Virus record (IMG/VR): IMGVR_UViG_3300032050_000178
Coordinates: 1 to 54,186 of that record
Direction: 5' to 3' (one strand)
Length of the DNA stretch: 54,186 nucleotides
DNA from: a virus
Shown one piece after another: positions 1 through 54,186 of the stretch (position 1 is the stretch's first letter; every line of letters starts with the position of its first letter). A program made the position numbers and the translations under genes. Below the pieces are notes generated by a model, which had not been told where the DNA came from, made no database searches, and saw only the letters and a program-made list of their open reading frames with translations.

Positions 1-1
1 T

Positions 2-475
2 AAGAATGTTGTTAAGCTTGCTTTCTCCCCAAGTGCTACTGAAAGAGATAGCTTATACAAAGCAGGAATAAACCCAATTGTTACTTTCCCAGGTCAGGGT
101 ACTGTCTTGTTTGGTGATAAGACAATGCTATCAAGACCTTCAGCGTTTGATAGAATTAATGTACGTAGATTGTTTATCGTACTTGAAAAAGCTATCGCTG
201 TGGCTGCTAAGTACCAACTGTTTGAATTCAACGATGCGTTCACAAGAGCACAGTTTAGAAATCTTGTTGAGCCATTCTTGAGAGATGTTCAGGGTCGTCG
301 TGGTATTGTTGAGTTTAAGGTAGTATGCGATGACACAAATAACACTTCGGCAGTAATTGATAGAAATGAGTTTGTTGCTGACATCTTTGTCAAACCAGCT
401 CGTTCAATCAACTTTATCCAGTTGAATTTTATTGCAACTAGATCAGGTATTTCGTTCGAAGAAGTTGGAGCCTAA
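2..475 (+). CDS. 18: Tail sheath protein gp18, C-terminal part
   Basis: The reading frame is open from the window edge and ends at TAA 473-475, so only about the last 157 residues are present. They resemble the C-terminal domain of T4-like contractile sheath proteins: a GINP segment, then FPGQGTVLFGDKTM, then a long helix beginning near INVRRLFIVLEKAI, and a final strand region. The sheath polymer surrounds the tail tube and contracts to drive it through the envelope. The next gene is the tube protein, as in T4. A first ATG exists at 107, but similarity starts upstream of it, so the gene continues off the window. Confidence 0.9.
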   Translation, partial: KNVVKLAFSPSATERDSLYKAGINPIVTFPGQGTVLFGDKTMLSRPSAFDRINVRRLFIVLEKAIAVAAKYQLFEFNDAFTRAQFRNLVEPFLRDVQGRRGIVEFKVVCDDTNNTSAVIDRNEFVADIFVKPARSINFIQLNFIATRSGISFEEVGA

Positions 476-489
476 TAGGGAGAGAATAA

Positions 490-1062
490 ATGACAACATT
501 TAATATAGAGCGTTTTAAATCTGCTCTTACCAATGGTGGCGCTCGCCCTAATCAGTTTGCAGTTCAGTTATCATACCCTACGTATGTAACTAACCAAAGC
601 TTAGCTGTAGCGCGTTCACCGTTCTTAGTTAGTGTAGCAGAATTACCAGGTCAGACTGTTAATCCTGCGGTAGTGCAGTATAGAGGTCGTGAAGTTAAGT
701 TTGTAGGTGATCGTATCTACGCACCATGGACCATTACAGTTCTAAACGATTCTGAAATGTCCATTAGAACAGCCATCGAGCAGTGGATGGGAGGTATGGA
801 AGACTATGCGTCTAAGATTGGTCGTATGGAACCTTCTACATACATGCGTGACTTCGATGTATTCCAACTAGATAGAAATGGAAACATTTTAAAGTCATAC
901 AAGCTTGTAAATGCATTCCCAATTGAATTATCTCCTGTTGGTCTAGACTTCGGTGCTAATGATCAGATCTCGTCCTTTACAGTGACTTGGACTTATCAGC
1001 ACTTTACCACATCGAGCAATCCATTGGGTAGCATTATTGATTTTGGTAGAATTTTTAGATAA
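490..1062 (+). CDS. 19: Tail tube protein gp19
   Basis: This 190-residue protein has the length and layout of the T4 gp19 tube subunit, which stacks as hexameric rings to form the DNA conduit inside the sheath. Visible family signs are the N-terminal RFKSAL and GGARPNQFAVQLSYP region and the later YAPWTITVLND and MRDFDVFQLDRNG segments. A Shine-Dalgarno (SD) sequence GGGAGAG lies 5-12 bases before ATG 490. It sits between sheath and portal, the T4 order. A second tube-like protein is encoded at 8251. Confidence 0.92.
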   Translation: MTTFNIERFKSALTNGGARPNQFAVQLSYPTYVTNQSLAVARSPFLVSVAELPGQTVNPAVVQYRGREVKFVGDRIYAPWTITVLNDSEMSIRTAIEQWMGGMEDYASKIGRMEPSTYMRDFDVFQLDRNGNILKSYKLVNAFPIELSPVGLDFGANDQISSFTVTWTYQHFTTSSNPLGSIIDFGRIFR

Positions 1063-1080
1063 TATTTTTTATATAATTTA

Positions 1081-2625
1081 ATGGCTATTACACTATTTGG
1101 CTTTACTATTGGTCGTGACAATAGGCAGCAGGAGTTAAAGAATCAATCTTATATAACTCCTGTTGCTGAAGATGGTGCTTCTACTGTATCTGCAGGGGGC
1201 TATTATGGCACGTATGTAGATATCGACGCATCTGCGAGATCCGAGTCTGAATTAATAACACGTTATAGAGATATAGCTAACTACCCTGATGTAGATACGG
1301 CGGTAGAAGAAATTGTTGCAGAGGCTATCGCCGCTGTTGACGACGAGCCGCCAGTATCTATTAATATAGATAATTTAGATTTAGATGAAAGTATTAAAGA
1401 TACTATTAAAGAAGAGTTTGATGAAATACTAAGCTTACTTGACTTCAATGATAAAGGTCATGATATTTTTAGAAGATGGTATATTGATGGAAGAGTATAT
1501 TATCAAAAAGTAATCAATACAGCTCAACCTAAAAAAGGTATTCAAGAGTTAAGATATATTGACCCGCGTAAGATTAGAAAAGTACGTGAGGTACAAAAAG
1601 AAAAAACAAAAGACGGGGTAGAGTTAGTTAAGAAGATCGATGAGTTCTTCGTCTACAACGAAAAAGGAATTAGTGTAACACCTGGTTATGCTCCATCTAA
1701 CAACCAAGGTGCGGGTATTAGAATTTCTGTAGATGCTATTGCATTCTGTCCTTCAGGTCTTTTAGATCTAGATAGGAATGTAGTCTTAGGTTATTTGAAC
1801 AAAGCAATTAAACCTGTGAATCAGCTAAAGATGATGGCTGATTCTCTTGTCATTTATAGACTAGCAAGAGCTCCGGAAAGAAGAATATTTTATATCGATA
1901 TCGGTAACCTTCCAAAGCAGAAGGCCGAGCAGTACATGAAAGATATCATGAATCGATATAGAAACAAAATCGTCTATGATTCTACTACAGGTGAGATTAA
2001 AGACGATCGTAAGTTTATGACCATGTTAGAAGATTTTTGGCTTCCCCGAAGAGAGGGTGGTCGAGGTACCGAGATCACCACTTTACCGGGTGGTGAAAAT
2101 CTCGGTCAGATACAAGACATTGAGTTCTTCCAAAATAAAGTTTATCAAGCATTGAATGTACCTGCTTCAAGATTTAAAGAAGGTAATGGTTTTAATTTCG
2201 GTCGTCAGGCTGAAATTAGTAGAGACGAATTAAAGTTCTCTAAATTTGTAAATCGTCTACGCAAAAAGTTTAATGAGTTGTTTGACGACTTACTTAAGAC
2301 CCAATTACTTCTTAAAGGTGTTATTGTAGAAGAAGATTGGCAGACGATAAAAGAAAAAATTCAATATCGTTATGCACAAGATCAGTATTATCAAGAAATG
2401 AAAGATGCTGAAAATCTTCGCAATAGAATGGACGTATTAAATCAAATGACACCTTATGTTGGTACATATTATAGTATGCAGTATGTACGTAAAAAAGTTT
2501 TACGTTTAACTGATGAAGAGATTGATAATATTAAACAACAAAATATGGAAGAACCTCCATCAGTTATGCCTGGTGCACCAGGTTCAGAACAAGCCGCCGC
2601 ATTAAGCGGCGAAGTAAATCAGTAA
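1081..2625 (+). CDS. 20: Portal vertex protein gp20
   Basis: The 514-residue protein matches T4-like portal proteins in length and content. The portal is a dodecameric ring at one capsid vertex that nucleates prohead assembly, conducts DNA during packaging and joins the neck. Recognisable stretches are the N-terminal ITRYRDIANYPDVDTAVEEI, ELRYIDPRKIRKVREV, the central DRNVVLGYLNKAIKPVNQLK and LPGGENLGQIQDIEFFQNK. The C-terminus is acidic and proline-rich. There is no clear SD before ATG 1081, only an AT-rich tract. Confidence 0.95.
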   Translation: MAITLFGFTIGRDNRQQELKNQSYITPVAEDGASTVSAGGYYGTYVDIDASARSESELITRYRDIANYPDVDTAVEEIVAEAIAAVDDEPPVSINIDNLDLDESIKDTIKEEFDEILSLLDFNDKGHDIFRRWYIDGRVYYQKVINTAQPKKGIQELRYIDPRKIRKVREVQKEKTKDGVELVKKIDEFFVYNEKGISVTPGYAPSNNQGAGIRISVDAIAFCPSGLLDLDRNVVLGYLNKAIKPVNQLKMMADSLVIYRLARAPERRIFYIDIGNLPKQKAEQYMKDIMNRYRNKIVYDSTTGEIKDDRKFMTMLEDFWLPRREGGRGTEITTLPGGENLGQIQDIEFFQNKVYQALNVPASRFKEGNGFNFGRQAEISRDELKFSKFVNRLRKKFNELFDDLLKTQLLLKGVIVEEDWQTIKEKIQYRYAQDQYYQEMKDAENLRNRMDVLNQMTPYVGTYYSMQYVRKKVLRLTDEEIDNIKQQNMEEPPSVMPGAPGSEQAAALSGEVNQ

Positions 2626-2633
2626 TATAAATA
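2626..2633 (+). promoter_or_regulatory. Late promoter box TATAAATA
   Basis: This is an exact match to the T4 late-promoter element read by the gp55 sigma factor, which is encoded here at 12112. It lies 26 bases before the GTG start of the gp67-like gene and just after the portal stop codon. Confidence 0.75.
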
Positions 2634-2658
2634 TTATATAATTTTTCAAGGAGTTATT

Positions 2659-2892
2659 GTGGAAAACGCAGACATTATTAACAAAATGATTGATGACATC
2701 CTTAACGGTGATAACGTTGAAGCAGAGCAAGGTGTTAATGCCGTTCTTGCTAGTAAGATTTCAAGTGCATTAGATGACCGTAAGGTAGAAATTGCACAAT
2801 CAATTTACGGAAAAAAAGACGATGAAGTTTCGCAGGAAGACTTACCTGAAGAAGAAATTGATGTTGAAGAAGATACGACAGAGGTCGAGTAA
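2659..2892 (+). CDS. 67: Prohead core protein gp67-like
   Basis: A 77-residue, strongly acidic peptide with a Glu/Asp-rich C-terminus, placed between portal and protease genes exactly where T4 has gene 67. In T4, gp67 is a minor scaffold-core component cleaved by gp21. The start is GTG 2659, supported by SD AAGGAG at 2649-2654 with 4-5 bases of spacing. Sequence similarity alone is weak because the protein is short and compositionally biased, so the call leans on position, size and charge. Confidence 0.7.
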   Translation: MENADIINKMIDDILNGDNVEAEQGVNAVLASKISSALDDRKVEIAQSIYGKKDDEVSQEDLPEEEIDVEEDTTEVE

Positions 2893-2900
2893 AGGCTAAC

Positions 2901-4586
2901 ATGGCAATTAATTTTCTAAACCTTAGAGCATCGCTGGAAGAAAAAACATTAACACCAGCAGAAAAGAAAAAGCGCGAAGAAGTAGCTAAGGCTATTGAGC
3001 GTGAAAATCCAAACATGCCTATGGGTATGAAAATGGCTATTGCTACAAAGACAGCCAAGCGTGTTGCAGAAGAGACAAAATATTATTCTTTAGTACATAA
3101 AGCTACTAATAAGGTTTTAAGTACCCATAAAGATCTAGAATCCGCTAAAGACGAACACCGAGGTATGGATCAAGGTGAGCGAGCTCACTATCGTATTGCC
3201 ACGTCAACTAAAGAACCAAAGACATGGAATATGAAAGAAGAGTTAGATGAATTAAATCAAATGACTCTCCAGCGTTATGCATCTAAAGCTTATAGAGTTG
3301 GTATGCAAGGTGGTCCTAAATCAGCTAAGCATTTAGCTGGTGCACAAAGAGCAAAAGAAAAATTAAAGTATGGTGATTATAGCGAAGAAGTTGAACAAGT
3401 TGACGAGTTAAAACAGTCTACTGTTAAAAGTTATATGAACAAATCTATTTCAGACTTTGGTCATCAAAACTTTATGAGCCGTGTTGGTAAAGGCTCCGAT
3501 AAAGAAACTGCTACCAGAAAAGCCAAGAATAGATCCCTAGGTATCGAACGAGCAAATAAAAAAGTTGTCGGCGAAGATTTAGAACAAGTCGATGAAGTCT
3601 CTAAGAAGACAGCCTTAAGTTATATTCAAAAGAAAGTATCTCAGATTGCAAAACGGCCTGGTGAAGCTATGTTATATACCACCAAGATGACCGGTAAAGA
3701 TTATTCGAATTTAAAAAAAGCATATAAGCGTGCTGGAGTTAAAGAAGAATTTGAAATTTCTGAAGCTTATACTGAAGACGATATTGCCAATGGTGGTACA
3801 GTCATATACAAGCACCAAGGCAAACATTATATGAGCAAAGTTTCTCATAAAACAGGTGGTGGTGCCGGCACCAAAATTCATACTACATCATCCTTAGGTC
3901 ATGTAGTACCTTTACATAACGTAGTTTCCACAGACGCTTCAGATTGGAACACTTATAAAAACAGACCTGTTAAAGAAGAATTTGAACTTGACGAAGCCAG
4001 TCAGTTTCCATCTAAAGAGCATGCTATTAAATATGCTAAAGAAAAAGTAAAGACACATAAGGACTCCGACGATGGCATTGAAGTATATTCTATGCCTAGT
4101 GGTGGAGCTAGAGTAGTACATACTATGAATAGTCAAGGCCGTCAACAGGTATTAAAAGGTGGCGGTAAAAAAGTAACTACAGTTACACGCGAACAAGTTG
4201 AGTTAGATGAAGCTGGACCTTTTTCTTATGGTATGAAGCCTCCTAGAAAAGGTACCATAGCTTATAATGCTATGATGAAGCGTAAAGAGCAAGAAAAAGG
4301 TAAACAACCTATTGAACCAAAAGATCAAATGGTTGGTATAGCTAAAAAATTAACTAAAGAAGAAGACACTCACTATTGTGCCAAGCATGTATACTCAGAG
4401 CTGTTTGGTGAAGGTCAAGTTGTTGAAGGTGATCATGCTGAGCCAAATGAAGACGGTCACGTAGAGTGGTACAACGTACAATTCGAACATGGTATTGAAA
4501 AAGTATTTACTGAAGATATCGAAATTATGATGGCAGAATATCATGCTAATCATAAACGCAAAAAGAGAATGACAAATGGCAGATAA
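2901..4586 (+). CDS. Large prohead-core or internal protein at the gp68 position
   Basis: This 561-residue, lysine- and glutamate-rich protein occupies the gene 68 slot between gp67 and gp21 but is about four times longer than T4 gp68 (141 aa). A motif recurs: acidic EEVEQVDEL-like blocks near residues 114, 162, 225, 282, 359 and 431. The first three are each followed by a basic Y/M-rich helix (LQRYASKAY, VKSYMNKSI, LSYIQKKVS). Such acidic sites resemble the (L/I)-X-E context cut by the gp21 protease. I infer a core protein processed into several internal peptides. The N-terminal KREEVAKAIERENPNMPMGMKM segment is typical of T4-like gp68 relatives in aquatic phages. Exact function is unknown. 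Confidence 0.6.
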   Translation: MAINFLNLRASLEEKTLTPAEKKKREEVAKAIERENPNMPMGMKMAIATKTAKRVAEETKYYSLVHKATNKVLSTHKDLESAKDEHRGMDQGERAHYRIATSTKEPKTWNMKEELDELNQMTLQRYASKAYRVGMQGGPKSAKHLAGAQRAKEKLKYGDYSEEVEQVDELKQSTVKSYMNKSISDFGHQNFMSRVGKGSDKETATRKAKNRSLGIERANKKVVGEDLEQVDEVSKKTALSYIQKKVSQIAKRPGEAMLYTTKMTGKDYSNLKKAYKRAGVKEEFEISEAYTEDDIANGGTVIYKHQGKHYMSKVSHKTGGGAGTKIHTTSSLGHVVPLHNVVSTDASDWNTYKNRPVKEEFELDEASQFPSKEHAIKYAKEKVKTHKDSDDGIEVYSMPSGGARVVHTMNSQGRQQVLKGGGKKVTTVTREQVELDEAGPFSYGMKPPRKGTIAYNAMMKRKEQEKGKQPIEPKDQMVGIAKKLTKEEDTHYCAKHVYSELFGEGQVVEGDHAEPNEDGHVEWYNVQFEHGIEKVFTEDIEIMMAEYHANHKRKKRMTNGR

Positions 4587-4968
4587 ACATATTTTAAAAA
4601 ATACTCGCAGACAAGCTGCGGTAAAAGTATCTGGCACCGGTAGTGCAACTATCAGTGTCCAAGAACTAGCGTATGGTGATCAAACTATCACTACAGCTAA
4701 TCTTCAGTTAATGCTAACCGATGCGTCTTTTATGACATTAGCTAACGGTAATGTTACACGCAACGGTAACTTAATTTTAGTTATGCCAGCCGGTTCTGCT
4801 GATACTCTCACATTTACAAATGACCTAGGGGTTCATCTTAACGAACAAGCAAATGCTAACGTTGTAGTTAACCTAGGTGCGTCTGAAGGTGTCGTTATTC
4901 TTCAATTCTCTAAGGGTGATGGATACAACGATCCTAACAGACAAAATCAAGGACCAGGCTCACTATGA
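4576..4968 (+). CDS. Hypothetical structural-region protein
   Basis: A 130-residue protein rich in Thr, Asn, Ala and Val with predicted beta-strand character and a disordered Asn/Gln/Gly-rich C-terminus (DPNRQNQGPGSL). It overlaps the previous gene by 11 bases and the protease gene by 4, so it is translationally coupled inside the head operon. No catalytic motif is visible. The position suggests a virion component, perhaps a head decoration or internal protein, but this is inference. Confidence 0.7.
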   Translation: MADKHILKNTRRQAAVKVSGTGSATISVQELAYGDQTITTANLQLMLTDASFMTLANGNVTRNGNLILVMPAGSADTLTFTNDLGVHLNEQANANVVVNLGASEGVVILQFSKGDGYNDPNRQNQGPGSL

Positions 4969-5612
4969 AACTAATTACTGAAACAGTTCAGGACGTTAAG
5001 TTCCTTACCGAAGCTAGAGAAGACGGTAGAAAGAATTTTTACATCGAAGGTATCTTCGGTCAGTCCGATAAAGAAAATAAAAACGGTAGAATCTATGGCT
5101 CTAACTTAATGGAGCGTGAGGTCGGTAAGTATCAAGACCTTATTAACGAAAGACGTTCATTAGGTGAATTAGGTCATCCTCCTAATCCTTCCGTTAATTT
5201 AGATAAAGTATCACATTTAATTACCAAGTTAGAAATGAATGGTAAAGATGTGTATGGTAAGGCAAAAATTTTAGAAACTCCTATGGGTAATATTGCTCGT
5301 AATCTAATTGAGAACGAGGTTCGTTTAGGAGTATCTACGCGTGGTCTGGGTTCATTAAAAGCTAATAAACAAGGCGTTAATGAAGTACAAGACGATTTTC
5401 ATTTAGTTACAGTGGATATCGTTGCTGATCCTTCTGCACCAGATGCTTTTGTACAAGGCATTATGGAGTCTGCAGAGTGGATTTTAGAAAACGGAGTTTG
5501 GAAAGCTGTACAAGTTGAACAAGCTCAGAAGGCGATTAAAAAGGCTTCAAAAACCGAATTAGCAGATACAAAATTGCGTGTTTTTGAATCATTTTTAAGA
5601 ACTATCAAGTAA
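4965..5612 (+). CDS. 21: Prohead maturation protease gp21
   Basis: The 215-residue protein is a T4-type capsid-maturation serine protease. Motifs seen are the YIEGIFGQSDKENKNGRIY start, GELGHP with the catalytic His at residue 71, and GVSTRGLGS with the catalytic Ser at residue 124, followed by VTVDIVADPSAPDAFV. It cleaves scaffold, core and capsid proteins in the prohead. The gene starts with an ATGA overlap on its upstream neighbour and precedes its main substrates gp22 and gp23. Confidence 0.95.
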   Translation: MKLITETVQDVKFLTEAREDGRKNFYIEGIFGQSDKENKNGRIYGSNLMEREVGKYQDLINERRSLGELGHPPNPSVNLDKVSHLITKLEMNGKDVYGKAKILETPMGNIARNLIENEVRLGVSTRGLGSLKANKQGVNEVQDDFHLVTVDIVADPSAPDAFVQGIMESAEWILENGVWKAVQVEQAQKAIKKASKTELADTKLRVFESFLRTIK

Positions 5613-5620
5613 CTAATCTT

Positions 5621-5628
5621 TATAAATA
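5621..5628 (+). promoter_or_regulatory. Late promoter box TATAAATA
   Basis: Exact T4-type late box, 33 bases before the scaffold gene start (5662), with an SD (AGGAG) in between. It lets scaffold and capsid genes be transcribed late by the gp55 holoenzyme. Confidence 0.75.
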
Positions 5629-5661
5629 TTAATTGTTAAAACAAACTCTTAGGAGATCAGG

Positions 5662-6765
5662 ATGTCAGTCGAAGCTAAAATTAAAGAATTGCTATCTCGT
5701 GCAAACGAGCAGAAGCAATTGACTGAAGAGTCTGCAGAAAACCTAAATGCAGCTGGCTATGGTGATGCCGGCAGCAAAGCAGCTAGTAGCGCGAAGAAAG
5801 ACACTTCTAAAGCTGGTCAGGCTGCCATTGCTGGTGATACCACTCAACCTAAGCAAGGTTCATCTGAAGATCCTTCCATGGAAAAACTAGACGATTTAGA
5901 GCCAGGTAAAACTGCTTCTTCTAAAATGTCTAAAGAGCCAAACACTCTTAACACAAAGGGTGATGCTAAGTCTGTAAAGACTCAAGCAATGGAAGAAGAA
6001 GAACATGACGAAGAAGTTATCGTTGAAGAAGAGGAAGAAGCACTAGATGTTAGTGCTGAACTAAACTCTATCTTCGGTGAAGAACTATCAGAAGAATTTA
6101 AATCAAAAGCTACTTCTATTTTCGAAGCAGCAGTTATTGCAAGAGTTAATTCCGAAATGGATAAAGTAGTTGCAAAGCTAGAAGAGCAAGCAGCTGCTGA
6201 ATTAGCAACATTTAAAGAGACAATCGTTGAGAAGGTTGACGGTTATCTTAATTATGTTGTTGAGCAATGGATGGAAGAAAACCAAGTTGCTATTGACTCT
6301 GGTTTAAGAACAGAGATTGCTGAAGACTTTATTTCTGGTCTTAAGAACTTATTTGTTGAACATTACATCGAAGTACCTGAAGAGAAGTATGATGTGATGG
6401 ATGAACTTCAGACTAAGACTGAAGAACTAGAAAGCAAGTTAAATGAATCTATTGATGCAAATATTGAGCTCGCAAAAGAATTAGAAGAACTAAAAGCTTC
6501 TAAGATTTTTGAAGAGCAAACCAAAGGTTTAGCCGACACTGAAGTTGCAAAACTTAAGAAGTTAGTGGAAGGTATTGACTTTGGTTCAGAAGATCTCTAC
6601 CGTGAGAAAATTTCAGTTATTAAAGAAAATTATTTCCCTAAAGCTGCAAAGAATTCTCCAGAGAAAATGCTCGTTGAAGAAAGTGGTACAACACCTACTT
6701 TCAACAGTAACGATCCAATGGCTAAGTACGTTCAGAGCTTATCAAGAACCGTCAAGTCACGTTAA
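5662..6765 (+). CDS. 22: Prohead scaffold protein gp22
   Basis: The 367-residue protein is the major scaffold around which the capsid assembles and which gp21 later degrades. It is highly acidic and helical. A low-complexity Ala/Ser/Lys region covers residues 30-110, a Glu run (EEEEHDEEVIVEEEEEALDV) follows, and coiled-coil stretches come near residues 245-280. The C-terminal ending NDPMAKYVQSLSRTVKSR is characteristic of T4-like gp22. SD AGGAG precedes ATG 5662. Confidence 0.93.
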   Translation: MSVEAKIKELLSRANEQKQLTEESAENLNAAGYGDAGSKAASSAKKDTSKAGQAAIAGDTTQPKQGSSEDPSMEKLDDLEPGKTASSKMSKEPNTLNTKGDAKSVKTQAMEEEEHDEEVIVEEEEEALDVSAELNSIFGEELSEEFKSKATSIFEAAVIARVNSEMDKVVAKLEEQAAAELATFKETIVEKVDGYLNYVVEQWMEENQVAIDSGLRTEIAEDFISGLKNLFVEHYIEVPEEKYDVMDELQTKTEELESKLNESIDANIELAKELEELKASKIFEEQTKGLADTEVAKLKKLVEGIDFGSEDLYREKISVIKENYFPKAAKNSPEKMLVEESGTTPTFNSNDPMAKYVQSLSRTVKSR

Positions 6766-6767
6766 TT

Positions 6768-6775
6768 TATAAATA
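6768..6775 (+). promoter_or_regulatory. Late promoter box TATAAATA
   Basis: Exact late box 30 bases before the major capsid gene, followed by a strong SD (AAAGGAG) at 6793-6799. This is the expected architecture for the most highly expressed late gene. Confidence 0.8.
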
Positions 6776-6804
6776 ATAAAACATTTCCATAAAAGGAGAA
6801 GGTA

Positions 6805-8136
6805 ATGTACCTATCAGAACAACTTCAGGAAAAGTGGGGCAAGATCCTAAACCACGAAGATCTTCCTGAAATTAAAGATCAATATAAGAAGTCGGTTACC
6901 GCCGTTCTTCTTGAAAACCAAGAGAAAGCTCTTCGTGAAGAGCGTGCAATGTTGCAAGAAGCAGCACCTGCAAACAACATTTCTGACACAGCTGGTATCG
7001 ACAAGTATGACCCAATTCTTATTGGTCTAGTTCGTCGTGCAATGCCTAACTTAATGGCATATGACATTTGCGGTGTTCAGCCAATGACTGGTCCTACAGG
7101 TCTAATTTTTGCAATGCGTTCCGTATACGGTAACGTTCGTACAGATTCAGGTCTAACTGAAGCTCTATACAACGAAGCTGATACCGACTTCTCGTCTTCA
7201 GGTTACGATACAGCATACGCTGGTACAGCTAAGAACGGTTCACACACTGGTTCAAACCCAGTTGATGGTTCTTACACAACTGGTGGTGGTATGACCACAG
7301 CTGAAGCAGAAGCTTTAGGTGATGCTTCTACTAACAACTTCGGTTCAATGGCATTTGCTATTGACAAGACAACTGTTACAGCTCGTTCACGTGCTCTAAA
7401 AGCTGAGTACACTCTAGAATTAGCACAAGACTTAAAAGCAGTTCATGGTCTTGACGCTGAGTCAGAGTTATCAAACATTCTTTCACAAGAAATTATGTTT
7501 GAAATCAACCGTGAAGTAGTTCGTACAATCTACAAAGTTGCTAAGCCAGGTTCACCTGCTACAGCAACAGCTGGTACCTTTAACCTAGATGTTGACTCAA
7601 ATGGCCGTTGGTCTGTTGAGCGCTTCAAGGGTCTCTTATTCAACATCGAGCGTGATGCTAATCACATCGGTCAAGACACCCGTAGAGGGAAAGGTAACTT
7701 CATCGTATGTTCAGCTGACGTAGCTTCTGCATTGTCAATGGCTGGCGTACTTGACTACGCACCTGCTCTATCAACTAACTTAAACGTTGATGACACAGGT
7801 AACACTTTTGCTGGTATCCTAAACGGTCGTTATCGTGTCTACATCGACCCATATTCAGCTAACCTAGGTGCTGCATCGCAGTTCTACGTTGTTGGTTATA
7901 AGGGTACTTCACCATATGACGCAGGTATGTTCTACTGCCCATATGTTCCTCTACAGATGGTTCGTGCAGTTGATCCTAGCAGCTTCCAGCCAAAGATTGG
8001 CTTCAAGACTCGTTACGGTATGATTGCTAACCCATATGTAACAACTAACGCTAATAGTGCAGTTGCAGATACAGATACATTTACTGCAAACCGTAACCAG
8101 TACTATCGTCGTACTAAGGTTGTAAACTTAATGTAA
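6805..8136 (+). CDS. 23: Major capsid protein gp23
   Basis: The 443-residue HK97-fold capsid subunit of T4-like phages. Family segments include YLSEQLQEKWGKILNHEDLP at the N-terminus, IDKYDPILIGLVRRAMPNLMAYDICGVQPMTGPTGLIFAMR, SRALKAEYTLELAQDLKAVHGLDAESEL and RVYIDPYSANL. The N-terminal ~60 residues form the delta region normally removed by gp21. Codon use is cleaner than in neighbouring genes, consistent with high expression. A strong terminator follows. Confidence 0.98.
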   Translation: MYLSEQLQEKWGKILNHEDLPEIKDQYKKSVTAVLLENQEKALREERAMLQEAAPANNISDTAGIDKYDPILIGLVRRAMPNLMAYDICGVQPMTGPTGLIFAMRSVYGNVRTDSGLTEALYNEADTDFSSSGYDTAYAGTAKNGSHTGSNPVDGSYTTGGGMTTAEAEALGDASTNNFGSMAFAIDKTTVTARSRALKAEYTLELAQDLKAVHGLDAESELSNILSQEIMFEINREVVRTIYKVAKPGSPATATAGTFNLDVDSNGRWSVERFKGLLFNIERDANHIGQDTRRGKGNFIVCSADVASALSMAGVLDYAPALSTNLNVDDTGNTFAGILNGRYRVYIDPYSANLGAASQFYVVGYKGTSPYDAGMFYCPYVPLQMVRAVDPSSFQPKIGFKTRYGMIANPYVTTNANSAVADTDTFTANRNQYYRRTKVVNLM

Positions 8137-8182
8137 TCTAGCTCTGCGGGGCTAGAAAGTAACCGACATAGATCGGGTTTAA

Positions 8183-8207
8183 GAGGGCCTTCGGGCCCTC
8201 TTTTTTT
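8183..8207 (+). terminator. Rho-independent terminator after gp23
   Basis: A 7-bp stem GAGGGCC/GGCCCTC closes a TTCG tetraloop and is followed by seven T residues (8201-8207). It is a textbook terminator. An additional weak hairpin (CTAGC/GCTAG) lies just before it, immediately after the gp23 stop. Confidence 0.92.
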
Positions 8208-8210
8208 ATG

Positions 8211-8218
8211 GATAAATA
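8211..8218 (+). promoter_or_regulatory. Variant late promoter box GATAAATA
   Basis: One mismatch to TATAAATA, directly after the gp23 terminator and 33 bases before the next structural gene. That spacing matches the other late boxes in this window. The same GATAAATA variant occurs on the minus strand before the putative lysis genes (29439-29446). Confidence 0.5.
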
Positions 8219-8250
8219 TATAAAAGTACTAAAAAGGATGGATTTTTTTC

Positions 8251-8838
8251 ATGTTTACTACTAATATAGCAGAGTTAAAAGAGTCTATTAGTTCCGGTCC
8301 TCCGGTAGTATATAATTACTTACGTCCTAATGCGTTTAGATTCGTAATTAAGGATTTACCCAGAGTGGCTTACACTTGTCAATCGGCTAATTTACCGCAA
8401 CTGGCATTAGGTTCAGCAATTCAACCTACACCTTTTGTAGACGTTCCTGTTTTTGGTGATAAGTTAGGTTACGGTGATTTTGCTATTAGGTTCCTAATTG
8501 CAGAAGATATGTCAAATTATCTGGAATTATTGGAATGGATGATTGCACTTGGCTTCCCTAACAACTATAATGATTATAGTGCATTTGTAGGTGAAAGGCT
8601 AAACCGTTTTCCATTTGTTTCAGCAGATGGTACTAGATCAACTGGAGGTATAGCTTATTCTGATGCAACGTTAACTATCTTAGATAGTAATAATATACCA
8701 AAAACAGAAATATTATTTAAGGACACATTCCCAGTTTCAGTTGAAGCATTAGATTTTGATATAACGTCGAGTAGTGTAGAATATTTTGTAGGAATCGCTT
8801 CATTTAAATATACGACATTTGAAGTGAAAACACTTTAA
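8251..8838 (+). CDS. Tail-tube-like (gp19 superfamily) structural protein
   Basis: The 195-residue protein resembles T4-like tube or tube-initiator proteins: YLRPNAFRFVIKDLPRVAY near residues 23-41, ANLPQLALGSAIQPTPFVDVP, and EDMSNYLELLEWMIALGFP near 90-108. The order (N-terminal strand, probe loop, LEWM helix) parallels the gp19 at 490. It could be a paralogous tube-end or baseplate-proximal protein. SD AAAAGG lies somewhat far upstream of ATG 8251. Function beyond the fold is inferred. Confidence 0.7.
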   Translation: MFTTNIAELKESISSGPPVVYNYLRPNAFRFVIKDLPRVAYTCQSANLPQLALGSAIQPTPFVDVPVFGDKLGYGDFAIRFLIAEDMSNYLELLEWMIALGFPNNYNDYSAFVGERLNRFPFVSADGTRSTGGIAYSDATLTILDSNNIPKTEILFKDTFPVSVEALDFDITSSSVEYFVGIASFKYTTFEVKTL

Positions 8839-8856
8839 TTTTTTATTGGAGTTATT

Positions 8857-9768
8857 ATGGAAGTAGAAAATATGAGTAAGAATCAAAGACAAATTCAGAT
8901 CAACGTTGAAGAATTGCGTAAGAATAAATTCTTCATCGCCACTCCTTGTTATGGTGGTCAGTTAAACGAACCGTACTTCCGTTCTGTCATCAAGATGATG
9001 ACATTCTTTAATCAGCATCAAGTACCTCTAGCATTTGGTACTATTGCTAACGAATCGCTAGTAACACGCGCACGTAATGTGCTAGTAGCTTACTTCCTTA
9101 ACTCCGATTATACACATCTACTCTTCATCGATGCTGATATTGAGTTTCAAGTAGAAGATGTTCTTAAACTATACTACCATGATAGAGATGTAGTGGTTGG
9201 TGCTTATCCTAAAAAGGGTGTTGCATGGCAGCGTATTAAAGAAACCATGCAGGATAGTAATTTTAAAGACAAGCAATTGTCTGATAAAGAGATTGCTGCC
9301 TTTGGTTCTGACTATGCTATTAACTTCAAGTTTGTAGATAAAGAGGCAAAGTCTGTTGCTGTAGATCGTGGAGTAATTAAACTACATGATGCAGGGACCG
9401 GCTTTATGATGATTAAGAGAGACGCAATTCTTAAAATGATCAAAGCCTATCCTGAGCTAAGATACAACAACGATGTTGCTCTAGGTAATACTGATCTAGG
9501 TGATAATTTCTATGCCTTATTCGATACTATGATCGATCCTATTGATCGTCGTTATCTATCAGAAGATTATACCTTCTGTCGTCGTTGGCAAGAACTAGGT
9601 GGTGATATCTGGCTTGACCCTTCTATCTCGCTTAACCACTATGGTCACTTCTGCTTCCAGGGTAATCCTCAGGCTATCATTCAATTCGGGCCTCCTATTG
9701 AGACAACACAACCTGTTCGTCAAGATATTAAGACCATTGACCTCCCTGACGAGCTAGAGCGCGCTTAA
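8857..9768 (+). CDS. GT-A fold glycosyltransferase-like protein
   Basis: The 303-residue protein has the features of a small GT-A glycosyltransferase: FIATPCYGG at the start of the Rossmann-like domain, RARNVLVAYFL, and the DxD-type metal and nucleotide-sugar motif in LLFIDADIEF near residue 91. Further marks are DAGTGFMMIKRDA and LSEDYTFCRRW. Relatives are common next to capsid and uvs genes in T4-like aquatic phages. The acceptor could be a virion protein, modified DNA or cell-surface glycan and cannot be read from sequence. ATG 8857 is preferred to ATG 8872 because SD TTGGAG is 6-7 bases upstream. Confidence 0.8.
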   Translation: MEVENMSKNQRQIQINVEELRKNKFFIATPCYGGQLNEPYFRSVIKMMTFFNQHQVPLAFGTIANESLVTRARNVLVAYFLNSDYTHLLFIDADIEFQVEDVLKLYYHDRDVVVGAYPKKGVAWQRIKETMQDSNFKDKQLSDKEIAAFGSDYAINFKFVDKEAKSVAVDRGVIKLHDAGTGFMMIKRDAILKMIKAYPELRYNNDVALGNTDLGDNFYALFDTMIDPIDRRYLSEDYTFCRRWQELGGDIWLDPSISLNHYGHFCFQGNPQAIIQFGPPIETTQPVRQDIKTIDLPDELERA

Positions 9769-9782
9769 TAACACCTTATATT

Positions 9783-10223
9783 ATGAAATTAAGTGAATTA
9801 CAAGAAGAGTGGAAAAGGGACTCTGTTATAGATGAACTTAATCTAGGTAGAGAATCTACTAAGGTTCCCACTCTTCACTCCAAATATATTACCTTTCTAT
9901 CTAATGCGAAATTAAAACTTCGCAAAGCTGAGTCAGAGTATTATAATACCCGAAGAATGAAGTATCGTTATTATCGAGGTGAGCTATCGCAGGAAGAACT
10001 CATCCAGTATGGTTGGGAACAGTGGCAAGGTAATAAACCACTTAAAAACGAGATGGACGAGTTTCTTAACTGTGATAAAGATCTTATAGAATTTGAAGAT
10101 AAAATAGAATACTTTAGAACTATAGTGTATACGTTAGAACAAATTATTCGTTCACTTAACTCTAGAACTTGGGATATAAAATCGGCTATAGAATGGCATA
10201 AGTTTTCTAATGGTATGATTTAA
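9783..10223 (+). CDS. uvsY: Recombination mediator UvsY
   Basis: The 146-residue protein matches T4 UvsY in size and in its neighbourhood with UvsW. UvsY loads the UvsX recombinase onto gp32-coated single-stranded DNA. It is helical and rich in Tyr, Arg and Glu, with a conserved KSAIEWHKFSNG C-terminus. The gene overlaps uvsW by one base (TAATG), indicating coupled translation. Confidence 0.9.
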   Translation: MKLSELQEEWKRDSVIDELNLGRESTKVPTLHSKYITFLSNAKLKLRKAESEYYNTRRMKYRYYRGELSQEELIQYGWEQWQGNKPLKNEMDEFLNCDKDLIEFEDKIEYFRTIVYTLEQIIRSLNSRTWDIKSAIEWHKFSNGMI

Positions 10224-11710
10224 TGTCGGTAATCAAATTAATAAAGAAAAATGATGTATACTTAAGTGTGCATACAGATCCTTCTACATCACAGGAGATA
10301 TCTGATCATTTTACTTTTGAAGTACCTGGCGCTAAATTCAGTCCATTATACAGAAACAAGATGTGGGATGGAAAGATAAGATTATTTTCTATGCTAACTC
10401 GAGAGTTATATGTTGGGTTAAAATCTTATCTAGAGCATTTCGCGCAAGTAAACGGTTATACTGTAGATAACTCTGAATATGTAGAGACAAGCGATAGTGT
10501 TACATACGAGATAGTTGAAAAGTTTTGTAAAGAGTTAGATTTATCTTTACCTGGCAATGAGACTATTCGAGACTATCAAATCGACGCAGTATTCAGAGCT
10601 ATACAAGACGGAAGACGTTTACTCCTATCACCTACCGGGTCAGGTAAATCTCTAATCATATATTGTCTTCTTAGATGGAATGAGTTGTTTAAAAGAAAGC
10701 AGCTCATTTTAGTTCCTACTACATCTCTAGTTGAACAGATGTATTCAGACTTTCAATCCTATTCAAAGAATAACGAATGGAAAGTATCTAGACATTGTGC
10801 AAAGATATATTCAGGGTTTGAGAAGTCTAATGAATCAGAGATAGTTATATCTACTTGGCAGTCAGTATATGAACTTCCTAAGCAATTCTTTGCCCCATTT
10901 CAAGTAGTCTATGGTGACGAAGCACATACATTCAAGGCTAAGTCGTTAACTAGTATTATGCATAAGATGGTTAACTCCCCTTATAGAGTTGGAACTACAG
11001 GTACACTAGACGGCACAAAGACACACAAGTTAGTTCTAGAAGGCTTGTTTGGACCGGTATATAAGGTCACAACAACTAAAGAGCTCATGGATCGTGAGCA
11101 ATTGGCAGAACTAAAAATCAAAGGTATTGTTTTACAGTATGAAGATAGTATAAGAAAACAATGCAAAGAATATACTTATGCAGAGGAAATGGAGTTTTTA
11201 TGCACGTTTCCCCCTAGAAATAAGTTTATTCGCAACCTAGCTTTAGCACAGACAGGAAACACACTAGTACTATATCAATTCGTAGAAAAACACGGTAAAA
11301 TACTGAATGATTTAATTCAAGCAAAAGCTCAAGATAGAAAAGTATTTTTTGTCCATGGTGGTGTAGAGACTCAAATTAGAGAAGATATTAGGAAGATTAC
11401 AGAAGAGGAAACAGATGCTATTATTGTAGCTTCTTACGGTACATTTTCCACAGGGATAAATATAAGAAACCTACACAATGTTATATTTGCATCACCTACC
11501 AAGTCAAGAATTCGAAATCTTCAATCTATAGGTAGAGGATTAAGAAAAAGTGATACTAAGAATACCTGTACACTCTTCGACATTGGTGATGATTTAACCT
11601 GGAAGACAAGGAAGAATTATACTCTACTACATATGATTGAAAGAGTCAAGATTTACAATGATGAGCATTTTGAGTATAAACTTATAAAGGTAGATATTAA
11701 TGCAATGTAA
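10223..11710 (+). CDS. uvsW: DNA/RNA helicase UvsW
   Basis: The 495-residue superfamily 2 helicase contains Walker A SPTGSGKS (residues 136-143), motif II GDEAH near residue 232, motif III GTTGTLDGT and the C-terminal helicase motif SIGRGLRKS. The N-terminal ~100 residues match the UvsW DNA-binding domain. In T4, UvsW unwinds R-loops and branched intermediates and shifts replication from origin- to recombination-dependent mode. It follows uvsY and overlaps the next gene by 11 bases. Confidence 0.95.
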   Translation: MSVIKLIKKNDVYLSVHTDPSTSQEISDHFTFEVPGAKFSPLYRNKMWDGKIRLFSMLTRELYVGLKSYLEHFAQVNGYTVDNSEYVETSDSVTYEIVEKFCKELDLSLPGNETIRDYQIDAVFRAIQDGRRLLLSPTGSGKSLIIYCLLRWNELFKRKQLILVPTTSLVEQMYSDFQSYSKNNEWKVSRHCAKIYSGFEKSNESEIVISTWQSVYELPKQFFAPFQVVYGDEAHTFKAKSLTSIMHKMVNSPYRVGTTGTLDGTKTHKLVLEGLFGPVYKVTTTKELMDREQLAELKIKGIVLQYEDSIRKQCKEYTYAEEMEFLCTFPPRNKFIRNLALAQTGNTLVLYQFVEKHGKILNDLIQAKAQDRKVFFVHGGVETQIREDIRKITEEETDAIIVASYGTFSTGINIRNLHNVIFASPTKSRIRNLQSIGRGLRKSDTKNTCTLFDIGDDLTWKTRKNYTLLHMIERVKIYNDEHFEYKLIKVDINAM

Positions 11711-12140
11711 ATTTTTAAAGCTAACTAATGGTGAGGATGTTATAGCTATGGTGAGTGATGATTATTTACCCGGTGCTACTATCTCCTTTATACAAATACA
11801 AGACCCTGTACTGATTAGATCCGCAAGATTTCCTCGGGGTAATATGGTAATTGAAACTTATATTATGCAACCATGGATTAAGATATCTAAATCTAACATC
11901 ATGGTTATACCTACTTCTTCTATACTAACTGCTGTAGATATTACGGATAGTGCTGTAGAGCAGTATAATGAGTTTTTACAAATGAAACACGATCAAGAAT
12001 TTCAAGAGAGTCAAGAAGCATCACCTGAAGCTTTATCAGAAAGTGACATCTTGCAACAATTAATGGAAGCAGTATCAGCTCGTGATGAGTTGTATGATGA
12101 AGAGGAAGAAGATGATGGAGCAACAAGAACATACCACTGA
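11700..12140 (+). CDS. Small protein with Sm-like N-terminal region
   Basis: The 146-residue protein starts with FLKLTNGEDVIAMVSDD, which looks like the first strands of an Sm/Lsm-like barrel. About 60 residues of Gln/Glu-rich sequence and an acidic tail (DEEEEDDGATRTYH) follow. Homologues of this layout sit between uvsW and the sigma factor gene in several T4-like aquatic phages. Function is unknown; RNA or nucleic-acid binding is only suggested by the fold resemblance. It overlaps gp55 by about 29 bases. Confidence 0.65.
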   Translation: MQCKFLKLTNGEDVIAMVSDDYLPGATISFIQIQDPVLIRSARFPRGNMVIETYIMQPWIKISKSNIMVIPTSSILTAVDITDSAVEQYNEFLQMKHDQEFQESQEASPEALSESDILQQLMEAVSARDELYDEEEEDDGATRTYH

Positions 12141-12690
12141 ACAAAAAAAGGTTCCTGCTCATTACGTAGATAACAAAAAATTTTTTGAAGCGCTAGTTGA
12201 GTATAAGAAGCAGGTGGATCACGCAGTAGCTAATGGTTTAGAAAAGCCTAGAGTTAGTAATTACTTAGGAGAATGTTTTTTAAAAATTGCAACTCACTTA
12301 TCCTATAAAGCTAATTTTATAAACTATTCCTACAAAGACGATATGATATCGGACGGTATCGAAAATTGTCTTACTGCTGTAGAAAAATTTGACCCTACTC
12401 GATCTACAAACCCATTTGCATATTATACACAGATTATTTACTTTGCGTTTGTAAGGCGTATTCAGAAAGAAAAGAAACAACAAGCAACAAAATATAAGTT
12501 ACTAGAAAATATTGACTTTGAACAGTTACTTGAACATTCTTCGGATAACGAAGAATATACAAATCACATTATAGAACTTATGCGTAAACAAGTAGATACT
12601 ATAGAGCCTGAGCGAAGAGAAGTAACTACTAAAAAGAAAAAGAAAGAAAAAGAAGAAAATATACCAAACTTTCTTGATGATTTAGAATAA
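12112..12690 (+). CDS. 55: Late-transcription sigma factor gp55
   Basis: A roughly 193-residue divergent sigma factor. YKDDMISDGIENCLTAVEKFDP and NPFAYYTQIIYFAFVRRIQKEK are the region-2 helices that bind RNA polymerase and the TATAAATA box; the C-terminus is Lys-rich and ends in an acidic hydrophobic tail (NIPNFLDDLE). The start is set at ATG 12112 because it has SD GAGGAAG upstream and removes ten implausible N-terminal residues. Matching late boxes occur across the window. Confidence 0.9.
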   Translation: MMEQQEHTTEQKKVPAHYVDNKKFFEALVEYKKQVDHAVANGLEKPRVSNYLGECFLKIATHLSYKANFINYSYKDDMISDGIENCLTAVEKFDPTRSTNPFAYYTQIIYFAFVRRIQKEKKQQATKYKLLENIDFEQLLEHSSDNEEYTNHIIELMRKQVDTIEPERREVTTKKKKKEKEENIPNFLDDLE

Positions 12691-12718
12691 ATAATATATT
12701 ATATCATGTACGTGTGAT

Positions 12719-12736
12719 CGGGTGCCCTTCCACCCG
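12719..12736 (+). promoter_or_regulatory. Leader hairpin upstream of queE
   Basis: A 6-bp stem CGGGTG/CACCCG with loop CCCTTC lies 10 bases before the SD (AGGAG, 12747-12751) of the first 7-deazaguanine gene. There is no T tract, so it is not a terminator. It may affect translation of queE, but no known riboswitch consensus fits. Confidence 0.4.
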
Positions 12737-12756
12737 TCATCTAACTAGGAGCATTA

Positions 12757-13590
12757 ATGTCAAAGATTAAAGTCGCGGAGTTATTTTACTCCATTCAAGG
12801 TGAAGGTCGCTATATGGGCGTACCTTCTGTCTTCCTAAGAACCTTCGGATGTAACTTCAAATGTGAAGGTTTCGGTATGCCTAAAGGTGAAAGGACCGAT
12901 GAGTATCTTAAAGTTAACCCTGATAGTTACAAATCTTACCAGGATCTTCCTCTTGTATCTACTGGCTGTGATTCTTACGCTTCTTGGGATCCTCGCTTTA
13001 AGCACTTATCCCCTGTTCTGGATAGTGAAGCAATTGCACAAGCCATTATCGAAATGCTTCCGCATAAAAGATGGAAAGATGAACATCTAGTTATTACTGG
13101 TGGTGAGCCTCTATTAGGATGGCAAAAAGCTTATCCTGATTTACTAAGCCATAGACTTATGTTAGGTCTTAAAGAAGTTACTTTTGAGACTAACGGTACT
13201 CAAGAGCTGTCTAGCGAGTTTAGAAAATATCTAACTAACTCTTTTAATTACGACGAAATAACTTTTTCAGTTTCACCTAAACTATCTGTATCAGGTGAGA
13301 AGTGGGAAGAGGCTATCAAGCCAGAAGTTGTTCGTGAATATGAAAAGGTTGGTTACACCTATCTTAAGTTTGTCGTTGCTACAGAAGAAGACGCGGAAGA
13401 AGCGCAAAAGGCTGTCTTCCAATATCAAAGTGCAGGTTTTAGTGGCCCGGTTTATTTAATGCCTGTAGGTGGTGTAGAATCTGTATACCACATGAATAAT
13501 AGAAAAGTAGCTGAATTAGCTATGAATAAGGGTTTTAGGTACTCAGATAGATTACAGGTACCTCTTTTTAAAAATGAATGGGGTACATAA
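12757..13590 (+). CDS. queE: 7-carboxy-7-deazaguanine synthase QueE (phage type)
   Basis: The 277-residue radical SAM enzyme converts 6-carboxytetrahydropterin to 7-carboxy-7-deazaguanine (CDG), the third step to preQ0. It opens with ELFYSIQGEGRYMGVPSVFLR, typical of QueE, and has ITGGEPLLGW and ETNGTQ. The cluster motif is unusual: CNFKC at residues 32-36 is followed by a ~40-residue insertion before the probable third ligand in STGCDSYASW, instead of the compact CxxxCxxC. It heads the deazaguanine block and overlaps the next start by one base (TAATG). Confidence 0.93.
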   Translation: MSKIKVAELFYSIQGEGRYMGVPSVFLRTFGCNFKCEGFGMPKGERTDEYLKVNPDSYKSYQDLPLVSTGCDSYASWDPRFKHLSPVLDSEAIAQAIIEMLPHKRWKDEHLVITGGEPLLGWQKAYPDLLSHRLMLGLKEVTFETNGTQELSSEFRKYLTNSFNYDEITFSVSPKLSVSGEKWEEAIKPEVVREYEKVGYTYLKFVVATEEDAEEAQKAVFQYQSAGFSGPVYLMPVGGVESVYHMNNRKVAELAMNKGFRYSDRLQVPLFKNEWGT

Positions 13591-13775
13591 TGTCAGAGAC
13601 ACATAGAAGGACTATAGTAAGAGCTATTACATGGCGAATTGTTGCTACTTTGGTAACAGCTGTATGGACAGGTTTGTCGGGAGCTATCATAATTAATATC
13701 TTCATGACAATAGCTCATTACATACATGAAAGAGCTTGGTTAAAAATTAAATGGGATACGGAAACGGAGAACTAA
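13590..13775 (+). CDS. Small membrane protein, DUF2061-like
   Basis: A 61-residue protein beginning MSETHRRTIVRAITWRIVAT, with two hydrophobic segments (about residues 15-32 and 34-46) and a C-terminal HERAWLKIKW motif, as in the DUF2061 family. The start at 13590 uses the TAATG overlap with queE rather than the ATG four codons upstream. DUF2061 modules occur in sulfur and nucleotide-metabolism contexts; its role here is unknown. Confidence 0.75.
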   Translation: MSETHRRTIVRAITWRIVATLVTAVWTGLSGAIIINIFMTIAHYIHERAWLKIKWDTETEN

Positions 13776-14453
13776 ATGTCATTACAAGTCGGTAAAACAG
13801 ATCCAGAGCTAGGTTATAAGATTGAGGAATATCTTCGTGAGAAGGGTGTACATACACCTACTATCATCGATAAGCTTAATGTAAAAGAAAAGTCGAAGAT
13901 TAACAAGATCGAAAAGCACTTTGCTGCTATTATGGATATTCTTGGTCTTGATCGTGAAGATGACTCATTGACTGATACTCCTCTGCGAGTAGCTAAGATG
14001 TATGTAAATGAAATCTTCTGGGGTTTGAAACCAGAGAACTTTCCTAAATGTACTGTCATCGAGAACAAGATGGGGTACGATGAAATGGTTATCGAGAAGG
14101 ACATTACACTAATGTCTAACTGTGAACACCATTTTGTTACTATTGATGGTAAGGCCCATGTGGCTTATATTCCTAAAGGTAAAGTATTAGGTTTATCTAA
14201 ACTTAATCGTATCGTTGAATATTTTGCACGTAGACCTCAAGTACAGGAACGTATTGCAGAACAAATCTATCATGCACTAGCGTTTATTCTGGGTACAGAT
14301 GATATTGCTGTTGTAATTGAAGGTACACACTACTGTGTAAAGAGCAGAGGTGTAGAAGATCATTCGTCTTATACCTACACAGCTAAGCTTGGTGGTTGTT
14401 TTAGAAGTGAACCAGAAGCACGTGCTGAGTTTATGACCTTGATTAAAAAATAA
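13776..14453 (+). CDS. folE: GTP cyclohydrolase I FolE
   Basis: The 225-residue enzyme converts GTP to dihydroneopterin triphosphate, the first step of 7-deazaguanine synthesis. Signature segments are [13 protein letters not shown] (residues 65-77), [20 protein letters not shown] (zinc ligand Cys116 and neighbouring His), [20 protein letters not shown] and [10 protein letters not shown] (Cys187). The C-terminus contains [17 protein letters not shown] precedes ATG 13776. It lies between queE and dpdA, consistent with dedicated supply for DNA modification rather than folate. Confidence 0.96.
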
Positions 14454-14455
14454 TT

Positions 14456-14824
14456 ATGAATCGATATATGAGGGGTGCTAAGATATACTTAGCAGAATTC
14501 ACCGATAAGGTAAATGGTGATACATTTTTAAAATTTGGTTACACAGGTTATAAAGATGCTGCTGATAGATTTCGTTTTGAGCCAGAGCAATACTCAAAGT
14601 GGGATATACGTATTCTTTGCACCGCTTATCATCCAGACAAAAGTGTTATTGAGCAAACAGAAGAGAGATTGAAGAAAAAATATCCTAAGAATTTTTGGTT
14701 AGAAGAAAAAATTGTAGGGGTAACTGAAATAGTTAAGATGAGCAAATCTACTAGATACGCAGCTATTCAGGAAGTTCGTAATCTTAATGAGCAATGGAAA
14801 AAAATATATGTTAATCAGCCATGA
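14456..14824 (+). CDS. Small protein with GIY-YIG-like (T5orf172/MUG113) N-terminus
   Basis: A 122-residue protein. The segment KIYLAEF followed by LKFGYTGYKDAADRF is similar to the first strands of GIY-YIG/MUG113-type nuclease domains, and a conserved-looking Glu sits in VIEQTEERLKKKYPKNFWLEE. I cannot confirm the full catalytic set. It lies between folE and dpdA, so it could be a modification accessory or a mobile endonuclease. It overlaps the dpdA start region by at least 17 bases. Confidence 0.55.
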   Translation: MNRYMRGAKIYLAEFTDKVNGDTFLKFGYTGYKDAADRFRFEPEQYSKWDIRILCTAYHPDKSVIEQTEERLKKKYPKNFWLEEKIVGVTEIVKMSKSTRYAAIQEVRNLNEQWKKIYVNQP

Positions 14825-15602
14825 AGTACCACTATCTTTACTAGGAAAATCTATAGCATTTAATGATTATGACTATGCTCTAGTTCATCTGTTTGAAACA
14901 GAGCCACTATACTATAAGTTTTTTGAGGAGTCACTAGCTCAAGGAAGAAAAGTTATCTTAGATAACTCGGTGTTTGAATTAGGTGAAGCTTTTAACATGA
15001 ATACGTTTGCAAAATATGTTAACCAGCTTAAACCTACAGAGTATATTATACCAGATGTTCTAGAGAATATGGAAAGAACAATTGGTAATGCTATGATGTT
15101 TAAAGAGCTATTCCCTGATCTACCAGGAAAATCTATTGGTGTCGTTCAAGGCAAAAATTATAGGGATCTAGTTACATGTTATGAGGAACTAGATATACTA
15201 GGTGTAGATAAAATTGCTTTTTCATTTGACTATAGTTATTATGAAGATTTATATAAGCACCCTAACAAATGGATGTCCTTTACACTAGGTAGAGTACAAA
15301 CACTAACGAGAATGTTAAATGAAGGAATTATTAACAAGGATAAACCACATCACCTACTGGGTTGTTCACTACCTATCGAATTCTTGTTTTATAGACAAGG
15401 GTTCGAATGGATTGAGACCATGGATACTTCCAGCCCTGTGGTTCATGGGCTTCTTAATACTCTTTACGAGCCTGGTGGTTTGGTTGATAAGCAGTCCATT
15501 AAACTGGTCGACTTATTATATTCCGTACCCGATCATGAGCAGATGAGTTTTATTCAAGCAAACATTAATTACTTTAGATCGTATGTAAAAGGTACAGAGT
15601 AA
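14808..15602 (+). CDS. dpdA: DNA 7-deazaguanine transglycosylase DpdA-like
   Basis: The 264-residue protein resembles phage DpdA, a tRNA-guanine-transglycosylase relative that exchanges guanine in DNA for a preQ base. Visible family-like elements are ILDNSVFELGEAF near residues 50-62 (candidate catalytic Asp52), EYIIPDVLENMERT (Asp83), IGVVQGKNY and KIAFSFDYSYY, giving a TIM-barrel pattern. It is shorter than bacterial TGT. The start is uncertain: ATG 14787 is in frame, but MLISHEVPLS at 14808 looks like a natural N-terminus. Its neighbours are folE, a formyltransferase and queF. Confidence 0.85.
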   Translation: MLISHEVPLSLLGKSIAFNDYDYALVHLFETEPLYYKFFEESLAQGRKVILDNSVFELGEAFNMNTFAKYVNQLKPTEYIIPDVLENMERTIGNAMMFKELFPDLPGKSIGVVQGKNYRDLVTCYEELDILGVDKIAFSFDYSYYEDLYKHPNKWMSFTLGRVQTLTRMLNEGIINKDKPHHLLGCSLPIEFLFYRQGFEWIETMDTSSPVVHGLLNTLYEPGGLVDKQSIKLVDLLYSVPDHEQMSFIQANINYFRSYVKGTE

Positions 15603-16165
15603 TGTACTGGATTGCTTTTTTTAGTCAAACAGGATCAGAGATAGTTCATCTATCTAAAGAACTAGGTCGCTCACCTGATTTAATTCTTACTAATAACAAA
15701 GATGTTTCAACATATCACCCTGATATGGTACTTCTAAGTATACCAATGTACGTAGCAGGGCATGATGGTCTAATGCAATTTCTTCGTGATAATTATAATA
15801 ACCCTAAAGAAGTACTGATTACTCTACACGGGTATTTAAGAATTATACCACCAGACGTTTGTGAACGATTTGAAATCTATAACGGCCATCCCGGCTACAT
15901 TACAGCATACCCTGAACTTAAAGGTAAAGACCCACAAGTAAAAGCTTGGGAAGCCAGGCATCGTTGGGTAGGTTGCGTTATACACAAAGTAACAGCAGGT
16001 GTAGATGAAGGTCCTATTGTCGACCAGACAGGCGTACCGAATACAGCTAATTCATTAGACGAATTGTATAGCCTATTAAAGAGAAAATCGCTATACTTAT
16101 GGGAAAAGTTTATGTGGGGAAAGTTAAATGAAAATAGCGATAAGCGGCGCTCAATCAGTAGGTAA
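15602..16165 (+). CDS. dpdN: Formyltransferase-like protein, candidate dPreQ1 formyltransferase DpdN
   Basis: The 187-residue protein carries the core of PurN/Fmt-type formyltransferases: YNGHPG at residues 93-98 (catalytic Asn94 and His96), a KGKDPQVKAWEA substrate loop, and VGCVIHKVTAGVDEGPIVDQ with catalytic Asp135. In published work on phage deazaguanines (from memory), a formyltransferase called DpdN was predicted to formylate preQ1 in DNA. Here it is coupled to dpdA by a one-base overlap (TAATG) and queF lies two genes on, so this role fits well. The exact acceptor is inferred. Confidence 0.8.
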   Translation: MYWIAFFSQTGSEIVHLSKELGRSPDLILTNNKDVSTYHPDMVLLSIPMYVAGHDGLMQFLRDNYNNPKEVLITLHGYLRIIPPDVCERFEIYNGHPGYITAYPELKGKDPQVKAWEARHRWVGCVIHKVTAGVDEGPIVDQTGVPNTANSLDELYSLLKRKSLYLWEKFMWGKLNENSDKRRSISR

Positions 16166-16685
16166 GACTACATTAATTAATGCTTTACGTTCTGAAGAAG
16201 CATTAAAGCAGTATACCTTTTGTACCGAAGTGACTAGACGTGTTAAGGGTTATGGGTTAAACATAAATGAAGAAGGTGATGACATTACGCAGAGATTGAT
16301 AATGCAAGAACATATTGTTAATGTCTTTATGAACGACAATATGATATCAGATAGATGTGCATTAGACGGTATTGTTTACTCTCACTACTTAGCAGAAAAT
16401 AAAAAAATAACTCAGAAGACATATGATTTTGCTGATAACATATTCAACAAACTCATGCCAAAGTATGACCTAGTCTTTTATATTCCACCAGAATTTGAAA
16501 TAGAAGATGACGGAACAAGAAGTATTAATAGGCATTTTAGAGATAGAATTGTAACATTATTTGATAGTTATATTAAAGAAAAACAATTAACTACCGTCTA
16601 CCTAGTAGGTTCAGTTAGAGAAAGAGTAGATACGGTACTTAAATATATAAAGGATGTTGAGCATGAGCAATCAAGAAGAACTTAA
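16128..16685 (+). CDS. P-loop NTPase, nucleotide or NadR-type kinase-like
   Basis: The 185-residue protein begins MKIAISGAQSVGKTTLI with Walker A GAQSVGKT at residues 7-14. It then has EVTRRVKGYG, a DRCALDGIVYS segment near 76-86 that resembles the second Asp/Arg motif of nucleoside and NadR-type kinases, and YDLVFYIPPEFEIEDDG. It overlaps the formyltransferase gene by 38 bases. It may phosphorylate a nucleotide or modified base precursor, but the substrate is not readable. Confidence 0.75.
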   Translation: MKIAISGAQSVGKTTLINALRSEEALKQYTFCTEVTRRVKGYGLNINEEGDDITQRLIMQEHIVNVFMNDNMISDRCALDGIVYSHYLAENKKITQKTYDFADNIFNKLMPKYDLVFYIPPEFEIEDDGTRSINRHFRDRIVTLFDSYIKEKQLTTVYLVGSVRERVDTVLKYIKDVEHEQSRRT

Positions 16686-17586
16686 TAAGCTAGTATCAGT
16701 TCACTTAGGTAAGGCAGGTGACGGTACGGTTGTAAAACCTTATGTTACACCTGACGATGTAGATCCTACTCTACTAGTAGCTGTACCAAGACATTTAAAC
16801 AGGACGCAATATGATATTCAAGAAGATGACTTACCGTTTGTGGGAGTCGATGCGTGGAACGCTTATGAGTTCTCAACTCTTTTGGATAATGGTTTTCCCG
16901 TCTCTGGTTGGCTTAAGTTTGTCTATGATTCTGATTCCCCTAATATTGTGGAGTCTAAATCAGTAAAGCTATACCTTAACTCTTATAACATGGCGCGTCT
17001 CATTACATCTACATCTGACTTCTGGATGGTAGAAGATAGGATTGCCAGAGACTTGAGTGATGCTACCGGTGGTGAAGTAGAAGTATATGCGTTCTTTGGA
17101 GATGTAGATACTACAAGACCTATTAGTAGTGATTTTGTATCTCTCGAATCTTACTGTAATGTAGAAAAAATGCAGTTTACAGACTATAATGAGTCTGCCA
17201 GTATTTTAGAAGTTGTTCCTTCTATTGGTCGTTATGAAAGATGGCGTTCACATTCTCTACGTTCAAATTGTCGAGTAACTAATCAACCGGATTGGGGTGA
17301 TGTGTATGTACATATTAAAGGTGATAAGGCAGTTACTCCAGAATCTCTATTGCAATATATTGTTAGCATGCGCAAAGAGAACCACTTCCACGAAGAAATT
17401 TGTGAATGTATTTACAAACGTTTGTGGGATCTATTACAACCCGAGGAACTATTCGTGGCATGCCTCTATACTCGGAGAGGTGGTATTGATATTAACCCTG
17501 TACGAGCTTCAAGCCATGATGTGCTCTACACGTACGGTAACATAGCCAGTTCAATTACAGCATGTACTAAAACAGCTAGACAGTGA
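16663..17586 (+). CDS. queF: NADPH-dependent preQ0 reductase QueF (long type)
   Basis: The 307-residue two-domain QueF reduces the preQ0 nitrile to the preQ1 amine. The N-terminal half has ESKSVKLYLNSYN (97-109), the nicotinamide-binding motif. The C-terminal half has SNCRVTNQPDWGDVYVHI with nucleophile Cys203 and acid Asp210, then HFHEEICECI and YTRRGGIDINPVR. All key residues are present. ATG 16663 is preferred over 16654 because SD AAAGGA is 8 bases upstream. Having QueF means the pathway goes past preQ0 to preQ1. Confidence 0.95.
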   Translation: MSNQEELNKLVSVHLGKAGDGTVVKPYVTPDDVDPTLLVAVPRHLNRTQYDIQEDDLPFVGVDAWNAYEFSTLLDNGFPVSGWLKFVYDSDSPNIVESKSVKLYLNSYNMARLITSTSDFWMVEDRIARDLSDATGGEVEVYAFFGDVDTTRPISSDFVSLESYCNVEKMQFTDYNESASILEVVPSIGRYERWRSHSLRSNCRVTNQPDWGDVYVHIKGDKAVTPESLLQYIVSMRKENHFHEEICECIYKRLWDLLQPEELFVACLYTRRGGIDINPVRASSHDVLYTYGNIASSITACTKTARQ

Positions 17587-17593
17587 GGATATT

Positions 17594-18064
17594 ATGGGAT
17601 TAGTTGCCTATGCAGAAAATGAATTAGATCGTATCGGTATGACCGATGACGGAGATATGAATGGTATTATGCGTAAACATCTCCTTCATATGGTACATGA
17701 GTTCGCTGAAGAAGGTCACTCTGGGTTTTCAGCCAGTTATGCCTTACAATGTCTTAAAAAACTTCTTAACTTTAAACCACTATCACCATTGACAGGTGAA
17801 GATGATGAATGGTCAGAAGTTACACAAAGGAGTGGATACCCACATTTCCAAAATAAACGTTGTGGTTCTGTATTCAAAGATGGTAAGAATGGTGAAGCAT
17901 ATGACATCGATGGTAAGGTATTTTGGGAATGGTATATTGATAAAGAAACTGGTGAAAAACAAAAATCATACTATACCTGTTTTGAATCTAGAGTACCTGT
18001 AACTTTTCCTTATGTAGTGCCCGACGAGCCAATTTATGAATATAGAGAAAGTGGTGCAGAATGA
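17594..18064 (+). CDS. Conserved phage hypothetical protein
   Basis: A 156-residue protein with an N-terminal helical half (residues 1-60, MVHEFAEEGHSGFSASYAL) and a C-terminal half rich in Gly, Trp and Tyr (SGYPHFQNKRCGSVFKDGKNG, FWEWYIDKETGE). Proteins of this layout occur in many phages without known function. It lies between queF and a MazG-like gene and overlaps the latter by 4 bases. Confidence 0.75.
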   Translation: MGLVAYAENELDRIGMTDDGDMNGIMRKHLLHMVHEFAEEGHSGFSASYALQCLKKLLNFKPLSPLTGEDDEWSEVTQRSGYPHFQNKRCGSVFKDGKNGEAYDIDGKVFWEWYIDKETGEKQKSYYTCFESRVPVTFPYVVPDEPIYEYRESGAE

Positions 18065-18273
18065 AGTCACCAGATAATAATGTAAATGAAATATGTGAAC
18101 AGTTTGTAACTCGTTCGCAACATGGGTTTAATAAGTACGGGGTAACTACTGAACGTACTGACTTAGACTTTGATCAATGGATACAGCATCTGAAAGAAGA
18201 ACTTATGGATGCTGTAGTTTATATTCATCGTATACAAAAAGAAAGAACTAAGTACAGAGATGACATTAAATGA
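18061..18273 (+). CDS. Short MazG-like nucleotide pyrophosphohydrolase-type protein
   Basis: A 70-residue helical protein with QWIQHLKEELMDAVVYIHRIQ, the EExxD-type helix of the all-alpha NTP pyrophosphatase superfamily, but too short for a complete canonical MazG domain. A GVTTERTDLDFDQW segment precedes it. It may act as an oligomer on a noncanonical or modified NTP. It overlaps queC by 14 bases. Confidence 0.65.
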   Translation: MKSPDNNVNEICEQFVTRSQHGFNKYGVTTERTDLDFDQWIQHLKEELMDAVVYIHRIQKERTKYRDDIK

Positions 18274-19021
18274 CGCCCTAGACCTTTTACCAGATACTTC
18301 CGGATGTGTAGTTATTTTATCCGGTGGTATGGATTCTACTATTGCTATGAGATTGGCTGTAGAAAAATATGGTAGTAAAAACGTATCTGCCTTAACTTTT
18401 GATTATGGTCAAAAGCAATCAAAAGAGATTACTATGGCAGGTATTTCAACTGCTATACTTCGTGTTACTCATAAAGTAATAGATGCTTCGTTCTTAGGTG
18501 ATATATCTAAAGGCTTTTCAGCCAATGTAGATAAAGATATCGCCATGCCAACGATTAAAGAAGTGTTAGGTGATCCTAGACCAAAGACATATGTACCTAA
18601 TCGTAATATGATCTTAATGTCTATTGCAGCAGCCTATGCTGAAACGAGAAACGTAGATACTATTCTTTGTGGCTTACAGGTACATGACGAGTATGGTTAT
18701 CATGATACTACTCAAAGGTGGGTTAATAAAGTAAACGATCTACTATCAGAAAATAGAATTATAAAAATTAAACTGGTAGCACCGTTTAGTAAACTATCCA
18801 AGTATGATGAGTTACAGCTACTTCGGGAAATGGAAGGCAATCTACAATTGACTGCTTTCACATTAACATGCTATAATCCCAATGAAGATGGAGACTCATG
18901 CGGTAAATGTCCTAGTTGCTCTGAAAGAATCGCTAACTTTGCTAAGATAGGTGAAAGAGATCCTAAGACTTACTCTATGAGTATACCTTGGGATGACTTG
19001 ATTAGTAAAATGAAAGTATAA
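18260..19021 (+). CDS. queC: 7-cyano-7-deazaguanine (preQ0) synthase QueC
   Basis: The 253-residue ATP-dependent enzyme converts CDG and ammonia to preQ0. The PP-loop SGGMDS is at residues 21-26, FDYGQKQSKE follows at 48-57, and a C-terminal zinc site is formed by Cys204, Cys214, Cys217 and Cys220. RNMILMSIAAAYAE and GYHDTTQ also fit the family. The next gene encodes a class II glutamine amidotransferase domain, which is fused to QueC in GAT-QueC proteins. Confidence 0.96.
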   Translation: MTLNDALDLLPDTSGCVVILSGGMDSTIAMRLAVEKYGSKNVSALTFDYGQKQSKEITMAGISTAILRVTHKVIDASFLGDISKGFSANVDKDIAMPTIKEVLGDPRPKTYVPNRNMILMSIAAAYAETRNVDTILCGLQVHDEYGYHDTTQRWVNKVNDLLSENRIIKIKLVAPFSKLSKYDELQLLREMEGNLQLTAFTLTCYNPNEDGDSCGKCPSCSERIANFAKIGERDPKTYSMSIPWDDLISKMKV

Positions 19022-19022
19022 T

Positions 19023-19637
19023 ATGTGCGCTATATTCTGTTCTTTTGATGTAAACACACTCAATAAACTTTATAAGCTAAATGCATATCGAGGTGAGCTT
19101 GGTTACTCATTAGGCATCTTTAAAGCAGAAGCAGTTGCTGTTATACAAAATCTTTTCCAAGAAAGAGAACCTTATCCTGAAGATTTTATTTCTAAAATAG
19201 GTGCACCAGGTTATTACTATGTAGGGCATAGTCAAGCACCAACTACAGATAACGATAATCAGCACCCCAGTGTAGTTAACGGTACGTACCTATGGCATAA
19301 TGGTATTATTAAACAATCTAATATACCTGAAGGGTACTGGGATACACTCTGGTTACATGAAAAACTGGTTTATAAAGGTTATCATGCGTTATCCGAAGTA
19401 GATGGTACTTTTGCCTGTGTATACTATAATAACTATGAGTTGATGGTTTTCCGAAATGAAATTTCTCCTCTTTATTATGACGAGAATCTAAACATATCTT
19501 CTACTGAGTTCGAAGGTAGTACATTATTACCACCTAATAAAATATTCAGAATCAACTTACATAACTATAAAGAACTACCTATGTCTGAAATACATAGTTT
19601 TGATACAAAAGAGAATCCTTATTTTATACCGGAGTGA
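19023..19637 (+). CDS. Free-standing class II glutamine amidotransferase domain
   Basis: The 204-residue protein is an Ntn-type glutaminase domain without a synthetase partner in the same chain. Cys2 would become the N-terminal nucleophile. AYRGELGYSLG, VGHSQAPTTDNDNQHP with His69, WHNGIIKQ (NG at 93-94) and DGTFACVYYNNYELMVFRNE correspond to the glutamine-site motifs of asparagine-synthase-type GATases. It starts one base after queC ends, so it may deliver ammonia to QueC or amidate the deazaguanine, as GAT-QueC does for archaeosine. Substrate is inferred from context. Confidence 0.8.
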   Translation: MCAIFCSFDVNTLNKLYKLNAYRGELGYSLGIFKAEAVAVIQNLFQEREPYPEDFISKIGAPGYYYVGHSQAPTTDNDNQHPSVVNGTYLWHNGIIKQSNIPEGYWDTLWLHEKLVYKGYHALSEVDGTFACVYYNNYELMVFRNEISPLYYDENLNISSTEFEGSTLLPPNKIFRINLHNYKELPMSEIHSFDTKENPYFIPE

Positions 19638-19639
19638 TT

Positions 19640-20137
19640 ATGAAGCATGTAGCTGGATCCAACAGCAAAACAACTCTCACTAATGTACAAGAAGGTGACG
19701 TACAGCCTAATGCAATAGACCTGAGACTAGATAAAGTATATTCCATTAACGAACAAATATTTGAGATTAGTAATGATCATAAAAAACATCGTGGGTCTAC
19801 GGAAATCTTTCCTGACGAGGATGGATATTTTACGCTTTCACCGGGGTCTTATGAGATCGTTATGGAGAACATCATCCATGTGGGAGAGGGTGAAGCTGGT
19901 TGGGTCATTACTAGGAGCACTCTTAACAGAAACGGCTGCTTCATTACTTCAGGTTTGTATGATTCTGGTTATCATGGTGTTATGGCCGGGGTACTACATA
20001 TTCAGGTTGGTACGGCGAGGATTAAAAAGGGTACAAGGGTAGGTCAGTATCTATCGTTTGATGCCGAAGCACTACATAACTATGATGGTGATTACGGTAT
20101 AAACAAAGAGCACGATAAAAAATATAGCCAAGTATAA
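19640..20137 (+). CDS. dcd: dCTP deaminase / dUTPase-family protein
   Basis: About 165 residues of the trimeric dCTP deaminase/dUTPase fold: QPNAIDLRLDKVY, a helix-free beta core, ITRSTLNRNGC, SGLYDSGYHGVMAGVLHI and KGTRVGQYLSFD. It would convert dCTP to dUTP or dUMP and feed thymidylate synthesis. The ATG at 19640 has SD GGAG at 19631-19634; a GTG at 19634 that overlaps the upstream stop is the alternative. Distinguishing deaminase from dUTPase needs alignment of the active-site Glu. Confidence 0.8.
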   Translation: MKHVAGSNSKTTLTNVQEGDVQPNAIDLRLDKVYSINEQIFEISNDHKKHRGSTEIFPDEDGYFTLSPGSYEIVMENIIHVGEGEAGWVITRSTLNRNGCFITSGLYDSGYHGVMAGVLHIQVGTARIKKGTRVGQYLSFDAEALHNYDGDYGINKEHDKKYSQV

Positions 20138-20141
20138 CATT

Positions 20142-21095
20142 ATGGCAAAGAATATTCTCGTTACAGGCGCTACCGGTTTTATTGGTGGCGCTATCTGCAT
20201 TGAGTTAAATAGGTTAAAACATAATGTAATCGGTGTTGATAAAGTATACCGAGAAAGAATTAACCCCTACATAGATAAGTTCTATAAGGGGGACATATTA
20301 GATGTTATTACTCCAGAATTTTTACAGCAATATAAGTTTGATGCTGTAATACACTGTGCGGGTACAAACCTAGTTGGTCCAAGTATACATTGGCCAGACA
20401 ACTATTATGTAAATAACGTATCTAAGACTATACATCTAATAAGCTTACTTAGTAGATATCAAAAACACACACACTTCATGTTTAGTAGTAGTGCATCTGT
20501 CTATAGAACTAATAACAATCTATTAGACGAAGAAGCTGTAAAAGAACCACAATCACCTTATGCCAGAACAAAGTTAATGGTTGAGGAGGTTCTTGAAGAC
20601 TATAGAAAAGCTCATGACTTTAAATATACAGCCTTCAGGTATTTCAATGCATGTGGATCCGTAGGTAGTATACATGGTCAAGAACCTCACTCGACACATA
20701 TCTTTCCTCAGTTATTCGAATCTAAATCATTTGTATTAAATGGTACGGATTATAAAACTGAAGACGGTACTTGTGTAAGAGATTATATTCATATTAACGA
20801 TATTGCTACAGCACATGTTAGAGCTATGGAAAGACATGCCATAGGAGTATATAATCTAGGTAGTGGTGTAGGCATGTCCAACCAGCAAATTATTAACAAA
20901 GTGTTTGAGAAGATTGGTGAACAACCAATACGCATAGGTCCTAGAAGACCTGGAGATTGTGATAAGCTAGTAGCAGATATATCTAAAGCTAAAATGATAT
21001 TACAATGGACACCAGTTTGTACATTATCAGATATAGTTAATGATCTAGATGAATGGTATAAATCTTCTAACTATAGAAAAATAAAGTTTTATTAA
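20142..21095 (+). CDS. NAD-dependent epimerase/dehydratase (GalE-like)
   Basis: The 317-residue extended short-chain dehydrogenase has GATGFIGG (residues 8-15) for NAD binding, SSSASVY for the catalytic Ser region, SPYARTKLMVEE with the YxxxK pair, and CVRDYIHINDIA, typical of UDP-glucose 4-epimerases. It would act on a nucleotide sugar, perhaps to supply glycosylation of virion, DNA or host surface. It lies between dcd and queD. Confidence 0.88.
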   Translation: MAKNILVTGATGFIGGAICIELNRLKHNVIGVDKVYRERINPYIDKFYKGDILDVITPEFLQQYKFDAVIHCAGTNLVGPSIHWPDNYYVNNVSKTIHLISLLSRYQKHTHFMFSSSASVYRTNNNLLDEEAVKEPQSPYARTKLMVEEVLEDYRKAHDFKYTAFRYFNACGSVGSIHGQEPHSTHIFPQLFESKSFVLNGTDYKTEDGTCVRDYIHINDIATAHVRAMERHAIGVYNLGSGVGMSNQQIINKVFEKIGEQPIRIGPRRPGDCDKLVADISKAKMILQWTPVCTLSDIVNDLDEWYKSSNYRKIKFY

Positions 21096-21104
21096 GAGGT
21101 AAAA

Positions 21105-21617
21105 ATGTCCGATCAACGCATTTCAAGAACTTACAAATATGTAAGTACAAAAGAGTATCACGATTCGTTTCCTTGTGCATATCGCCAATGGCGTGCCGAC
21201 TCACATTGTAACCTAATTCATGGTTACAGTTTTAACATGAAGTTTTATTTCGGTACAGATCATCTAGATGTACGTAATTGGGTAGCTGATTATGGTGGTT
21301 TAAAAGAGCTGAAGAACGTCCTAGAGGATCAATTTGATCATACTTTACTTGTAGCTCAGGATGATCCAGAAATTGATATGTTTTATAAACTACAGGAGAA
21401 AAAATTAGCTAAGCTTACTATACTACCTAGGTTAGGATGTGAGGGTCTAGCTGATATGCTTTATAAGTATGTAAACGGGGTATATATCCCCGACATGTGG
21501 GGTCCCGGTGAAGCCGATCGCTTATGGTGTTATAGAGTAGAAGTAAGAGAAACACAGAGCAACATGGCATGGCGTGAAGGTCATAGGGAGTGGAACGAAG
21601 ATCTTTTCGAAGGATAG
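21105..21617 (+). CDS. queD: 6-carboxytetrahydropterin synthase QueD-like
   Basis: The 170-residue T-fold enzyme makes 6-carboxytetrahydropterin, the second step to preQ0. SHCNLIHGYSFNMKFYFG holds the catalytic Cys35 and zinc His39, followed by VADYGGLKELKNVLEDQFDHTLL (His79) and VEVRETQSNMA (Glu149). The usual HGH is HGY here and the first metal-ligand region reads FPCAYRQ rather than xAxH, so metal ligation may differ. SD AAGAGG precedes ATG 21105. Confidence 0.88.
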   Translation: MSDQRISRTYKYVSTKEYHDSFPCAYRQWRADSHCNLIHGYSFNMKFYFGTDHLDVRNWVADYGGLKELKNVLEDQFDHTLLVAQDDPEIDMFYKLQEKKLAKLTILPRLGCEGLADMLYKYVNGVYIPDMWGPGEADRLWCYRVEVRETQSNMAWREGHREWNEDLFEG

Positions 21618-21620
21618 CAT

Positions 21621-21794
21621 ATGAAAAAAGTAGATTATCTTGAAGCGCTTCAAAAACAACACGACGATTTAGATAAAATTATTGATGAGGAGTATAGGCA
21701 TTTCAAAGATGATAATCTTGTAAAACATATGAAAAAGAAGAAACTACAACTTAAAGATGAAATCGAAGTATTGAGCAAACAATTAAATGGCTAA
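21621..21794 (+). CDS. Small coiled-coil protein, YdcH/DUF465-like
   Basis: A 57-residue, highly charged helical protein (MKKVDYLEALQKQHDDLDKI start) with the length and heptad pattern of DUF465/YdcH proteins, which form antiparallel coiled coils. It starts 4 bases after queD and overlaps gp47 by 8 bases, so it is coupled to both. Function is unknown. Confidence 0.65.
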   Translation: MKKVDYLEALQKQHDDLDKIIDEEYRHFKDDNLVKHMKKKKLQLKDEIEVLSKQLNG

Positions 21795-22839
21795 AGTAGC
21801 GTTAGTAACCGATACACATTTTGGGGCAAGGTCAGATTCAATTCCAATTGATAACTTCATTAGAAAGTTTTATGAGGAATGTTTCTGGCCTGAAATAGAC
21901 AGAAATGAAATTAGAACTATTTTTCATCTCGGTGATTGCTTTGATCGCCGCAAGTATATTAATTTCAATACTCTAAAATCATGTAGAGAATATTTCTTCG
22001 ATCAAGCAAAGAAAAGAGATATTCAGCTAGTAATGATTGTAGGTAATCATGACACGTTTTTTAAAAATACTAACGGTGTTAATGCACATAGTCTACTACT
22101 AAAAGAATATGATAACATCCTTGCTTATAGTGGTCCTACTGATTATAGTATTAGCGGAAGAACTATTCTATTGATGCCATGGATATGTACTGAAAATTAT
22201 GAAGAATCGATGGATGCGCTTAAAACAACAGACTCAAAAGTTTGTTTTGGACATTTTGAAATTGCTGGTTTCCAAATGTATAAAGGGCATGAAAACGATG
22301 ATGGATTTGATCCTAACATTTTTAGTAGATTCGATATCGTATGTTCTGGCCACTATCATCATCGTTCCAATAATGGTAATATTCATTATCTTGGGAACCC
22401 TTATGAGCTTACTTGGGCTGATTATGATGACCCCCGTGGCTTTCATATATTCGATACGAAAGATCTTTCCTTAGAGTTCATACAAAACCCTTTCAATATC
22501 TTCTCAAAAATCTACTACGACGATACAAAAGATATCAGTTATAGTAAAGAAGATTTCGAAGGCAAGCATCTAAAACTTATTGTTGTTAATAAGACTGATC
22601 ACTATAAATTTGACAAATTTCTCGAAAAGATATATCAATCTAATCCATTAGAGCTTAAAATTATAGAAGACCTATCTGAGTTTGAGTCAGATGCTTTAGA
22701 TGATGAGAATCTAGACCTAGAAGATACTATGTCACTACTATCACAGTATGTTGATAGTCTTGAGACTGAAGCTAACAAAGACAGAATTAAGACTATTATG
22801 AAAACATTGTATGTGGAAGCACAAAACATTGAAGAATGA
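21787..22839 (+). CDS. 47: Recombination nuclease subunit gp47 (Mre11-like)
   Basis: The 350-residue metallophosphoesterase has all core motifs: DTHFGARSDS (residues 7-16), LGDCFDRR (about 47-54), IVGNHDTFF (about 83-91), CFGHFEI and CSGHYHHRS. Together with gp46 it forms the T4 Mre11-Rad50 complex that resects DNA ends for recombination-dependent replication and host DNA breakdown. It overlaps gp46 by 4 bases (ATGA). Confidence 0.96.
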   Translation: MAKVALVTDTHFGARSDSIPIDNFIRKFYEECFWPEIDRNEIRTIFHLGDCFDRRKYINFNTLKSCREYFFDQAKKRDIQLVMIVGNHDTFFKNTNGVNAHSLLLKEYDNILAYSGPTDYSISGRTILLMPWICTENYEESMDALKTTDSKVCFGHFEIAGFQMYKGHENDDGFDPNIFSRFDIVCSGHYHHRSNNGNIHYLGNPYELTWADYDDPRGFHIFDTKDLSLEFIQNPFNIFSKIYYDDTKDISYSKEDFEGKHLKLIVVNKTDHYKFDKFLEKIYQSNPLELKIIEDLSEFESDALDDENLDLEDTMSLLSQYVDSLETEANKDRIKTIMKTLYVEAQNIEE

Positions 22840-24551
22840 TTATATTTAAATCGATCAAGTATCGTAATTTTCTATCGACCGGTAGCCAGTTTACAGAAAT
22901 ATACTTTAACAAATCACCTATGACGTTGATTGTAGGTGAGAATGGTGCGGGAAAGTCTACCGTGCTTGATGCGTTATGTTTTGTATTGTTTGGTAAACCG
23001 TTTAGAAATATTAACAAGCCTCAACTGATTAATAGTATCAACAACAAGCAGCTAGAAGTTGAGGTTGAGTTCAGCATTGGTACAAAAGAGTATAAGATAA
23101 GACGAGGTGCAAAGCCAAATATCTTTGAAATATACTTGAACGACCAATTGCTGAATCAAGATGCAGCTGCTAGAGACTACCAAAAGTACTTAGAAGAGCA
23201 TGTTCTTAAACTTAACTTCAAGTCTTTTACGCAGATCGTTATTCTTGGTTCAGCATCCTTTACACCTTTTATGCAACTACCCACAGGGCATAGAAGAGAA
23301 ATTATCGAAGACCTTTTAGACATAAAGATCTTCTCTGTAATGAACGATGTATTAAAGCAAAAGTATAACGATATAAAAGATAAGGTCAGTGCTCTTGAAA
23401 GTGAAATTAGTGTAGGTAAGACAAAAGTCAAGCTACAGCAAGACTATGTTAAGACCTTAGAAGATGATAAGCAAAAGAAGGTAGAAGATGTACAAAAACG
23501 CATATCTGAATCGTCTGCAGAGATTACAAAACTCAATGCTAGCGTTACAGTCGAGAAAGAAAAAGAAACTGGCCTTCAATCCAGTATACTCGACGCGAAG
23601 GAGAAGCGTGGCAAGAGATCTGAAATGGAAGCTCTCCTTAGAAAACTTGCCGAAAAAATTAAGACTCAAGAAAAGCATATTGGGTTTTACGAGCAACATG
23701 ATGTATGCCCGACATGTAATCAAGGGCTTGATGAGTCACACAAGCATGAAGCGATCACCACGCATACGCATAAGATCGGAGAAGTACAAACTGCCATCGA
23801 ATCTCTCTCCTCACAGCTTGAAGTTATTGAAACTAGACTTGATGAGATTGCTGCTATCGAGGAAGAAATTTCTCAATGTAAAGAAAATATTATCGAGCTC
23901 AATACAAAAATTATCGCCGAACAAAACTACATTAAAAAGCTCCAGGATGAGCTTCAGGCTCAAGCGACTGACAACGCTAATGTCGAGGACGAGAAGAAGA
24001 AAATCAAAGACTTGGCGAAACAAGTGGTTGAACTCGCCAATAAAAAAAGTGAATTATCGGAGGAAAGGTTCTACCTGGAAGTGGCAGGTATCCTTCTCAA
24101 AGACACCGGAATTAAAACTAAAGTCATAAAGCAATATTTACCAGTCATTAATAAGCTCGTTAATAAGTATTTACAGGCTATGGACTTTTTTGTCCATTTC
24201 GAATTAGACGAGACATTTAATGAAACAATCAAATCAAGACATAGAGACGAGTTCTCATATGCGTCGTTTAGCGAGGGTGAGAAGCAGCGTATTGATCTTG
24301 CTCTTCTTTTTGCTTGGCGTACTATTGCAAAGATGAAGAACTCAATAAGTACAAACTTATTGATGTTAGACGAAGTATTCGACTCCTCACTAGATATAAA
24401 TGGTACCGACTTTGTAATGACATTACTACACACTCTGGGTGATGAGACTAATGTGTTTATTATTAGTCATAAGGATGCTTTATTCGATAAGTTCAGAAGT
24501 GTAATTAAGTTTGAAAAGAAGAATGGTTATAGTCAGATTGCGAGAAACTAA
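22836..24551 (+). CDS. 46: Recombination nuclease subunit gp46 (Rad50-like)
   Basis: The 571-residue SMC-type ATPase has Walker A GENGAGKST (residues 34-42), long coiled coils on both sides of the zinc hook CPTC near residue 290, the ABC signature FSEGEKQR near 478 and Walker B LLMLDEVFDSS near 509. It is the ATPase partner of gp47. Length and order match T4. A long open frame on another frame inside the coiled-coil region is not a gene. Confidence 0.96.
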   Translation: MIIFKSIKYRNFLSTGSQFTEIYFNKSPMTLIVGENGAGKSTVLDALCFVLFGKPFRNINKPQLINSINNKQLEVEVEFSIGTKEYKIRRGAKPNIFEIYLNDQLLNQDAAARDYQKYLEEHVLKLNFKSFTQIVILGSASFTPFMQLPTGHRREIIEDLLDIKIFSVMNDVLKQKYNDIKDKVSALESEISVGKTKVKLQQDYVKTLEDDKQKKVEDVQKRISESSAEITKLNASVTVEKEKETGLQSSILDAKEKRGKRSEMEALLRKLAEKIKTQEKHIGFYEQHDVCPTCNQGLDESHKHEAITTHTHKIGEVQTAIESLSSQLEVIETRLDEIAAIEEEISQCKENIIELNTKIIAEQNYIKKLQDELQAQATDNANVEDEKKKIKDLAKQVVELANKKSELSEERFYLEVAGILLKDTGIKTKVIKQYLPVINKLVNKYLQAMDFFVHFELDETFNETIKSRHRDEFSYASFSEGEKQRIDLALLFAWRTIAKMKNSISTNLLMLDEVFDSSLDINGTDFVMTLLHTLGDETNVFIISHKDALFDKFRSVIKFEKKNGYSQIARN

Positions 24552-25144
24552 TGGAACATCAATTATATGATTGGCCTCTAGATGTTATAGAAGGTCCGCT
24601 TTATATTACCTTTGAAGACTTTCTAACCCCTGAAGAGGTAGATAAGGTACACCAACTAGGCAATGCTCAAGTGATGAGAAGAGCGTCTACCTATACAGAT
24701 GGAAGTGAAGATCCTGAAGTAAGAAAGTCTACCATAAGCTGGATTCCTTCTAATAATACTAATGCTCATTGGTTATTTAAGAAGCTTCAGAATAAAATAT
24801 TTGAAGTTAATAACGATAAGTACAAATATGATTTGTTCTCAATAGATCATCTTCAATATGCTATTTACGGTAAGTATGAGCATTTTACTGACCACATAGA
24901 CATTAGTAGTGCAGGGAGAATGGGAATACGAAAGCTAAGTTTTTCTATTCAACTAACTGATGGTGACACATATAAGGGTGGAGACTTATCGTTGAAACAC
25001 ATAGAAGTTAAACCGGTAGTTCTATCTCGTAAAAAAGGATCGATTTCTTTCTTTCCAGCATACATTGTACATGGAGTCTCTCCTGTACTGCAAGGAGAAA
25101 GAAGAGCCCTAGTTGGTTGGGTTCAGGGTCCTAGATGGAGATAA
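24551..25144 (+). CDS. 2-oxoglutarate/Fe(II) oxygenase (prolyl hydroxylase-like)
   Basis: The 197-residue protein has the double-stranded beta-helix pattern: HFTDHID gives the HxD metal ligands, GGDLSL follows, ISFFPAYIVHGVSPV gives the distal His and RRALVGWVQG the 2OG-binding Arg. Such P4Hc-type oxygenases are common in T4-like aquatic phages, with unknown substrates. It overlaps gp46 by one base. Two further members occur at 47920 and 52720. Confidence 0.85.
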   Translation: MEHQLYDWPLDVIEGPLYITFEDFLTPEEVDKVHQLGNAQVMRRASTYTDGSEDPEVRKSTISWIPSNNTNAHWLFKKLQNKIFEVNNDKYKYDLFSIDHLQYAIYGKYEHFTDHIDISSAGRMGIRKLSFSIQLTDGDTYKGGDLSLKHIEVKPVVLSRKKGSISFFPAYIVHGVSPVLQGERRALVGWVQGPRWR

Positions 25145-25159
25145 TGAAAGAGAGAAAAA

Positions 25160-25432
25160 ATGTCAAACATACCTCCAGAGTATCTAGATGATAGCTTTGA
25201 CTTTGGCTTTACAGCTGTAGACGAAGAATACATTACCTCACCAGTATTAACAGAAACCTACACTACAGTAGAAGGTGAGTATAAAGCTAAATTAAAAGCT
25301 GTAGAGCAACTTATTATTCCTTTGCTAGTTAACCTGATGAAGAATCCTGATAAGGATTATATTAAGTGGCCTAATAGAGCTCCACAGATACAAAAGCAAA
25401 TTGATAAAATTTTAGGGATTACAAGAAGCTAA
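25160..25432 (+). CDS. Conserved phage hypothetical protein next to gp46
   Basis: A 90-residue protein with an acidic aromatic N-terminus (DDSFDFGFTAVDEEY) and a helical C-terminus ending NRAPQIQKQIDKILGITRS. Similar proteins lie near gp46 in other T4-like aquatic phages. No enzymatic motif is visible. SD GAGAG precedes ATG 25160, and the next gene starts at its last base. Confidence 0.7.
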   Translation: MSNIPPEYLDDSFDFGFTAVDEEYITSPVLTETYTTVEGEYKAKLKAVEQLIIPLLVNLMKNPDKDYIKWPNRAPQIQKQIDKILGITRS

Positions 25433-25875
25433 TGTTTAGTAAAAGAGATAAAGACCTATATTTAGACAACTCGTCTATAAGAAACTATACACTAGAGATT
25501 ATCAAGCAAATGAATCAGGATAATTGGACTCCTGATGTAGTGTTAGGTTTTGCAAGAGGGGGTTTAATTCCTGCTATCTTTATTAGTCACTGGTATGATA
25601 TACCTATGATAGCTATTAATAAAGATAAAGAGTTTGATAACAGGTTAGACTATGACAACGTTCTTGTTATTGACGATATAAACGATACAGGTAATACGCT
25701 TGCTTATTTCGATGAGAAGGTTAGACCTAGGTTTAGAAACGTAAAATATGCTGCTGTAATTAACAACGAAGCATCTAAGTTTGACATTAATTACTTTGGG
25801 TATTCTTACAACAAAACAGAAGAGCCTAACTGGATCGTCTTCCCTTGGGAAACCTGGTGGCACGACCGGCTATAA
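25432..25875 (+). CDS. Phosphoribosyltransferase-domain protein
   Basis: The 147-residue protein has the type I PRTase pattern: VVLGFARGGLIPAIFISHW near residues 37-55 and the PRPP loop VLVIDDINDTGNTL near 75-88, with a hydrophobic tail WIVFPWETWW. It resembles hypoxanthine/xanthine PRTases and may salvage a purine or a deazaguanine-like base. Its last ~50 bases overlap the converging minus-strand endonuclease gene. Confidence 0.85.
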   Translation: MFSKRDKDLYLDNSSIRNYTLEIIKQMNQDNWTPDVVLGFARGGLIPAIFISHWYDIPMIAINKDKEFDNRLDYDNVLVIDDINDTGNTLAYFDEKVRPRFRNVKYAAVINNEASKFDINYFGYSYNKTEEPNWIVFPWETWWHDRL

Positions 25876-26377
25876 TTAGAGATTCAATTGAATCATAGTC
25901 TTTACCTAGAATAAAACCTTTAGGTAAAAAGTGTCTGGACTTTGATCTTATTTCTTTTGATGTATCAGGGTTATATGCCCAGTAAGTTCCTCTTACGTTT
26001 TTATTACCTACTTGGGCGTTACCAATTAGTAGTTTAGATTGCCTACTATGCTGCTTTCCTTGAAAGTTTGATTTACCTTTCATGGTCATAGATATTTTAC
26101 GTTTAGTTTCTTCACTTTGCTTTCCACCCATTTTAGCGTCTCTCATCTTCTTACGAGCTTCTTCCGTAACGATAGGCTTAGGTGGTTTAAACCATTCTTC
26201 TATGTTATAATTAGAATGTTGACGTAACAACTTATCTTTGTAAAGTTCGTAACTGCTTTTTTCTTTAAACGAATTCAATATCTCATAGCCGTAACCATAG
26301 CGTTTCTTCACGGAAGCCGTGGGGAAATCCGATATTATAATTTTTTTAACAGTATAATTGCAGTAAATATGTAACAT
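25826..26377 (-). CDS. Homing endonuclease-like protein with NUMOD3 repeats
   Basis: A roughly 183-residue basic protein on the minus strand inside a plus-strand region. The central part has SEETKRKISMTMKGKSNFQG and TEEARKKMRDAKMGG, the NUMOD3 DNA-binding repeats of phage homing endonucleases. The C-terminal AYNPDTSKEIRSKSRHFLPKGFILG also recurs in such proteins. No complete GIY-YIG or HNH catalytic domain is seen, so it may be N-terminally degenerate. The start is uncertain: ATG 26377 lacks an SD. Confidence 0.7.
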   Translation of the reverse strand: MLHIYCNYTVKKIIISDFPTASVKKRYGYGYEILNSFKEKSSYELYKDKLLRQHSNYNIEEWFKPPKPIVTEEARKKMRDAKMGGKQSEETKRKISMTMKGKSNFQGKQHSRQSKLLIGNAQVGNKNVRGTYWAYNPDTSKEIRSKSRHFLPKGFILGKDYDSIESLIIAGRATRFPKGRRSS

Positions 26378-26378
26378 G

Positions 26379-26407
26379 TTGCACGGAATAAGTTTTGCTC
26401 ATATAAT
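26379..26407 (+). promoter_or_regulatory. Host-sigma-type promoter
   Basis: TTGCAC, a 17-base spacer, then TATAAT, with SD AAGGAGA and the start codon of the next gene about 30 bases downstream. It restarts plus-strand transcription after the minus-strand endonuclease gene. Confidence 0.75.
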
Positions 26408-26436
26408 ATGTATGTTACTTGATAAGGAGATATATT

Positions 26437-26856
26437 ATGATGCCAGCTGGACGTTACTATGTAGGTGACTTGTGCTATGTTATGACTGATAAAGAGTGGG
26501 ATGAATTCTGCGCTCTTACTATCGTTGACAATGATTGTGTACATGGTGAGTTTACTTTTGCAGACGGTCGTCGTTTTGCAACGTATGGTACTAAATGGGG
26601 TGATGGTATCTATCGCTCTAACATTAACACAAAGCATTCCGTAGATGCTGGTTTGATTGGATGTATTCGTATTGATGATATTAACCCAGAAAAACTAGAT
26701 GAAGAAAATATGGAAGAACTGGGTGCCGTTATTCATTTTGATTATAGCTTTAGTACAGGTTCAAGAGATGGAGTTATCACCTTCGGTGATGTTATAATAC
26801 ATACAGATTCCGATGAGGAATACTATGACGAAGAAGAGGACTACGAATATGAGTAA
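26437..26856 (+). CDS. Hypothetical acidic protein
   Basis: About 139 residues. The N-terminus MPAGRYYVGDLCYVMTDKEW and the pattern TFADGRRFATYGTKWGDGIY suggest a beta-rich domain known from many phages. The C-terminus is very acidic (SDEEYYDEEEDYEYE). ATG 26437 is chosen because SD AAGGAGA lies 6 bases upstream. First gene behind the promoter at 26379. Function unknown. Confidence 0.75.
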   Translation: MMPAGRYYVGDLCYVMTDKEWDEFCALTIVDNDCVHGEFTFADGRRFATYGTKWGDGIYRSNINTKHSVDAGLIGCIRIDDINPEKLDEENMEELGAVIHFDYSFSTGSRDGVITFGDVIIHTDSDEEYYDEEEDYEYE

Positions 26857-27133
26857 GGTGCAGTTACAAAACAGACCTATTGTAGCATTTGATCCTACTA
26901 AAAAACTTCATCGTAAGATTTTTTACGATATGATGAAGTATCGTACCTGGGGTCGATCGCCTATTAGGTTCTGGTTAGAAGAAGATAATTATAATCTTAT
27001 CGACCAACTACAACGTAAAATGGCTAGGTATTACATGGAGAAAGAATTTGGCTCTCTAGAAAATCTAGAAGAGAAGCCATTGTCAGAAGGTGAAGTACGT
27101 ACTAGACCTAACCCTTATTGGATTGAATCTTAA
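26849..27133 (+). CDS. Hypothetical protein
   Basis: A 94-residue basic protein (MSKVQLQNRPIVAFDPTKKL start) with FYDMMKYRTWGRSPIRFWLEED and a Pro-rich tail. The start at 26849 overlaps the upstream stop by 8 bases and the stop overlaps the next start by one base, so it is part of a coupled run. No known domain. Confidence 0.65.
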   Translation: MSKVQLQNRPIVAFDPTKKLHRKIFYDMMKYRTWGRSPIRFWLEEDNYNLIDQLQRKMARYYMEKEFGSLENLEEKPLSEGEVRTRPNPYWIES

Positions 27134-27297
27134 TGCTATTGGAACAATTTATTAAAGCTATACGGGCATTCAGAAATAAACCTGCAATGCTCCGTCAAGC
27201 TATTCGTGATGCTGAATTATATCATAAAGAAGGTGAGCTTAGTTCAGCTGAGCTTACTATGTTAAAAAGACTCGCCATGGGAGGTGTAGATGGCTAA
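27133..27297 (+). CDS. Hypothetical small protein
   Basis: A 54-residue helical basic protein (MLLEQFIKAIRAFRNKPAML start) beginning in the TAATG of its neighbour and overlapping the next gene by 8 bases. Overlap at both ends supports real translation. Function unknown. Confidence 0.55.
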   Translation: MLLEQFIKAIRAFRNKPAMLRQAIRDAELYHKEGELSSAELTMLKRLAMGGVDG

Positions 27298-27430
27298 ACA
27301 AGTATCAACAGGCGTAGCTAAACATGAATCTCTAGTAAAGAGAACTAATCAGGGTGGTAAAATTAAAACATCCACTCTAAGTAAACATAAGAAAAGATGT
27401 TTTAAAAGATATAGAGGACAAGGAAGATGA
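27290..27430 (+). CDS. Hypothetical small basic protein
   Basis: A 46-residue, strongly basic peptide (Lys/Arg-rich C-terminus LSKHKKRCFKRYRGQGR). SD GGGAGG lies 8 bases before ATG 27290, and the stop overlaps the next start as ATGA. Similar tiny basic proteins are frequent in T4-like phages; nucleic-acid binding is possible. Confidence 0.55.
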   Translation: MAKQVSTGVAKHESLVKRTNQGGKIKTSTLSKHKKRCFKRYRGQGR

Positions 27431-28251
27431 AAATCGCAGTAGCATCAGATCTCCATTTAGAGTTCGGACCGATCACTCTTAAGAATAAAGAGAATGCTGA
27501 CGTATTGATTCTCTCAGGAGATATCTGTGTTGCTGCAGACATTAAACCTAAAGATGACCCATACTATAAGCAGCTAGATAGATTTGGTCGTAGTGAACAG
27601 GTGTATGAGTTCTTCGCCAATTGCTGTAAGGAGTTTAAGAACGTTCTTTACGTTATGGGTAATCATGAATACTATCATGGTGACTATGCATTTGTTGTTG
27701 ATTATTTACTTGAGCATTTAAACTACGATAATCTTCATATCCTAAACAATGATGTGTTTAAGATTGACGATCTTACTTTTATCGGTGGTTCATTATGGAC
27801 TGATATGAACAAGGAAGATCCTATTACAATTAATCAAGCTTTGGGCTACATGAATGACTATCGTCAGATTAGAAATTCAAAGCATAATGTTAATGGTAGA
27901 TTCCTTCCTCAGGATACAGTAGAAGAGCATAAAGAAATGCTTAAGCTAATTAAGGATACTTTGGCTGCTTCGAATCCAGAAGATAAGTTTGTAGTTGTTG
28001 GTCATCATGCTCCAACCAAGATGAGTACTCATCCAAGATACAAAGACGACCACTACATTAATGGCTGTTATAGTTCTGATCTAAGTGAGTTTATTTTAGA
28101 CAATCCTCAGATCAAACTTTGGACTCACGGTCATACTCATCATGTGTTTGACTATATGGTTGGTTCAACACGTATCGTTTGTAACCCTAGAGGTTATGAT
28201 GGCTACGAGGATAGAGCAGATCAATTTGTTCTAAAATATGTGGAGGTCTAA
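27427..28251 (+). CDS. Calcineurin-like metallophosphoesterase
   Basis: The 274-residue protein has the metallophosphoesterase motifs SDLHLEFG (residues 7-14), LSGDICVAAD (about 29-38), VMGNHEYYHGD (about 76-86), VVGHHAPT and THGHTHHVFD. It is unlike gp47 and closer to single-domain phosphoesterases acting on nucleotides or phospho-sugars. It overlaps its upstream neighbour by 4 bases. Confidence 0.88.
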   Translation: MKIAVASDLHLEFGPITLKNKENADVLILSGDICVAADIKPKDDPYYKQLDRFGRSEQVYEFFANCCKEFKNVLYVMGNHEYYHGDYAFVVDYLLEHLNYDNLHILNNDVFKIDDLTFIGGSLWTDMNKEDPITINQALGYMNDYRQIRNSKHNVNGRFLPQDTVEEHKEMLKLIKDTLAASNPEDKFVVVGHHAPTKMSTHPRYKDDHYINGCYSSDLSEFILDNPQIKLWTHGHTHHVFDYMVGSTRIVCNPRGYDGYEDRADQFVLKYVEV

Positions 28252-28464
28252 ATGGGCTGGGCTAGTGGATCAGATGTAGCATATCAAATGATTAAGTCTT
28301 TAAAGAAAAATGTTAAAGACGATAAGACTAGAGAAAAAGTTTATTCGGACTTAATTACAGTTTTAGAAGATCATGATTGTGATACGTTATGTGAGTGTAT
28401 GGAGGAAGATCCAGTGTTTGATAAGGTTCTTCTCTCCATACACCCAGACTGGGATGAAGATTAA
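28252..28464 (+). CDS. Hypothetical acidic protein
   Basis: A 70-residue protein directly after the phosphoesterase (SD GGAGG 6-10 bases before ATG). DHDCDTLCECMEEDPVFDKVL shows a Cys/Asp/Glu-rich centre. Similar short proteins occur in several phages. The stop overlaps the stop of the convergent minus-strand gene by 4 bases. Confidence 0.65.
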   Translation: MGWASGSDVAYQMIKSLKKNVKDDKTREKVYSDLITVLEDHDCDTLCECMEEDPVFDKVLLSIHPDWDED

Positions 28465-28931
28465 TCTAGCTTAGGTGTGATTAATCTTTTTCCTTCTAAA
28501 GAACTACCCATGGTCGGCGTACTACCCATAGTAGGTGCCGGTGATGGACTAGAATCCATAGACATAGGAGGAGCATCTAAAGTAGGCTCGCTTCTGGTAA
28601 AGCTGGGAGTTGAAGGAGGTGCTGGGGGAGGAGTGTATGGCTTGTTAGCTGCATCAATAGCTTTAGCTCTTAACTCTTTATCATCTCCAGCAAGCATAAT
28701 ACCTGATAGAGTACCAGTCAGGAATGTCGCTACAGGAATTATAAGCTCAAAGAATTTATTATCAACCGGTGACATTCCATTCATTGGCTGAGTAACAAAA
28801 ATAAGGCTATACAGAACTACAAATACAATTCCGAATAGTGTTAGACCAAGAATAATACCAATAAAGAACTTCAGTCTTGCATTCAATTCTTCGGTAGTAT
28901 ATTTTTCTTCTGACCATAGCTGTTTAATCAT
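28461..28931 (-). CDS. Two-helix membrane protein with Pro/Ser-rich tail
   Basis: A 156-residue protein with two transmembrane segments (about residues 21-45 and 62-82) and a disordered C-terminus full of Pro, Ser and Met (PYTPPPAPPSTPSF, SPSPAPTMGSTPTMG). It is the last gene of a minus-strand trio with a lipoprotein and a second membrane protein. A role in lysis or envelope modification is plausible but not shown. Confidence 0.7.
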   Translation of the reverse strand: MIKQLWSEEKYTTEELNARLKFFIGIILGLTLFGIVFVVLYSLIFVTQPMNGMSPVDNKFFELIIPVATFLTGTLSGIMLAGDDKELRAKAIDAANKPYTPPPAPPSTPSFTRSEPTLDAPPMSMDSSPSPAPTMGSTPTMGSSLEGKRLITPKLD

Positions 28932-29182
28932 TTACATTCTCCTTTTTTTACTGCTCCACATTGTGAAGGTTGCATGCTTGGTGTTGTGTGATTGGATGAA
29001 CTAACAACCTTTTCTTTTTCATAAGGTGTTAAATCTTCTGGACATGTTCCATTAGCACTGCAAATAGGTTTCTTGCAGTAGGATTCTTTCCAATTATTAG
29101 GGTCTTGACAAGGGTAACGATATCTTTCTTCACACCCAGATAAGAGTAGGAAAATAGGAACTAGTAACAATAGTTTCTTCAT
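28928..29182 (-). CDS. Small Cys-rich lipoprotein
   Basis: An 84-residue protein with a signal peptide and lipobox LLLSGC, so a lipidated Cys17. The mature part has an even set of cysteines (YPCQDPNNWKESYCKKPIC, GTCPEDL) likely forming disulfides in the periplasm. Similar proteins are common in T4-like aquatic phages. Rz1-type spanin function is possible because of its membrane-protein neighbours but lacks direct support. Confidence 0.75.
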   Translation of the reverse strand: MKKLLLLVPIFLLLSGCEERYRYPCQDPNNWKESYCKKPICSANGTCPEDLTPYEKEKVVSSSNHTTPSMQPSQCGAVKKGECK

Positions 29183-29410
29183 TTACTCTCCATTCTGTTT
29201 TTTGGTAAATTTTTCTGATGCTGTGAATCCTAATCCGCCAATAACTATATACATCATGGCTTCATAGGTTTGAGGGCTTACTTTTAAATTAAAGAACAAT
29301 TCAGTAACAAATCCTATAGCAACTAAAAGAAAAGCAAGAAACGTAATAGTCCTCTTACTACTAGGGTAATTTTCACCTTCTGCAGTTAAAACTCGTAACA
29401 AAATACCCAT
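29183..29410 (-). CDS. Two-TM membrane protein, holin candidate
   Basis: A 75-residue protein with two hydrophobic spans (about residues 21-40 and 47-64), a short polar turn between and a charged Lys-rich tail (SEKFTKKQNGE), the size and topology of small holins. First gene of the minus-strand trio; SD AAGGAGA precedes its start and a late box variant lies upstream (29439-29446). Holin function is inferred. Confidence 0.6.
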   Translation of the reverse strand: MGILLRVLTAEGENYPSSKRTITFLAFLLVAIGFVTELFFNLKVSPQTYEAMMYIVIGGLGFTASEKFTKKQNGE

Positions 29411-29438
29411 TTTTATCTCCTTTTCTTATGTTTTCGTA

Positions 29439-29446
29439 TATTTATC
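29439..29446 (-). promoter_or_regulatory. Variant late promoter box GATAAATA (minus strand)
   Basis: Read on the minus strand, GATAAATA lies about 29 bases before the first gene of the membrane/lipoprotein cluster. The same spacing and variant are seen before 8251. It suggests late expression, as expected for lysis genes. Confidence 0.5.
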
Positions 29447-29458
29447 GTAACGAAACAG

Positions 29459-29487
29459 TTGATTTACGATATAATACTATATACAAT
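29459..29487 (+). promoter_or_regulatory. Host-sigma-type early promoter
   Basis: TTGATT, 17 bases, TACAAT, followed by SD AAGGAG and a start at 29510. It shares the ACAGTTGA context with other early promoters here and is divergent from the minus-strand late box at 29439. Confidence 0.65.
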
Positions 29488-29509
29488 AAGAGAACATTAA
29501 GGAGTCAAT

Positions 29510-29845
29510 ATGATACTAGTTCGCGAAACTACTGAATGGAGTGATAATACTCCTAATCATTACTATCTCTTATCTAACGATAAAATGAAGATGTTTGCTT
29601 ATATGTCCGATTGCGGTATAAGTAAAGAGTTCAAGAATCCTATAGACTTCTTTCCAAAAGGTAGAAAGTTTGATGTGGTAGAAAAATATGCTGATCAGGA
29701 TAAAGGTATAGCTGTAACTGGTTCTAAAGGTGACGTTTATTATGTAACGTCAGTAAATGGAGAGTACAAATGTACCTGTGTTGGTTTTAAGTATCACGGT
29801 ACATGTAAGCATATAGAAAAAGTAGTAAATGATTTGGTAAATTAA
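29510..29845 (+). CDS. Small protein with SWIM-type zinc motif
   Basis: A 111-residue protein whose C-terminus YKCTCVGFKYHGTCKHIEKV gives CxCx(8)CxH, the SWIM zinc-finger pattern used for DNA or protein contact. The rest (GSKGDVYYVTSVNGEYKC) forms the strand before it. SD AAGGAG is 7 bases upstream. A DNA-binding early regulator is plausible. Confidence 0.75.
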   Translation: MILVRETTEWSDNTPNHYYLLSNDKMKMFAYMSDCGISKEFKNPIDFFPKGRKFDVVEKYADQDKGIAVTGSKGDVYYVTSVNGEYKCTCVGFKYHGTCKHIEKVVNDLVN

Positions 29846-29847
29846 TA

Positions 29848-29876
29848 TTGTTTTTTGGATCCTGTGTATCTATAAT
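29848..29876 (+). promoter_or_regulatory. Host-sigma-type promoter
   Basis: TTGTTT, 17 bases, TATAAT in the gap between two small genes, with SD TAGGAG and ATG 29905 downstream. The -35 is weaker than in neighbouring promoters. Confidence 0.55.
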
Positions 29877-29904
29877 ATCGGGGTTCTTTTTATTAGGAGT
29901 TGAC

Positions 29905-30174
29905 ATGAAATCGATTAAGAAAATTACTGTATTTTATACTGATGGTACGTTTGAAGATATTGAAAAAACTCAAACGTTTGATATAAGTAAAATTAATACA
30001 GCCCCCGTTGTAAATACAAACCCTTGGTGGAATAATAATCCTACCAGCTATACATACACAGCATCATCTCCAGCTGCCGGGCTTAATATTGCCCCTGTAG
30101 CATCTCTTACTACAGCTCAAATCAGTACTATTTCAGGAGGGTCATTGTATGACGGTTGGAAACCCCAAGCCTAG
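29905..30174 (+). CDS. Hypothetical protein, Asn/Thr/Ala-rich
   Basis: An 89-residue protein. A short beta-like N-terminus (KKITVFYTDGTFEDIEKTQTF) is followed by a low-complexity Pro/Asn/Trp/Ala region (NTNPWWNNNPTSYTYTASSP). The start at 29905 has SD TAGGAG. Function unknown; the tail resembles disordered virion or adaptor segments. Confidence 0.6.
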   Translation: MKSIKKITVFYTDGTFEDIEKTQTFDISKINTAPVVNTNPWWNNNPTSYTYTASSPAAGLNIAPVASLTTAQISTISGGSLYDGWKPQA

Positions 30175-30223
30175 TCTATGGCGTAAGCGTAAAATTCAAG
30201 AACAGGTTAAAAAAAGCAAATAA
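30149..30223 (+). CDS. Tiny basic peptide
   Basis: A 24-residue basic peptide (MTVGNPKPSLWRKRKIQEQV start) overlapping the previous gene's end by 26 bases, with SD CAGGAGGG 8-15 bases upstream. Basic peptides of this type recur in phages. Small size makes it uncertain. Confidence 0.4.
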   Translation: MTVGNPKPSLWRKRKIQEQVKKSK

Positions 30224-30225
30224 AT

Positions 30226-30381
30226 ATGGAAAAAGATACATACTTTATTATCGGGGTTGTTGTTATTATTTTAGCTTTTTTGATAACTCTCGGTTATGCT
30301 GAGAATGCAAAGCTAGAATGTAGACAATATGCTATTCAACAAGGTCTTTCAGCATCGGATGTTCAAGCTATCTGCAAATGA
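30226..30381 (+). CDS. Small single-TM protein
   Basis: A 51-residue protein with one hydrophobic segment (residues 7-25, FIIGVVVIILAFLITLGYA) and a polar tail with two Cys. It overlaps the next start as ATGA. Function unknown. Confidence 0.5.
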   Translation: MEKDTYFIIGVVVIILAFLITLGYAENAKLECRQYAIQQGLSASDVQAICK

Positions 30382-30542
30382 AACATTGTTGTAACGACGA
30401 ATGTATTAATTCGAGAGATTGTGAAGAGCGAGCAAAGAGGAGATGGTCTAAACAACCATCTCTCTTTGTCATGTTTATTACTAACCCATTAGTTATTTTT
30501 GGTATAGGTTTCTTGCTTGGGTTTGTTTTTGGAGTAATATAA
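30378..30542 (+). CDS. Small Cys-rich membrane protein
   Basis: A 54-residue protein. The N-terminal half has CC, C and C residues (MKHCCNDECINSRDCEERAK) and the C-terminal half is one transmembrane helix (VMFITNPLVIFGIGFLLGFV). ATGA and TAATG junctions join it to both neighbours. Confidence 0.5.
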   Translation: MKHCCNDECINSRDCEERAKRRWSKQPSLFVMFITNPLVIFGIGFLLGFVFGVI

Positions 30543-30715
30543 TGGTTGCAGAAATACCATACATGATAGTTTGGGGATTTTTCTCTGCTATGGGATGGAT
30601 GACAGCTAACTGGACTGTAGAAAAAATTGCTCCAGATAAACCTCCTATTGAGAAAAAAGTAGAAGATAACAAAATAGAAGAGAAGAAAGTGATAGAACAA
30701 AAAAATGACCCGTAA
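30542..30715 (+). CDS. Small membrane-anchored charged protein
   Basis: A 57-residue protein with a hydrophobic N-terminus (PYMIVWGFFSAMGWMTANW) and a Lys/Glu-rich C-terminal helix. It overlaps the next gene by 11 bases. Function unknown. Confidence 0.5.
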   Translation: MVAEIPYMIVWGFFSAMGWMTANWTVEKIAPDKPPIEKKVEDNKIEEKKVIEQKNDP

Positions 30716-31346
30716 GACTATTGCTATATTTGTACAACACCCAAAGTGCTCTGTACAATCTTGCAATGGTTTAATAAAAGCGCTAACTCCTCATTATGAC
30801 TTTAAAATATTTTCTAAGCATGAAATTGAAGATGATTTTTTTGATGGTGTTGATGTAGTAGCTTTTCCGGGAGGAGTAGGTGACTCCGACAACTTTGATC
30901 ATTTATTTAAGTTTCATTCTAATCCTGTACGTAATTTTCTTAATGCAGGGGGCAAATACCTGGGCATATGCATGGGCGCATATTGGGCTGGCCATCATTA
31001 TCTCAATATCCTTGACGGTGTTACTTGCGAGCAGTACATTAAGCGGCCTAACTCAGGAATTCGTAGATACTATTCTAAAGCCATTCCTGTAACATGGAAC
31101 GGGGCTCATCATCATGCTTTCTTCTATGACGGACCAGCATTCGTTGGAGACGAGAGTAAATTTAAAACTATAGCTCGTTATAGTAATGGTGATCCAATGG
31201 CAATCATTCAAGGTAACATAGGTTTGATTGGTTGTCATCTGGAAAGTGAACGATATTGGTACGATAAAAAGTATCTAGAACCATATTATCATCAAGGCGT
31301 ACACCATAAACTATTAAGAAACTTTGTTGATTGGTTAGTTGCCTAG
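30705..31346 (+). CDS. Class I glutamine amidotransferase-like (BPL_N-type) protein
   Basis: The 213-residue protein has the flavodoxin-like GATase I layout of the biotin-protein-ligase N-terminal family: VVAFPGGVGDSDNFD near residues 51-65 and the nucleophile elbow GKYLGICMGAYWAG near 84-97 with a Cys, then GLIGCHLESERYWYD with a candidate His/Glu. It lacks a ligase domain. A hydrolase or amidotransferase role is possible; the substrate is unknown. Confidence 0.7.
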   Translation: MTRKTIAIFVQHPKCSVQSCNGLIKALTPHYDFKIFSKHEIEDDFFDGVDVVAFPGGVGDSDNFDHLFKFHSNPVRNFLNAGGKYLGICMGAYWAGHHYLNILDGVTCEQYIKRPNSGIRRYYSKAIPVTWNGAHHHAFFYDGPAFVGDESKFKTIARYSNGDPMAIIQGNIGLIGCHLESERYWYDKKYLEPYYHQGVHHKLLRNFVDWLVA

Positions 31347-31371
31347 CAAATATTTAAAATCGATGAATAGC

Positions 31372-31402
31372 TAGATAATATAGCCAATGTTGGCTTTATC
31401 TA
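31372..31402 (+). promoter_or_regulatory. Leader stem-loop before pstS
   Basis: TAGATAA (31372-31378) pairs with TTATCTA (31396-31402) and AGCCA (31382-31386) with TGGCT (31391-31395), giving 12 pairs with a 3-base bulge and loop ATGT. The last base is the first A of the SD AGGAG. An upstream CTAGC (31343-31347) could instead pair with GCTAG (31370-31374), disrupting the stem base. Two mutually exclusive folds suggest possible translational control. Confidence 0.5.
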
Positions 31403-31411
31403 GGAGTTATT

Positions 31412-32437
31412 ATGAAAAAAATTATTTTAGCATTGTTGTTTCTTTTAGCTGGTCCTGCTTTTGCTGCGGAATTTACTGGAGCAGGAGCTACATTTCCATA
31501 TCCAATCTACGCTAAATGGGCAGAGGCTTATAAAGCCCAGACTGGTATCGGTCTCAATTATCAATCTATAGGTTCAGGCGGCGGTATTCGTCAAATCAAA
31601 GCTAAGACAGTAGACTTTGGTGCTAGTGATATGCCGTTAAAGCCAGAGGAATTAGAAAAAGAGGGTCTAGTACAATTTCCTGCTATTATCGGAGGTGTAG
31701 TACCTGTTTATAATCTAGAAGGAATAGAAGCAGGTAAACTAAAATTAACCCCAGAATTAATTGCTAACATTCATTTAGGTAAAATTACCAAATGGAATGA
31801 TAAAGCTATTTCAGATTTAAATCCAGGTTTAACTCTTCCTGCTCTTAACATTACAGTCATACATCGCGCGGATGGTTCAGGTACTACTTTTATTTGGACA
31901 AATTTCTTAGGCAAAGCTAATGCTGAGTTTGCTAAAGTGGTAGGTGAAGGTACAGCTGTTAAATGGCCTACAGGGGTCGGTGGTAAAGGTAATGAAGGTG
32001 TAGCCGCTCAAGTACAAAGACTAAAAGGTGCTTTTGGTTACGTAGAATACGCATATGCTAAGCGTAATAAGATTCCTTTTGCAGCTGTAAAGAACCGCGA
32101 TGGTAACTTTGTATTACCAGACGACACTACATTTAAAGCTGCAGCAGCTAATGCTGATTGGAAAAACGCTCCTGGTATGTATCTACTCTTAACCTGGCAA
32201 ACAGGTAAAGATGCATGGCCAGCTACAGGTGCTAGTTTTATTTTAATGCATAAACAACAAGCTGATGCATTGACAGGTCGTGCTGTATTAAAGTTCTTTG
32301 ACTGGAGCTATAAAAACGGAAGCAAGATGTCTGAAGAGTTGGAGTACGTACACATGCCTGCTGATGTAATTAAGTTAGTACAAGAAAATTGGAAGCGTGA
32401 CTTTAAAGGTCCCGACAGTAATCCTATTTGGAAATAA
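31412..32437 (+). CDS. pstS: Periplasmic phosphate-binding protein PstS
   Basis: The 341-residue protein has a signal peptide (MKKIILALLFLLAGPAFA, cleavage before AEF). The mature part is full length for the ABC-transporter phosphate-binding protein: TGAGATFPYPIYAKWAEAY, SIGSGGGIRQIKAKTVDFGASDMPL, HRADGSGTTFIWTNFL and FGYVEYAYA carry the phosphate-contact residues. It would bind phosphate for the host PstCAB transporter. The pattern is closest to the gamma/beta-proteobacterial type. It is followed after 9 bases by a porin gene. Confidence 0.95.
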   Translation: MKKIILALLFLLAGPAFAAEFTGAGATFPYPIYAKWAEAYKAQTGIGLNYQSIGSGGGIRQIKAKTVDFGASDMPLKPEELEKEGLVQFPAIIGGVVPVYNLEGIEAGKLKLTPELIANIHLGKITKWNDKAISDLNPGLTLPALNITVIHRADGSGTTFIWTNFLGKANAEFAKVVGEGTAVKWPTGVGGKGNEGVAAQVQRLKGAFGYVEYAYAKRNKIPFAAVKNRDGNFVLPDDTTFKAAAANADWKNAPGMYLLLTWQTGKDAWPATGASFILMHKQQADALTGRAVLKFFDWSYKNGSKMSEELEYVHMPADVIKLVQENWKRDFKGPDSNPIWK

Positions 32438-32446
32438 GGGTAAATC

Positions 32447-33853
32447 ATGACTCTGTTCAAAAAAATTATTTTAATTACAGCTTTAGCAGCTGCATGTCCT
32501 TCATATGCTGATGAGTATAAAAATACTCTTCTTATTCTTAAAGAAAAATTCATAATATCTCAACAGGAGTATGAAGATAAACTTAAAGCGTACGAAGAAA
32601 GAGAAGAAAATAAAAAGTTCGCTGAGCAAAGAATCGACAAAGATGTTAGCGATAACAACAAGTGGAGACAAGCCAGAGTTAATGACGGATCAGTCACCGA
32701 AAATGGAATCGGGCTCAAGAGTAAAGATGGAAACAATACCATCCAACTTACAGGTCGAATTCATAATGACTATAGACACTATTCACCCTCTTACGGTCTC
32801 AATCAAGCCACGGATACGTATCAAAACGTAATTGAAATGCGTCGTGCACGATTAGGTGTAAGAGGCCAATTTGCAAAAGACTTTAAGTACGAAGTTGTAG
32901 GTAACTTTGGTAATGATGTCGGAGCATCTAGTACTTCTACTACTATGGACGTAGCCTGGGTTAATTATGCTGCTAGCCCAGAAGCTCAGTTTCAGTTTGG
33001 TTTGTTCAAGATGCCATTTAGCTTGGAGCAACTAACTAGCTCTAACAATATTGACTTTATGGAGCGTAGTTTAATTGGTCAAGTAGAAGGTGAGTTCATC
33101 CCTGGTAAAGAAACTGGCTTCATGCTGCACGGGGTACCTAAGCCTGGTCTTACCTATGCTGTTGCTTTAAGCCGAGGCAGAACTAACAAAGACGCTGTGT
33201 CAGATGGTTTAGATTATATCGGTAGAGTAACAACTAACATCGCTGACTTAACAGGAAGTAAAGCTTTTACAGCTCATTTAGGTGCTGCGTATAGCCAAGG
33301 TGAAGTAAGAGGTGGTGTTACTCCTTCTAGCGGAAGAACTGAATCACGTTCACAAAATGCATTCTTCACAGGCCCTGCATTGGGTGGAGTTACCACAAGA
33401 ACACGTCAAGGTATAGAAGCAGCTTTTGCATATAATGCATTCAAAGTTCAAGCAGAGCAATTTAACTTTAAATACGATCCTACAACAGGTAGTGATCAAG
33501 AGATTAAAGGTTACTATGTTCAAGCTGTCTATAACCTAACTGGTGAGAGCTTTAATTACAAAGACGGTGTATTCAGCTCAATTAAACCTGCTTCACCTAT
33601 AGACAAAGGTGGCAAAGGGGCATGGCAGGTTGGTGTTCGTATGAGTGAGTTTGATGCAAGCCCTATTGCTGTGGCTGCAGGTAAAACTAATCGTGCTGTA
33701 GCAACAACTTATGGTATTACCTGGTTTGCTACAGAAAATTTACGTTTTATGGTAAACTATGTAGACACTAAATACGACCATTTAGTTGGCTCTTCCGGCG
33801 GAAGAGTAAACGGAGATAGAGCAATTATGTTTAGAAGCCAGTTAAATTTCTAA
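32447..33853 (+). CDS. Phosphate-selective porin (OprO/OprP family)
   Basis: The 468-residue protein has a signal peptide (residues 1-21), then a ~45-residue coiled-coil segment (LKEKFIISQQEYEDKLKAYE), then a beta-barrel domain with IQLTGRIHNDYRHYSP, EMRRARLGVRGQFAKDFKYE and GLFKMPFSLEQLTSS, all typical of the O/P porin family. It ends in Phe (FRSQLNF), the outer-membrane insertion signal. It forms a two-gene unit with pstS: phosphate entry through the outer membrane and capture in the periplasm. The selectivity-filter lysines need structural mapping. Confidence 0.93.
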   Translation: MTLFKKIILITALAAACPSYADEYKNTLLILKEKFIISQQEYEDKLKAYEEREENKKFAEQRIDKDVSDNNKWRQARVNDGSVTENGIGLKSKDGNNTIQLTGRIHNDYRHYSPSYGLNQATDTYQNVIEMRRARLGVRGQFAKDFKYEVVGNFGNDVGASSTSTTMDVAWVNYAASPEAQFQFGLFKMPFSLEQLTSSNNIDFMERSLIGQVEGEFIPGKETGFMLHGVPKPGLTYAVALSRGRTNKDAVSDGLDYIGRVTTNIADLTGSKAFTAHLGAAYSQGEVRGGVTPSSGRTESRSQNAFFTGPALGGVTTRTRQGIEAAFAYNAFKVQAEQFNFKYDPTTGSDQEIKGYYVQAVYNLTGESFNYKDGVFSSIKPASPIDKGGKGAWQVGVRMSEFDASPIAVAAGKTNRAVATTYGITWFATENLRFMVNYVDTKYDHLVGSSGGRVNGDRAIMFRSQLNF

Positions 33854-33875
33854 TTAGTTGATTTACTTCTTCTGA

Positions 33876-33904
33876 CCCCCTATAATCTTCTTATAGGGGG
33901 TTTT
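33876..33904 (+). terminator. Terminator after the pstS-porin pair
   Basis: A perfect 10-bp stem CCCCCTATAA/TTATAGGGGG with 5-base loop TCTTC followed by TTTT. The GGGGG arm also lies 8 bases before the next ATG (33908) and may serve as its ribosome site. Confidence 0.75.
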
Positions 33905-33907
33905 ATT

Positions 33908-34336
33908 ATGGATAGAGAACTAGACGAAAAACTTTGTAGTAAGTATCCGCTCATCTTTGCTGACAGGCATAGGTCTATGATGGAAACGGCTATGTGCTGG
34001 GGCTTTGAGTGTGGTAACGGATGGTACGATCTTATCGATACGCTATGTGAAAGGATCCAACTACATATAGAAAGTACAAACAGACATCGTGAGATTATGT
34101 TAGCCAAGCCGACAGGCTATATTCCTGAAGAGGTTCCTCAGGTGGTAGCTGTTCAAGTTAAAGAGAAGTTCGGTATGCTTCGTTTCTACTATGATGGTGG
34201 AGATGAACATGTACGCGGTCTAGTAAATATGGCAGAGGCTATGTCTATTAAAATTTGTATGACTTGTGGTAAACCTGGAGTATTGTATACTAGTGGCTGG
34301 TGGAATGTAGCTTGTGAGGAGCATAAAATTGATTGA
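33908..34336 (+). CDS. Conserved phage protein with C-terminal zinc-like motif
   Basis: The 142-residue protein belongs to a widespread phage family of unknown function: CWGFECGNGWYDLIDTLCERI near residues 30-50, VKEKFGMLRFYYDGGD and a C-terminal CMTCGKPGVLYTSGWWNVACEEH, a CxxC...CxxH zinc-like site. Confidence 0.8.
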   Translation: MDRELDEKLCSKYPLIFADRHRSMMETAMCWGFECGNGWYDLIDTLCERIQLHIESTNRHREIMLAKPTGYIPEEVPQVVAVQVKEKFGMLRFYYDGGDEHVRGLVNMAEAMSIKICMTCGKPGVLYTSGWWNVACEEHKID

Positions 34337-34472
34337 CGCAATTGTTCTTATTTGGTATGAGTTTCTAAGTCGCATTCTTACAACTCTACTAGGCATTCTC
34401 TTCATCTTTATAGGTGTATTATCTCCTGATGCTGCCTATAATGCGATGAAGAAAGCTTTAAAGGATTACTAA
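34329..34472 (+). CDS. Small membrane protein with TTG start
   Basis: A 47-residue protein with one hydrophobic helix (ILTTLLGILFIFIGVLS). A TTG at 34329 has SD GAGGA 8 bases upstream and overlaps the previous stop. The stop overlaps the next start (TAATG). The rare start makes it tentative. Confidence 0.45.
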   Translation: MIDAIVLIWYEFLSRILTTLLGILFIFIGVLSPDAAYNAMKKALKDY

Positions 34473-34669
34473 TGGCCATTCTTGACCTTGTAGCTTATCG
34501 AAACCATAGAGACATTCTTAGACAGGAAGACAGTGCTATTCCTATTTTAGAACTTATCGAGAATTTAGACAAATTAGACCAGTGTCTTACAGAAGATATA
34601 TACTTTGGTATTCTAAAAGGTAATGTGTCTTTAGATGACTTTAGGTACTGGTGTAAAGTAAAGAGGTAA
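34472..34669 (+). CDS. Hypothetical protein
   Basis: A 65-residue helical protein (MAILDLVAYRNHRDILRQED start) ending FRYWCKVKR. Coupled to its neighbour by TAATG. No known domain. Confidence 0.55.
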   Translation: MAILDLVAYRNHRDILRQEDSAIPILELIENLDKLDQCLTEDIYFGILKGNVSLDDFRYWCKVKR

Positions 34670-34672
34670 GCT

Positions 34673-34837
34673 ATGACTGTCCGATACTCTGAGCGATATG
34701 ACGCATTGTATGATGATGAAGACATGTTATGGATAGATGGTAAGTGTAGTGACCCAGAATGCGACTACTGTGCTGATAGGCCAGAGTTTCCTGAATTAGA
34801 TTCTAACGATAGAGTGGTAAATAATGCTAAGTTTTGA
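34673..34837 (+). CDS. Hypothetical acidic Cys-containing protein
   Basis: A 54-residue acidic protein with CSDPECDYC, a compact cysteine cluster that could bind a metal. SD GAGGT lies upstream of ATG 34673. It overlaps the next gene by 14 bases. Confidence 0.5.
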   Translation: MTVRYSERYDALYDDEDMLWIDGKCSDPECDYCADRPEFPELDSNDRVVNNAKF

Positions 34838-35069
34838 TTGGAAGATTATAGATGATAGATTTTATTACTATGAAACCAATTCAGGTAAGATTGTTGGGTT
34901 TGTTCATAAACATGCCCTTACCTCTATTTGGAATTCAGTAATTTACGTAGGTAATGAAAGGCACATTGCAGGTAATGAAATCGGTCTTGGTCAGTATATA
35001 GATATGGACTTTGCAAGAAGAGCTGTTATTAATTACTGGGAAATAGAATCTAGGACGCTGCTAGAATGA
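34824..35069 (+). CDS. Hypothetical protein
   Basis: An 81-residue protein with alternating strands (FYYYETNSGKIVGFVHKHAL, IWNSVIYVGNERHIAG) and a C-terminal helix. It looks like a small beta-alpha domain seen in other phages. The stop overlaps the next ATG (ATGA). Confidence 0.65.
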   Translation: MLSFDWKIIDDRFYYYETNSGKIVGFVHKHALTSIWNSVIYVGNERHIAGNEIGLGQYIDMDFARRAVINYWEIESRTLLE

Positions 35070-35290
35070 TTAATGGATTAACTAAGAAACAAAAAACATT
35101 TGCAAAGATCTTACAAGAGTTTGATTATGTAGATCAGATCAATCAGTTTATAGAATCCCTTCCCGATATAGATAAAAAGGACGCTATCACGGTGTATGAG
35201 TTAATGATAGCACACTACATCGATCAATACGATGAGACTGAGATTGCTGATGCACTATGGGAAGATTTAACTAATAAGTGGAAAGAATGA
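35066..35290 (+). CDS. Hypothetical protein
   Basis: A 74-residue, acidic helical protein (MINGLTKKQKTFAKILQEFD start). It overlaps the Rieske oxygenase start by 4 bases, so the two are co-translated. Function unknown. Confidence 0.6.
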   Translation: MINGLTKKQKTFAKILQEFDYVDQINQFIESLPDIDKKDAITVYELMIAHYIDQYDETEIADALWEDLTNKWKE

Positions 35291-36351
35291 AGCCCTCACA
35301 TTTTTATTTTAGCGATACCATTTTTCAGAAAGAGCAAGGTCTATTTAATCAAGCAGGTTACCTAGGTCATGAGATTCATCTTCAAACTAACAATTATTAT
35401 TGTCCTCCTCACGATCCTGGTAAAGTCCTGGTTAATAATAAAAATGGTATAGAATGTCTCAGTAATGTATGTAGACATCGCCAGGCCACTATCATGAATA
35501 GATCTGGTAACTGTGCCAATCTAGTATGTCCTTTGCATGGCTGGACATATGACATGGAAGGTAAATTAATCGGTGCTCCTCATTTCGATCAGCAAGATAG
35601 GCATCTAGATAAGTTTAACACACAAACATGGAATGGTCTTATCTTTGAGAAGAAAGGTAAAGACATCGTTAGTGACTTAAGCCGTATGCAGCTGGGTAAG
35701 TATTTCGACTTCACCGGTTATGCATTTCATTCTAAAGTCGAGCATATCTGTAACTATAACTGGAAGACGTTTATTGAGGTCTACCTCGATGACTATCATG
35801 TAGATCCATTTCATCCAGGTTTAGGTAATTTTGTGGATTGTAATAGTTTGTTATGGGAGCATGGACCTAGCTATTCTGTTCAAGCTGTAGGAATCAAGAA
35901 CAAGCTTCAGACACCAGGTACGGCTACCTATAAGAAATGGCATAAAGCTTTACTGGACTATACTAAAGGTAAAGTTCCGGAGCATGGAGCGATCTGGCTA
36001 ACTATCTATCCTAATATTATGGTAGAATGGTATCCTGAGGTTCTGGTCATCTCTACATTATGGCCTGAGTCACCTGAGAAAACCAGGAACATAGTTGAGT
36101 TCTATTATCCAGAAGAGATCGTTCATTTTGAATCTGAGTTTGTAGAGTGTCATCAGGCCGCTTACATGGAGACATGCGATGAGGATGATGAGATTGCCGA
36201 GCGTATGGATTTAGGTAGAAAGCAATTACATAAGAGACAAGCTAGTGACTATGGACCAGTTCACAATCCAATGGAGATAGGTCTTAATTACTTCTACGAC
36301 TATTACAACAGTTATCAAAATATTAACTTTATTAACTATAAACCCGAATAG
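35287..36351 (+). CDS. Rieske non-heme iron oxygenase, alpha-subunit-like
   Basis: The 354-residue protein has a Rieske [2Fe-2S] site CRH (Cys62, His64) and CPLHGW (Cys81, His84), and a mononuclear iron site in YLDDYHVDPFHPGL with two His and an upstream Asp. Length and order match ring-hydroxylating or choline/carnitine-type monooxygenase alpha subunits. The substrate is not readable and no reductase gene is nearby, so host ferredoxin must supply electrons. ATG 35287 uses an ATGA junction. Confidence 0.9.
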   Translation: MKPSHFYFSDTIFQKEQGLFNQAGYLGHEIHLQTNNYYCPPHDPGKVLVNNKNGIECLSNVCRHRQATIMNRSGNCANLVCPLHGWTYDMEGKLIGAPHFDQQDRHLDKFNTQTWNGLIFEKKGKDIVSDLSRMQLGKYFDFTGYAFHSKVEHICNYNWKTFIEVYLDDYHVDPFHPGLGNFVDCNSLLWEHGPSYSVQAVGIKNKLQTPGTATYKKWHKALLDYTKGKVPEHGAIWLTIYPNIMVEWYPEVLVISTLWPESPEKTRNIVEFYYPEEIVHFESEFVECHQAAYMETCDEDDEIAERMDLGRKQLHKRQASDYGPVHNPMEIGLNYFYDYYNSYQNINFINYKPE

Positions 36352-36381
36352 TTACTAAAATGTTAACTAAATAATTTCCGA

Positions 36382-36406
36382 ACCCACGATTTCCGTGGGT
36401 TTTTTT
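36382..36406 (+). terminator. Terminator before the early-gene promoter
   Basis: ACCCACG/CGTGGGT 7-bp stem with loop ATTTC, then seven T. Together with the promoter at 36419 it forms a terminator-promoter module very similar to the one at 40439-40507. Confidence 0.85.
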
Positions 36407-36418
36407 GTTACGTAACGC

Positions 36419-36447
36419 TTGCACCAAAACCCGTTTGCCTGCATAAT
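36419..36447 (+). promoter_or_regulatory. Early promoter with CCCGTTTG spacer
   Basis: TTGCAC, 17 bases, CATAAT. The spacer has CCCGTTTG at positions 6-13, the same register as three other promoters in this region. Confidence 0.75.
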
Positions 36448-36477
36448 GACAATATGAAAACGAGAAAGGAAAACGAC

Positions 36478-36834
36478 ATGAAGATCTCTTACGACGAGAA
36501 CATTATCAGCGATTTGCACAAAGATGCATATGGCTTTCGTCCAGACGGTTCGTTCTGGGGAACATGGGCAGCTTTCAATCCTATTCAAAAGCAGGCGTTG
36601 TGGGATAGTATGCTAGCTGATCTTACTCGTGCTATTGAGGATGAAGAAGAGGGTTACAAGATGGCTGTAGAAGAATTTGAAGCTCGTATTGACAACTTAA
36701 TGCATGATTGTTCAAATCGTAAGGCTATTGTAGGTTGGTTCTTGCGAGCAGAAAATCATGAAAATGAAATCGAGAGTTTCGAATTCATTAACGGTCTCCC
36801 GTTTGGTTATCTCAAGAAAATGGAGTATGTATGA
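36478..36834 (+). CDS. Hypothetical protein
   Basis: A 118-residue protein (MKISYDENIISDLHKDAYGF start) with YGFRPDGSFWGTWAAFNPIQK and a Glu-rich helix, similar to small proteins in many phages. ATG 36478 has SD AAAGGA 7 bases upstream; an in-frame ATG at 36454 falls on the predicted transcription start. First gene of an early block. Confidence 0.75.
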   Translation: MKISYDENIISDLHKDAYGFRPDGSFWGTWAAFNPIQKQALWDSMLADLTRAIEDEEEGYKMAVEEFEARIDNLMHDCSNRKAIVGWFLRAENHENEIESFEFINGLPFGYLKKMEYV

Positions 36835-37040
36835 CGAACGATATTTTACAATTAGCAGAAGACTTTTGTCTGGATAATATTCGGTATACAGAGTTTAATT
36901 TCCTGTATGAGATGTATCGTGAGAATGTAGGTATTGAGCGCTCGGTGATGCTTGCGCTAAACGAATTAGGTTTATTGAGTAAGTTTATTGACAAGAATTG
37001 GAGTAAATTATCATGTATATCGCCCATAACTACGGACTAG
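36831..37040 (+). CDS. Hypothetical protein
   Basis: A 69-residue helical protein (MTNDILQLAEDFCLDNIRYT start) coupled by an ATGA junction to the gene before it and overlapping the next by 28 bases. No domain recognised. Confidence 0.6.
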   Translation: MTNDILQLAEDFCLDNIRYTEFNFLYEMYRENVGIERSVMLALNELGLLSKFIDKNWSKLSCISPITTD

Positions 37041-37237
37041 TCAGAATCGTTCATGACGGTAGTCCGTTCAACACCGCTTATGACATTAAGGTAGAATGGC
37101 GTGAGACAGAAGACAGTGAATGGACTATGTATTCTGGCTACAATTCATTAAGTAATGATTATGCATATTCAGAAGCTAATCAAGCGGCAACTCGTGCTAT
37201 GGCAGAATTAGCTAGGAGGAAAGCAAACAATGAATAG
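37013..37237 (+). CDS. Hypothetical protein
   Basis: A 74-residue protein with beta-like IAHNYGLVRIVHDGSPF and a helical tail (QAATRAMAELARRKANNE). SD GAGT lies upstream. It overlaps both neighbours, as is usual in this block. Confidence 0.6.
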   Translation: MYIAHNYGLVRIVHDGSPFNTAYDIKVEWRETEDSEWTMYSGYNSLSNDYAYSEANQAATRAMAELARRKANNE

Positions 37238-37502
37238 AGAAGAGTTAGCCGAACAATGTCGCCTGGAGAGGTTAGATTGTCAGGATGCTTACAACAAGAT
37301 CAAAGCCGGGCAGATGACCTTTGAAGACTTTTACTATGGATGGTTGGATAATATTCGTTCTATAGATTTCGATCATGGATATGAATATGCCATGGACAAT
37401 GTAGAAGATTTTATTCAAGACGCCGAGGGTGATATAGATTACGTCAGATTCCTAATTGAAAAAGACCGTAATGCTAGAAATGGCGAGCTGGATATCATAT
37501 AA
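37230..37502 (+). CDS. Hypothetical protein
   Basis: A 90-residue acidic protein (MNREELAEQCRLERLDCQDA start) with aromatic FEDFYYGWLDNI. SD AGGAGG precedes ATG 37230. Helical, function unknown. Confidence 0.65.
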   Translation: MNREELAEQCRLERLDCQDAYNKIKAGQMTFEDFYYGWLDNIRSIDFDHGYEYAMDNVEDFIQDAEGDIDYVRFLIEKDRNARNGELDII

Positions 37503-37525
37503 TAGAGGTTCAATGATAGGGGGTC

Positions 37526-37735
37526 ATGATGAGAAAAACCAAATATTTCGATGTAAATTATATTATGGGTGAACCTGCACTCTTTAACGACAAGATTTCC
37601 ACAGGTCGTTCGTTGAAGTGGTTTACAGGATACTTTACAGAATCGCTCTTTAAGAATAGAGGACCTCGTCTGTTGCAGATTCCGTATGTGAAGAATGTCA
37701 AGCAGGGCCGCGGTTGGATTAGAGTTTACGTATGA
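37526..37735 (+). CDS. Hypothetical basic protein
   Basis: A 69-residue basic protein (MMRKTKYFDVNYIMGEPALF start). The start may be ATG 37526 or 37529. It overlaps the next start by 4 bases. Confidence 0.55.
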   Translation: MMRKTKYFDVNYIMGEPALFNDKISTGRSLKWFTGYFTESLFKNRGPRLLQIPYVKNVKQGRGWIRVYV

Positions 37736-37971
37736 GGTATTGGACTATAGTTTATCCAGATGTAACGTCTACAGGTGCAGAGTACGATCATTGGGAGACG
37801 TTATCAGAGAAAGAGATTTTAGATCAATACTGGGTATACTGGTTTACAAAGATGATTAATAACCAGCAATCGTTAGAGGATTTAACTTCTGAGAGGTGCA
37901 TTGAAGACTGGTGTATCGTCCATTGGGCATCTCGTAACTATTGGCGTGAAATGAAGGAGTGTATACAATGA
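37732..37971 (+). CDS. Hypothetical Trp-rich protein
   Basis: A 79-residue protein with many Trp and Tyr (MRYWTIVYPDVTSTGAEYDH start; DWCIVHWASRNYWREM). Relatives are seen in other phages. Overlaps the next start by 4 bases. Confidence 0.6.
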   Translation: MRYWTIVYPDVTSTGAEYDHWETLSEKEILDQYWVYWFTKMINNQQSLEDLTSERCIEDWCIVHWASRNYWREMKECIQ

Positions 37972-38144
37972 TGGATAAGATTAAGAATTTTCTATATCAG
38001 CATCGAGTCAAGATTAGTTATTTTATCGGTGGGGCTAACATTCTATCGGGGCTATTAAACATTCTTATAGGTAATGTGGTCTTAGGTCTATTTTGGCTCA
38101 GCATGGGTGCTTTTATTATTTTCGATGTACGTACTTACTCATGA
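37968..38144 (+). CDS. Small two-TM membrane protein
   Basis: A 58-residue protein with two hydrophobic segments (ISYFIGGANILSGLLNIL and VVLGLFWLSMGAFIIF). ATG 37968 is preferred to the GTG upstream. It overlaps the next start as ATGA. Confidence 0.6.
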   Translation: MMDKIKNFLYQHRVKISYFIGGANILSGLLNILIGNVVLGLFWLSMGAFIIFDVRTYS

Positions 38145-38311
38145 ATGAGAATGACATTGTTTATCGTTTAAGAAAGCGTGCTGAGATTCGTCGGCAGATT
38201 CCAACGCGTAAGTCCGTACAAGAGGGTCAGGCCGATCGATTAGCTGATTTATTAGAAGAGGCCGCTATAGAGATTGAGCGTTTGAGGAAGCAAGATGAAA
38301 CCATTGTTTAA
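38141..38311 (+). CDS. Hypothetical coiled-coil protein
   Basis: A 56-residue basic/acidic helix (MNENDIVYRLRKRAEIRRQI start; AADLLEEAAIEIERLRKQ-like C-terminus). The pattern resembles small phage proteins that list hydrophobic heptads at the C-terminus. Overlaps the next gene by 17 bases. Confidence 0.55.
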   Translation: MNENDIVYRLRKRAEIRRQIPTRKSVQEGQADRLADLLEEAAIEIERLRKQDETIV

Positions 38312-38528
38312 GACCGTCAAGGTAATCTATAATGCTATAGATGAGTCTTATGAGATTTGGTATCGCAACTGGTTTGTATGGAACTTCGATAGCAGCTACA
38401 AATTCGATAAGCCAGATAACAAATACCCTATTCATTATAGGACTAAAGAGCAGGCCGAGCAAATGGCCATTAATCGCGCGGCAGCCATGCTTAAGTCGGT
38501 AGAAGTATTTCGAGGAACTGCGACATGA
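38295..38528 (+). CDS. Hypothetical protein
   Basis: A 77-residue protein with ESYEIWYRNWFVWNFDSSYK beta-hairpin-like region and a helical tail (AEQMAINRAAAMLKSVEVF). SD GAGG lies upstream of ATG 38295. Function unknown. Confidence 0.6.
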   Translation: MKPLFKTVKVIYNAIDESYEIWYRNWFVWNFDSSYKFDKPDNKYPIHYRTKEQAEQMAINRAAAMLKSVEVFRGTAT

Positions 38529-38776
38529 AGAAGTTAGCTATTGTTTTCGTTCTGTTTCTAGCAGCATGTGAGAGAACGGAGATTATAAAAGAGCCTATAG
38601 TTTCAGATCAATGTTTGCGTCGTGAGTTATTCAACGAGTGTATGAAATCATTGCCAGCCGGGCCTGTTGCTACTCAATACAATGATTGGGATGATGTAGT
38701 ATCCGAATGTCGATCTTACGCATGGTCTGTATCGACGCGTTTGGAATCCATGATTAAGAAAGAATGCCGAGGGTAA
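38525..38776 (+). CDS. Small lipoprotein
   Basis: An 83-residue protein with signal peptide and lipobox FLAAC (Cys15). The mature part has four more Cys (CLRRELFNEC, ECRSY, KKECRG) that may form disulfides. Envelope-located; could act in superinfection exclusion or lysis, but this is inference. Confidence 0.7.
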   Translation: MKKLAIVFVLFLAACERTEIIKEPIVSDQCLRRELFNECMKSLPAGPVATQYNDWDDVVSECRSYAWSVSTRLESMIKKECRG

Positions 38777-39100
38777 ATGAATTATCATGCTCATATCTAC
38801 TGGAAGCATATAGGTGAACGCGTCCAGGCCTTATCACTTCGTCCGCTACTAGAATCATTAGGATGTGGTTTAGGTGCTATTCATGATAAGCCAATAGGTC
38901 CTCATCCATTGCCGATGTATCAAGCCATGTATGATAGCTCCAATAAAACCGAGGTAGAATCGTTACTAAAAGCTCAATCCATGTCTATTCTACTGCATGA
39001 AGATATTGGTCTAGATCATGTAAGAGATCATACCGAAGGTGCTCGTTGGATTAATGAGTCGTTAGAATTAGACCTGAAGTTTTTAGAGGATTTTGAATGA
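38777..39100 (+). CDS. DOPA 4,5-dioxygenase family protein
   Basis: The 107-residue protein matches PF08883-type proteins: NYHAHIYW at the start, the strand-helix LRPLLESLG, PIGPHPLPMYQAMY near residues 40-53, ILLHEDIGLDHVRDHTEGARWI. Family members extradiol-cleave catechols or are uncharacterised; His residues in HAHIYW and GPHP are the likely metal ligands. It lies in the same coupled block as the Rieske oxygenase, four kilobases downstream. Confidence 0.75.
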   Translation: MNYHAHIYWKHIGERVQALSLRPLLESLGCGLGAIHDKPIGPHPLPMYQAMYDSSNKTEVESLLKAQSMSILLHEDIGLDHVRDHTEGARWINESLELDLKFLEDFE

Positions 39101-39243
39101 ATCAGCCTTGGTATGTGAGATTGTTATGGTGGGTATGTGAGAGAATGAATCATCCGATGATTAACAAAGGATGGATATATGATGGACAATATCACCGTGA
39201 CTGCCGCCTATGCAAGAGAATAATCTCTGAGGATATAAAATGA
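39097..39243 (+). CDS. Hypothetical small Trp-rich protein
   Basis: A 48-residue protein (MNQPWYVRLLWWVCERMNHP start) with a C-terminal CRLCKR that could bind metal with another Cys. ATGA junctions on both sides support it. Confidence 0.5.
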   Translation: MNQPWYVRLLWWVCERMNHPMINKGWIYDGQYHRDCRLCKRIISEDIK

Positions 39244-39473
39244 ACGAATCAATCAAAGAATTAGCCGAGAGAGCTGGATTTTCTCTATGGGAAGATGAGC
39301 CCTGGAAACCCAATGGAGCTATCATCGATTGGTGCTGCAATTATGATCGTGAGTTAGAATTATTTGCAGAATTAATTATTCAAAGATGTATAGAAATATG
39401 CGAAGAAGGATCGACATCTCAGATGACTAGTACGGGTGCAGCTAATCTTATTAGAATGACGTTAGCAAAGTAA
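39240..39473 (+). CDS. Small MNxxIxELA-family phage protein
   Basis: A 77-residue protein with the pattern MNESIKELAERAG near the N-terminus and ELFAELIIQRCIEIC in the middle. Three paralogues occur at 39705, 42998 and 43210. The family is common in phages; its role is unknown. Confidence 0.7.
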   Translation: MNESIKELAERAGFSLWEDEPWKPNGAIIDWCCNYDRELELFAELIIQRCIEICEEGSTSQMTSTGAANLIRMTLAK

Positions 39474-39477
39474 GAAA

Positions 39478-39708
39478 ATGAGCCTTCTACCCTGCCCGCA
39501 ATGTAATTCTGAAGCCGAAATCTTCTCCACGGGTACGTCAGAATGTTATGGTTGGGCATGGCAAACGTATGGTGTGAGATGTAAAGATGACCATAAGAAG
39601 CATTGCGATATGGAAATAAGTATGACTGCTGATTTCTTCTATGTAGATATCCATGATGAATATTGGGAAAAGATTTGGAATAATTTACCAGTAAGGGCAA
39701 AGATATGA
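39478..39708 (+). CDS. Lar-like zinc protein (restriction alleviation family)
   Basis: A 76-residue protein that begins MSLLPCPQCNSEAEIFSTG and has a second Cys pair in YGVRCKDDHKKHC, then WEKIWNNLP. This is the layout of Lar-type zinc-ribbon proteins, some of which modulate type I restriction. Functional transfer from Lar is only a suggestion. Confidence 0.6.
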   Translation: MSLLPCPQCNSEAEIFSTGTSECYGWAWQTYGVRCKDDHKKHCDMEISMTADFFYVDIHDEYWEKIWNNLPVRAKI

Positions 39709-39899
39709 ACGATCGAATTCATGAATTAGCCAAAGAATGCTACGTATATACAGGTTCGGTACATACTAATCATTTTGCCTATTGGAAGTTCGCTGAGTTG
39801 ATTATCGCTGAATGTATCGAAGCCGCTAGAACAGTTGGTGGTGATGCAGGTATTGAAATGGAAACAACTATTAGAAATATATTTGGAGTTGAAGAATGA
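39705..39899 (+). CDS. Small MNxxIxELA-family phage protein
   Basis: A 64-residue paralogue of 39240: MNDRIHELAKECY, WKFAELIIAECIEAAR and IRNIFGVEE. ATGA junction with the Lar-like gene. Confidence 0.7.
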   Translation: MNDRIHELAKECYVYTGSVHTNHFAYWKFAELIIAECIEAARTVGGDAGIEMETTIRNIFGVEE

Positions 39900-40057
39900 A
39901 CGAACGATTGGAGATGTTGAGTGATAAGGTTCGTCGAGGCGAACCGATTGACTTCAGCGAGGCTATTGAGGTTATTGAATATCAGGAACAATTGAAACAA
40001 GAACGAAAAACAAATTCTTTTGTTAGCCGTGTGCGAAAATTTTTTGGAATAGAATGA
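39896..40057 (+). CDS. Hypothetical small protein
   Basis: A 53-residue helical protein (MNERLEMLSDKVRRGEPIDF start) that begins by ATGA overlap. The C-terminal RVRKFFGIE resembles endings of the MNxxI family, but the FAELI core is absent. Confidence 0.55.
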   Translation: MNERLEMLSDKVRRGEPIDFSEAIEVIEYQEQLKQERKTNSFVSRVRKFFGIE

Positions 40058-40107
40058 TGTTTTGGTTGATGATATGCCTGGTCATCTTGGTCTGGATTCT
40101 ACGATGA
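40054..40107 (+). CDS. Possible 17-residue membrane peptide
   Basis: The frame reads MMFWLMICLVILVWILR, entirely hydrophobic with a terminal Arg, and is joined by ATGA overlaps to both neighbours. Size makes it uncertain. Confidence 0.3.
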   Translation: MMFWLMICLVILVWILR

Positions 40108-40286
40108 AATATCTCTTCTATCGATTTCTCTATAGACCTCTCATGAAGTTGATGCACCGTTATAATTGGCATCATATGTCGCGTAACCCGTATATAGAAC
40201 CAGGTGTGACTCATCTATGGTGTCATTGGTGTGGTGTACGATCGAAGATAAGAAACCACGAGGATAGTCGTGTTAACTTAAACTAG
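40104..40286 (+). CDS. Hypothetical basic protein with CxxC
   Basis: A 60-residue basic protein (MKYLFYRFLYRPLMKLMHRY start) with THLWCHWCGVRSKIRNH, a potential zinc ligand set. The start at 40104 is coupled to the tiny hydrophobic peptide; a TTG at 40062 is the alternative. Confidence 0.5.
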   Translation: MKYLFYRFLYRPLMKLMHRYNWHHMSRNPYIEPGVTHLWCHWCGVRSKIRNHEDSRVNLN

Positions 40287-40306
40287 TCTTCGTGGGTATT
40301 TTTTAT
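40255..40306 (+). terminator. Probable terminator
   Basis: ACCACGAGGATAGT near 40255 pairs imperfectly with ACTAGTCTTCGTGGGT (40282-40297), followed by ATTTTTTA. It ends the early block that starts at 36419. Confidence 0.5.
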
Positions 40307-40428
40307 AATGTAAAACGCGCTACGAATGTTTTATAATGCAAAATATTTTACGATGCAAAACGCTGTTAATAATTTTATAATGTAAAACCTGTTATTAGAA
40401 TATAAACTATGGTTTTACGATGCAAAAC
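40301..40428 (+). repeat. Five 16-bp repeats TTTTAYRATGYAAAAY
   Basis: Units start at 40301, 40329, 40346, 40373 and 40413. They alternate between TTTTATAATGTAAAAC and TTTTACGATGCAAAAC types and show partial dyad symmetry (TTTTAY...GYAAAA). They fill most of the 250-base gap between two early blocks. They contain TATAAT-like cores but lack matching -35 boxes. A repeated operator or replication-protein site is possible. Confidence 0.65.
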
Positions 40429-40438
40429 ACCCTGAGAG

Positions 40439-40464
40439 ACCCCACGGATTCTGTGGGGTTTTTT
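40439..40464 (+). terminator. Terminator of a terminator-promoter module
   Basis: ACCCCAC/GTGGGGT 7-bp stem followed by six T. With the promoter at 40479 it repeats the arrangement at 36382-36447, including the shared GTTACG sequence between the parts. Confidence 0.85.
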
Positions 40465-40478
40465 GTTACGAAAAAAGC

Positions 40479-40507
40479 TTGATTTTGGTCCCGTTTGCTT
40501 CCATAAT
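40479..40507 (+). promoter_or_regulatory. Early promoter with CCCGTTTG spacer
   Basis: TTGATT, 17 bases, CATAAT, with CCCGTTTG at spacer positions 6-13. Almost identical to the promoter at 41651. Confidence 0.8.
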
Positions 40508-40538
40508 AGAGGTACGTTAAGAGATAAGGAGAAACGAG

Positions 40539-40793
40539 ATGAATGAAGCAGAAAAGCGTATGTACGGTATGTCGCAGGAAGACATTCAAGAGCAGTATAT
40601 GGATAGCCTGACGGCAAAATTTTGCGGTCTTGAGATGGTGGTAGCCGGTTTGTTGTCCGATACCCAGGAGCTAATGGCCATGGGTGGTAATGAGAGGAAC
40701 CCGTTGTTGGATCAAGCTAGGAAGAATCTGAACATCGCGAAGTTCGTGCTGTTCGAGATGATGGATGCTAGACGTGAGAAGGAGGCTGCATAA
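40539..40793 (+). CDS. Hypothetical protein
   Basis: An 84-residue helical protein (MNEAEKRMYGMSQEDIQEQY start) with SD AAGGAG upstream. First gene of the second early block. The helical KFCGLEMVVAGLLSDTQELM pattern is seen in other phage early proteins. It ends in a TAATG junction. Confidence 0.7.
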   Translation: MNEAEKRMYGMSQEDIQEQYMDSLTAKFCGLEMVVAGLLSDTQELMAMGGNERNPLLDQARKNLNIAKFVLFEMMDARREKEAA

Positions 40794-41071
40794 TGAGAAT
40801 CGAAATCGGCTCAATAGTGACATGGAGTTCAGGCGCCGGCCAATTGCTCGGCGAGGTAGTCAACATGAAGCTGGATATGAATGCTGCTGATACCATTGTT
40901 CCATGGATCGTGATCAGCAGACTCGATACCGGTACTAAGGTGACTCTATGTGGTACTGATCAATATATCAAGATGATGAAGCTGAAAGTCATCGAGATGG
41001 AATTCGAAGAAGAATATGAGCTGGTATCATCTGATGGTACTGTGATTGATTCTTATACGGTGAGGCTCTAA
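40793..41071 (+). CDS. Hypothetical beta-rich protein
   Basis: A 92-residue protein. IGSIVTWSSGAGQLLGEVVNM resembles an SH3-like hypervariable binding domain, and a second acid-rich half follows (EMEFEEEYELVSSDG). Function unknown. Confidence 0.6.
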   Translation: MRIEIGSIVTWSSGAGQLLGEVVNMKLDMNAADTIVPWIVISRLDTGTKVTLCGTDQYIKMMKLKVIEMEFEEEYELVSSDGTVIDSYTVRL

Positions 41072-41229
41072 TGAGCGGCCCGTTGATAGCTGAATGTATT
41101 CGTGTAATCGCGTACAATGATGTATCACCATCGATTACCGTGTTCGAATCCTATGAGATCAAAGCGGCCTTGAATCTGATCAATACGTATGTGAAAGATA
41201 ATATACCCTTTACTGTGGAGTACAAATGA
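41071..41229 (+). CDS. Hypothetical small protein
   Basis: A 52-residue protein (MSGPLIAECIRVIAYNDVSP start). TAATG and ATGA junctions on both sides support translation. No domain. Confidence 0.5.
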   Translation: MSGPLIAECIRVIAYNDVSPSITVFESYEIKAALNLINTYVKDNIPFTVEYK

Positions 41230-41498
41230 AATCGAAAAAAGCCCTATTTGAAGTGTTGGATATGTATTTTGCTACTAATCGCTTCACTACTGATAAATTG
41301 AACGCCAAAGGCATCTCCAACGAGACCTATGGTAGGAAGTCCTGCATCTACATCAATTGTGGATTCACCGATTCGCGTAGGGAATTAGAAAACTTCCTAA
41401 CCGCACATGGCTTTAAGGTGAACCGCGATTACGATCGAGGCGGTGTACGGACCGAAGTCACCGTATCGTACTTCAGAGGTGAGCGCTGGTATGTCTAA
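41226..41498 (+). CDS. Hypothetical protein
   Basis: A 90-residue mixed alpha-beta protein (MKSKKALFEVLDMYFATNRF start), with the C-terminal RDYDRGGVRTEVTVSYFRGE. Possibly a small nucleic-acid-binding fold; unproven. Confidence 0.6.
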   Translation: MKSKKALFEVLDMYFATNRFTTDKLNAKGISNETYGRKSCIYINCGFTDSRRELENFLTAHGFKVNRDYDRGGVRTEVTVSYFRGERWYV

Positions 41499-41643
41499 TA
41501 TGTACGGATGCTACTTCTATAACTTCGATATCACTCACTGGTTCGATACCCTTGAACAGGCTAAAGAATATGGTGAGAAAGCCGGATTCCAGTATAGTGT
41601 TATCAAAAAGATAACGGAAAACACCACAGAAACCGTGGTGTAA
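41491..41643 (+). CDS. Hypothetical small protein
   Basis: A 50-residue protein (MSNMYGCYFYNFDITHWFDT start) coupled by an 8-base overlap. The stop codon lies at the end of a stem-loop (41621-41641) that precedes the next promoter. Confidence 0.5.
   Translation: MSNMYGCYFYNFDITHWFDTLEQAKEYGEKAGFQYSVIKKITENTTETVV
41621..41641 (+). other. Stem-loop preceding early promoter
   Basis: ACACCAC/GTGGTGT 7-bp stem with 7-base loop, ending at the stop codon of the upstream gene and 10 bases before TTGATT. It lacks a T tract but occupies the place of the terminator in the other promoter modules. Confidence 0.55.
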
Positions 41644-41650
41644 ATAACAG

Positions 41651-41679
41651 TTGATTTTGGTCCCGTTTGCCTCCATAAT
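41651..41679 (+). promoter_or_regulatory. Early promoter with CCCGTTTG spacer
   Basis: TTGATT, 17 bases, CATAAT, CCCGTTTG at spacer positions 6-13. Followed by SD AGGAGG and ATG 41713. Confidence 0.8.
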
Positions 41680-41712
41680 CACCATATAGACATTGATTAG
41701 GAGGTTAATAAA

Positions 41713-41892
41713 ATGTTAATAAACAAATATTACGAATCTATTAAGATCTACCTGTCGATGCCCAAAGATATGGGTTTCGAGTATATGGAAGTGATCCTCG
41801 ACGAGATGGTAGATGAGGGTCGGACGTTTGGTGAGGCTTACGCGTTGTTTGGTGAGATGGTCGATTTTGTGATTGATATGGAGCGTGTATGA
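41713..41892 (+). CDS. Hypothetical protein
   Basis: A 59-residue acidic helical protein (MLINKYYESIKIYLSMPKDM start) with SD AGGAGG 8 bases upstream. It overlaps the next start. No domain. Confidence 0.6.
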   Translation: MLINKYYESIKIYLSMPKDMGFEYMEVILDEMVDEGRTFGEAYALFGEMVDFVIDMERV

Positions 41893-42065
41893 TGACTCTA
41901 GATGAAATTAACATGGAGCTGAAGGCTCTGGCGGCGTATAACCTGGAGATGGAAACCAAAGCCATCTACGATGAGATGGTCAACGAGATGTGTGCTGAAT
42001 TCGAGATGTTGGAATATGCAGCACGCTCGTATGATGCAGATTGTTTAAGTTACGGGATGAAGTAA
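41889..42065 (+). CDS. Hypothetical protein
   Basis: A 57-58 residue acidic helical protein (MMTLDEINMELKALAAYNLE start), with ATG 41889 or 41892 as start. Coupled to the preceding gene. Confidence 0.55.
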   Translation: MMTLDEINMELKALAAYNLEMETKAIYDEMVNEMCAEFEMLEYAARSYDADCLSYGMK

Positions 42066-42068
42066 CAG

Positions 42069-42097
42069 TTGACTCAAAACCCGTTTGTGACGATAAT
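42069..42097 (+). promoter_or_regulatory. Early promoter with CCCGTTTG spacer
   Basis: TTGACT, 17 bases, GATAAT, CCCGTTTG at spacer positions 6-13. SD GAGGAG and ATG 42139 follow. Confidence 0.78.
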
Positions 42098-42138
42098 CAT
42101 AGTGTAGTAAATTTTTCAACTTTTTGAGGAGTATCTAA

Positions 42139-42513
42139 ATGACTAAAGTAACTAATCTTTCCAAAGCCACCGAGATGGTAAAAGTAGCCGTTGAGGCTCG
42201 CACCCCTAAAGCCGATATTATAGCTCAATTGGTGGCCGAACTCAATATCTCGAAGGCTAACGCGTTCGTGTACTTCACCAAAGCCTCGAAAGCTTTAGGG
42301 TTCACGATCACTAAAGATAAGGGTGCGACGAAAGTAGCCGCACCTGCTGAAGGTGTCACCGTAGTCAAGGATGGCAAGCGTGTGACTAAAGCAAAAGTCA
42401 AGGAGCTGGCTGATGAACAGAAGGTAGCCGCCTTCTTCGAGAATGCTCAAAAGCGTATAGCAGAGAAGGCTAAAGCTCAACCAGCATCGGTCTTCGCAGC
42501 ATTGGGCGTATAA
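42139..42513 (+). CDS. Basic protein, probably nucleic-acid binding
   Basis: A 124-residue Lys/Ala-rich protein. Residues 20-55 (ADIIAQLVAELNISKANAFVYFTKA) resemble a helix-turn-helix region, and a basic linker (GATKVAAPAEGVTVVKDGKR) leads to a C-terminal helix ending in ASVFAALGV. It stands alone behind its own strong early promoter, as expected for an early regulator or host-takeover protein. Function not established. Confidence 0.7.
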   Translation: MTKVTNLSKATEMVKVAVEARTPKADIIAQLVAELNISKANAFVYFTKASKALGFTITKDKGATKVAAPAEGVTVVKDGKRVTKAKVKELADEQKVAAFFENAQKRIAEKAKAQPASVFAALGV

Positions 42514-42537
42514 TTATCGCGTGTGAGGCTGGAGGCA

Positions 42538-42732
42538 ATGTCAATAAGTCCTCCACCTAATCCAGAGACTAATATGAGCGAATTGCATATTGAAATTATG
42601 GAGCTTCTAGAGAATAGCAAGCTCACCTATCAGCAGATAGCCGATAAACTACAAATACCTCTAGTATGGGTGGAGGCTGTAGAAGAGAACATTCTGAAGA
42701 ACTATAATTTAGATAAGGCTGAAAGAATATGA
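42538..42732 (+). CDS. Small helix-turn-helix-like protein
   Basis: A 64-residue protein ending with LTYQQIADKLQIPLVWVEAVEENI, which looks like an HTH recognition unit (YQQIADKLQIP). The start is uncertain: ATG 42538 has GGAGG only two bases away, and ATG 42574 begins at MSELHIEIMELL. Possible small regulator. Confidence 0.55.
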   Translation: MSISPPPNPETNMSELHIEIMELLENSKLTYQQIADKLQIPLVWVEAVEENILKNYNLDKAERI

Positions 42733-42827
42733 AATCATTCCTAATTGAGCTGTTAGCTTTTATAGCCTCTATAGTAGCTATCGGCGGACCGTTTTTCTAC
42801 TACATGTTATTTGTGATGAAGCCGTAA
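42729..42827 (+). CDS. Tiny membrane protein
   Basis: A 32-residue hydrophobic peptide (MKSFLIELLAFIASIVAIGG start) coupled by an ATGA junction. One transmembrane helix. Confidence 0.45.
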   Translation: MKSFLIELLAFIASIVAIGGPFFYYMLFVMKP

Positions 42828-42997
42828 ATTAGAGATATGTAGTACAACTTTTCAAAAAAAGTATTGTTACTCTATACAACCAGGTTACAGGCATTAACGG
42901 TCCTTTAAACACAAAATTTTCCCGCGCGCTATAGTTCACTTCTATAGATCCCGCTATAATACTAATATCTCAAAATTTTTCCGCTCGCGCTCACACC
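42828..42997 (+). other. Intergenic region with GC-rich repeats and weak promoter
   Basis: No gene seen. Two similar stretches, AAATTTTCCCGCGCGCT (about 42915) and AAATTTTTCCGCTCGCGCT (about 42974), bracket a TATAAT at 42955-42960 whose -35 is poor. The following gene (42998) has no SD. The repeats may be operator or UP-type elements. Confidence 0.4.
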
Positions 42998-43213
42998 ATG
43001 AATGAACGAATTCGACTACTTGCTGAACAGGCTGGATACAAACATCCAGATGCCGTAGGTATGTGTGAAGATTATTCTTATTTTAACCATGAAAAGTTCG
43101 CCGAGTTGATTGTTCGGGAATGTGCCGATCAATTTAGACTGGTATATACAGATGAACAATATCAACGTAGGATTGACAAAACTATTCTTAAACATTTTGG
43201 ACTTTACGAATGA
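42998..43213 (+). CDS. Small MNxxIxELA-family phage protein
   Basis: A 71-residue paralogue: MNERIRLLAEQAG, HEKFAELIVRECADQF and ILKHFGLYE. No ribosome site is seen before ATG 42998, which is odd for this genome. It overlaps its paralogue at 43210 (ATGA). Confidence 0.7.
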   Translation: MNERIRLLAEQAGYKHPDAVGMCEDYSYFNHEKFAELIVRECADQFRLVYTDEQYQRRIDKTILKHFGLYE

Positions 43214-43467
43214 ACGATCCATTCAAAGAGATAGCTGATAGAGCACATTTCAATATATACCATAGTGACTTATGGAGTGGGACCGGTAGACGTTTTGCTG
43301 AGATGATTGCTAAGGAATGTGCTGCCTGTTGTGGATCACAGGCCGATAAACGTAACATATTAAAGCGATTTGGAATGCCAGTAGAGTCTAACGTTCAGTA
43401 TCCAGGACCTGATCCTCATGGTTCTATTACTTCACAGTATACCAGGGAGTACAATATCCCTAAATGA
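43210..43467 (+). CDS. Small MNxxIxELA-family phage protein
   Basis: An 85-residue paralogue: MNDPFKEIADRAHF, GRRFAEMIAKECAACC and ILKRFGMP, with an extra C-terminal tail. The tandem copy at 42998 indicates duplication. Overlaps the radical SAM gene by 4 bases. Confidence 0.7.
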   Translation: MNDPFKEIADRAHFNIYHSDLWSGTGRRFAEMIAKECAACCGSQADKRNILKRFGMPVESNVQYPGPDPHGSITSQYTREYNIPK

Positions 43468-44924
43468 AGGCTATTATTTTTAGTATGGAAGCACCCATTC
43501 CATACCGTAGTTTAGGTGCACATAGAATATCCAGTTTCCTTCGCCAGCATGGTTGGGATATGGAGGTGGTGAACTATGCTAGTTACTTTACCACCGAAGA
43601 GCTAATTCAATTATTTAAATCCAGGTATACTCAGGATTTGAAGTTTATTGGTGTCAGCTGTAACTTTGGTGTGTATGATCAAACGTTTGATGCGTTTGTC
43701 TTTTGGGTCAAGCAATATTATCCTTATGTAAAGATATTGATCGGGGGGCAGTATTTGCCCGAGCATATGACCGAGGCCGCCGATTACTTTATAACGGGCT
43801 TTGGTGAGAATGCTATGTTAGCCCTCACCAGGTATCTCTTTAGTAACGGGGAATCGGTTAAGTTTAAAATCGGTCGAGGTAAGAAAGTCATCGACGGTAC
43901 TGGATTCTATCCTAGTGCGCCGATGAAGGCGTTGTATGTGGAATATGAGAAACGAGACTTTTTGGACCCAGACGAATGGGTGGGGATTGAGTTTGGAAGA
44001 GGCTGTAAATTCGAATGCCCATACTGTAACTTTCCCATCCTGGGTATTAAAGGTGACTTTACCAGAGATACCGATGACTATCTAAAACAAGTTAGACATG
44101 CCTACGATAACTACGGTATTAGTAAATATCTGGTGGCCGATGAAACGTTTAATGATACGACCGAAAAGATTATTAAGTTTGCCGATGCTACCGAACAACT
44201 AAACTTCCAACCCTATTATTCCGGATTTGCAAGAGCCGATCTTCTGGTGATTAGAAAAGAAGATCGTGAACATATGGCACGGATGGGGTTCTTGGGACAC
44301 TTCTATGGTGTCGAAAGTATGAACCAGGAAACATCTAAAGTGATCGGTAAAGGAATTAAAACCGAACGTCTACAAGATGGCTTACTGGAGGTGGATAAGT
44401 ACTTTAGAGATCTAAATCTACCCTATAGAGGCACCCTGGCCCTGGTCGTAGGCCTACCAAAAGAAACCGTGGAGTCTCAGAAGGCTACCTTTAAATGGGT
44501 AACAGAAAATTGGCTACCTAATCATCATACTCTGTGCTGGGGTCTGGATATACCATCACCAGAAAGTATCGCTCTTAAACCTAGTAAGATAAGTTTGGAT
44601 CTACCTAAATACGGATATAAGATTAATCCGGCCATACGGGAAGAAAAACCATACCTGGACTTCCATCTATTCTATAACGATAGCGTACCCTGGGAAAGCG
44701 AACACTTTAATCATACTACGGCAAAATTAATGGCTGAGGAATTCATGAACAGTATAGACGATCGTAACATGATAGGTAACTTCGATCTACCTAACTATAG
44801 ACTACACCCAAGAGATTCTATTGGTAAACGCTTTATTAAAAAGAATGAAGGAATGTCTTCCTTTATAAATTATAACCTCGCCTTTGTGGATAGATACAAG
44901 AGCCGTAAATTAAACTACCAATGA
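43464..44924 (+). CDS. B12-type radical SAM protein
   Basis: The 486-residue protein has a Rossmann-like N-terminal half (RSLGAHRISSFLRQHGWDME, KILIGGQYLPE) as in cobalamin-binding radical SAM enzymes, and a radical SAM domain with CKFECPYC (CxxxCxxC, near residues 183-190) plus FGRG before it and GLPKETVES later. The cobalamin DxHxxG signature is not evident, so B12 binding may be lost. Substrate unknown; it could methylate or rearrange a nucleotide or peptide. Codon use is slightly more GC-rich than in the structural genes. Confidence 0.88.
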   Translation: MKAIIFSMEAPIPYRSLGAHRISSFLRQHGWDMEVVNYASYFTTEELIQLFKSRYTQDLKFIGVSCNFGVYDQTFDAFVFWVKQYYPYVKILIGGQYLPEHMTEAADYFITGFGENAMLALTRYLFSNGESVKFKIGRGKKVIDGTGFYPSAPMKALYVEYEKRDFLDPDEWVGIEFGRGCKFECPYCNFPILGIKGDFTRDTDDYLKQVRHAYDNYGISKYLVADETFNDTTEKIIKFADATEQLNFQPYYSGFARADLLVIRKEDREHMARMGFLGHFYGVESMNQETSKVIGKGIKTERLQDGLLEVDKYFRDLNLPYRGTLALVVGLPKETVESQKATFKWVTENWLPNHHTLCWGLDIPSPESIALKPSKISLDLPKYGYKINPAIREEKPYLDFHLFYNDSVPWESEHFNHTTAKLMAEEFMNSIDDRNMIGNFDLPNYRLHPRDSIGKRFIKKNEGMSSFINYNLAFVDRYKSRKLNYQ

Positions 44925-45061
44925 GACAACTGGCCATCTTCCTTTACTTTCTTTCCTTTCTAACGCTGGCGTTACATAATGGAGATTGGGTAGGGGTTCT
45001 GGTATTACTGTCTCTGTTTCTTCCTTTCTTTTCTTACGCCGAAGAATATGATCATCCCTAG
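44921..45061 (+). CDS. Small two-TM membrane protein
   Basis: A 46-residue protein with hydrophobic spans (LAIFLYFLSFLTLAL and VGVLVLLSLFLPFFSYA) and an acidic tail. ATGA overlap with the radical SAM gene and a 14-base overlap with the next. Confidence 0.5.
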   Translation: MRQLAIFLYFLSFLTLALHNGDWVGVLVLLSLFLPFFSYAEEYDHP

Positions 45062-45332
45062 AGTATCGTCTACGTTACTTAAAGCCGTATCTATGGACCA
45101 GCTACGTAGTTACTGGGTCAAGGAACGTATCGATGAAATGAATCGTGAAAAGCTGGCTGAAGAGCAGTTAAAGTTGATTGGCAACCAAGAAGCTATTAGA
45201 ATAATGAGAAATGTTAATTACCAGAAAGATACAGAAGAGTTACGACAGTACGCCTACTACGAAGGTGTAAAAGAGCAACAACTTCTGGCTCGGTCTACGG
45301 TAAGAGGTATCTTTATTGATCGTTATGTGTGA
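45048..45332 (+). CDS. Hypothetical helical protein
   Basis: A 94-residue charged helical protein (MIIPRVSSTLLKAVSMDQLR start) with DEMNREKLAEEQLKLIGNQE. Function unknown. Confidence 0.6.
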   Translation: MIIPRVSSTLLKAVSMDQLRSYWVKERIDEMNREKLAEEQLKLIGNQEAIRIMRNVNYQKDTEELRQYAYYEGVKEQQLLARSTVRGIFIDRYV

Positions 45333-45338
45333 GGTGTT

Positions 45339-45671
45339 ATGCTAGTCTATACGAAAAATACTTTTAAGAAACCTAAAGGTTACTCTTCTGCAGCAAGTAA
45401 GAAGGCTTTGTTTGAATATGAGCAATGGCTGGCAAAACATAAAACTAATGTTAAGGTAGAGAAGAAAGAATATGTTCCCCCGAAATCTATTACTCGTCCT
45501 ACTGTTTTTGTTCCTTCTTTGGATTCTGGTATAGGCAATGCAACGAAACCTATCGAAGGTAAACGCTATACCGGAACTAGTATGATCGGTATTGCAACGA
45601 TGCATAAGAGTAATCTGGTACCAGTCTTTCAAGAAGAAAATTGTAAAGAGCTGGCTAAGATGCGCCGATGA
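45339..45671 (+). CDS. Hypothetical basic protein
   Basis: A 110-residue protein with an N-terminal ASKKALFEYEQWLAKHKTN helix and the Pro/Thr-rich segment TRPTVFVPSLDSGIGNATKP, which recurs in other phages before a KRYTGTSMIGIATMHKSN C-terminus. SD GAGGTG lies upstream. Function unknown. Confidence 0.7.
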   Translation: MLVYTKNTFKKPKGYSSAASKKALFEYEQWLAKHKTNVKVEKKEYVPPKSITRPTVFVPSLDSGIGNATKPIEGKRYTGTSMIGIATMHKSNLVPVFQEENCKELAKMRR

Positions 45672-45835
45672 AGTATATAATAGCTATACTGTTTGTAAGC
45701 GATACCATTCAGGTAAATTTACAACCTGATCTGTCGTTTAAGACTTATAATGAGTGTTTAATGTTTCAACGCTATATGAATATGAGTACACCAGTGAACT
45801 CTAATACGGTGTTCTGGTGCGTGAAGAAAAAGTGA
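45668..45835 (+). CDS. Small secreted-like protein
   Basis: A 55-residue protein with a hydrophobic N-terminus (MKYIIAILFVSDTIQV) and a TYNECLMFQRYMN motif, like small phage proteins with two Cys. A similar pattern (YPSYQQCMQAREEW) occurs at 52099. ATGA junction upstream. Confidence 0.5.
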   Translation: MKYIIAILFVSDTIQVNLQPDLSFKTYNECLMFQRYMNMSTPVNSNTVFWCVKKK

Positions 45836-45841
45836 GATATT

Positions 45842-45964
45842 ATGAACATTGGTTCTATTGTTATGACAGTCTTGTTTCTCTGGTTTATCTTTAAGGGTGA
45901 ACCAGATATCTTCGATAACGTTCAACGTGCTGCATTTAAAGCTACTGCATCAGTTGCAAAGTAA
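45842..45964 (+). CDS. Small single-TM protein
   Basis: A 40-residue protein (MNIGSIVMTVLFLWFIFKGE start) with one transmembrane helix and an amphipathic tail. Function unknown. Confidence 0.45.
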   Translation: MNIGSIVMTVLFLWFIFKGEPDIFDNVQRAAFKATASVAK

Positions 45965-45995
45965 TAAATAATAATTTACACACACAATTTAAAAA

Positions 45996-46796
45996 ATGAA
46001 AAACTTCTTTTTGGCACTGATGGTGCTTTTTTCTTTTTCTGTTCAAGCCAAATCTAAACACCCTCCCACGCCCAGCTACGATACACTCTACGTGGCTAAT
46101 GAATCGAAAAAAGAAACTCTGGTAGACATTAACTCCGATCTAGTCAGACCTATTGCCTCTATTACTAAGCTTATGTCTGCTATCGTCGTATTGGATAAAT
46201 GCCAACCTCTGAACGAAAAGCTAGCATTTAAAGGTTCACGCTCATTACCCAGAGGTAAGTATACACGTGAAGAGTTACTATCGGCTATGTTAGTAAAATC
46301 AGATAACGTGGCTGCAGAAACTTTGGCTAAAAACTACCCCGGGGGTAATCAAGAATTCTACCTACAGATGAATAGAACGGCCGAAAAGTTAGGTATGAAA
46401 GAATCTACCTTTGTAGATGCATCCGGTCTTGGTGGTGGTAATCGTTCTACAGCTAAAGAGCTAACCATACTACTTAAAGAAGCTTATCGTTACGATACTA
46501 TTAAACATATGGCTAGTTCCCCTGTAACACATCTTACAGCAGAGGTACAGCAGAAAAAGAAAAAGAAACTGATTGAAAAAGTTCGTGAAGTAAAACTGTC
46601 TAATACTAGTCACGAGTTGCTAAAAGAATTTAATGAGATTATAATATCTAAAACTGGCACAACCAGTCAAGCAGGTAAATGCCTAGTCTTACTTGTACGT
46701 AAAAATGATGAGTTTTACTCTATAGTAATCCTAGGGGATCAGAGACGTAAACATGTCACTGATACTGCAAAACGTTTATTAACACAAAGTATCTAA
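45996..46796 (+). CDS. D-alanyl-D-alanine peptidase (S11 family)
   Basis: The 266-residue protein has a signal peptide (residues 1-18, ending SVQA) and the three penicillin-binding motifs: SITK (Ser55-Lys58), SDN (103-105) and KTG (near 219). It is shorter than PBP5, like PBP7-type endopeptidases. It would cut peptidoglycan cross-links or stem peptides in the periplasm, aiding lysis or envelope remodelling. There is no strong SD, and an AATAAATA box lies about 26-33 bases upstream. Confidence 0.9.
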   Translation: MKNFFLALMVLFSFSVQAKSKHPPTPSYDTLYVANESKKETLVDINSDLVRPIASITKLMSAIVVLDKCQPLNEKLAFKGSRSLPRGKYTREELLSAMLVKSDNVAAETLAKNYPGGNQEFYLQMNRTAEKLGMKESTFVDASGLGGGNRSTAKELTILLKEAYRYDTIKHMASSPVTHLTAEVQQKKKKKLIEKVREVKLSNTSHELLKEFNEIIISKTGTTSQAGKCLVLLVRKNDEFYSIVILGDQRRKHVTDTAKRLLTQSI

Positions 46797-46797
46797 A

Positions 46798-47022
46798 ATG
46801 AATGAAAATGTTTTATCAAGTATTATTTACGCCGCACAGTTTTCAGTAGCTGCAACAATTATTTGTATCGGTGTTATGGTTCTCGCTGTAACAGCTATTG
46901 CACTTAATCAAATGTTTCATAGGTACTGGATACCTGTTAATCTGTTTAAATGGATCAATGAGTCCTTAAGACAGGACGATCCTTCTAAAAAGAAGGGAAC
47001 ACAAGATAATGGAAAAACTTAA
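46798..47022 (+). CDS. Small membrane protein
   Basis: A 74-residue protein with one long hydrophobic segment (residues 14-38) and a polar, Lys-rich C-terminus. Directly follows the D,D-peptidase, so an envelope or lysis role is possible. Confidence 0.6.
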   Translation: MNENVLSSIIYAAQFSVAATIICIGVMVLAVTAIALNQMFHRYWIPVNLFKWINESLRQDDPSKKKGTQDNGKT

Positions 47023-47248
47023 CATCAAAGAGTATCTCGACTCTGTAAAGAATATGGAGTTCTTTACGGTTAAGAAACAATTGTTGGAGCCGTTACCTTT
47101 TAACGGCCCGATCCCTTTCGACATTAAAATCAACAAAGCCGGTGTTGCAGCTTTTAAAGTACTGGCTACCTCTAAAGATGATGCGTTACGTAAAGTAGAT
47201 GATTGGATCAGCGGATTGTATAACGATCCTAGTGAAGACTACTTATAA
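47009..47248 (+). CDS. Hypothetical protein
   Basis: A 79-residue protein (MEKLNIKEYLDSVKNMEFFT start) with LATSKDDALRKVDDWISG, a beta-alpha unit typical of small phage proteins. Overlaps its upstream neighbour by 14 bases. Confidence 0.6.
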   Translation: MEKLNIKEYLDSVKNMEFFTVKKQLLEPLPFNGPIPFDIKINKAGVAAFKVLATSKDDALRKVDDWISGLYNDPSEDYL

Positions 47249-47269
47249 AAGTATTAACAAACGTAACAG

Positions 47270-47298
47270 TTGATCGTAACACCGTTTCCCGCTATAAT
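47270..47298 (+). promoter_or_regulatory. Early promoter
   Basis: TTGATC, 17 bases, TATAAT. The spacer has ACCGTTTC at the CCCGTTTG position (6 of 8 matches). SD GAGGAG and ATG 47321 follow. Confidence 0.78.
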
Positions 47299-47320
47299 AT
47301 AGGTATAGTGAGGAGATTCT

Positions 47321-47860
47321 ATGTGCTTTAATAAAACCGACCGTAAAGTATCTAGTAACATCTGGATGGCTCAGTCCGTGTTAAATAACGACAAGGCTAT
47401 TCTTATTGCTAAGCTTATAAAGGCAACACTTCCAGAGTACCGTAAGTTACTTAAGTTTCCTAAAGATATAAAGTTTCGAGTCGGACCTATTAAGAAGCGT
47501 ACTGCTACAGGTAGGTATTGGAGTAGATCTAAGACGGTAGAGATATGTACTAGTCAAACACCCGAGCAGGCCCTAATATCTCTTGCTCATGAACTGGTTC
47601 ATGCCGAACAGTACCATCAAGGGCGCTTACAAAATAAATGGAAAGATAGAATTGGTTGGGTATGTTACTGGAATGGTAAAGTAAATAAGTCAAGAGGTGC
47701 TACTTTTAATAGTTACATGAAGCAGCCTTGGGAAGTGGAAGCATACTCTCGACAAGAGTCACTAGCGCTAGCCGTTCACAACTCAATGATTAAAAAGATA
47801 GAGAAACAAAATGAGAAAAAGCAATCCCGTACACAAAGACCTAAGAACACCCAAGTATAA
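47321..47860 (+). CDS. SprT-like zinc metallopeptidase
   Basis: The 179-residue protein has LAHELVHAEQY with the HExxH zinc motif at residues 90-94 and a downstream QPWEVEAYSRQ with a candidate third ligand Glu. The size and the basic C-terminus fit SprT/DUF45-like or ImmA-type peptidases. It may cleave a host protein early in infection. It overlaps the next small gene by 50 bases. Confidence 0.75.
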   Translation: MCFNKTDRKVSSNIWMAQSVLNNDKAILIAKLIKATLPEYRKLLKFPKDIKFRVGPIKKRTATGRYWSRSKTVEICTSQTPEQALISLAHELVHAEQYHQGRLQNKWKDRIGWVCYWNGKVNKSRGATFNSYMKQPWEVEAYSRQESLALAVHNSMIKKIEKQNEKKQSRTQRPKNTQV

Positions 47861-47927
47861 GATGCGGGTTGTTAAGTCTAAGAAAGTGTATAAACGAAAA
47901 GTTAAACATAGAGGCTACGATGAGTAA
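47811..47927 (+). CDS. Small basic protein
   Basis: A 38-residue Lys/Arg-rich peptide (MRKSNPVHKDLRTPKYKMRV start). Closely similar basic peptides occur in many T4-like phages. It overlaps both neighbours. Confidence 0.6.
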   Translation: MRKSNPVHKDLRTPKYKMRVVKSKKVYKRKVKHRGYDE

Positions 47928-48528
47928 CTTTATTGTAGAACGCTACATAAATTCCGGTTTATGTGATGATATTGTAAAGAATTTTAACGAGAGTAACCCT
48001 TCATGGACTAATTCTACCCGTGGCTACTGGTTAGTATCTAGTAATCACATGGATCAAGACCTTATGATGAGGTACAAACGTGAAATTTTTAAACATCTAC
48101 AGTTCTATAAGGAAGTTTTTCCAGCCGCCTTTGAGGGTTTTGCGGCTTTACAGCTAACTGAACCGTTTAACGTGCAAAGATACGAACCAAATCAGTTTTA
48201 TTCACGGTGGCACTGTGAAAATAACGGTCATCAGGCGTTTCAAACCCGGGTTCTTGCGTTCATGACGTATTTGAACACAGTAGATGATGGGGGTGAGACG
48301 GAATTTATGTTCCAAGACATGAAAACCCGGGCAAAAAAGGGTAAAACATTGATTTGGCCTGCATATTTTACACATACACACCGTGGTATCCCTTCTCCAA
48401 CACAAAATAAGTACATAATTACTGGTTGGGTAGAGGTTGCCCCATGGGAAGACATTGACTTAGATGAAAGTGATGAGGATTTTTACAAAAAATTGGATAC
48501 TATTGACACTGTTTCGAGGTTTCTATAA
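47920..48528 (+). CDS. 2-oxoglutarate/Fe(II) oxygenase (prolyl hydroxylase-like)
   Basis: The ~202-residue protein has RYEPNQFYSRWHCEN with the HxE/D-type metal site, FMTYLNTVDDGGETEFMF, IWPAYFTHTHRGIPSP with distal His residues and a C-terminal ITGWVEV. The start is ATG 47920 (MSNFIVERYINSGL). Second of three such enzymes in the window. Substrate unknown. Confidence 0.85.
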   Translation: MSNFIVERYINSGLCDDIVKNFNESNPSWTNSTRGYWLVSSNHMDQDLMMRYKREIFKHLQFYKEVFPAAFEGFAALQLTEPFNVQRYEPNQFYSRWHCENNGHQAFQTRVLAFMTYLNTVDDGGETEFMFQDMKTRAKKGKTLIWPAYFTHTHRGIPSPTQNKYIITGWVEVAPWEDIDLDESDEDFYKKLDTIDTVSRFL

Positions 48529-48794
48529 TGATTGAGATGAATAAACAGCATGATGAAGTGTTACTCATACTTCAAGAAGAGTGTGCAGAGCTTATTCAAG
48601 CCATCTGTAAAGTAAAACGTTTCGGGTTACAAGAAAACAAGGAGAATCTGTTACAAGAGATTGCTGATGTACTTTGTATGATTAATTTAGTATACGATAA
48701 AGGTGTTTTAGAAAAAGACGAAGATATGTTACGTGAACGTATTACGGTTAAAGCAGAACGTTTAAAAATTTATTCCGATATCTTTAAGACGTAA
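48528..48794 (+). CDS. MazG-like NTP pyrophosphohydrolase
   Basis: An 88-residue protein with the MazG-type LQEECAELIQAICKVKRFG and LLQEIADVLCMINLVYD helices, giving the EExxE and ExxD metal ligands. It would hydrolyse NTPs or the alarmone ppGpp precursor pool. It begins in the TAATG junction with the oxygenase. Confidence 0.85.
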   Translation: MIEMNKQHDEVLLILQEECAELIQAICKVKRFGLQENKENLLQEIADVLCMINLVYDKGVLEKDEDMLRERITVKAERLKIYSDIFKT

Positions 48795-48797
48795 CCA

Positions 48798-48826
48798 TTG
48801 ATTTTGTCAGGCGACCGCTATATAAT
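48798..48826 (+). promoter_or_regulatory. Host-sigma-type early promoter
   Basis: TTGATT, 17 bases, TATAAT. It lacks the CCCGTTTG spacer. SD AAAGGA and ATG 48858 follow. Confidence 0.75.
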
Positions 48827-48857
48827 GTACATGTAGTTAATTGATAAAGGATATATT

Positions 48858-49835
48858 ATGTCACATGAAATTGAGATCGTCGACGGTGTTGCTAATATGG
48901 CTTATGCAGGTGAAGTGCCTTGGCATGGTCTTGGTAAGCGAGTACCACATGATGTAACACCTGAGCAGATGTTGAAGGCTGCTAATCTGGATTGGACGGT
49001 AGAGAAACGTAGCATGTTCTTCACTGACCGTAACGGTTCTCCTGTTCTTACTAAAGCACAAGCACTGATCCGTTCAACCGATGAAAAAGTTCTTACGGTT
49101 GTAACTGAGAAATGGAATCCAGTTCAGAATCAAGAAGCGTTCGAGTTTTTCAACGACTTCGTAAGTGCTGGTGATATGGAGATGCATACGGCTGGTTCCT
49201 TGAAGGGTGGTACTATTGTATGGGGAATGGCTCAAATCAAAGACAGCTTCGAGCTGTTCGGTGGAGATAAGGTTGAAGGATTCCTTCTATTTTCAAATCC
49301 TCATATTTTCGGTCGTTCTATCGACATTAGATTTACACCCGTACGTGTGGTTTGTAATAACACTCTTACCATGGCTCTTAATTCTACCTCTGATACAAGG
49401 GTTACCGTCAACCACAGAAACGTATTTAACGGAGACCGAGTTAAGGAAACCTTGGGTATTGCGAAGGAGAAACTGGCCTTCTACAAAGAGCAGGCATCGT
49501 TCCTGGGTAAGAAAAAGTACAATGGGGAGACGATCATCGAGTATTTTAATCGTGTGTTCCCGTCAATGAGTAAGGATCAAGTTACTAGTGACGACATGCG
49601 TAAAGCACCTATCTCGCGTCAAGCAGAAGATGCTATGGATTACTTGCATACTCAACCGGGTGCTAACTTTGCCGAAGGCTCCTGGTGGCAGGCATTTAAT
49701 ACAGTAACGTATATGACTGACCACGTTCTAGGTCGCTCGGCTGATACACGTCTTACTTCAGCCTGGTATGGTCAGAATAGAATCAAGAAAGAAAAAGCTC
49801 TAAACCTGGCAGTAGAATATGCTGAGGTAGCATAA
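48858..49835 (+). CDS. DUF932 (phage/plasmid-like TIGR03299) protein
   Basis: The 325-residue protein opens with NMAYAGEVPWHGLGKRV and continues with LDWTVEKRSMFF, RVVCNNTLTMAL and LGIAKEKLAFYKEQASF, the features of DUF932 proteins found in many phages and plasmids. The function is not known. It has its own early promoter and is full length. Confidence 0.9.
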   Translation: MSHEIEIVDGVANMAYAGEVPWHGLGKRVPHDVTPEQMLKAANLDWTVEKRSMFFTDRNGSPVLTKAQALIRSTDEKVLTVVTEKWNPVQNQEAFEFFNDFVSAGDMEMHTAGSLKGGTIVWGMAQIKDSFELFGGDKVEGFLLFSNPHIFGRSIDIRFTPVRVVCNNTLTMALNSTSDTRVTVNHRNVFNGDRVKETLGIAKEKLAFYKEQASFLGKKKYNGETIIEYFNRVFPSMSKDQVTSDDMRKAPISRQAEDAMDYLHTQPGANFAEGSWWQAFNTVTYMTDHVLGRSADTRLTSAWYGQNRIKKEKALNLAVEYAEVA

Positions 49836-49846
49836 ATAAAATGTAG

Positions 49847-49868
49847 TTACGGGGCCTAGGCCCCGTAA
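49847..49868 (+). other. 22-bp perfect palindrome
   Basis: TTACGGGGCC, TA, GGCCCCGTAA. It can form a 10-bp hairpin but has no T tract. Three bases later comes TTGCAA of the next promoter, so it has the stem-loop position of the terminator-promoter modules. Confidence 0.7.
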
Positions 49869-49871
49869 CAG

Positions 49872-49900
49872 TTGCAAGTAACTCACTTATGGTATACAAT
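49872..49900 (+). promoter_or_regulatory. Promoter of the structured leader RNA
   Basis: TTGCAA, 17 bases, TACAAT; the expected start is near 49907. It directs a short transcript that ends at the terminator 50049-50082. Confidence 0.65.
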
Positions 49901-49906
49901 ATAGTT

Positions 49907-50082
49907 CTATGTTAAGCAAATCATCAACACTACAGCATTTTATTAGAGTAAATAATAGTTTACTCGGGTATTGCTTTGGTTCGATCGATCGCAATACATG
50001 GGAGCCAGAGGAGTCGAGGGACGTGTAACTAGTACTACAAATACACCAAACCCTCGGCTCCAAAAGACCCGAGGGTTTTTTT
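49907..50082 (+). ncRNA. Candidate ~175-nt structured RNA or attenuator
   Basis: This 315-base stretch between DUF932 and the tRNAs has no convincing gene. The predicted RNA has GGAGTCGAGGG (50000-50010) able to pair with CCCTCGGCTCC (50051-50061) in an 11-bp helix, while CCCTCGG is also the 5' arm of the terminator. The two folds exclude each other. A 39-codon ORF starts at 49909, two bases after the predicted start, and stops at 50028; it would need leaderless translation. Confidence 0.5.
50049..50082 (+). terminator. Terminator before the tRNA array
   Basis: AACCCTCGG/CCGAGGGTT 9-bp stem, 11-base loop, seven T (50076-50082). Confidence 0.85.
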
Positions 50083-50100
50083 ATGTAACACACAACGCTG

Positions 50101-50129
50101 TTGCATTTACTTGAGTAGTATAATATAAT
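50101..50129 (+). promoter_or_regulatory. tRNA-array promoter
   Basis: TTGCAT, 17 bases, TATAAT, 22 bases before the first tRNA. A second TATAAT-like overlap exists at 50119. Confidence 0.7.
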
Positions 50130-50151
50130 CTTTAAAAATTTGCGTACCTTA

Positions 50152-50227
50152 CCTTCCTTAGCTCAATTGGGAGAGCGTTCGCTTGATAAGCGAAAGGTAC
50201 CTGGATCGAAACCAGGAGGAAGGACCA
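50152..50227 (+). tRNA. tRNA-Ile (GAT)
   Basis: Acceptor CCTTCCT/AGGAAGG, anticodon stem TTCGC/GCGAA with loop TTGATAA, T-stem CCTGG/CCAGG, encoded CCA. Confidence 0.95.
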
Positions 50228-50229
50228 GT

Positions 50230-50304
50230 GCACCGTTCGTCTATCGGTTAGGACATTGCCCTTTCACGGCAGTAAGAGGAGTTCGATTCTCCTACGGTGT
50301 GCCA
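50230..50304 (+). tRNA. tRNA-Glu (TTC)
   Basis: Acceptor GCACCGT/ACGGTGT (first pair G-U), anticodon loop CTTTCAC, T-stem GAGGA.../...TCCTC, encoded CCA. Confidence 0.9.
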
Positions 50305-50307
50305 TTC

Positions 50308-50419
50308 AATATGCTAGTTGTAAGCCATGGGTTCGATCAAACCTGAGTAACTATGTACACAAACGGTAAAGCCGGCCGGACACTCCGTTGAGCATAGCAA
50401 ATAGTGCAGCTGGCATATT
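50308..50419 (+). ncRNA. Helix-bounded structured RNA A in the tRNA array
   Basis: Not a tRNA. AATATGCTAGTTG (50308-50320) pairs without gaps with CAGCTGGCATATT (50407-50419), 13 bp with two G-U. Inside are a GGTT/AACC hairpin (50330-50343), CTATG/CATAG (50351-50355 with 50393-50397) and AACGG/CCGTT (50362-50366 with 50385-50389) around a GCCGGCCGG core. It lies exactly between two tRNAs and would be excised with them. Confidence 0.55.
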
Positions 50420-50423
50420 TAAT

Positions 50424-50501
50424 GGTATGGTGCTAGAGTGGTCCAATAGAACGGTCTGCAAAACCGTAAAGTCGTCGGTTCAAATCCGACCCATACCTCC
50501 A
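50424..50501 (+). tRNA. tRNA-Cys (GCA)
   Basis: Acceptor GGTATGG/CCATACC, anticodon stem ACGGT/ACCGT, loop CTGCAAA, T-stem GTCGG/CCGAC, encoded CCA. Confidence 0.93.
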
Positions 50502-50502
50502 A

Positions 50503-50579
50503 GGGCCGGAAGCTTAATTGGTATAAGCGTCCGACTCATAATCGGGGGACAGTGAGTTCGAGTCTCACCCGGCCCACCA
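50503..50579 (+). tRNA. tRNA with CAT anticodon (Ile2-like or Met)
   Basis: Acceptor GGGCCGG/CCGGCCC, loop CTCATAA, T-stem GTGAG/CTCAC, encoded CCA. The GACTCATAATCG core looks like bacterial tRNA-Ile2, whose C34 is changed to lysidine, so it may read AUA rather than AUG. Confidence 0.9.
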
Positions 50580-50583
50580 ATAC

Positions 50584-50660
50584 GGCTCGTTAGCTCAGTT
50601 GGTTAGAGCGCATGCCTGTCACGCATGAGGTCACCGGTTCGAGCCCGGTACGAGTCGCCA
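50584..50660 (+). tRNA. tRNA-Asp (GTC)
   Basis: Acceptor GGCTCGT/ACGAGTC (second pair G-U), anticodon stem CATGC/GCATG, loop CTGTCAC, encoded CCA. One of the four queuosine-type GUN anticodons. Confidence 0.93.
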
Positions 50661-50670
50661 AAGGATTTTT

Positions 50671-50919
50671 ATGGACTATGTTGTAACTTTTTTTGCTATA
50701 TTTTTTCTTGATATTGTTAATGCTTGGTATATTAAAGCTATTAGTGATGAAAGACCTTTTATGGCTAGTGTATGGGCTGTAGTAGTAACCTTAGCTTCAA
50801 GTGTTGCTATTATTAGCTATACAAGAGATAATACTATGGTTATACCTGCTCTTGCAGGAGCATTTGTTGGAACCTATGTTGGTATAGTAATAAGAAAACG
50901 TAAGATTATTGCCGAGTAG
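50671..50919 (+). CDS. Small membrane protein inside the tRNA array
   Basis: The 82-residue protein has two to three hydrophobic segments (VVTFFAIFFLDIVNAWYI, VWAVVVTLASSVAIISY, VIPALAGAFVGTYVGIVI) and a basic tail. SD AAAGGA precedes ATG 50671. Its stop codon lies within the acceptor stem of tRNA-Asn, overlapping it by 10 bases, so processing of the tRNA would cut the mRNA end. Confidence 0.75.
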   Translation: MDYVVTFFAIFFLDIVNAWYIKAISDERPFMASVWAVVVTLASSVAIISYTRDNTMVIPALAGAFVGTYVGIVIRKRKIIAE

Positions 50920-50985
50920 CTCAGTGGTAGTAGCAGTTGACTGTTAATCAATTGGTCGTAGGTTCGATCCCTACCTCGGCAGCCA
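50910..50985 (+). tRNA. tRNA-Asn (GTT)
   Basis: Acceptor TGCCGAG/CTCGGCA, anticodon stem GTTGA/TCAAT, loop CTGTTAA, T-stem GTAGG/CCTAC, encoded CCA. Confidence 0.92.
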
Positions 50986-50992
50986 GTTGTAA

Positions 50993-51077
50993 GGGTGGCG
51001 AGCAGCATTGGTGACTGCAGCGGACTGTAAATCCGTCGCCTACGGCACACGGGGTTCGATTCCCTGGCCACCCACCA
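50993..51077 (+). tRNA. tRNA-Tyr (GTA)
   Basis: Acceptor GGGTGGC/GCCACCC, anticodon stem GCGGA/TCCGT, loop CTGTAAA, long variable arm (CGCCTACGGCAC), encoded CCA. Confidence 0.93.
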
Positions 51078-51084
51078 GTAGTAA

Positions 51085-51159
51085 GCGTCGTTAGTTCAGA
51101 GGTAGAACGCTGTCTTTACACGGCAGTTGTCGGTGGTTCGATTCCATCACGACGCACCA
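51085..51159 (+). tRNA. tRNA-Val (TAC)
   Basis: Acceptor GCGTCGT/ACGACGC, anticodon stem CTGTC/GGCAG, loop TTTACAC, encoded CCA. Confidence 0.93.
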
Positions 51160-51160
51160 A

Positions 51161-51236
51161 GGGGGTATAGCTCAGCTGGGAGAGCAGTAGCTTTGCAAGC
51201 TAAAGGTCATCGGTTCAATCCCGTTTACCTCCACCA
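51161..51236 (+). tRNA. tRNA-Ala (TGC)
   Basis: Acceptor GGGGGTA/TACCTCC (third pair G-U), anticodon stem GTAGC/GCTAA, loop TTTGCAA, encoded CCA. Confidence 0.9.
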
Positions 51237-51239
51237 TAT

Positions 51240-51316
51240 CCGAGTTTAGCGCAGCCCGGTAGCGCATCTGCTTTGGGAGCAGAGGGTCGGGAGTTCAAAT
51301 CTCTCAACTCGGACCA
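51240..51316 (+). tRNA. tRNA-Pro (TGG)
   Basis: Acceptor CCGAGTT/AACTCGG, anticodon stem TCTGC/GCAGA, loop TTTGGGA, T-stem GGGAG/CTCTC, encoded CCA. Confidence 0.93.
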
Positions 51317-51318
51317 AT

Positions 51319-51392
51319 TGGGGTATGGTGAAATGGTATCACACAGGATTTTGATTCCCGTGTCCTAGGTTCGATTCCTAGTACCCCTGCCA
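51319..51392 (+). tRNA. tRNA-Gln (TTG)
   Basis: Acceptor TGGGGTA/TACCCCT leaves an unpaired U1-U72, in keeping with the weak first pair of bacterial tRNA-Gln. Anticodon stem CAGGA/TCCCG has one A-C mismatch, loop TTTTGAT, encoded CCA. Confidence 0.88.
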
Positions 51393-51411
51393 CCTATAAG
51401 GAGAATAACAA

Positions 51412-51527
51412 ATGGGGCAATGCTGGTTTGTATCTTTGTAGTAATATTTTTAATTTTTGTGCATAAGAATTTTTAAGGAGATCCTGTTATGGATAGTGAC
51501 AAGAGTGGTAAGGTGAAGGGAGTATAG
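51412..51527 (+). other. Micro-ORFs with ribosome sites between tRNAs
   Basis: Three tiny frames follow SD sequences: 51412-51441 (9 residues), 51420-51476 (18 hydrophobic residues, MLVCIFVVIFLIFVHKNF) and 51489-51527 (12 residues, SD AAGGAG, ending inside tRNA-Lys). The SDs at 51398 and 51475 are strong, so translation is plausible, but the products are too short to be sure. Confidence 0.35.
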
Positions 51528-51593
51528 TCAAACGGTTAAGACAGCGGACTTTTAATCCGTCAGGTCAGGGTTCGAGTCCCTGTGCTCCCACCA
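51518..51593 (+). tRNA. tRNA-Lys (TTT)
   Basis: Acceptor GGGAGTA/TGCTCCC, anticodon stem GCGGA/TCCGT, loop CTTTTAA, T-stem CAGGG/CCCTG, encoded CCA. Confidence 0.93.
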
Positions 51594-51667
51594 TATAAAA
51601 ACACATTAGTTCTAAGGGTTGTTCCGAAGGTAATTATCTTCTATGAAGTCCTAGTGTGTTTCTATAT
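51594..51667 (+). ncRNA. Helix-bounded structured RNA B in the tRNA array
   Basis: AAACACATTAG (51599-51609) pairs with CTAGTGTGTTT (51651-51661), 11 bp, and TATA (51594-51597) with TATA (51663-51666) beyond one mismatch, giving about 15 pairs. An inner hairpin GAAGGT/ATCTTC (about 51626-51641) fills the loop. It sits between tRNA-Lys and tRNA-His and is not a tRNA. Confidence 0.5.
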
Positions 51668-51741
51668 GTTGTTCCTAGTGTAGTGGTCGCACACCTGTCT
51701 GTGAAACAGGTAGAGAGGGTTCGATTCCCCGGTTCAACCCA
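51668..51741 (+). tRNA. tRNA-His (GTG), irregular
   Basis: G-1 at 51668 can pair with C73, the tRNA-His identity pair. Anticodon stem CCTGT/ACAGG and loop CTGTGAA are good. The acceptor TTGTTCC/GGTTCAA has two U-U mismatches, and the T arm fits only with a 6-base loop and one mismatch. It may be degenerate or need unusual processing. Confidence 0.75.
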
Positions 51742-51743
51742 AT

Positions 51744-51819
51744 GCTACTTTAGCTGATGTGGTCATAGCGGCGGTCTGAAGAACCGTTGAACCAGGTTCG
51801 ATTCCTGGAGGTAGCACCA
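51744..51819 (+). tRNA. tRNA-Phe (GAA)
   Basis: Acceptor GCTACTT/AGGTAGC, anticodon stem GCGGT/ACCGT, loop CTGAAGA, T-stem CCAGG/CCTGG, encoded CCA. Confidence 0.93.
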
Positions 51820-51828
51820 TAAGTAAAT

Positions 51829-51916
51829 GGAAGTGTGGTCGAGTGGTCTATGGCGCTAGTCTTGAAAACTAGAGGCTCGAAAGGGTCCGTGGGTTCGAAT
51901 CCTACCACTTCCGCCA
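51829..51916 (+). tRNA. tRNA-Ser (TGA)
   Basis: Acceptor GGAAGTG/CACTTCC, loop CTTGAAA, long variable arm, discriminator G, encoded CCA. Confidence 0.93.
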
Positions 51917-51922
51917 TTACAA

Positions 51923-52013
51923 GGAGATATGGCTGAGAGGCTTAAGGCAGCGGTTTGCTAAACCGTCGATCATTTAAAATGATCCGTTGGTTCGAATCCA
52001 ACTATCTCCGCCA
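51923..52013 (+). tRNA. tRNA-Ser (GCT)
   Basis: Acceptor GGAGATA/TATCTCC, anticodon stem GCGGT/ACCGT, loop TTGCTAA, long variable arm GATCATTTAAAATGATC with a perfect stem, encoded CCA. Confidence 0.94.
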
Positions 52014-52014
52014 A

Positions 52015-52089
52015 GGTGATATGGCGTAGACGGATGCGCACAAGTTTCATAAGCTTAGGAGATTGGATCGTTACCAATTATCACCACCA
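52015..52089 (+). tRNA. tRNA with CAT anticodon (Met-like)
   Basis: Acceptor GGTGATA/TATCACC, loop TTCATAA, stem with a C-A mismatch, T-stem ATTGG/CCAAT with unusual T-loop ATCGTTA, encoded CCA. Second CAT tRNA of the array; which of the two reads AUG is not settled by sequence. Confidence 0.8.
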
Positions 52090-52098
52090 GGAGATACA

Positions 52099-52287
52099 AT
52101 GGATACTTTAATCGATGCTTTACCTTGGTTACTAGTCATACATTTATGGACTGACCCACCACCTAAGATGCAATTTGTTTATAAGAAAGAATATCCATCC
52201 TATCAACAATGTATGCAAGCAAGAGAAGAATGGATTAAGGTAAATAACCCACCACCTGATTTTAAGGTGTTATGTTTACTAAAATAG
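52099..52287 (+). CDS. Hypothetical small protein in the tRNA array
   Basis: A 62-residue protein (MDTLIDALPWLLVIHLWTDP start) with a hydrophobic N-terminus, YPSYQQCMQAREEW and a DFKVLCLLK end, a pattern shared with the small protein at 45668. SD AGGAG at 52089-52093. Its stop overlaps the first base of tRNA-Leu. Confidence 0.65.
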   Translation: MDTLIDALPWLLVIHLWTDPPPKMQFVYKKEYPSYQQCMQAREEWIKVNNPPPDFKVLCLLK

Positions 52288-52370
52288 CGGATATGGTGTA
52301 ATGGTAGCCACGCTGGTCTTAGAAGCCAGTGCCGTAAGGCGTGGGGGTTCAAGTCCCTCTATCCGCACCA
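52287..52370 (+). tRNA. tRNA-Leu (TAG)
   Basis: Acceptor GCGGATA/TATCCGC, anticodon stem CTGGT/GCCAG, loop CTTAGAA, variable arm TGCCGTAAGGCGT, encoded CCA. Confidence 0.93.
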
Positions 52371-52379
52371 AGGATAATT

Positions 52380-52556
52380 ATGGAAGATATAGTTTTAACT
52401 AAACAACAAATTTTCAATCTATTAAAAATATACGATCACTTTCGTAACTATGATGACTTTACGGTAACCTTAGGTCAAGAAGGTAAAGTGAGCGTTAGTT
52501 TTGATTCTAGAAAACTAGATCAAAAGATTGATAGAACATTTGTTCCAACCCTTTAA
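52380..52556 (+). CDS. Hypothetical small protein in the tRNA array
   Basis: A 58-residue protein (MEDIVLTKQQIFNLLKIYDH start) with SD AAGGA 5-9 bases upstream. A beta-like tail (FTVTLGQEGKVSVSFD) follows a helix. Function unknown. Confidence 0.6.
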   Translation: MEDIVLTKQQIFNLLKIYDHFRNYDDFTVTLGQEGKVSVSFDSRKLDQKIDRTFVPTL

Positions 52557-52557
52557 C

Positions 52558-52632
52558 CTGGCGTTAGTATAATGGACAATACAGGAGACTTCTAATCTCT
52601 AGATGGGGGTTCGATTCCCTCACGCCGGACCA
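52558..52632 (+). tRNA. tRNA-Arg (TCT)
   Basis: Acceptor CTGGCGT/ACGCCGG, anticodon stem GGAGA/TCTCT, loop CTTCTAA, T-stem GGGGG/CCCTC, encoded CCA. Confidence 0.92.
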
Positions 52633-52637
52633 ATTTT

Positions 52638-52714
52638 CCGCCCTTAGCTCAATGGACAAGAGCACTTGGCTACGGACCAAGAGGTTAGGAGTTCGACTCT
52701 TCTAGGGCGGTCCA
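52638..52714 (+). tRNA. tRNA-Arg (ACG)
   Basis: Acceptor CCGCCCT/AGGGCGG, anticodon stem CTTGG/CCAAG, loop CTACGGA, T-stem AGGAG/CTTCT, encoded CCA. A34 is normally edited to inosine by the host TadA. Confidence 0.92.
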
Positions 52715-52719
52715 AGACT

Positions 52720-53277
52720 ATGGAAAAAAATTTATCTTATTACATACGTAAGTATAAAGCCTTTGATGATAACAAGTGTGATGAAATAGTTTATGAGTTA
52801 TCTAATGTAGAGTGGTTACAACATAAATTCTATAACAGTGCTAGTAATACCTATGCAAGTTATGATAAAGAGCTTTCTATTTCTCATGATAGTATCAGCT
52901 ATACTAGTTATCTTGAGAGACAAATTAATAGAACGATGAGTTTGTATTTGGAGGATTTAAATTTTCCATGGTACTCTAGTTATAATCAATCTCGTCCTCT
53001 CAGATTTAACAGATATGAGAAAAATACTTTAATGAGAGAACACTGTGACCACATTCATGATATGTTTGATGGTACACGTAAAGGTATACCTGTTCTTTCT
53101 GCTGTAGGGTTATTGAATGATAATTTTAAGGGTGGTGATTTAATATTTTTTGGTGATACAAAAATAAAACTAGGTAAGGGGCAAGTCGTTATATTTCCTT
53201 CTAATTTTTTGTTTCCACATTTAGTAAGTGAAGTTACTGAAGGTGTCAGGTATACTGTAGTAACTTGGGCATGGTAA
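52720..53277 (+). CDS. 2-oxoglutarate/Fe(II) oxygenase (prolyl hydroxylase-like)
   Basis: The 185-residue protein has REHCDHIHDMFDG with the HxD metal ligands, GGDLIFFGDTKIKLGKGQVV, FPHLVSEV with distal His and GVRYTVVTW with the 2OG Arg. The start is ATG 52720, six bases after tRNA-Arg. Third member of this superfamily in the window. Confidence 0.85.
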   Translation: MEKNLSYYIRKYKAFDDNKCDEIVYELSNVEWLQHKFYNSASNTYASYDKELSISHDSISYTSYLERQINRTMSLYLEDLNFPWYSSYNQSRPLRFNRYEKNTLMREHCDHIHDMFDGTRKGIPVLSAVGLLNDNFKGGDLIFFGDTKIKLGKGQVVIFPSNFLFPHLVSEVTEGVRYTVVTWAW

Positions 53278-53286
53278 GGAGAATGT

Positions 53287-53478
53287 ATGAGTGGTAAAGG
53301 AAGTAAACCCAGGCCGTATAGCGTTGATCAAGAAACGTTTATCAATAACTGGGATAGAATATTTGGAAATAAAAAAAGAGAAAAAGCTTTAGATGAAATG
53401 ATGAGAATTAGTGATGAGATAGGTGCTTATGTAGATGAACCTATTGATAATCCTCTTATTAAAAAGATTCCGGAGTAG
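53287..53478 (+). CDS. Conserved small phage protein
   Basis: A 63-residue protein beginning MSGKGSKPRPYSVDQETFIN and continuing NWDRIFGNKK, a pattern found in many phages. SD AAGGAGAA lies 6-8 bases upstream. Function unknown. Confidence 0.8.
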   Translation: MSGKGSKPRPYSVDQETFINNWDRIFGNKKREKALDEMMRISDEIGAYVDEPIDNPLIKKIPE

Positions 53479-53484
53479 TCAAAA

Positions 53485-53521
53485 GTCTCCAAATTATAAA
53501 TAAATAAAATAGTTTGGAGAC
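53485..53521 (+). promoter_or_regulatory. RBS-sequestering hairpin with embedded late promoter
   Basis: GTCTCCAAA (53485-53493) pairs perfectly with TTTGGAGAC (53513-53521), and GGAGA is the SD of the HNH gene at 53526. The loop contains the exact late box TATAAATA (53495-53502). Read-through transcripts would hide the SD; transcripts started at the late box would begin in the loop, lack the 5' arm and be translatable. Confidence 0.8.
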
Positions 53522-53525
53522 GATT

Positions 53526-53939
53526 ATGAAACAATGTAACAGGTGTAACGAAGAAAAAGAAATAACTGAATTTTATAAAAATTCTAAACGGGTTTATCCA
53601 TATTGCAAAGCATGTGCTAGAAAAACATATGCTGAAACACATTATCAGAATAATAAAGAGTTATACTTGAAACGCACAGCTGGGCGTAATAAGATGTTAC
53701 GTAAAAGCTGGATTGAATTTAAAAGTAAATTTAAATGTACTAAATGTAACGAAAATAGACATTGGTGTATAGATTTTCATCATGTCGATAGCTCCTTAAA
53801 AGAAGGGTTAATACCTAAGTTTTTTAAAGAGCGTTCTCGTGAAGTATTTGAAAAAGAATTTAATAAGTGTATCCCATTATGTCGTAATTGTCATGCGGAT
53901 TTACACTACAATGAAAGACAAAATTCTATCTCGGTGTAG
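53526..53939 (+). CDS. HNH endonuclease (homing type)
   Basis: The 137-residue protein has an N-terminal zinc pair (CNRCNEE and YCKACARKTY), typical of phage HNH proteins, and a C-terminal HNH domain: CTKCNENRHWCIDFHHVD and LCRNCHADLHY, with the Cys pairs binding structural zinc and HH plus H catalytic. The stop codon lies inside tRNA-Trp. Insertion into a tRNA array and the hairpin-controlled leader fit a mobile element. Confidence 0.88.
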   Translation: MKQCNRCNEEKEITEFYKNSKRVYPYCKACARKTYAETHYQNNKELYLKRTAGRNKMLRKSWIEFKSKFKCTKCNENRHWCIDFHHVDSSLKEGLIPKFFKERSREVFEKEFNKCIPLCRNCHADLHYNERQNSISV

Positions 53940-54005
53940 CTCAATTGGCAGAGCAGTGGTCTCCAAAACCAAAGGTTTGCGGTTCAACTCCGTACACCGA
54001 GGCCA
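53930..54005 (+). tRNA. tRNA-Trp (CCA)
   Basis: Acceptor CTCGGTG/CACCGAG, anticodon stem GTGGT/ACCAA, loop CTCCAAA, T-stem TGCGG/CCGTA, discriminator G, encoded CCA. Its first 10 bases overlap the HNH gene end. Confidence 0.92.
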
Positions 54006-54038
54006 TCATAATGAGTAAGAGCAATAAGAAAGGTTAAT

Positions 54039-54186
54039 ATGAAAATTTACATTGGTAATTACTGGGTACCTTTTCCGTCATCTGAGTATGGTGGTATGTG
54101 GGCTGTTATAGCGGAAAATAAAGATCAGTGTATTGAAATGCTTAAAGGAACAGCTTTTTTTGGTAACGATTATGATTACTTAATTC
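54039..54186 (+). CDS. Hypothetical protein, 5' part
   Basis: The frame opens at ATG 54039 (MKIYIGNYWVPFPSSEYGGM start) with SD AAAGG upstream and is still open at the window edge. About 49 residues are visible; small beta-rich phage protein, function unknown. Confidence 0.6.
   Translation, partial: MKIYIGNYWVPFPSSEYGGMWAVIAENKDQCIEMLKGTAFFGNDYDYLI

Follow-up and report, generated by a model that had tools for sequence, protein, structure and literature searches.

Other DpdA enzymes are thought to exchange the base in DNA that has already been replicated, and phages with a DpdA of the short kind described below are reported to have all their dG replaced. A 2023 study by Cui is said to set apart a DpdA3 subfamily, which groups with the DpdA of Campylobacter phage CP220 and reportedly replaces all dG. 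DpdN, which we take to be a predicted dPreQ1 formyltransferase, is presumably recognised by a Formyl_trans_N match, an N-H-D triad and linkage to dpdA and queF. Replacement of a base before replication is exemplified by hmC in T4 and diaminopurine in S-2L. A passage of PMC12783734 concerns the S-2L diaminopurine route, and one of PMC6884629 reports that phages of the CP220 kind carry dADG.

The window, which is the whole stretch of DNA analysed here (54,186 nucleotides; IMG/VR virus record IMGVR_UViG_3300032050_000178), holds queE, folE, dpdA, a gene for a PurN-like formyltransferase, long-type queF, queC and queD between positions 12757 and 21617. These are the genes that the original prediction had listed, and each is an open ORF on the forward strand with a family match. 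Missing from that list were the genes, also on the forward strand, for a kinase, a glutamine-amidotransferase-like protein and, beyond the range it covered, a phosphoribosyltransferase. The same cassette is seen again in many IMG/VR contigs, and its arrangement is therefore not due to chance.

All five enzymes of the preQ0/preQ1 pathway, FolE, QueD, QueE, QueC and QueF, have family matches. The radical-SAM 7-carboxy-7-deazaguanine synthase queE (12757..13590) matches PHROG 2076 (QueE-like; E 2.8e-54), and its cysteines C32, C36 and C71 are kept in at least 90% of 156 aligned sequences; their spacing corresponds to a long insert inside CX3CX2C, the usual radical-SAM cysteine motif of queE. GTP cyclohydrolase I, folE (13776..14453), matches PF01227 (E 2e-60), preQ0 synthase, queC (18260..19021), matches PF06508 (E 3.1e-51), and 6-carboxytetrahydropterin synthase, queD (21105..21617), matches PHROG 2389 (E 4.9e-37) and PF01242 (E 1.2e-15). 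The nitrile reductase queF (16654..17586), for the step from preQ0 to preQ1, was rightly called long-type: it combines PF14819 (QueF_N) with PF14489 (QueF) and matches the solved long-type QueF 3bp1 (E 1.7e-44). Its C206 and D213 are kept in at least 97% of 242 aligned sequences, and its motifs are also conserved. The stand-alone class II glutamine-amidotransferase-like protein (19023..19637) matches PHROG 12378 (E 6e-41) and, below the Pfam cut-off, GATase_7 (E 0.015); its N-terminal Cys2 is kept in at least 90% of 73 aligned sequences, and it is a possible ammonia donor to QueC. Between queF and queC lies a small ORF (18061..18273) that is conserved in the clade, with E46, E47 and D50 conserved among 77 aligned sequences. 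By eye only, it resembles MazG-like pyrophosphohydrolases; no Pfam family, MazG included, matched it above cut-off. The phosphoribosyltransferase (25432..25875; PRT7 HMM E 7.9e-31, PHROG 8995 E 5.2e-13) has a possible role in salvage of the released guanine.

The dpdA gene (14787..15602) encodes a guanine transglycosylase of the short (CP220/immuto) kind. Its product has no Pfam match; it belongs to PHROG 19058 (E 4.4e-50), the family that holds CP220 gp056, and is 43-48% identical to CP220-type and immuto proteins (43-45% to the CP220 type); it may fall within the DpdA3 grouping. The likely start is the ATG at 14808, as first proposed, rather than 14787, because CP220 gp056 begins MLVSHE at that point, which makes for the better family fit. 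A structure search with the model (pLDDT 94.3), which had been suggested as a check, returned the TGT fold, with solved TGT and DpdA structures nearest: the top 50 VIA rows are all TGT or DpdA (Z 18.1-18.8), and in Foldseek the first six rows are TGT or DpdA, followed by other TIM barrels. The putative catalytic residues D59 and D213 (numbered from 14787), present in at least 98% of 289 aligned sequences, presumably correspond, by motif context, to TGT D102 and D280. Charge was uninformative as a sign of a DNA or a nucleotide substrate (median pI 5.25 in the family of the window DpdA versus 5.6 in 9g DpdA).

The product of 15602..16165 has the features ascribed to DpdN: it matches PF00551 (Formyl_trans_N, E 1.7e-10), its gene is linked to dpdA and queF, and it carries N94, H96 and D135, which we take to be the catalytic N-H-D triad. 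Already pointed out from the sequence, all three residues are individually kept in 97% or more of 218 aligned sequences. The protein is 49.7% identical to its immuto counterpart. Alignment with sugar formyltransferases, the case once raised against the assignment, is not what is seen, the nearest solved chains being PurN types (from 9.5e-10) versus 6.6e-5 for the sugar enzyme PseJ. The dpdN slot is swappable, and in four contigs (L406-L409) it is occupied by a GNAT acetyltransferase. We tentatively regard the middle gene of the cassette as an exchangeable decorating module, which may be a formyltransferase, a GNAT acetyltransferase or perhaps an amidoligase-like protein (L304). A GNAT enzyme in this slot would predict an acylated preQ1 base such as 7-(acetylamino)methyl-7-deazaguanine, which we do not know as a DNA base; the swappable slot would in this way give specific, testable forecasts of new DNA bases. 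A passage of PMC12839542 mentions acyl and 7-deazaguanine derivatives that may act as self-markers for a BREX-related system.

The gene that overlaps both dpdN and queF (16128..16685) encodes a nucleoside/nucleotide kinase of PHROG 2107. Its G7, G12, K13, T15, D75 and R76, which make up the Walker A and DR motifs, are present in at least 97% of 281 aligned sequences, and its model (pLDDT 93.2) matches the fold of NadR-kinase (Z 18.6) and, level at about Z 15.5, those of dCK, dGK and TMPK.

This kinase is a near-universal partner of the short (CP220/immuto) DpdA subfamily. Among loci drawn from the best 80 of 229 and the best 80 of 581 search candidates, a selection that therefore under-samples the most remote DpdA members, 119 of 125 non-redundant DpdA genes have a kinase gene no more than 3.5 kb downstream; when only the DpdA-query loci from these best candidates are counted, the same distance holds the kinase in 80/86, QueF in 78/86 and DpdN in 53/86. 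Four of the six loci without a nearby kinase still carry one on the contig: in L300 it is just upstream of DpdA (visible in L202, which is that same contig), and in L270, L281 and L286 it is 6-7 kb downstream; L290 and L308 had no kinase of the PHROG 2107 type. Coarser clustering lowers the linkage, to 25/30 at 70% and 7/10 at 55%. The kinase is nearby in all 18 phage records with a short DpdA (43-48% identity), is the next gene after DpdA in 14 Campylobacter records, and in four immuto records follows DpdA, a small ORF and the formyltransferase. DpdN was not found in 26 KIN-QueF clusters, and neither DpdN nor QueF in three clusters (one of them CP220-type); the kinase was kept in all of these, which makes action on the side chain unlikely. 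Its position is steady even where the remaining pathway genes are ordered differently.

As a control, 61 loci with a phage-9g-type DpdA, which also bear 7-deazaguanine genes, were searched: the kinase family was found in none, and in 14 of the 9g-type loci no kinase family of any sort reached E 1e-3 among 107 neighbour ORFs. In Campylobacter phage CC_R7 a diverged DpdA (hhalign 99.0) adjoins a diverged kinase (hhalign 99.1) at a new genome site, between queC and DNA polymerase. A first profile had missed this pair, and the idea that CC_R7 had lost both genes was dropped, as was a suspected stop in its QueC, which is annotated as a full CDS. Remote short DpdAs are flanked by AAA_18 in MA9V-3 and by DNMK in Ahp1, kinases without a match to the kinase profile (probability 4.7 and 3.2, respectively), and by a P-loop protein in Youna2 and, more weakly, in BSP7; a scan for further BSP7-type DpdAs returned no relatives. 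Distances correlate with r 0.77 for DpdA and kinase and r 0.65 for DpdA and QueF, the former being a weak sign because linked genes co-inherit. The passages of PMC6884629, PMC12783734, PMC8651126, PMC8056088 and PMC12839542 that we consulted mention no tie between a kinase and DpdA, and neither fdPreQ1 nor DpdA3 occurs among the matches listed in the literature search; the novelty of the link is provisional.

Phosphoribosyltransferase HMM matches occur in 23 of the 61 9g-type loci, so this family is not specific to the short kind of DpdA and was ruled out as its mark. Immuto-type MazG was present in 25 of 75 wide loci only, and MazG was likewise rejected as a universal DpdA partner; a PF01503 search of two longer records gave no match, and a longer record with an identical dpdA gave a partial MazG match (23.5 bits, cut-off 22). 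No clear dGTP-removing enzyme was found in the window cassette. Neighbour family 17, considered as a GMP reductase, is a ribonucleotide reductase subunit, and L267 and L302 are the only loci where genes with an IMPDH/GMP-reductase domain could be confirmed; a PDB search with an unknown protein from L195 gave no usable match. With genes for phosphoribosyltransferase, RNR, dCTP-deaminase-like proteins and MazG near many short DpdAs, the neighbourhood is generally nucleotide-rich.

The analysis shows which genes are present, which residues are conserved, how the products fold and, with the 9g-type loci as control, that DpdA and the kinase are linked; every catalytic step, and the base in virion DNA, we infer. 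FolE, QueD, QueE and QueC would make preQ0, perhaps fed by the amidotransferase-like protein, and QueF would convert it to preQ1. The short DpdA would put preQ1 in the place of guanine on a deoxyribose; before or after this exchange, the amine of the aminomethyl group would be formylated by the PurN-like enzyme. The cassette probably makes 2'-deoxy-7-(formylamino)methyl-7-deazaguanine by this path, and the proposal of formylated preQ1 in phage DNA, a kind of base predicted before, is well supported. This much of the original prediction holds up, with a gene order common to immuto, N94, H96 and D135 intact and a PurN-like formyltransferase. It had also proposed that the base would protect against restriction, a putative role, and had placed the insertion by DpdA in DNA. 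The identity of DpdA stands, and insertion at the DNA level is only one option for the site of its action. Exchange on the nucleotide pool appears at least as likely, because a near-universal nucleos(t)ide kinase lies beside the short DpdA and was not found in 9g-type loci.

In the pool route, the substrate of DpdA would be a deoxynucleoside or deoxynucleotide in free form; the exchanged product would be phosphorylated by the kinase toward a modified dGTP, which the phage polymerase would use. We consider the chances of such an exchange, followed by kinase phosphorylation, to be evenly balanced. It would account for the pairing of the kinase with DpdA regardless of the side chain, and also for the complete replacement of dG reported for such phages. 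The fold of the kinase, the diverged pair in CC_R7, the kinases that flank remote short DpdAs and the kinase paralogue beside dUTPase also speak for it. The fuller reading, in which a TGT-fold enzyme on the free pool and a dedicated kinase supply modified dGTPs, all dG is replaced before polymerisation and the decorating gene is exchangeable, is tentative and falls a little short of an even chance. Against the pool route, the TGT-fold enzymes studied so far act, to our knowledge, on polynucleotides; Crippen in 2019 reportedly saw no dADG phosphates in the pools of infected cells, and Cui in 2023 is said to have concluded that insertion is post-replicative. Further points against it are the lower linkage under coarser clustering, the two loci L290 and L308, the failure to find a clear dGTP-removing enzyme in the window cassette and the mismatch of the MA9V-3 and Ahp1 kinases with the kinase profile. 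Nucleotide-metabolism genes also often cluster in phages, and an operon can hold a kinase without a common step. The phosphoribosyltransferase genes would fit the pool route too, yet they also lie near 9g-type DpdA.

The same formyl-preQ1 cassette might instead serve a DpdA that swaps the base in replicated DNA, with the kinase engaged in nucleotide supply (e.g. recycling of host-DNA dNMPs) and kept by operon inheritance. Such an arrangement would suit the TGT and DpdA structures found as nearest folds, the nucleotide-rich neighbourhood and the kinase paralogue that adjoins dUTPase in phages IBB_35 and CC_R7. The kinase, however, is closer to universal than QueF or DpdN, keeps its place while other pathway genes are reordered, accompanies DpdA at its different genome position in CC_R7 and was not found in any of the 61 9g-type loci, which also have 7-deazaguanine genes; we regard this explanation as possible but somewhat doubtful. 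If the formyltransferase acted on another substrate, a purine or a sugar, the DNA base would be plain dPreQ1, and it is true that the Pfam match spans residues 71-149 only and that the PurN equivalog is far off (43.6 bits, cut-off 150). This is nevertheless unlikely, given that, among 80 formyltransferase-query loci, all 64 that extend 3 kb or more downstream have the kinase within 3 kb and a DpdA in the locus, and that another N-acyltransferase family fills the same slot in four contigs.

In phage hypermodification of hydroxymethyluracil a kinase phosphorylates the base in DNA, and P-loop kinases act in some phage base hypermodifications. A like role here, in which the modified base, or else its side chain, is phosphorylated within DNA to give a further unknown base, is very improbable: the kinase also occurs in CP220, of the kind reported with dADG (in a passage of PMC6884629), it is found in cassettes with a formyl-, an acetyl- or no recognised decorating enzyme, and its modelled fold matches small-molecule nucleos(t)ide kinases. 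A mere rise in queuosine precursor for host tRNA, proposed for some phages without DpdA in a passage of the same paper, is hardly credible for a phage in which DpdA, the formyltransferase and the kinase share one operon. Exchange on the nucleotide pool would reopen the question of whether complete replacement of dG by 7-deazaguanines takes place before or after replication, with the kinase as the gene to test it on, and the modified-dGTP route, if true, would offer a natural enzyme source for 7-deaza dNTPs.

Flavobacterium phage vB_FspM_immuto (MW353176), isolated on Flavobacterium sp. LMO8, shares with the window the order dpdA, formyltransferase, kinase, queF (48% identity for DpdA, 50% for the formyltransferase and 38% for the kinase), and has folE, queD and queE just upstream of the cassette. 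Unlike the window, it has a MazG-like gene before dpdA and a small ORF after it, and its queC lies about 15 kb upstream, whereas queC, the amidotransferase-like gene and queD of the window are downstream. In CP220 (Firehammervirus) a short DpdA (about 44%) is followed directly by the same kinase family, but no formyltransferase or queF lies beside DpdA, and an HD-AAA protein precedes dpdA. The T4-like Vibrio phage KVP40 has a run of folE, dpdA2, a long-sized queF and then queC (operon gene names from a passage of PMC8056088); its DpdA2, however, has 459 residues, and no gene, for a formyltransferase or a kinase, separates dpdA2 from queF. Phage 9g (DpdA1) resembles the window in having FolE, QueD, QueC, a radical-SAM protein and a queuine-transferase-like DpdA, but there is no match between the two DpdA profiles (hhalign 1.4), and it is in the loci of the 9g type that the kinase family was not found (0/61). 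Kinases are also found among the modification genes of the pre-replicative T4 and S-2L systems, and a thymidylate-kinase homologue of phage RB69 is presumed, in a passage of PMC8056088, to be active in arabinosyl-hmdCMP synthesis. The window would differ from T4 and S-2L in that its modified nucleotide would arise by base exchange on a transglycosylase fold, a putative nucleotide-level activity.

The modification genes of the 54,186-base IMG/VR virus record form a forward-strand run at 12757-21617, which encodes QueE, FolE, DpdA, a PurN-like formyltransferase (DpdN), a small kinase and a long-type QueF, continues with a Tad3-like protein, a small conserved ORF, QueC and a stand-alone amidotransferase-like protein, and ends with a dCTP-deaminase-like protein, a nucleotide-sugar epimerase and QueD. 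All genes of the original prediction (queE, folE, dpdA, formyltransferase, long-type queF, queC and queD) are present there. The DpdA, formyltransferase, kinase and QueF genes overlap or almost abut, with median offsets of 0, 0 and 3 bases across the retrieved loci (stop codons excluded). An identical DpdA occurs in at least four other contigs among the best 80 matches, one of them 165 kb long.

The window DpdA falls in PHROG 19058, which also contains CP220 gp056, and gave no match in a Pfam search. Its model (pLDDT 94.3) returned TGT or DpdA in all of the top 50 VIA rows (Z 18.1-18.8, 234-239 of 271 residues) and in the first six Foldseek matches, with other TIM barrels following from E 8e-5. 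Of 289 aligned sequences, at least 98% keep D59 and D213. The formyltransferase (15602-16165) had been described as PurN-like with Asn94, His96 and Asp135; these residues are conserved in at least 97% of 218 aligned sequences, and the closest solved relatives are PurN types, a sugar formyltransferase of the kind that would speak against the prediction matching more weakly. QueF is of the long type, as proposed, with C206, D213 and the ESKS and HFHE motifs conserved in at least 97% of 242 aligned sequences. The formyl-preQ1 reading of the cassette, as a new member of a previously predicted kind, is well supported.

In the window QueE (12757-13590), 34 residues separate the second and third radical-SAM motif cysteines (codons 32-72); the spacing is comparable in several window-clade sequences among those displayed and is 7 residues in immuto-type QueE. 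Between folE and dpdA, an ORF at 14456-14824 overlaps the dpdA ORF at its 5′ end and matches the C-terminal part of the phage endonuclease family PHROG 681 (E 2.1e-5); it is perhaps a homing-endonuclease remnant. Inside the operon, 17594-18064 matches Tad3, an inhibitor of type I Thoeris defence (PF25185, E 8.8e-40), and all 11 matches to it were the window itself or contigs with identical DpdA. A 2OG-Fe(II) oxygenase-like protein (PF13640, E 5e-12) is encoded at 24551-25144, downstream of a pair of ORFs resembling T4 gp47 and gp46 on visual inspection.

Several of the searches that supplied loci, DpdA and 9g-type DpdA included, were limited to the best 80 matches. All retrieved loci together contained 297 DpdA ORFs, which grouped into 160 clusters when 95% identity was required; among the 125 usable clusters (at least 3.5 kb downstream, linkage counted on the same strand up to 3.5 kb away), 119 had the kinase, 116 QueF and 90 DpdN. 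A recount restricted to DpdA-query loci, which removes the bias of the kinase and formyltransferase queries, gave 112 clusters, 86 of them usable, with the kinase in 80, QueF in 78 and DpdN in 53; the corresponding counts were 25, 23 and 20 of 30 usable clusters at 70% clustering, and 7, 5 and 4 of 10 at 55%. Six of the 86 clusters lacked a kinase within range: in L300 it lies immediately upstream, visible in L202 from the same contig, L270, L281 and L286 carry formyltransferase-kinase-QueF 6-7 kb downstream of DpdA, and in L290 and L308 the kinase was not found in the locus.

The kinase, present in 73 of 75 wide loci drawn from all queries, was the commonest DpdA neighbour, followed by QueF (69), DpdN (58), QueE (47) and FolE (46). 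DpdA, DpdN if any, kinase and QueF are consecutive without an intervening pathway gene in 69 of the 75; the other pathway genes vary in order, giving 16 arrangement strings, some of which differ only through genes absent or outside the loci. The DpdA match is of the short CP220/immuto kind in 18 of 22 annotated phage records, and the kinase is near in all 18, which derive from two phage groups only: it is immediately next in 14 Campylobacter records and follows a small ORF and the formyltransferase in four immuto records. Kinase-query loci (best 80 of 151) comprised 75 with DpdA, two without, and three truncated at a contig end next to DpdN and QueF, counts that are biased because the query was built from linked kinases. 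In several loci (including L116:1476-1823 and L268:9342-9686), the formyltransferase and the kinase are separated by a conserved ORF of 115 residues, which bears a weak resemblance to DUF1599, nucleotide modification associated domain 1 (E 0.071, L268 copy).

The pairing recurs at a second genomic position. Campylobacter phage CC_R7 lacks the DpdA-kinase pair at the CP220 position, which is occupied by a 1.2-kb stretch with no annotated gene and two homing-endonuclease-like ORFs. Between its queC and DNA polymerase genes, a diverged DpdA (hhalign probability 99.0) is immediately followed by a kinase that has also diverged (99.1). Remote short DpdAs were found in Aeromonas phage Ahp1 (97.5) and in Bacillus phage BSP7 with Weizmannia phage Youna2 (99.1). 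That of Ahp1 adjoins a kinase of another kind, DNMK (PF21448, 64.3 bits against 27.1); Ahp1 is a T4-like phage, in which such a kinase is expected somewhere in the genome anyway. The counterparts adjoining DpdA in Youna2 (hhalign 82.9) and BSP7 (31.5) are P-loop proteins, and in Chryseobacterium phage MA9V-3 an AAA_18 kinase-like protein precedes the DpdA match (28% identity).

The position between DpdA and kinase is swappable. Three loci (L240, L267, L275) have a GNAT acetyltransferase in place of the formyltransferase (PF00583, 22.9 and 28.5 bits in L240 and L267, cut-off 20.7; the L275 protein is 84% identical to that of L267). A search with the GNAT protein returned four contigs, three of them those of L267, L275 and L240, and all four have the order DpdA-GNAT-kinase-QueF without DpdN (GNAT at L406:5001-5540, L407:5001-5540, L408:5001-5540 and L409:617-1159). 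Locus L304 has no formyltransferase there and encodes an Amidoligase_2-like protein (8980-9975; 18.4 bits, short of the cut-off of 22), which may add an amino acid to preQ1. Acylated preQ1 bases are therefore predicted, the GNAT cassettes predicting acetylated (acylated) preQ1 in DNA. Flavin-dependent tryptophan-halogenase homologues within the interval (L024:5123-6709, L299:8807-10387; matching solved halogenases at E 2e-62 and 1.8e-41) possibly halogenate a base or are unrelated inserted genes. Locus L195 lacks QueF and has a FolE2-type gene following the kinase; in this position it encodes a 276-residue protein (9167-9997) with no Pfam match above cut-off and no usable PDB match.

The kinase itself (16128-16685, forward strand) belongs to PHROG 2107. 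Its model (pLDDT 93.2) is closest to the NadR ribosylnicotinamide kinase (Z 18.6), followed by deoxycytidine, deoxyguanosine and thymidylate kinases, tied at about Z 15.5, so the product most probably phosphorylates a small molecule, either a nucleoside or a nucleotide. CP220 has a second family member, as do IBB_35 and CC_R7, where it adjoins dUTPase and thus fits a deoxynucleotide kinase. The family also matches in 84 Streptomyces phage records; in Karimac (L217:8210-9618), which has no DpdA or QueC match, it directly follows a PHROG 8156 methyltransferase, perhaps for another nucleotide-level modification.

The kinase is retained with QueF alone, with QueF and formyltransferase, and with QueF and GNAT, and is present in CP220, which has no QueF or formyltransferase nearby. 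Because it is kept across cassettes differing in side-chain chemistry, it most likely acts on the sugar-phosphate end. In the proposed route, DpdA would put preQ1 in the place of guanine on a free deoxynucleos(t)ide, the formyltransferase would act on the base or nucleotide, and the kinase would phosphorylate the modified product for incorporation. The alternative is exchange in replicated DNA: Crippen in 2019 reportedly saw no dADG phosphates, and Cui in 2023 is said to have found insertion to be post-replicative, both of which speak against exchange on free nucleotides. A phosphoribosyltransferase lies near both DpdA kinds (23 of 61 9g-type clusters) and so is no evidence for the free-nucleotide route. 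A modified-dGTP route was raised for Campylobacter phages in 2019, when DpdA was not known in them, in a passage of PMC6884629. What seems new to us is the linkage of the kinase, together with the swappable slot, within a searched literature that lacked two key papers on short DpdA.

Other DpdA kinds served as a control. The 84 loci with 9g-type DpdA (best 80 matches in one search) gave 61 usable clusters, with QueC in 57, QueD in 59, QueE in 54 and FolE in 59; none of the 61 had a match to the kinase family at E 1e-3. A Pfam scan of 107 neighbour ORFs of 14 such loci, from 139 ORFs listed for 16, found no kinase among 21 families at E 1e-3. In the T4-like Vibrio phage KVP40, whose DpdA is named DpdA2 in passages of PMC8056088, folE, dpdA2, queF and queC are consecutive, and neither formyltransferase nor kinase lies between dpdA2 and queF, where the window has both.
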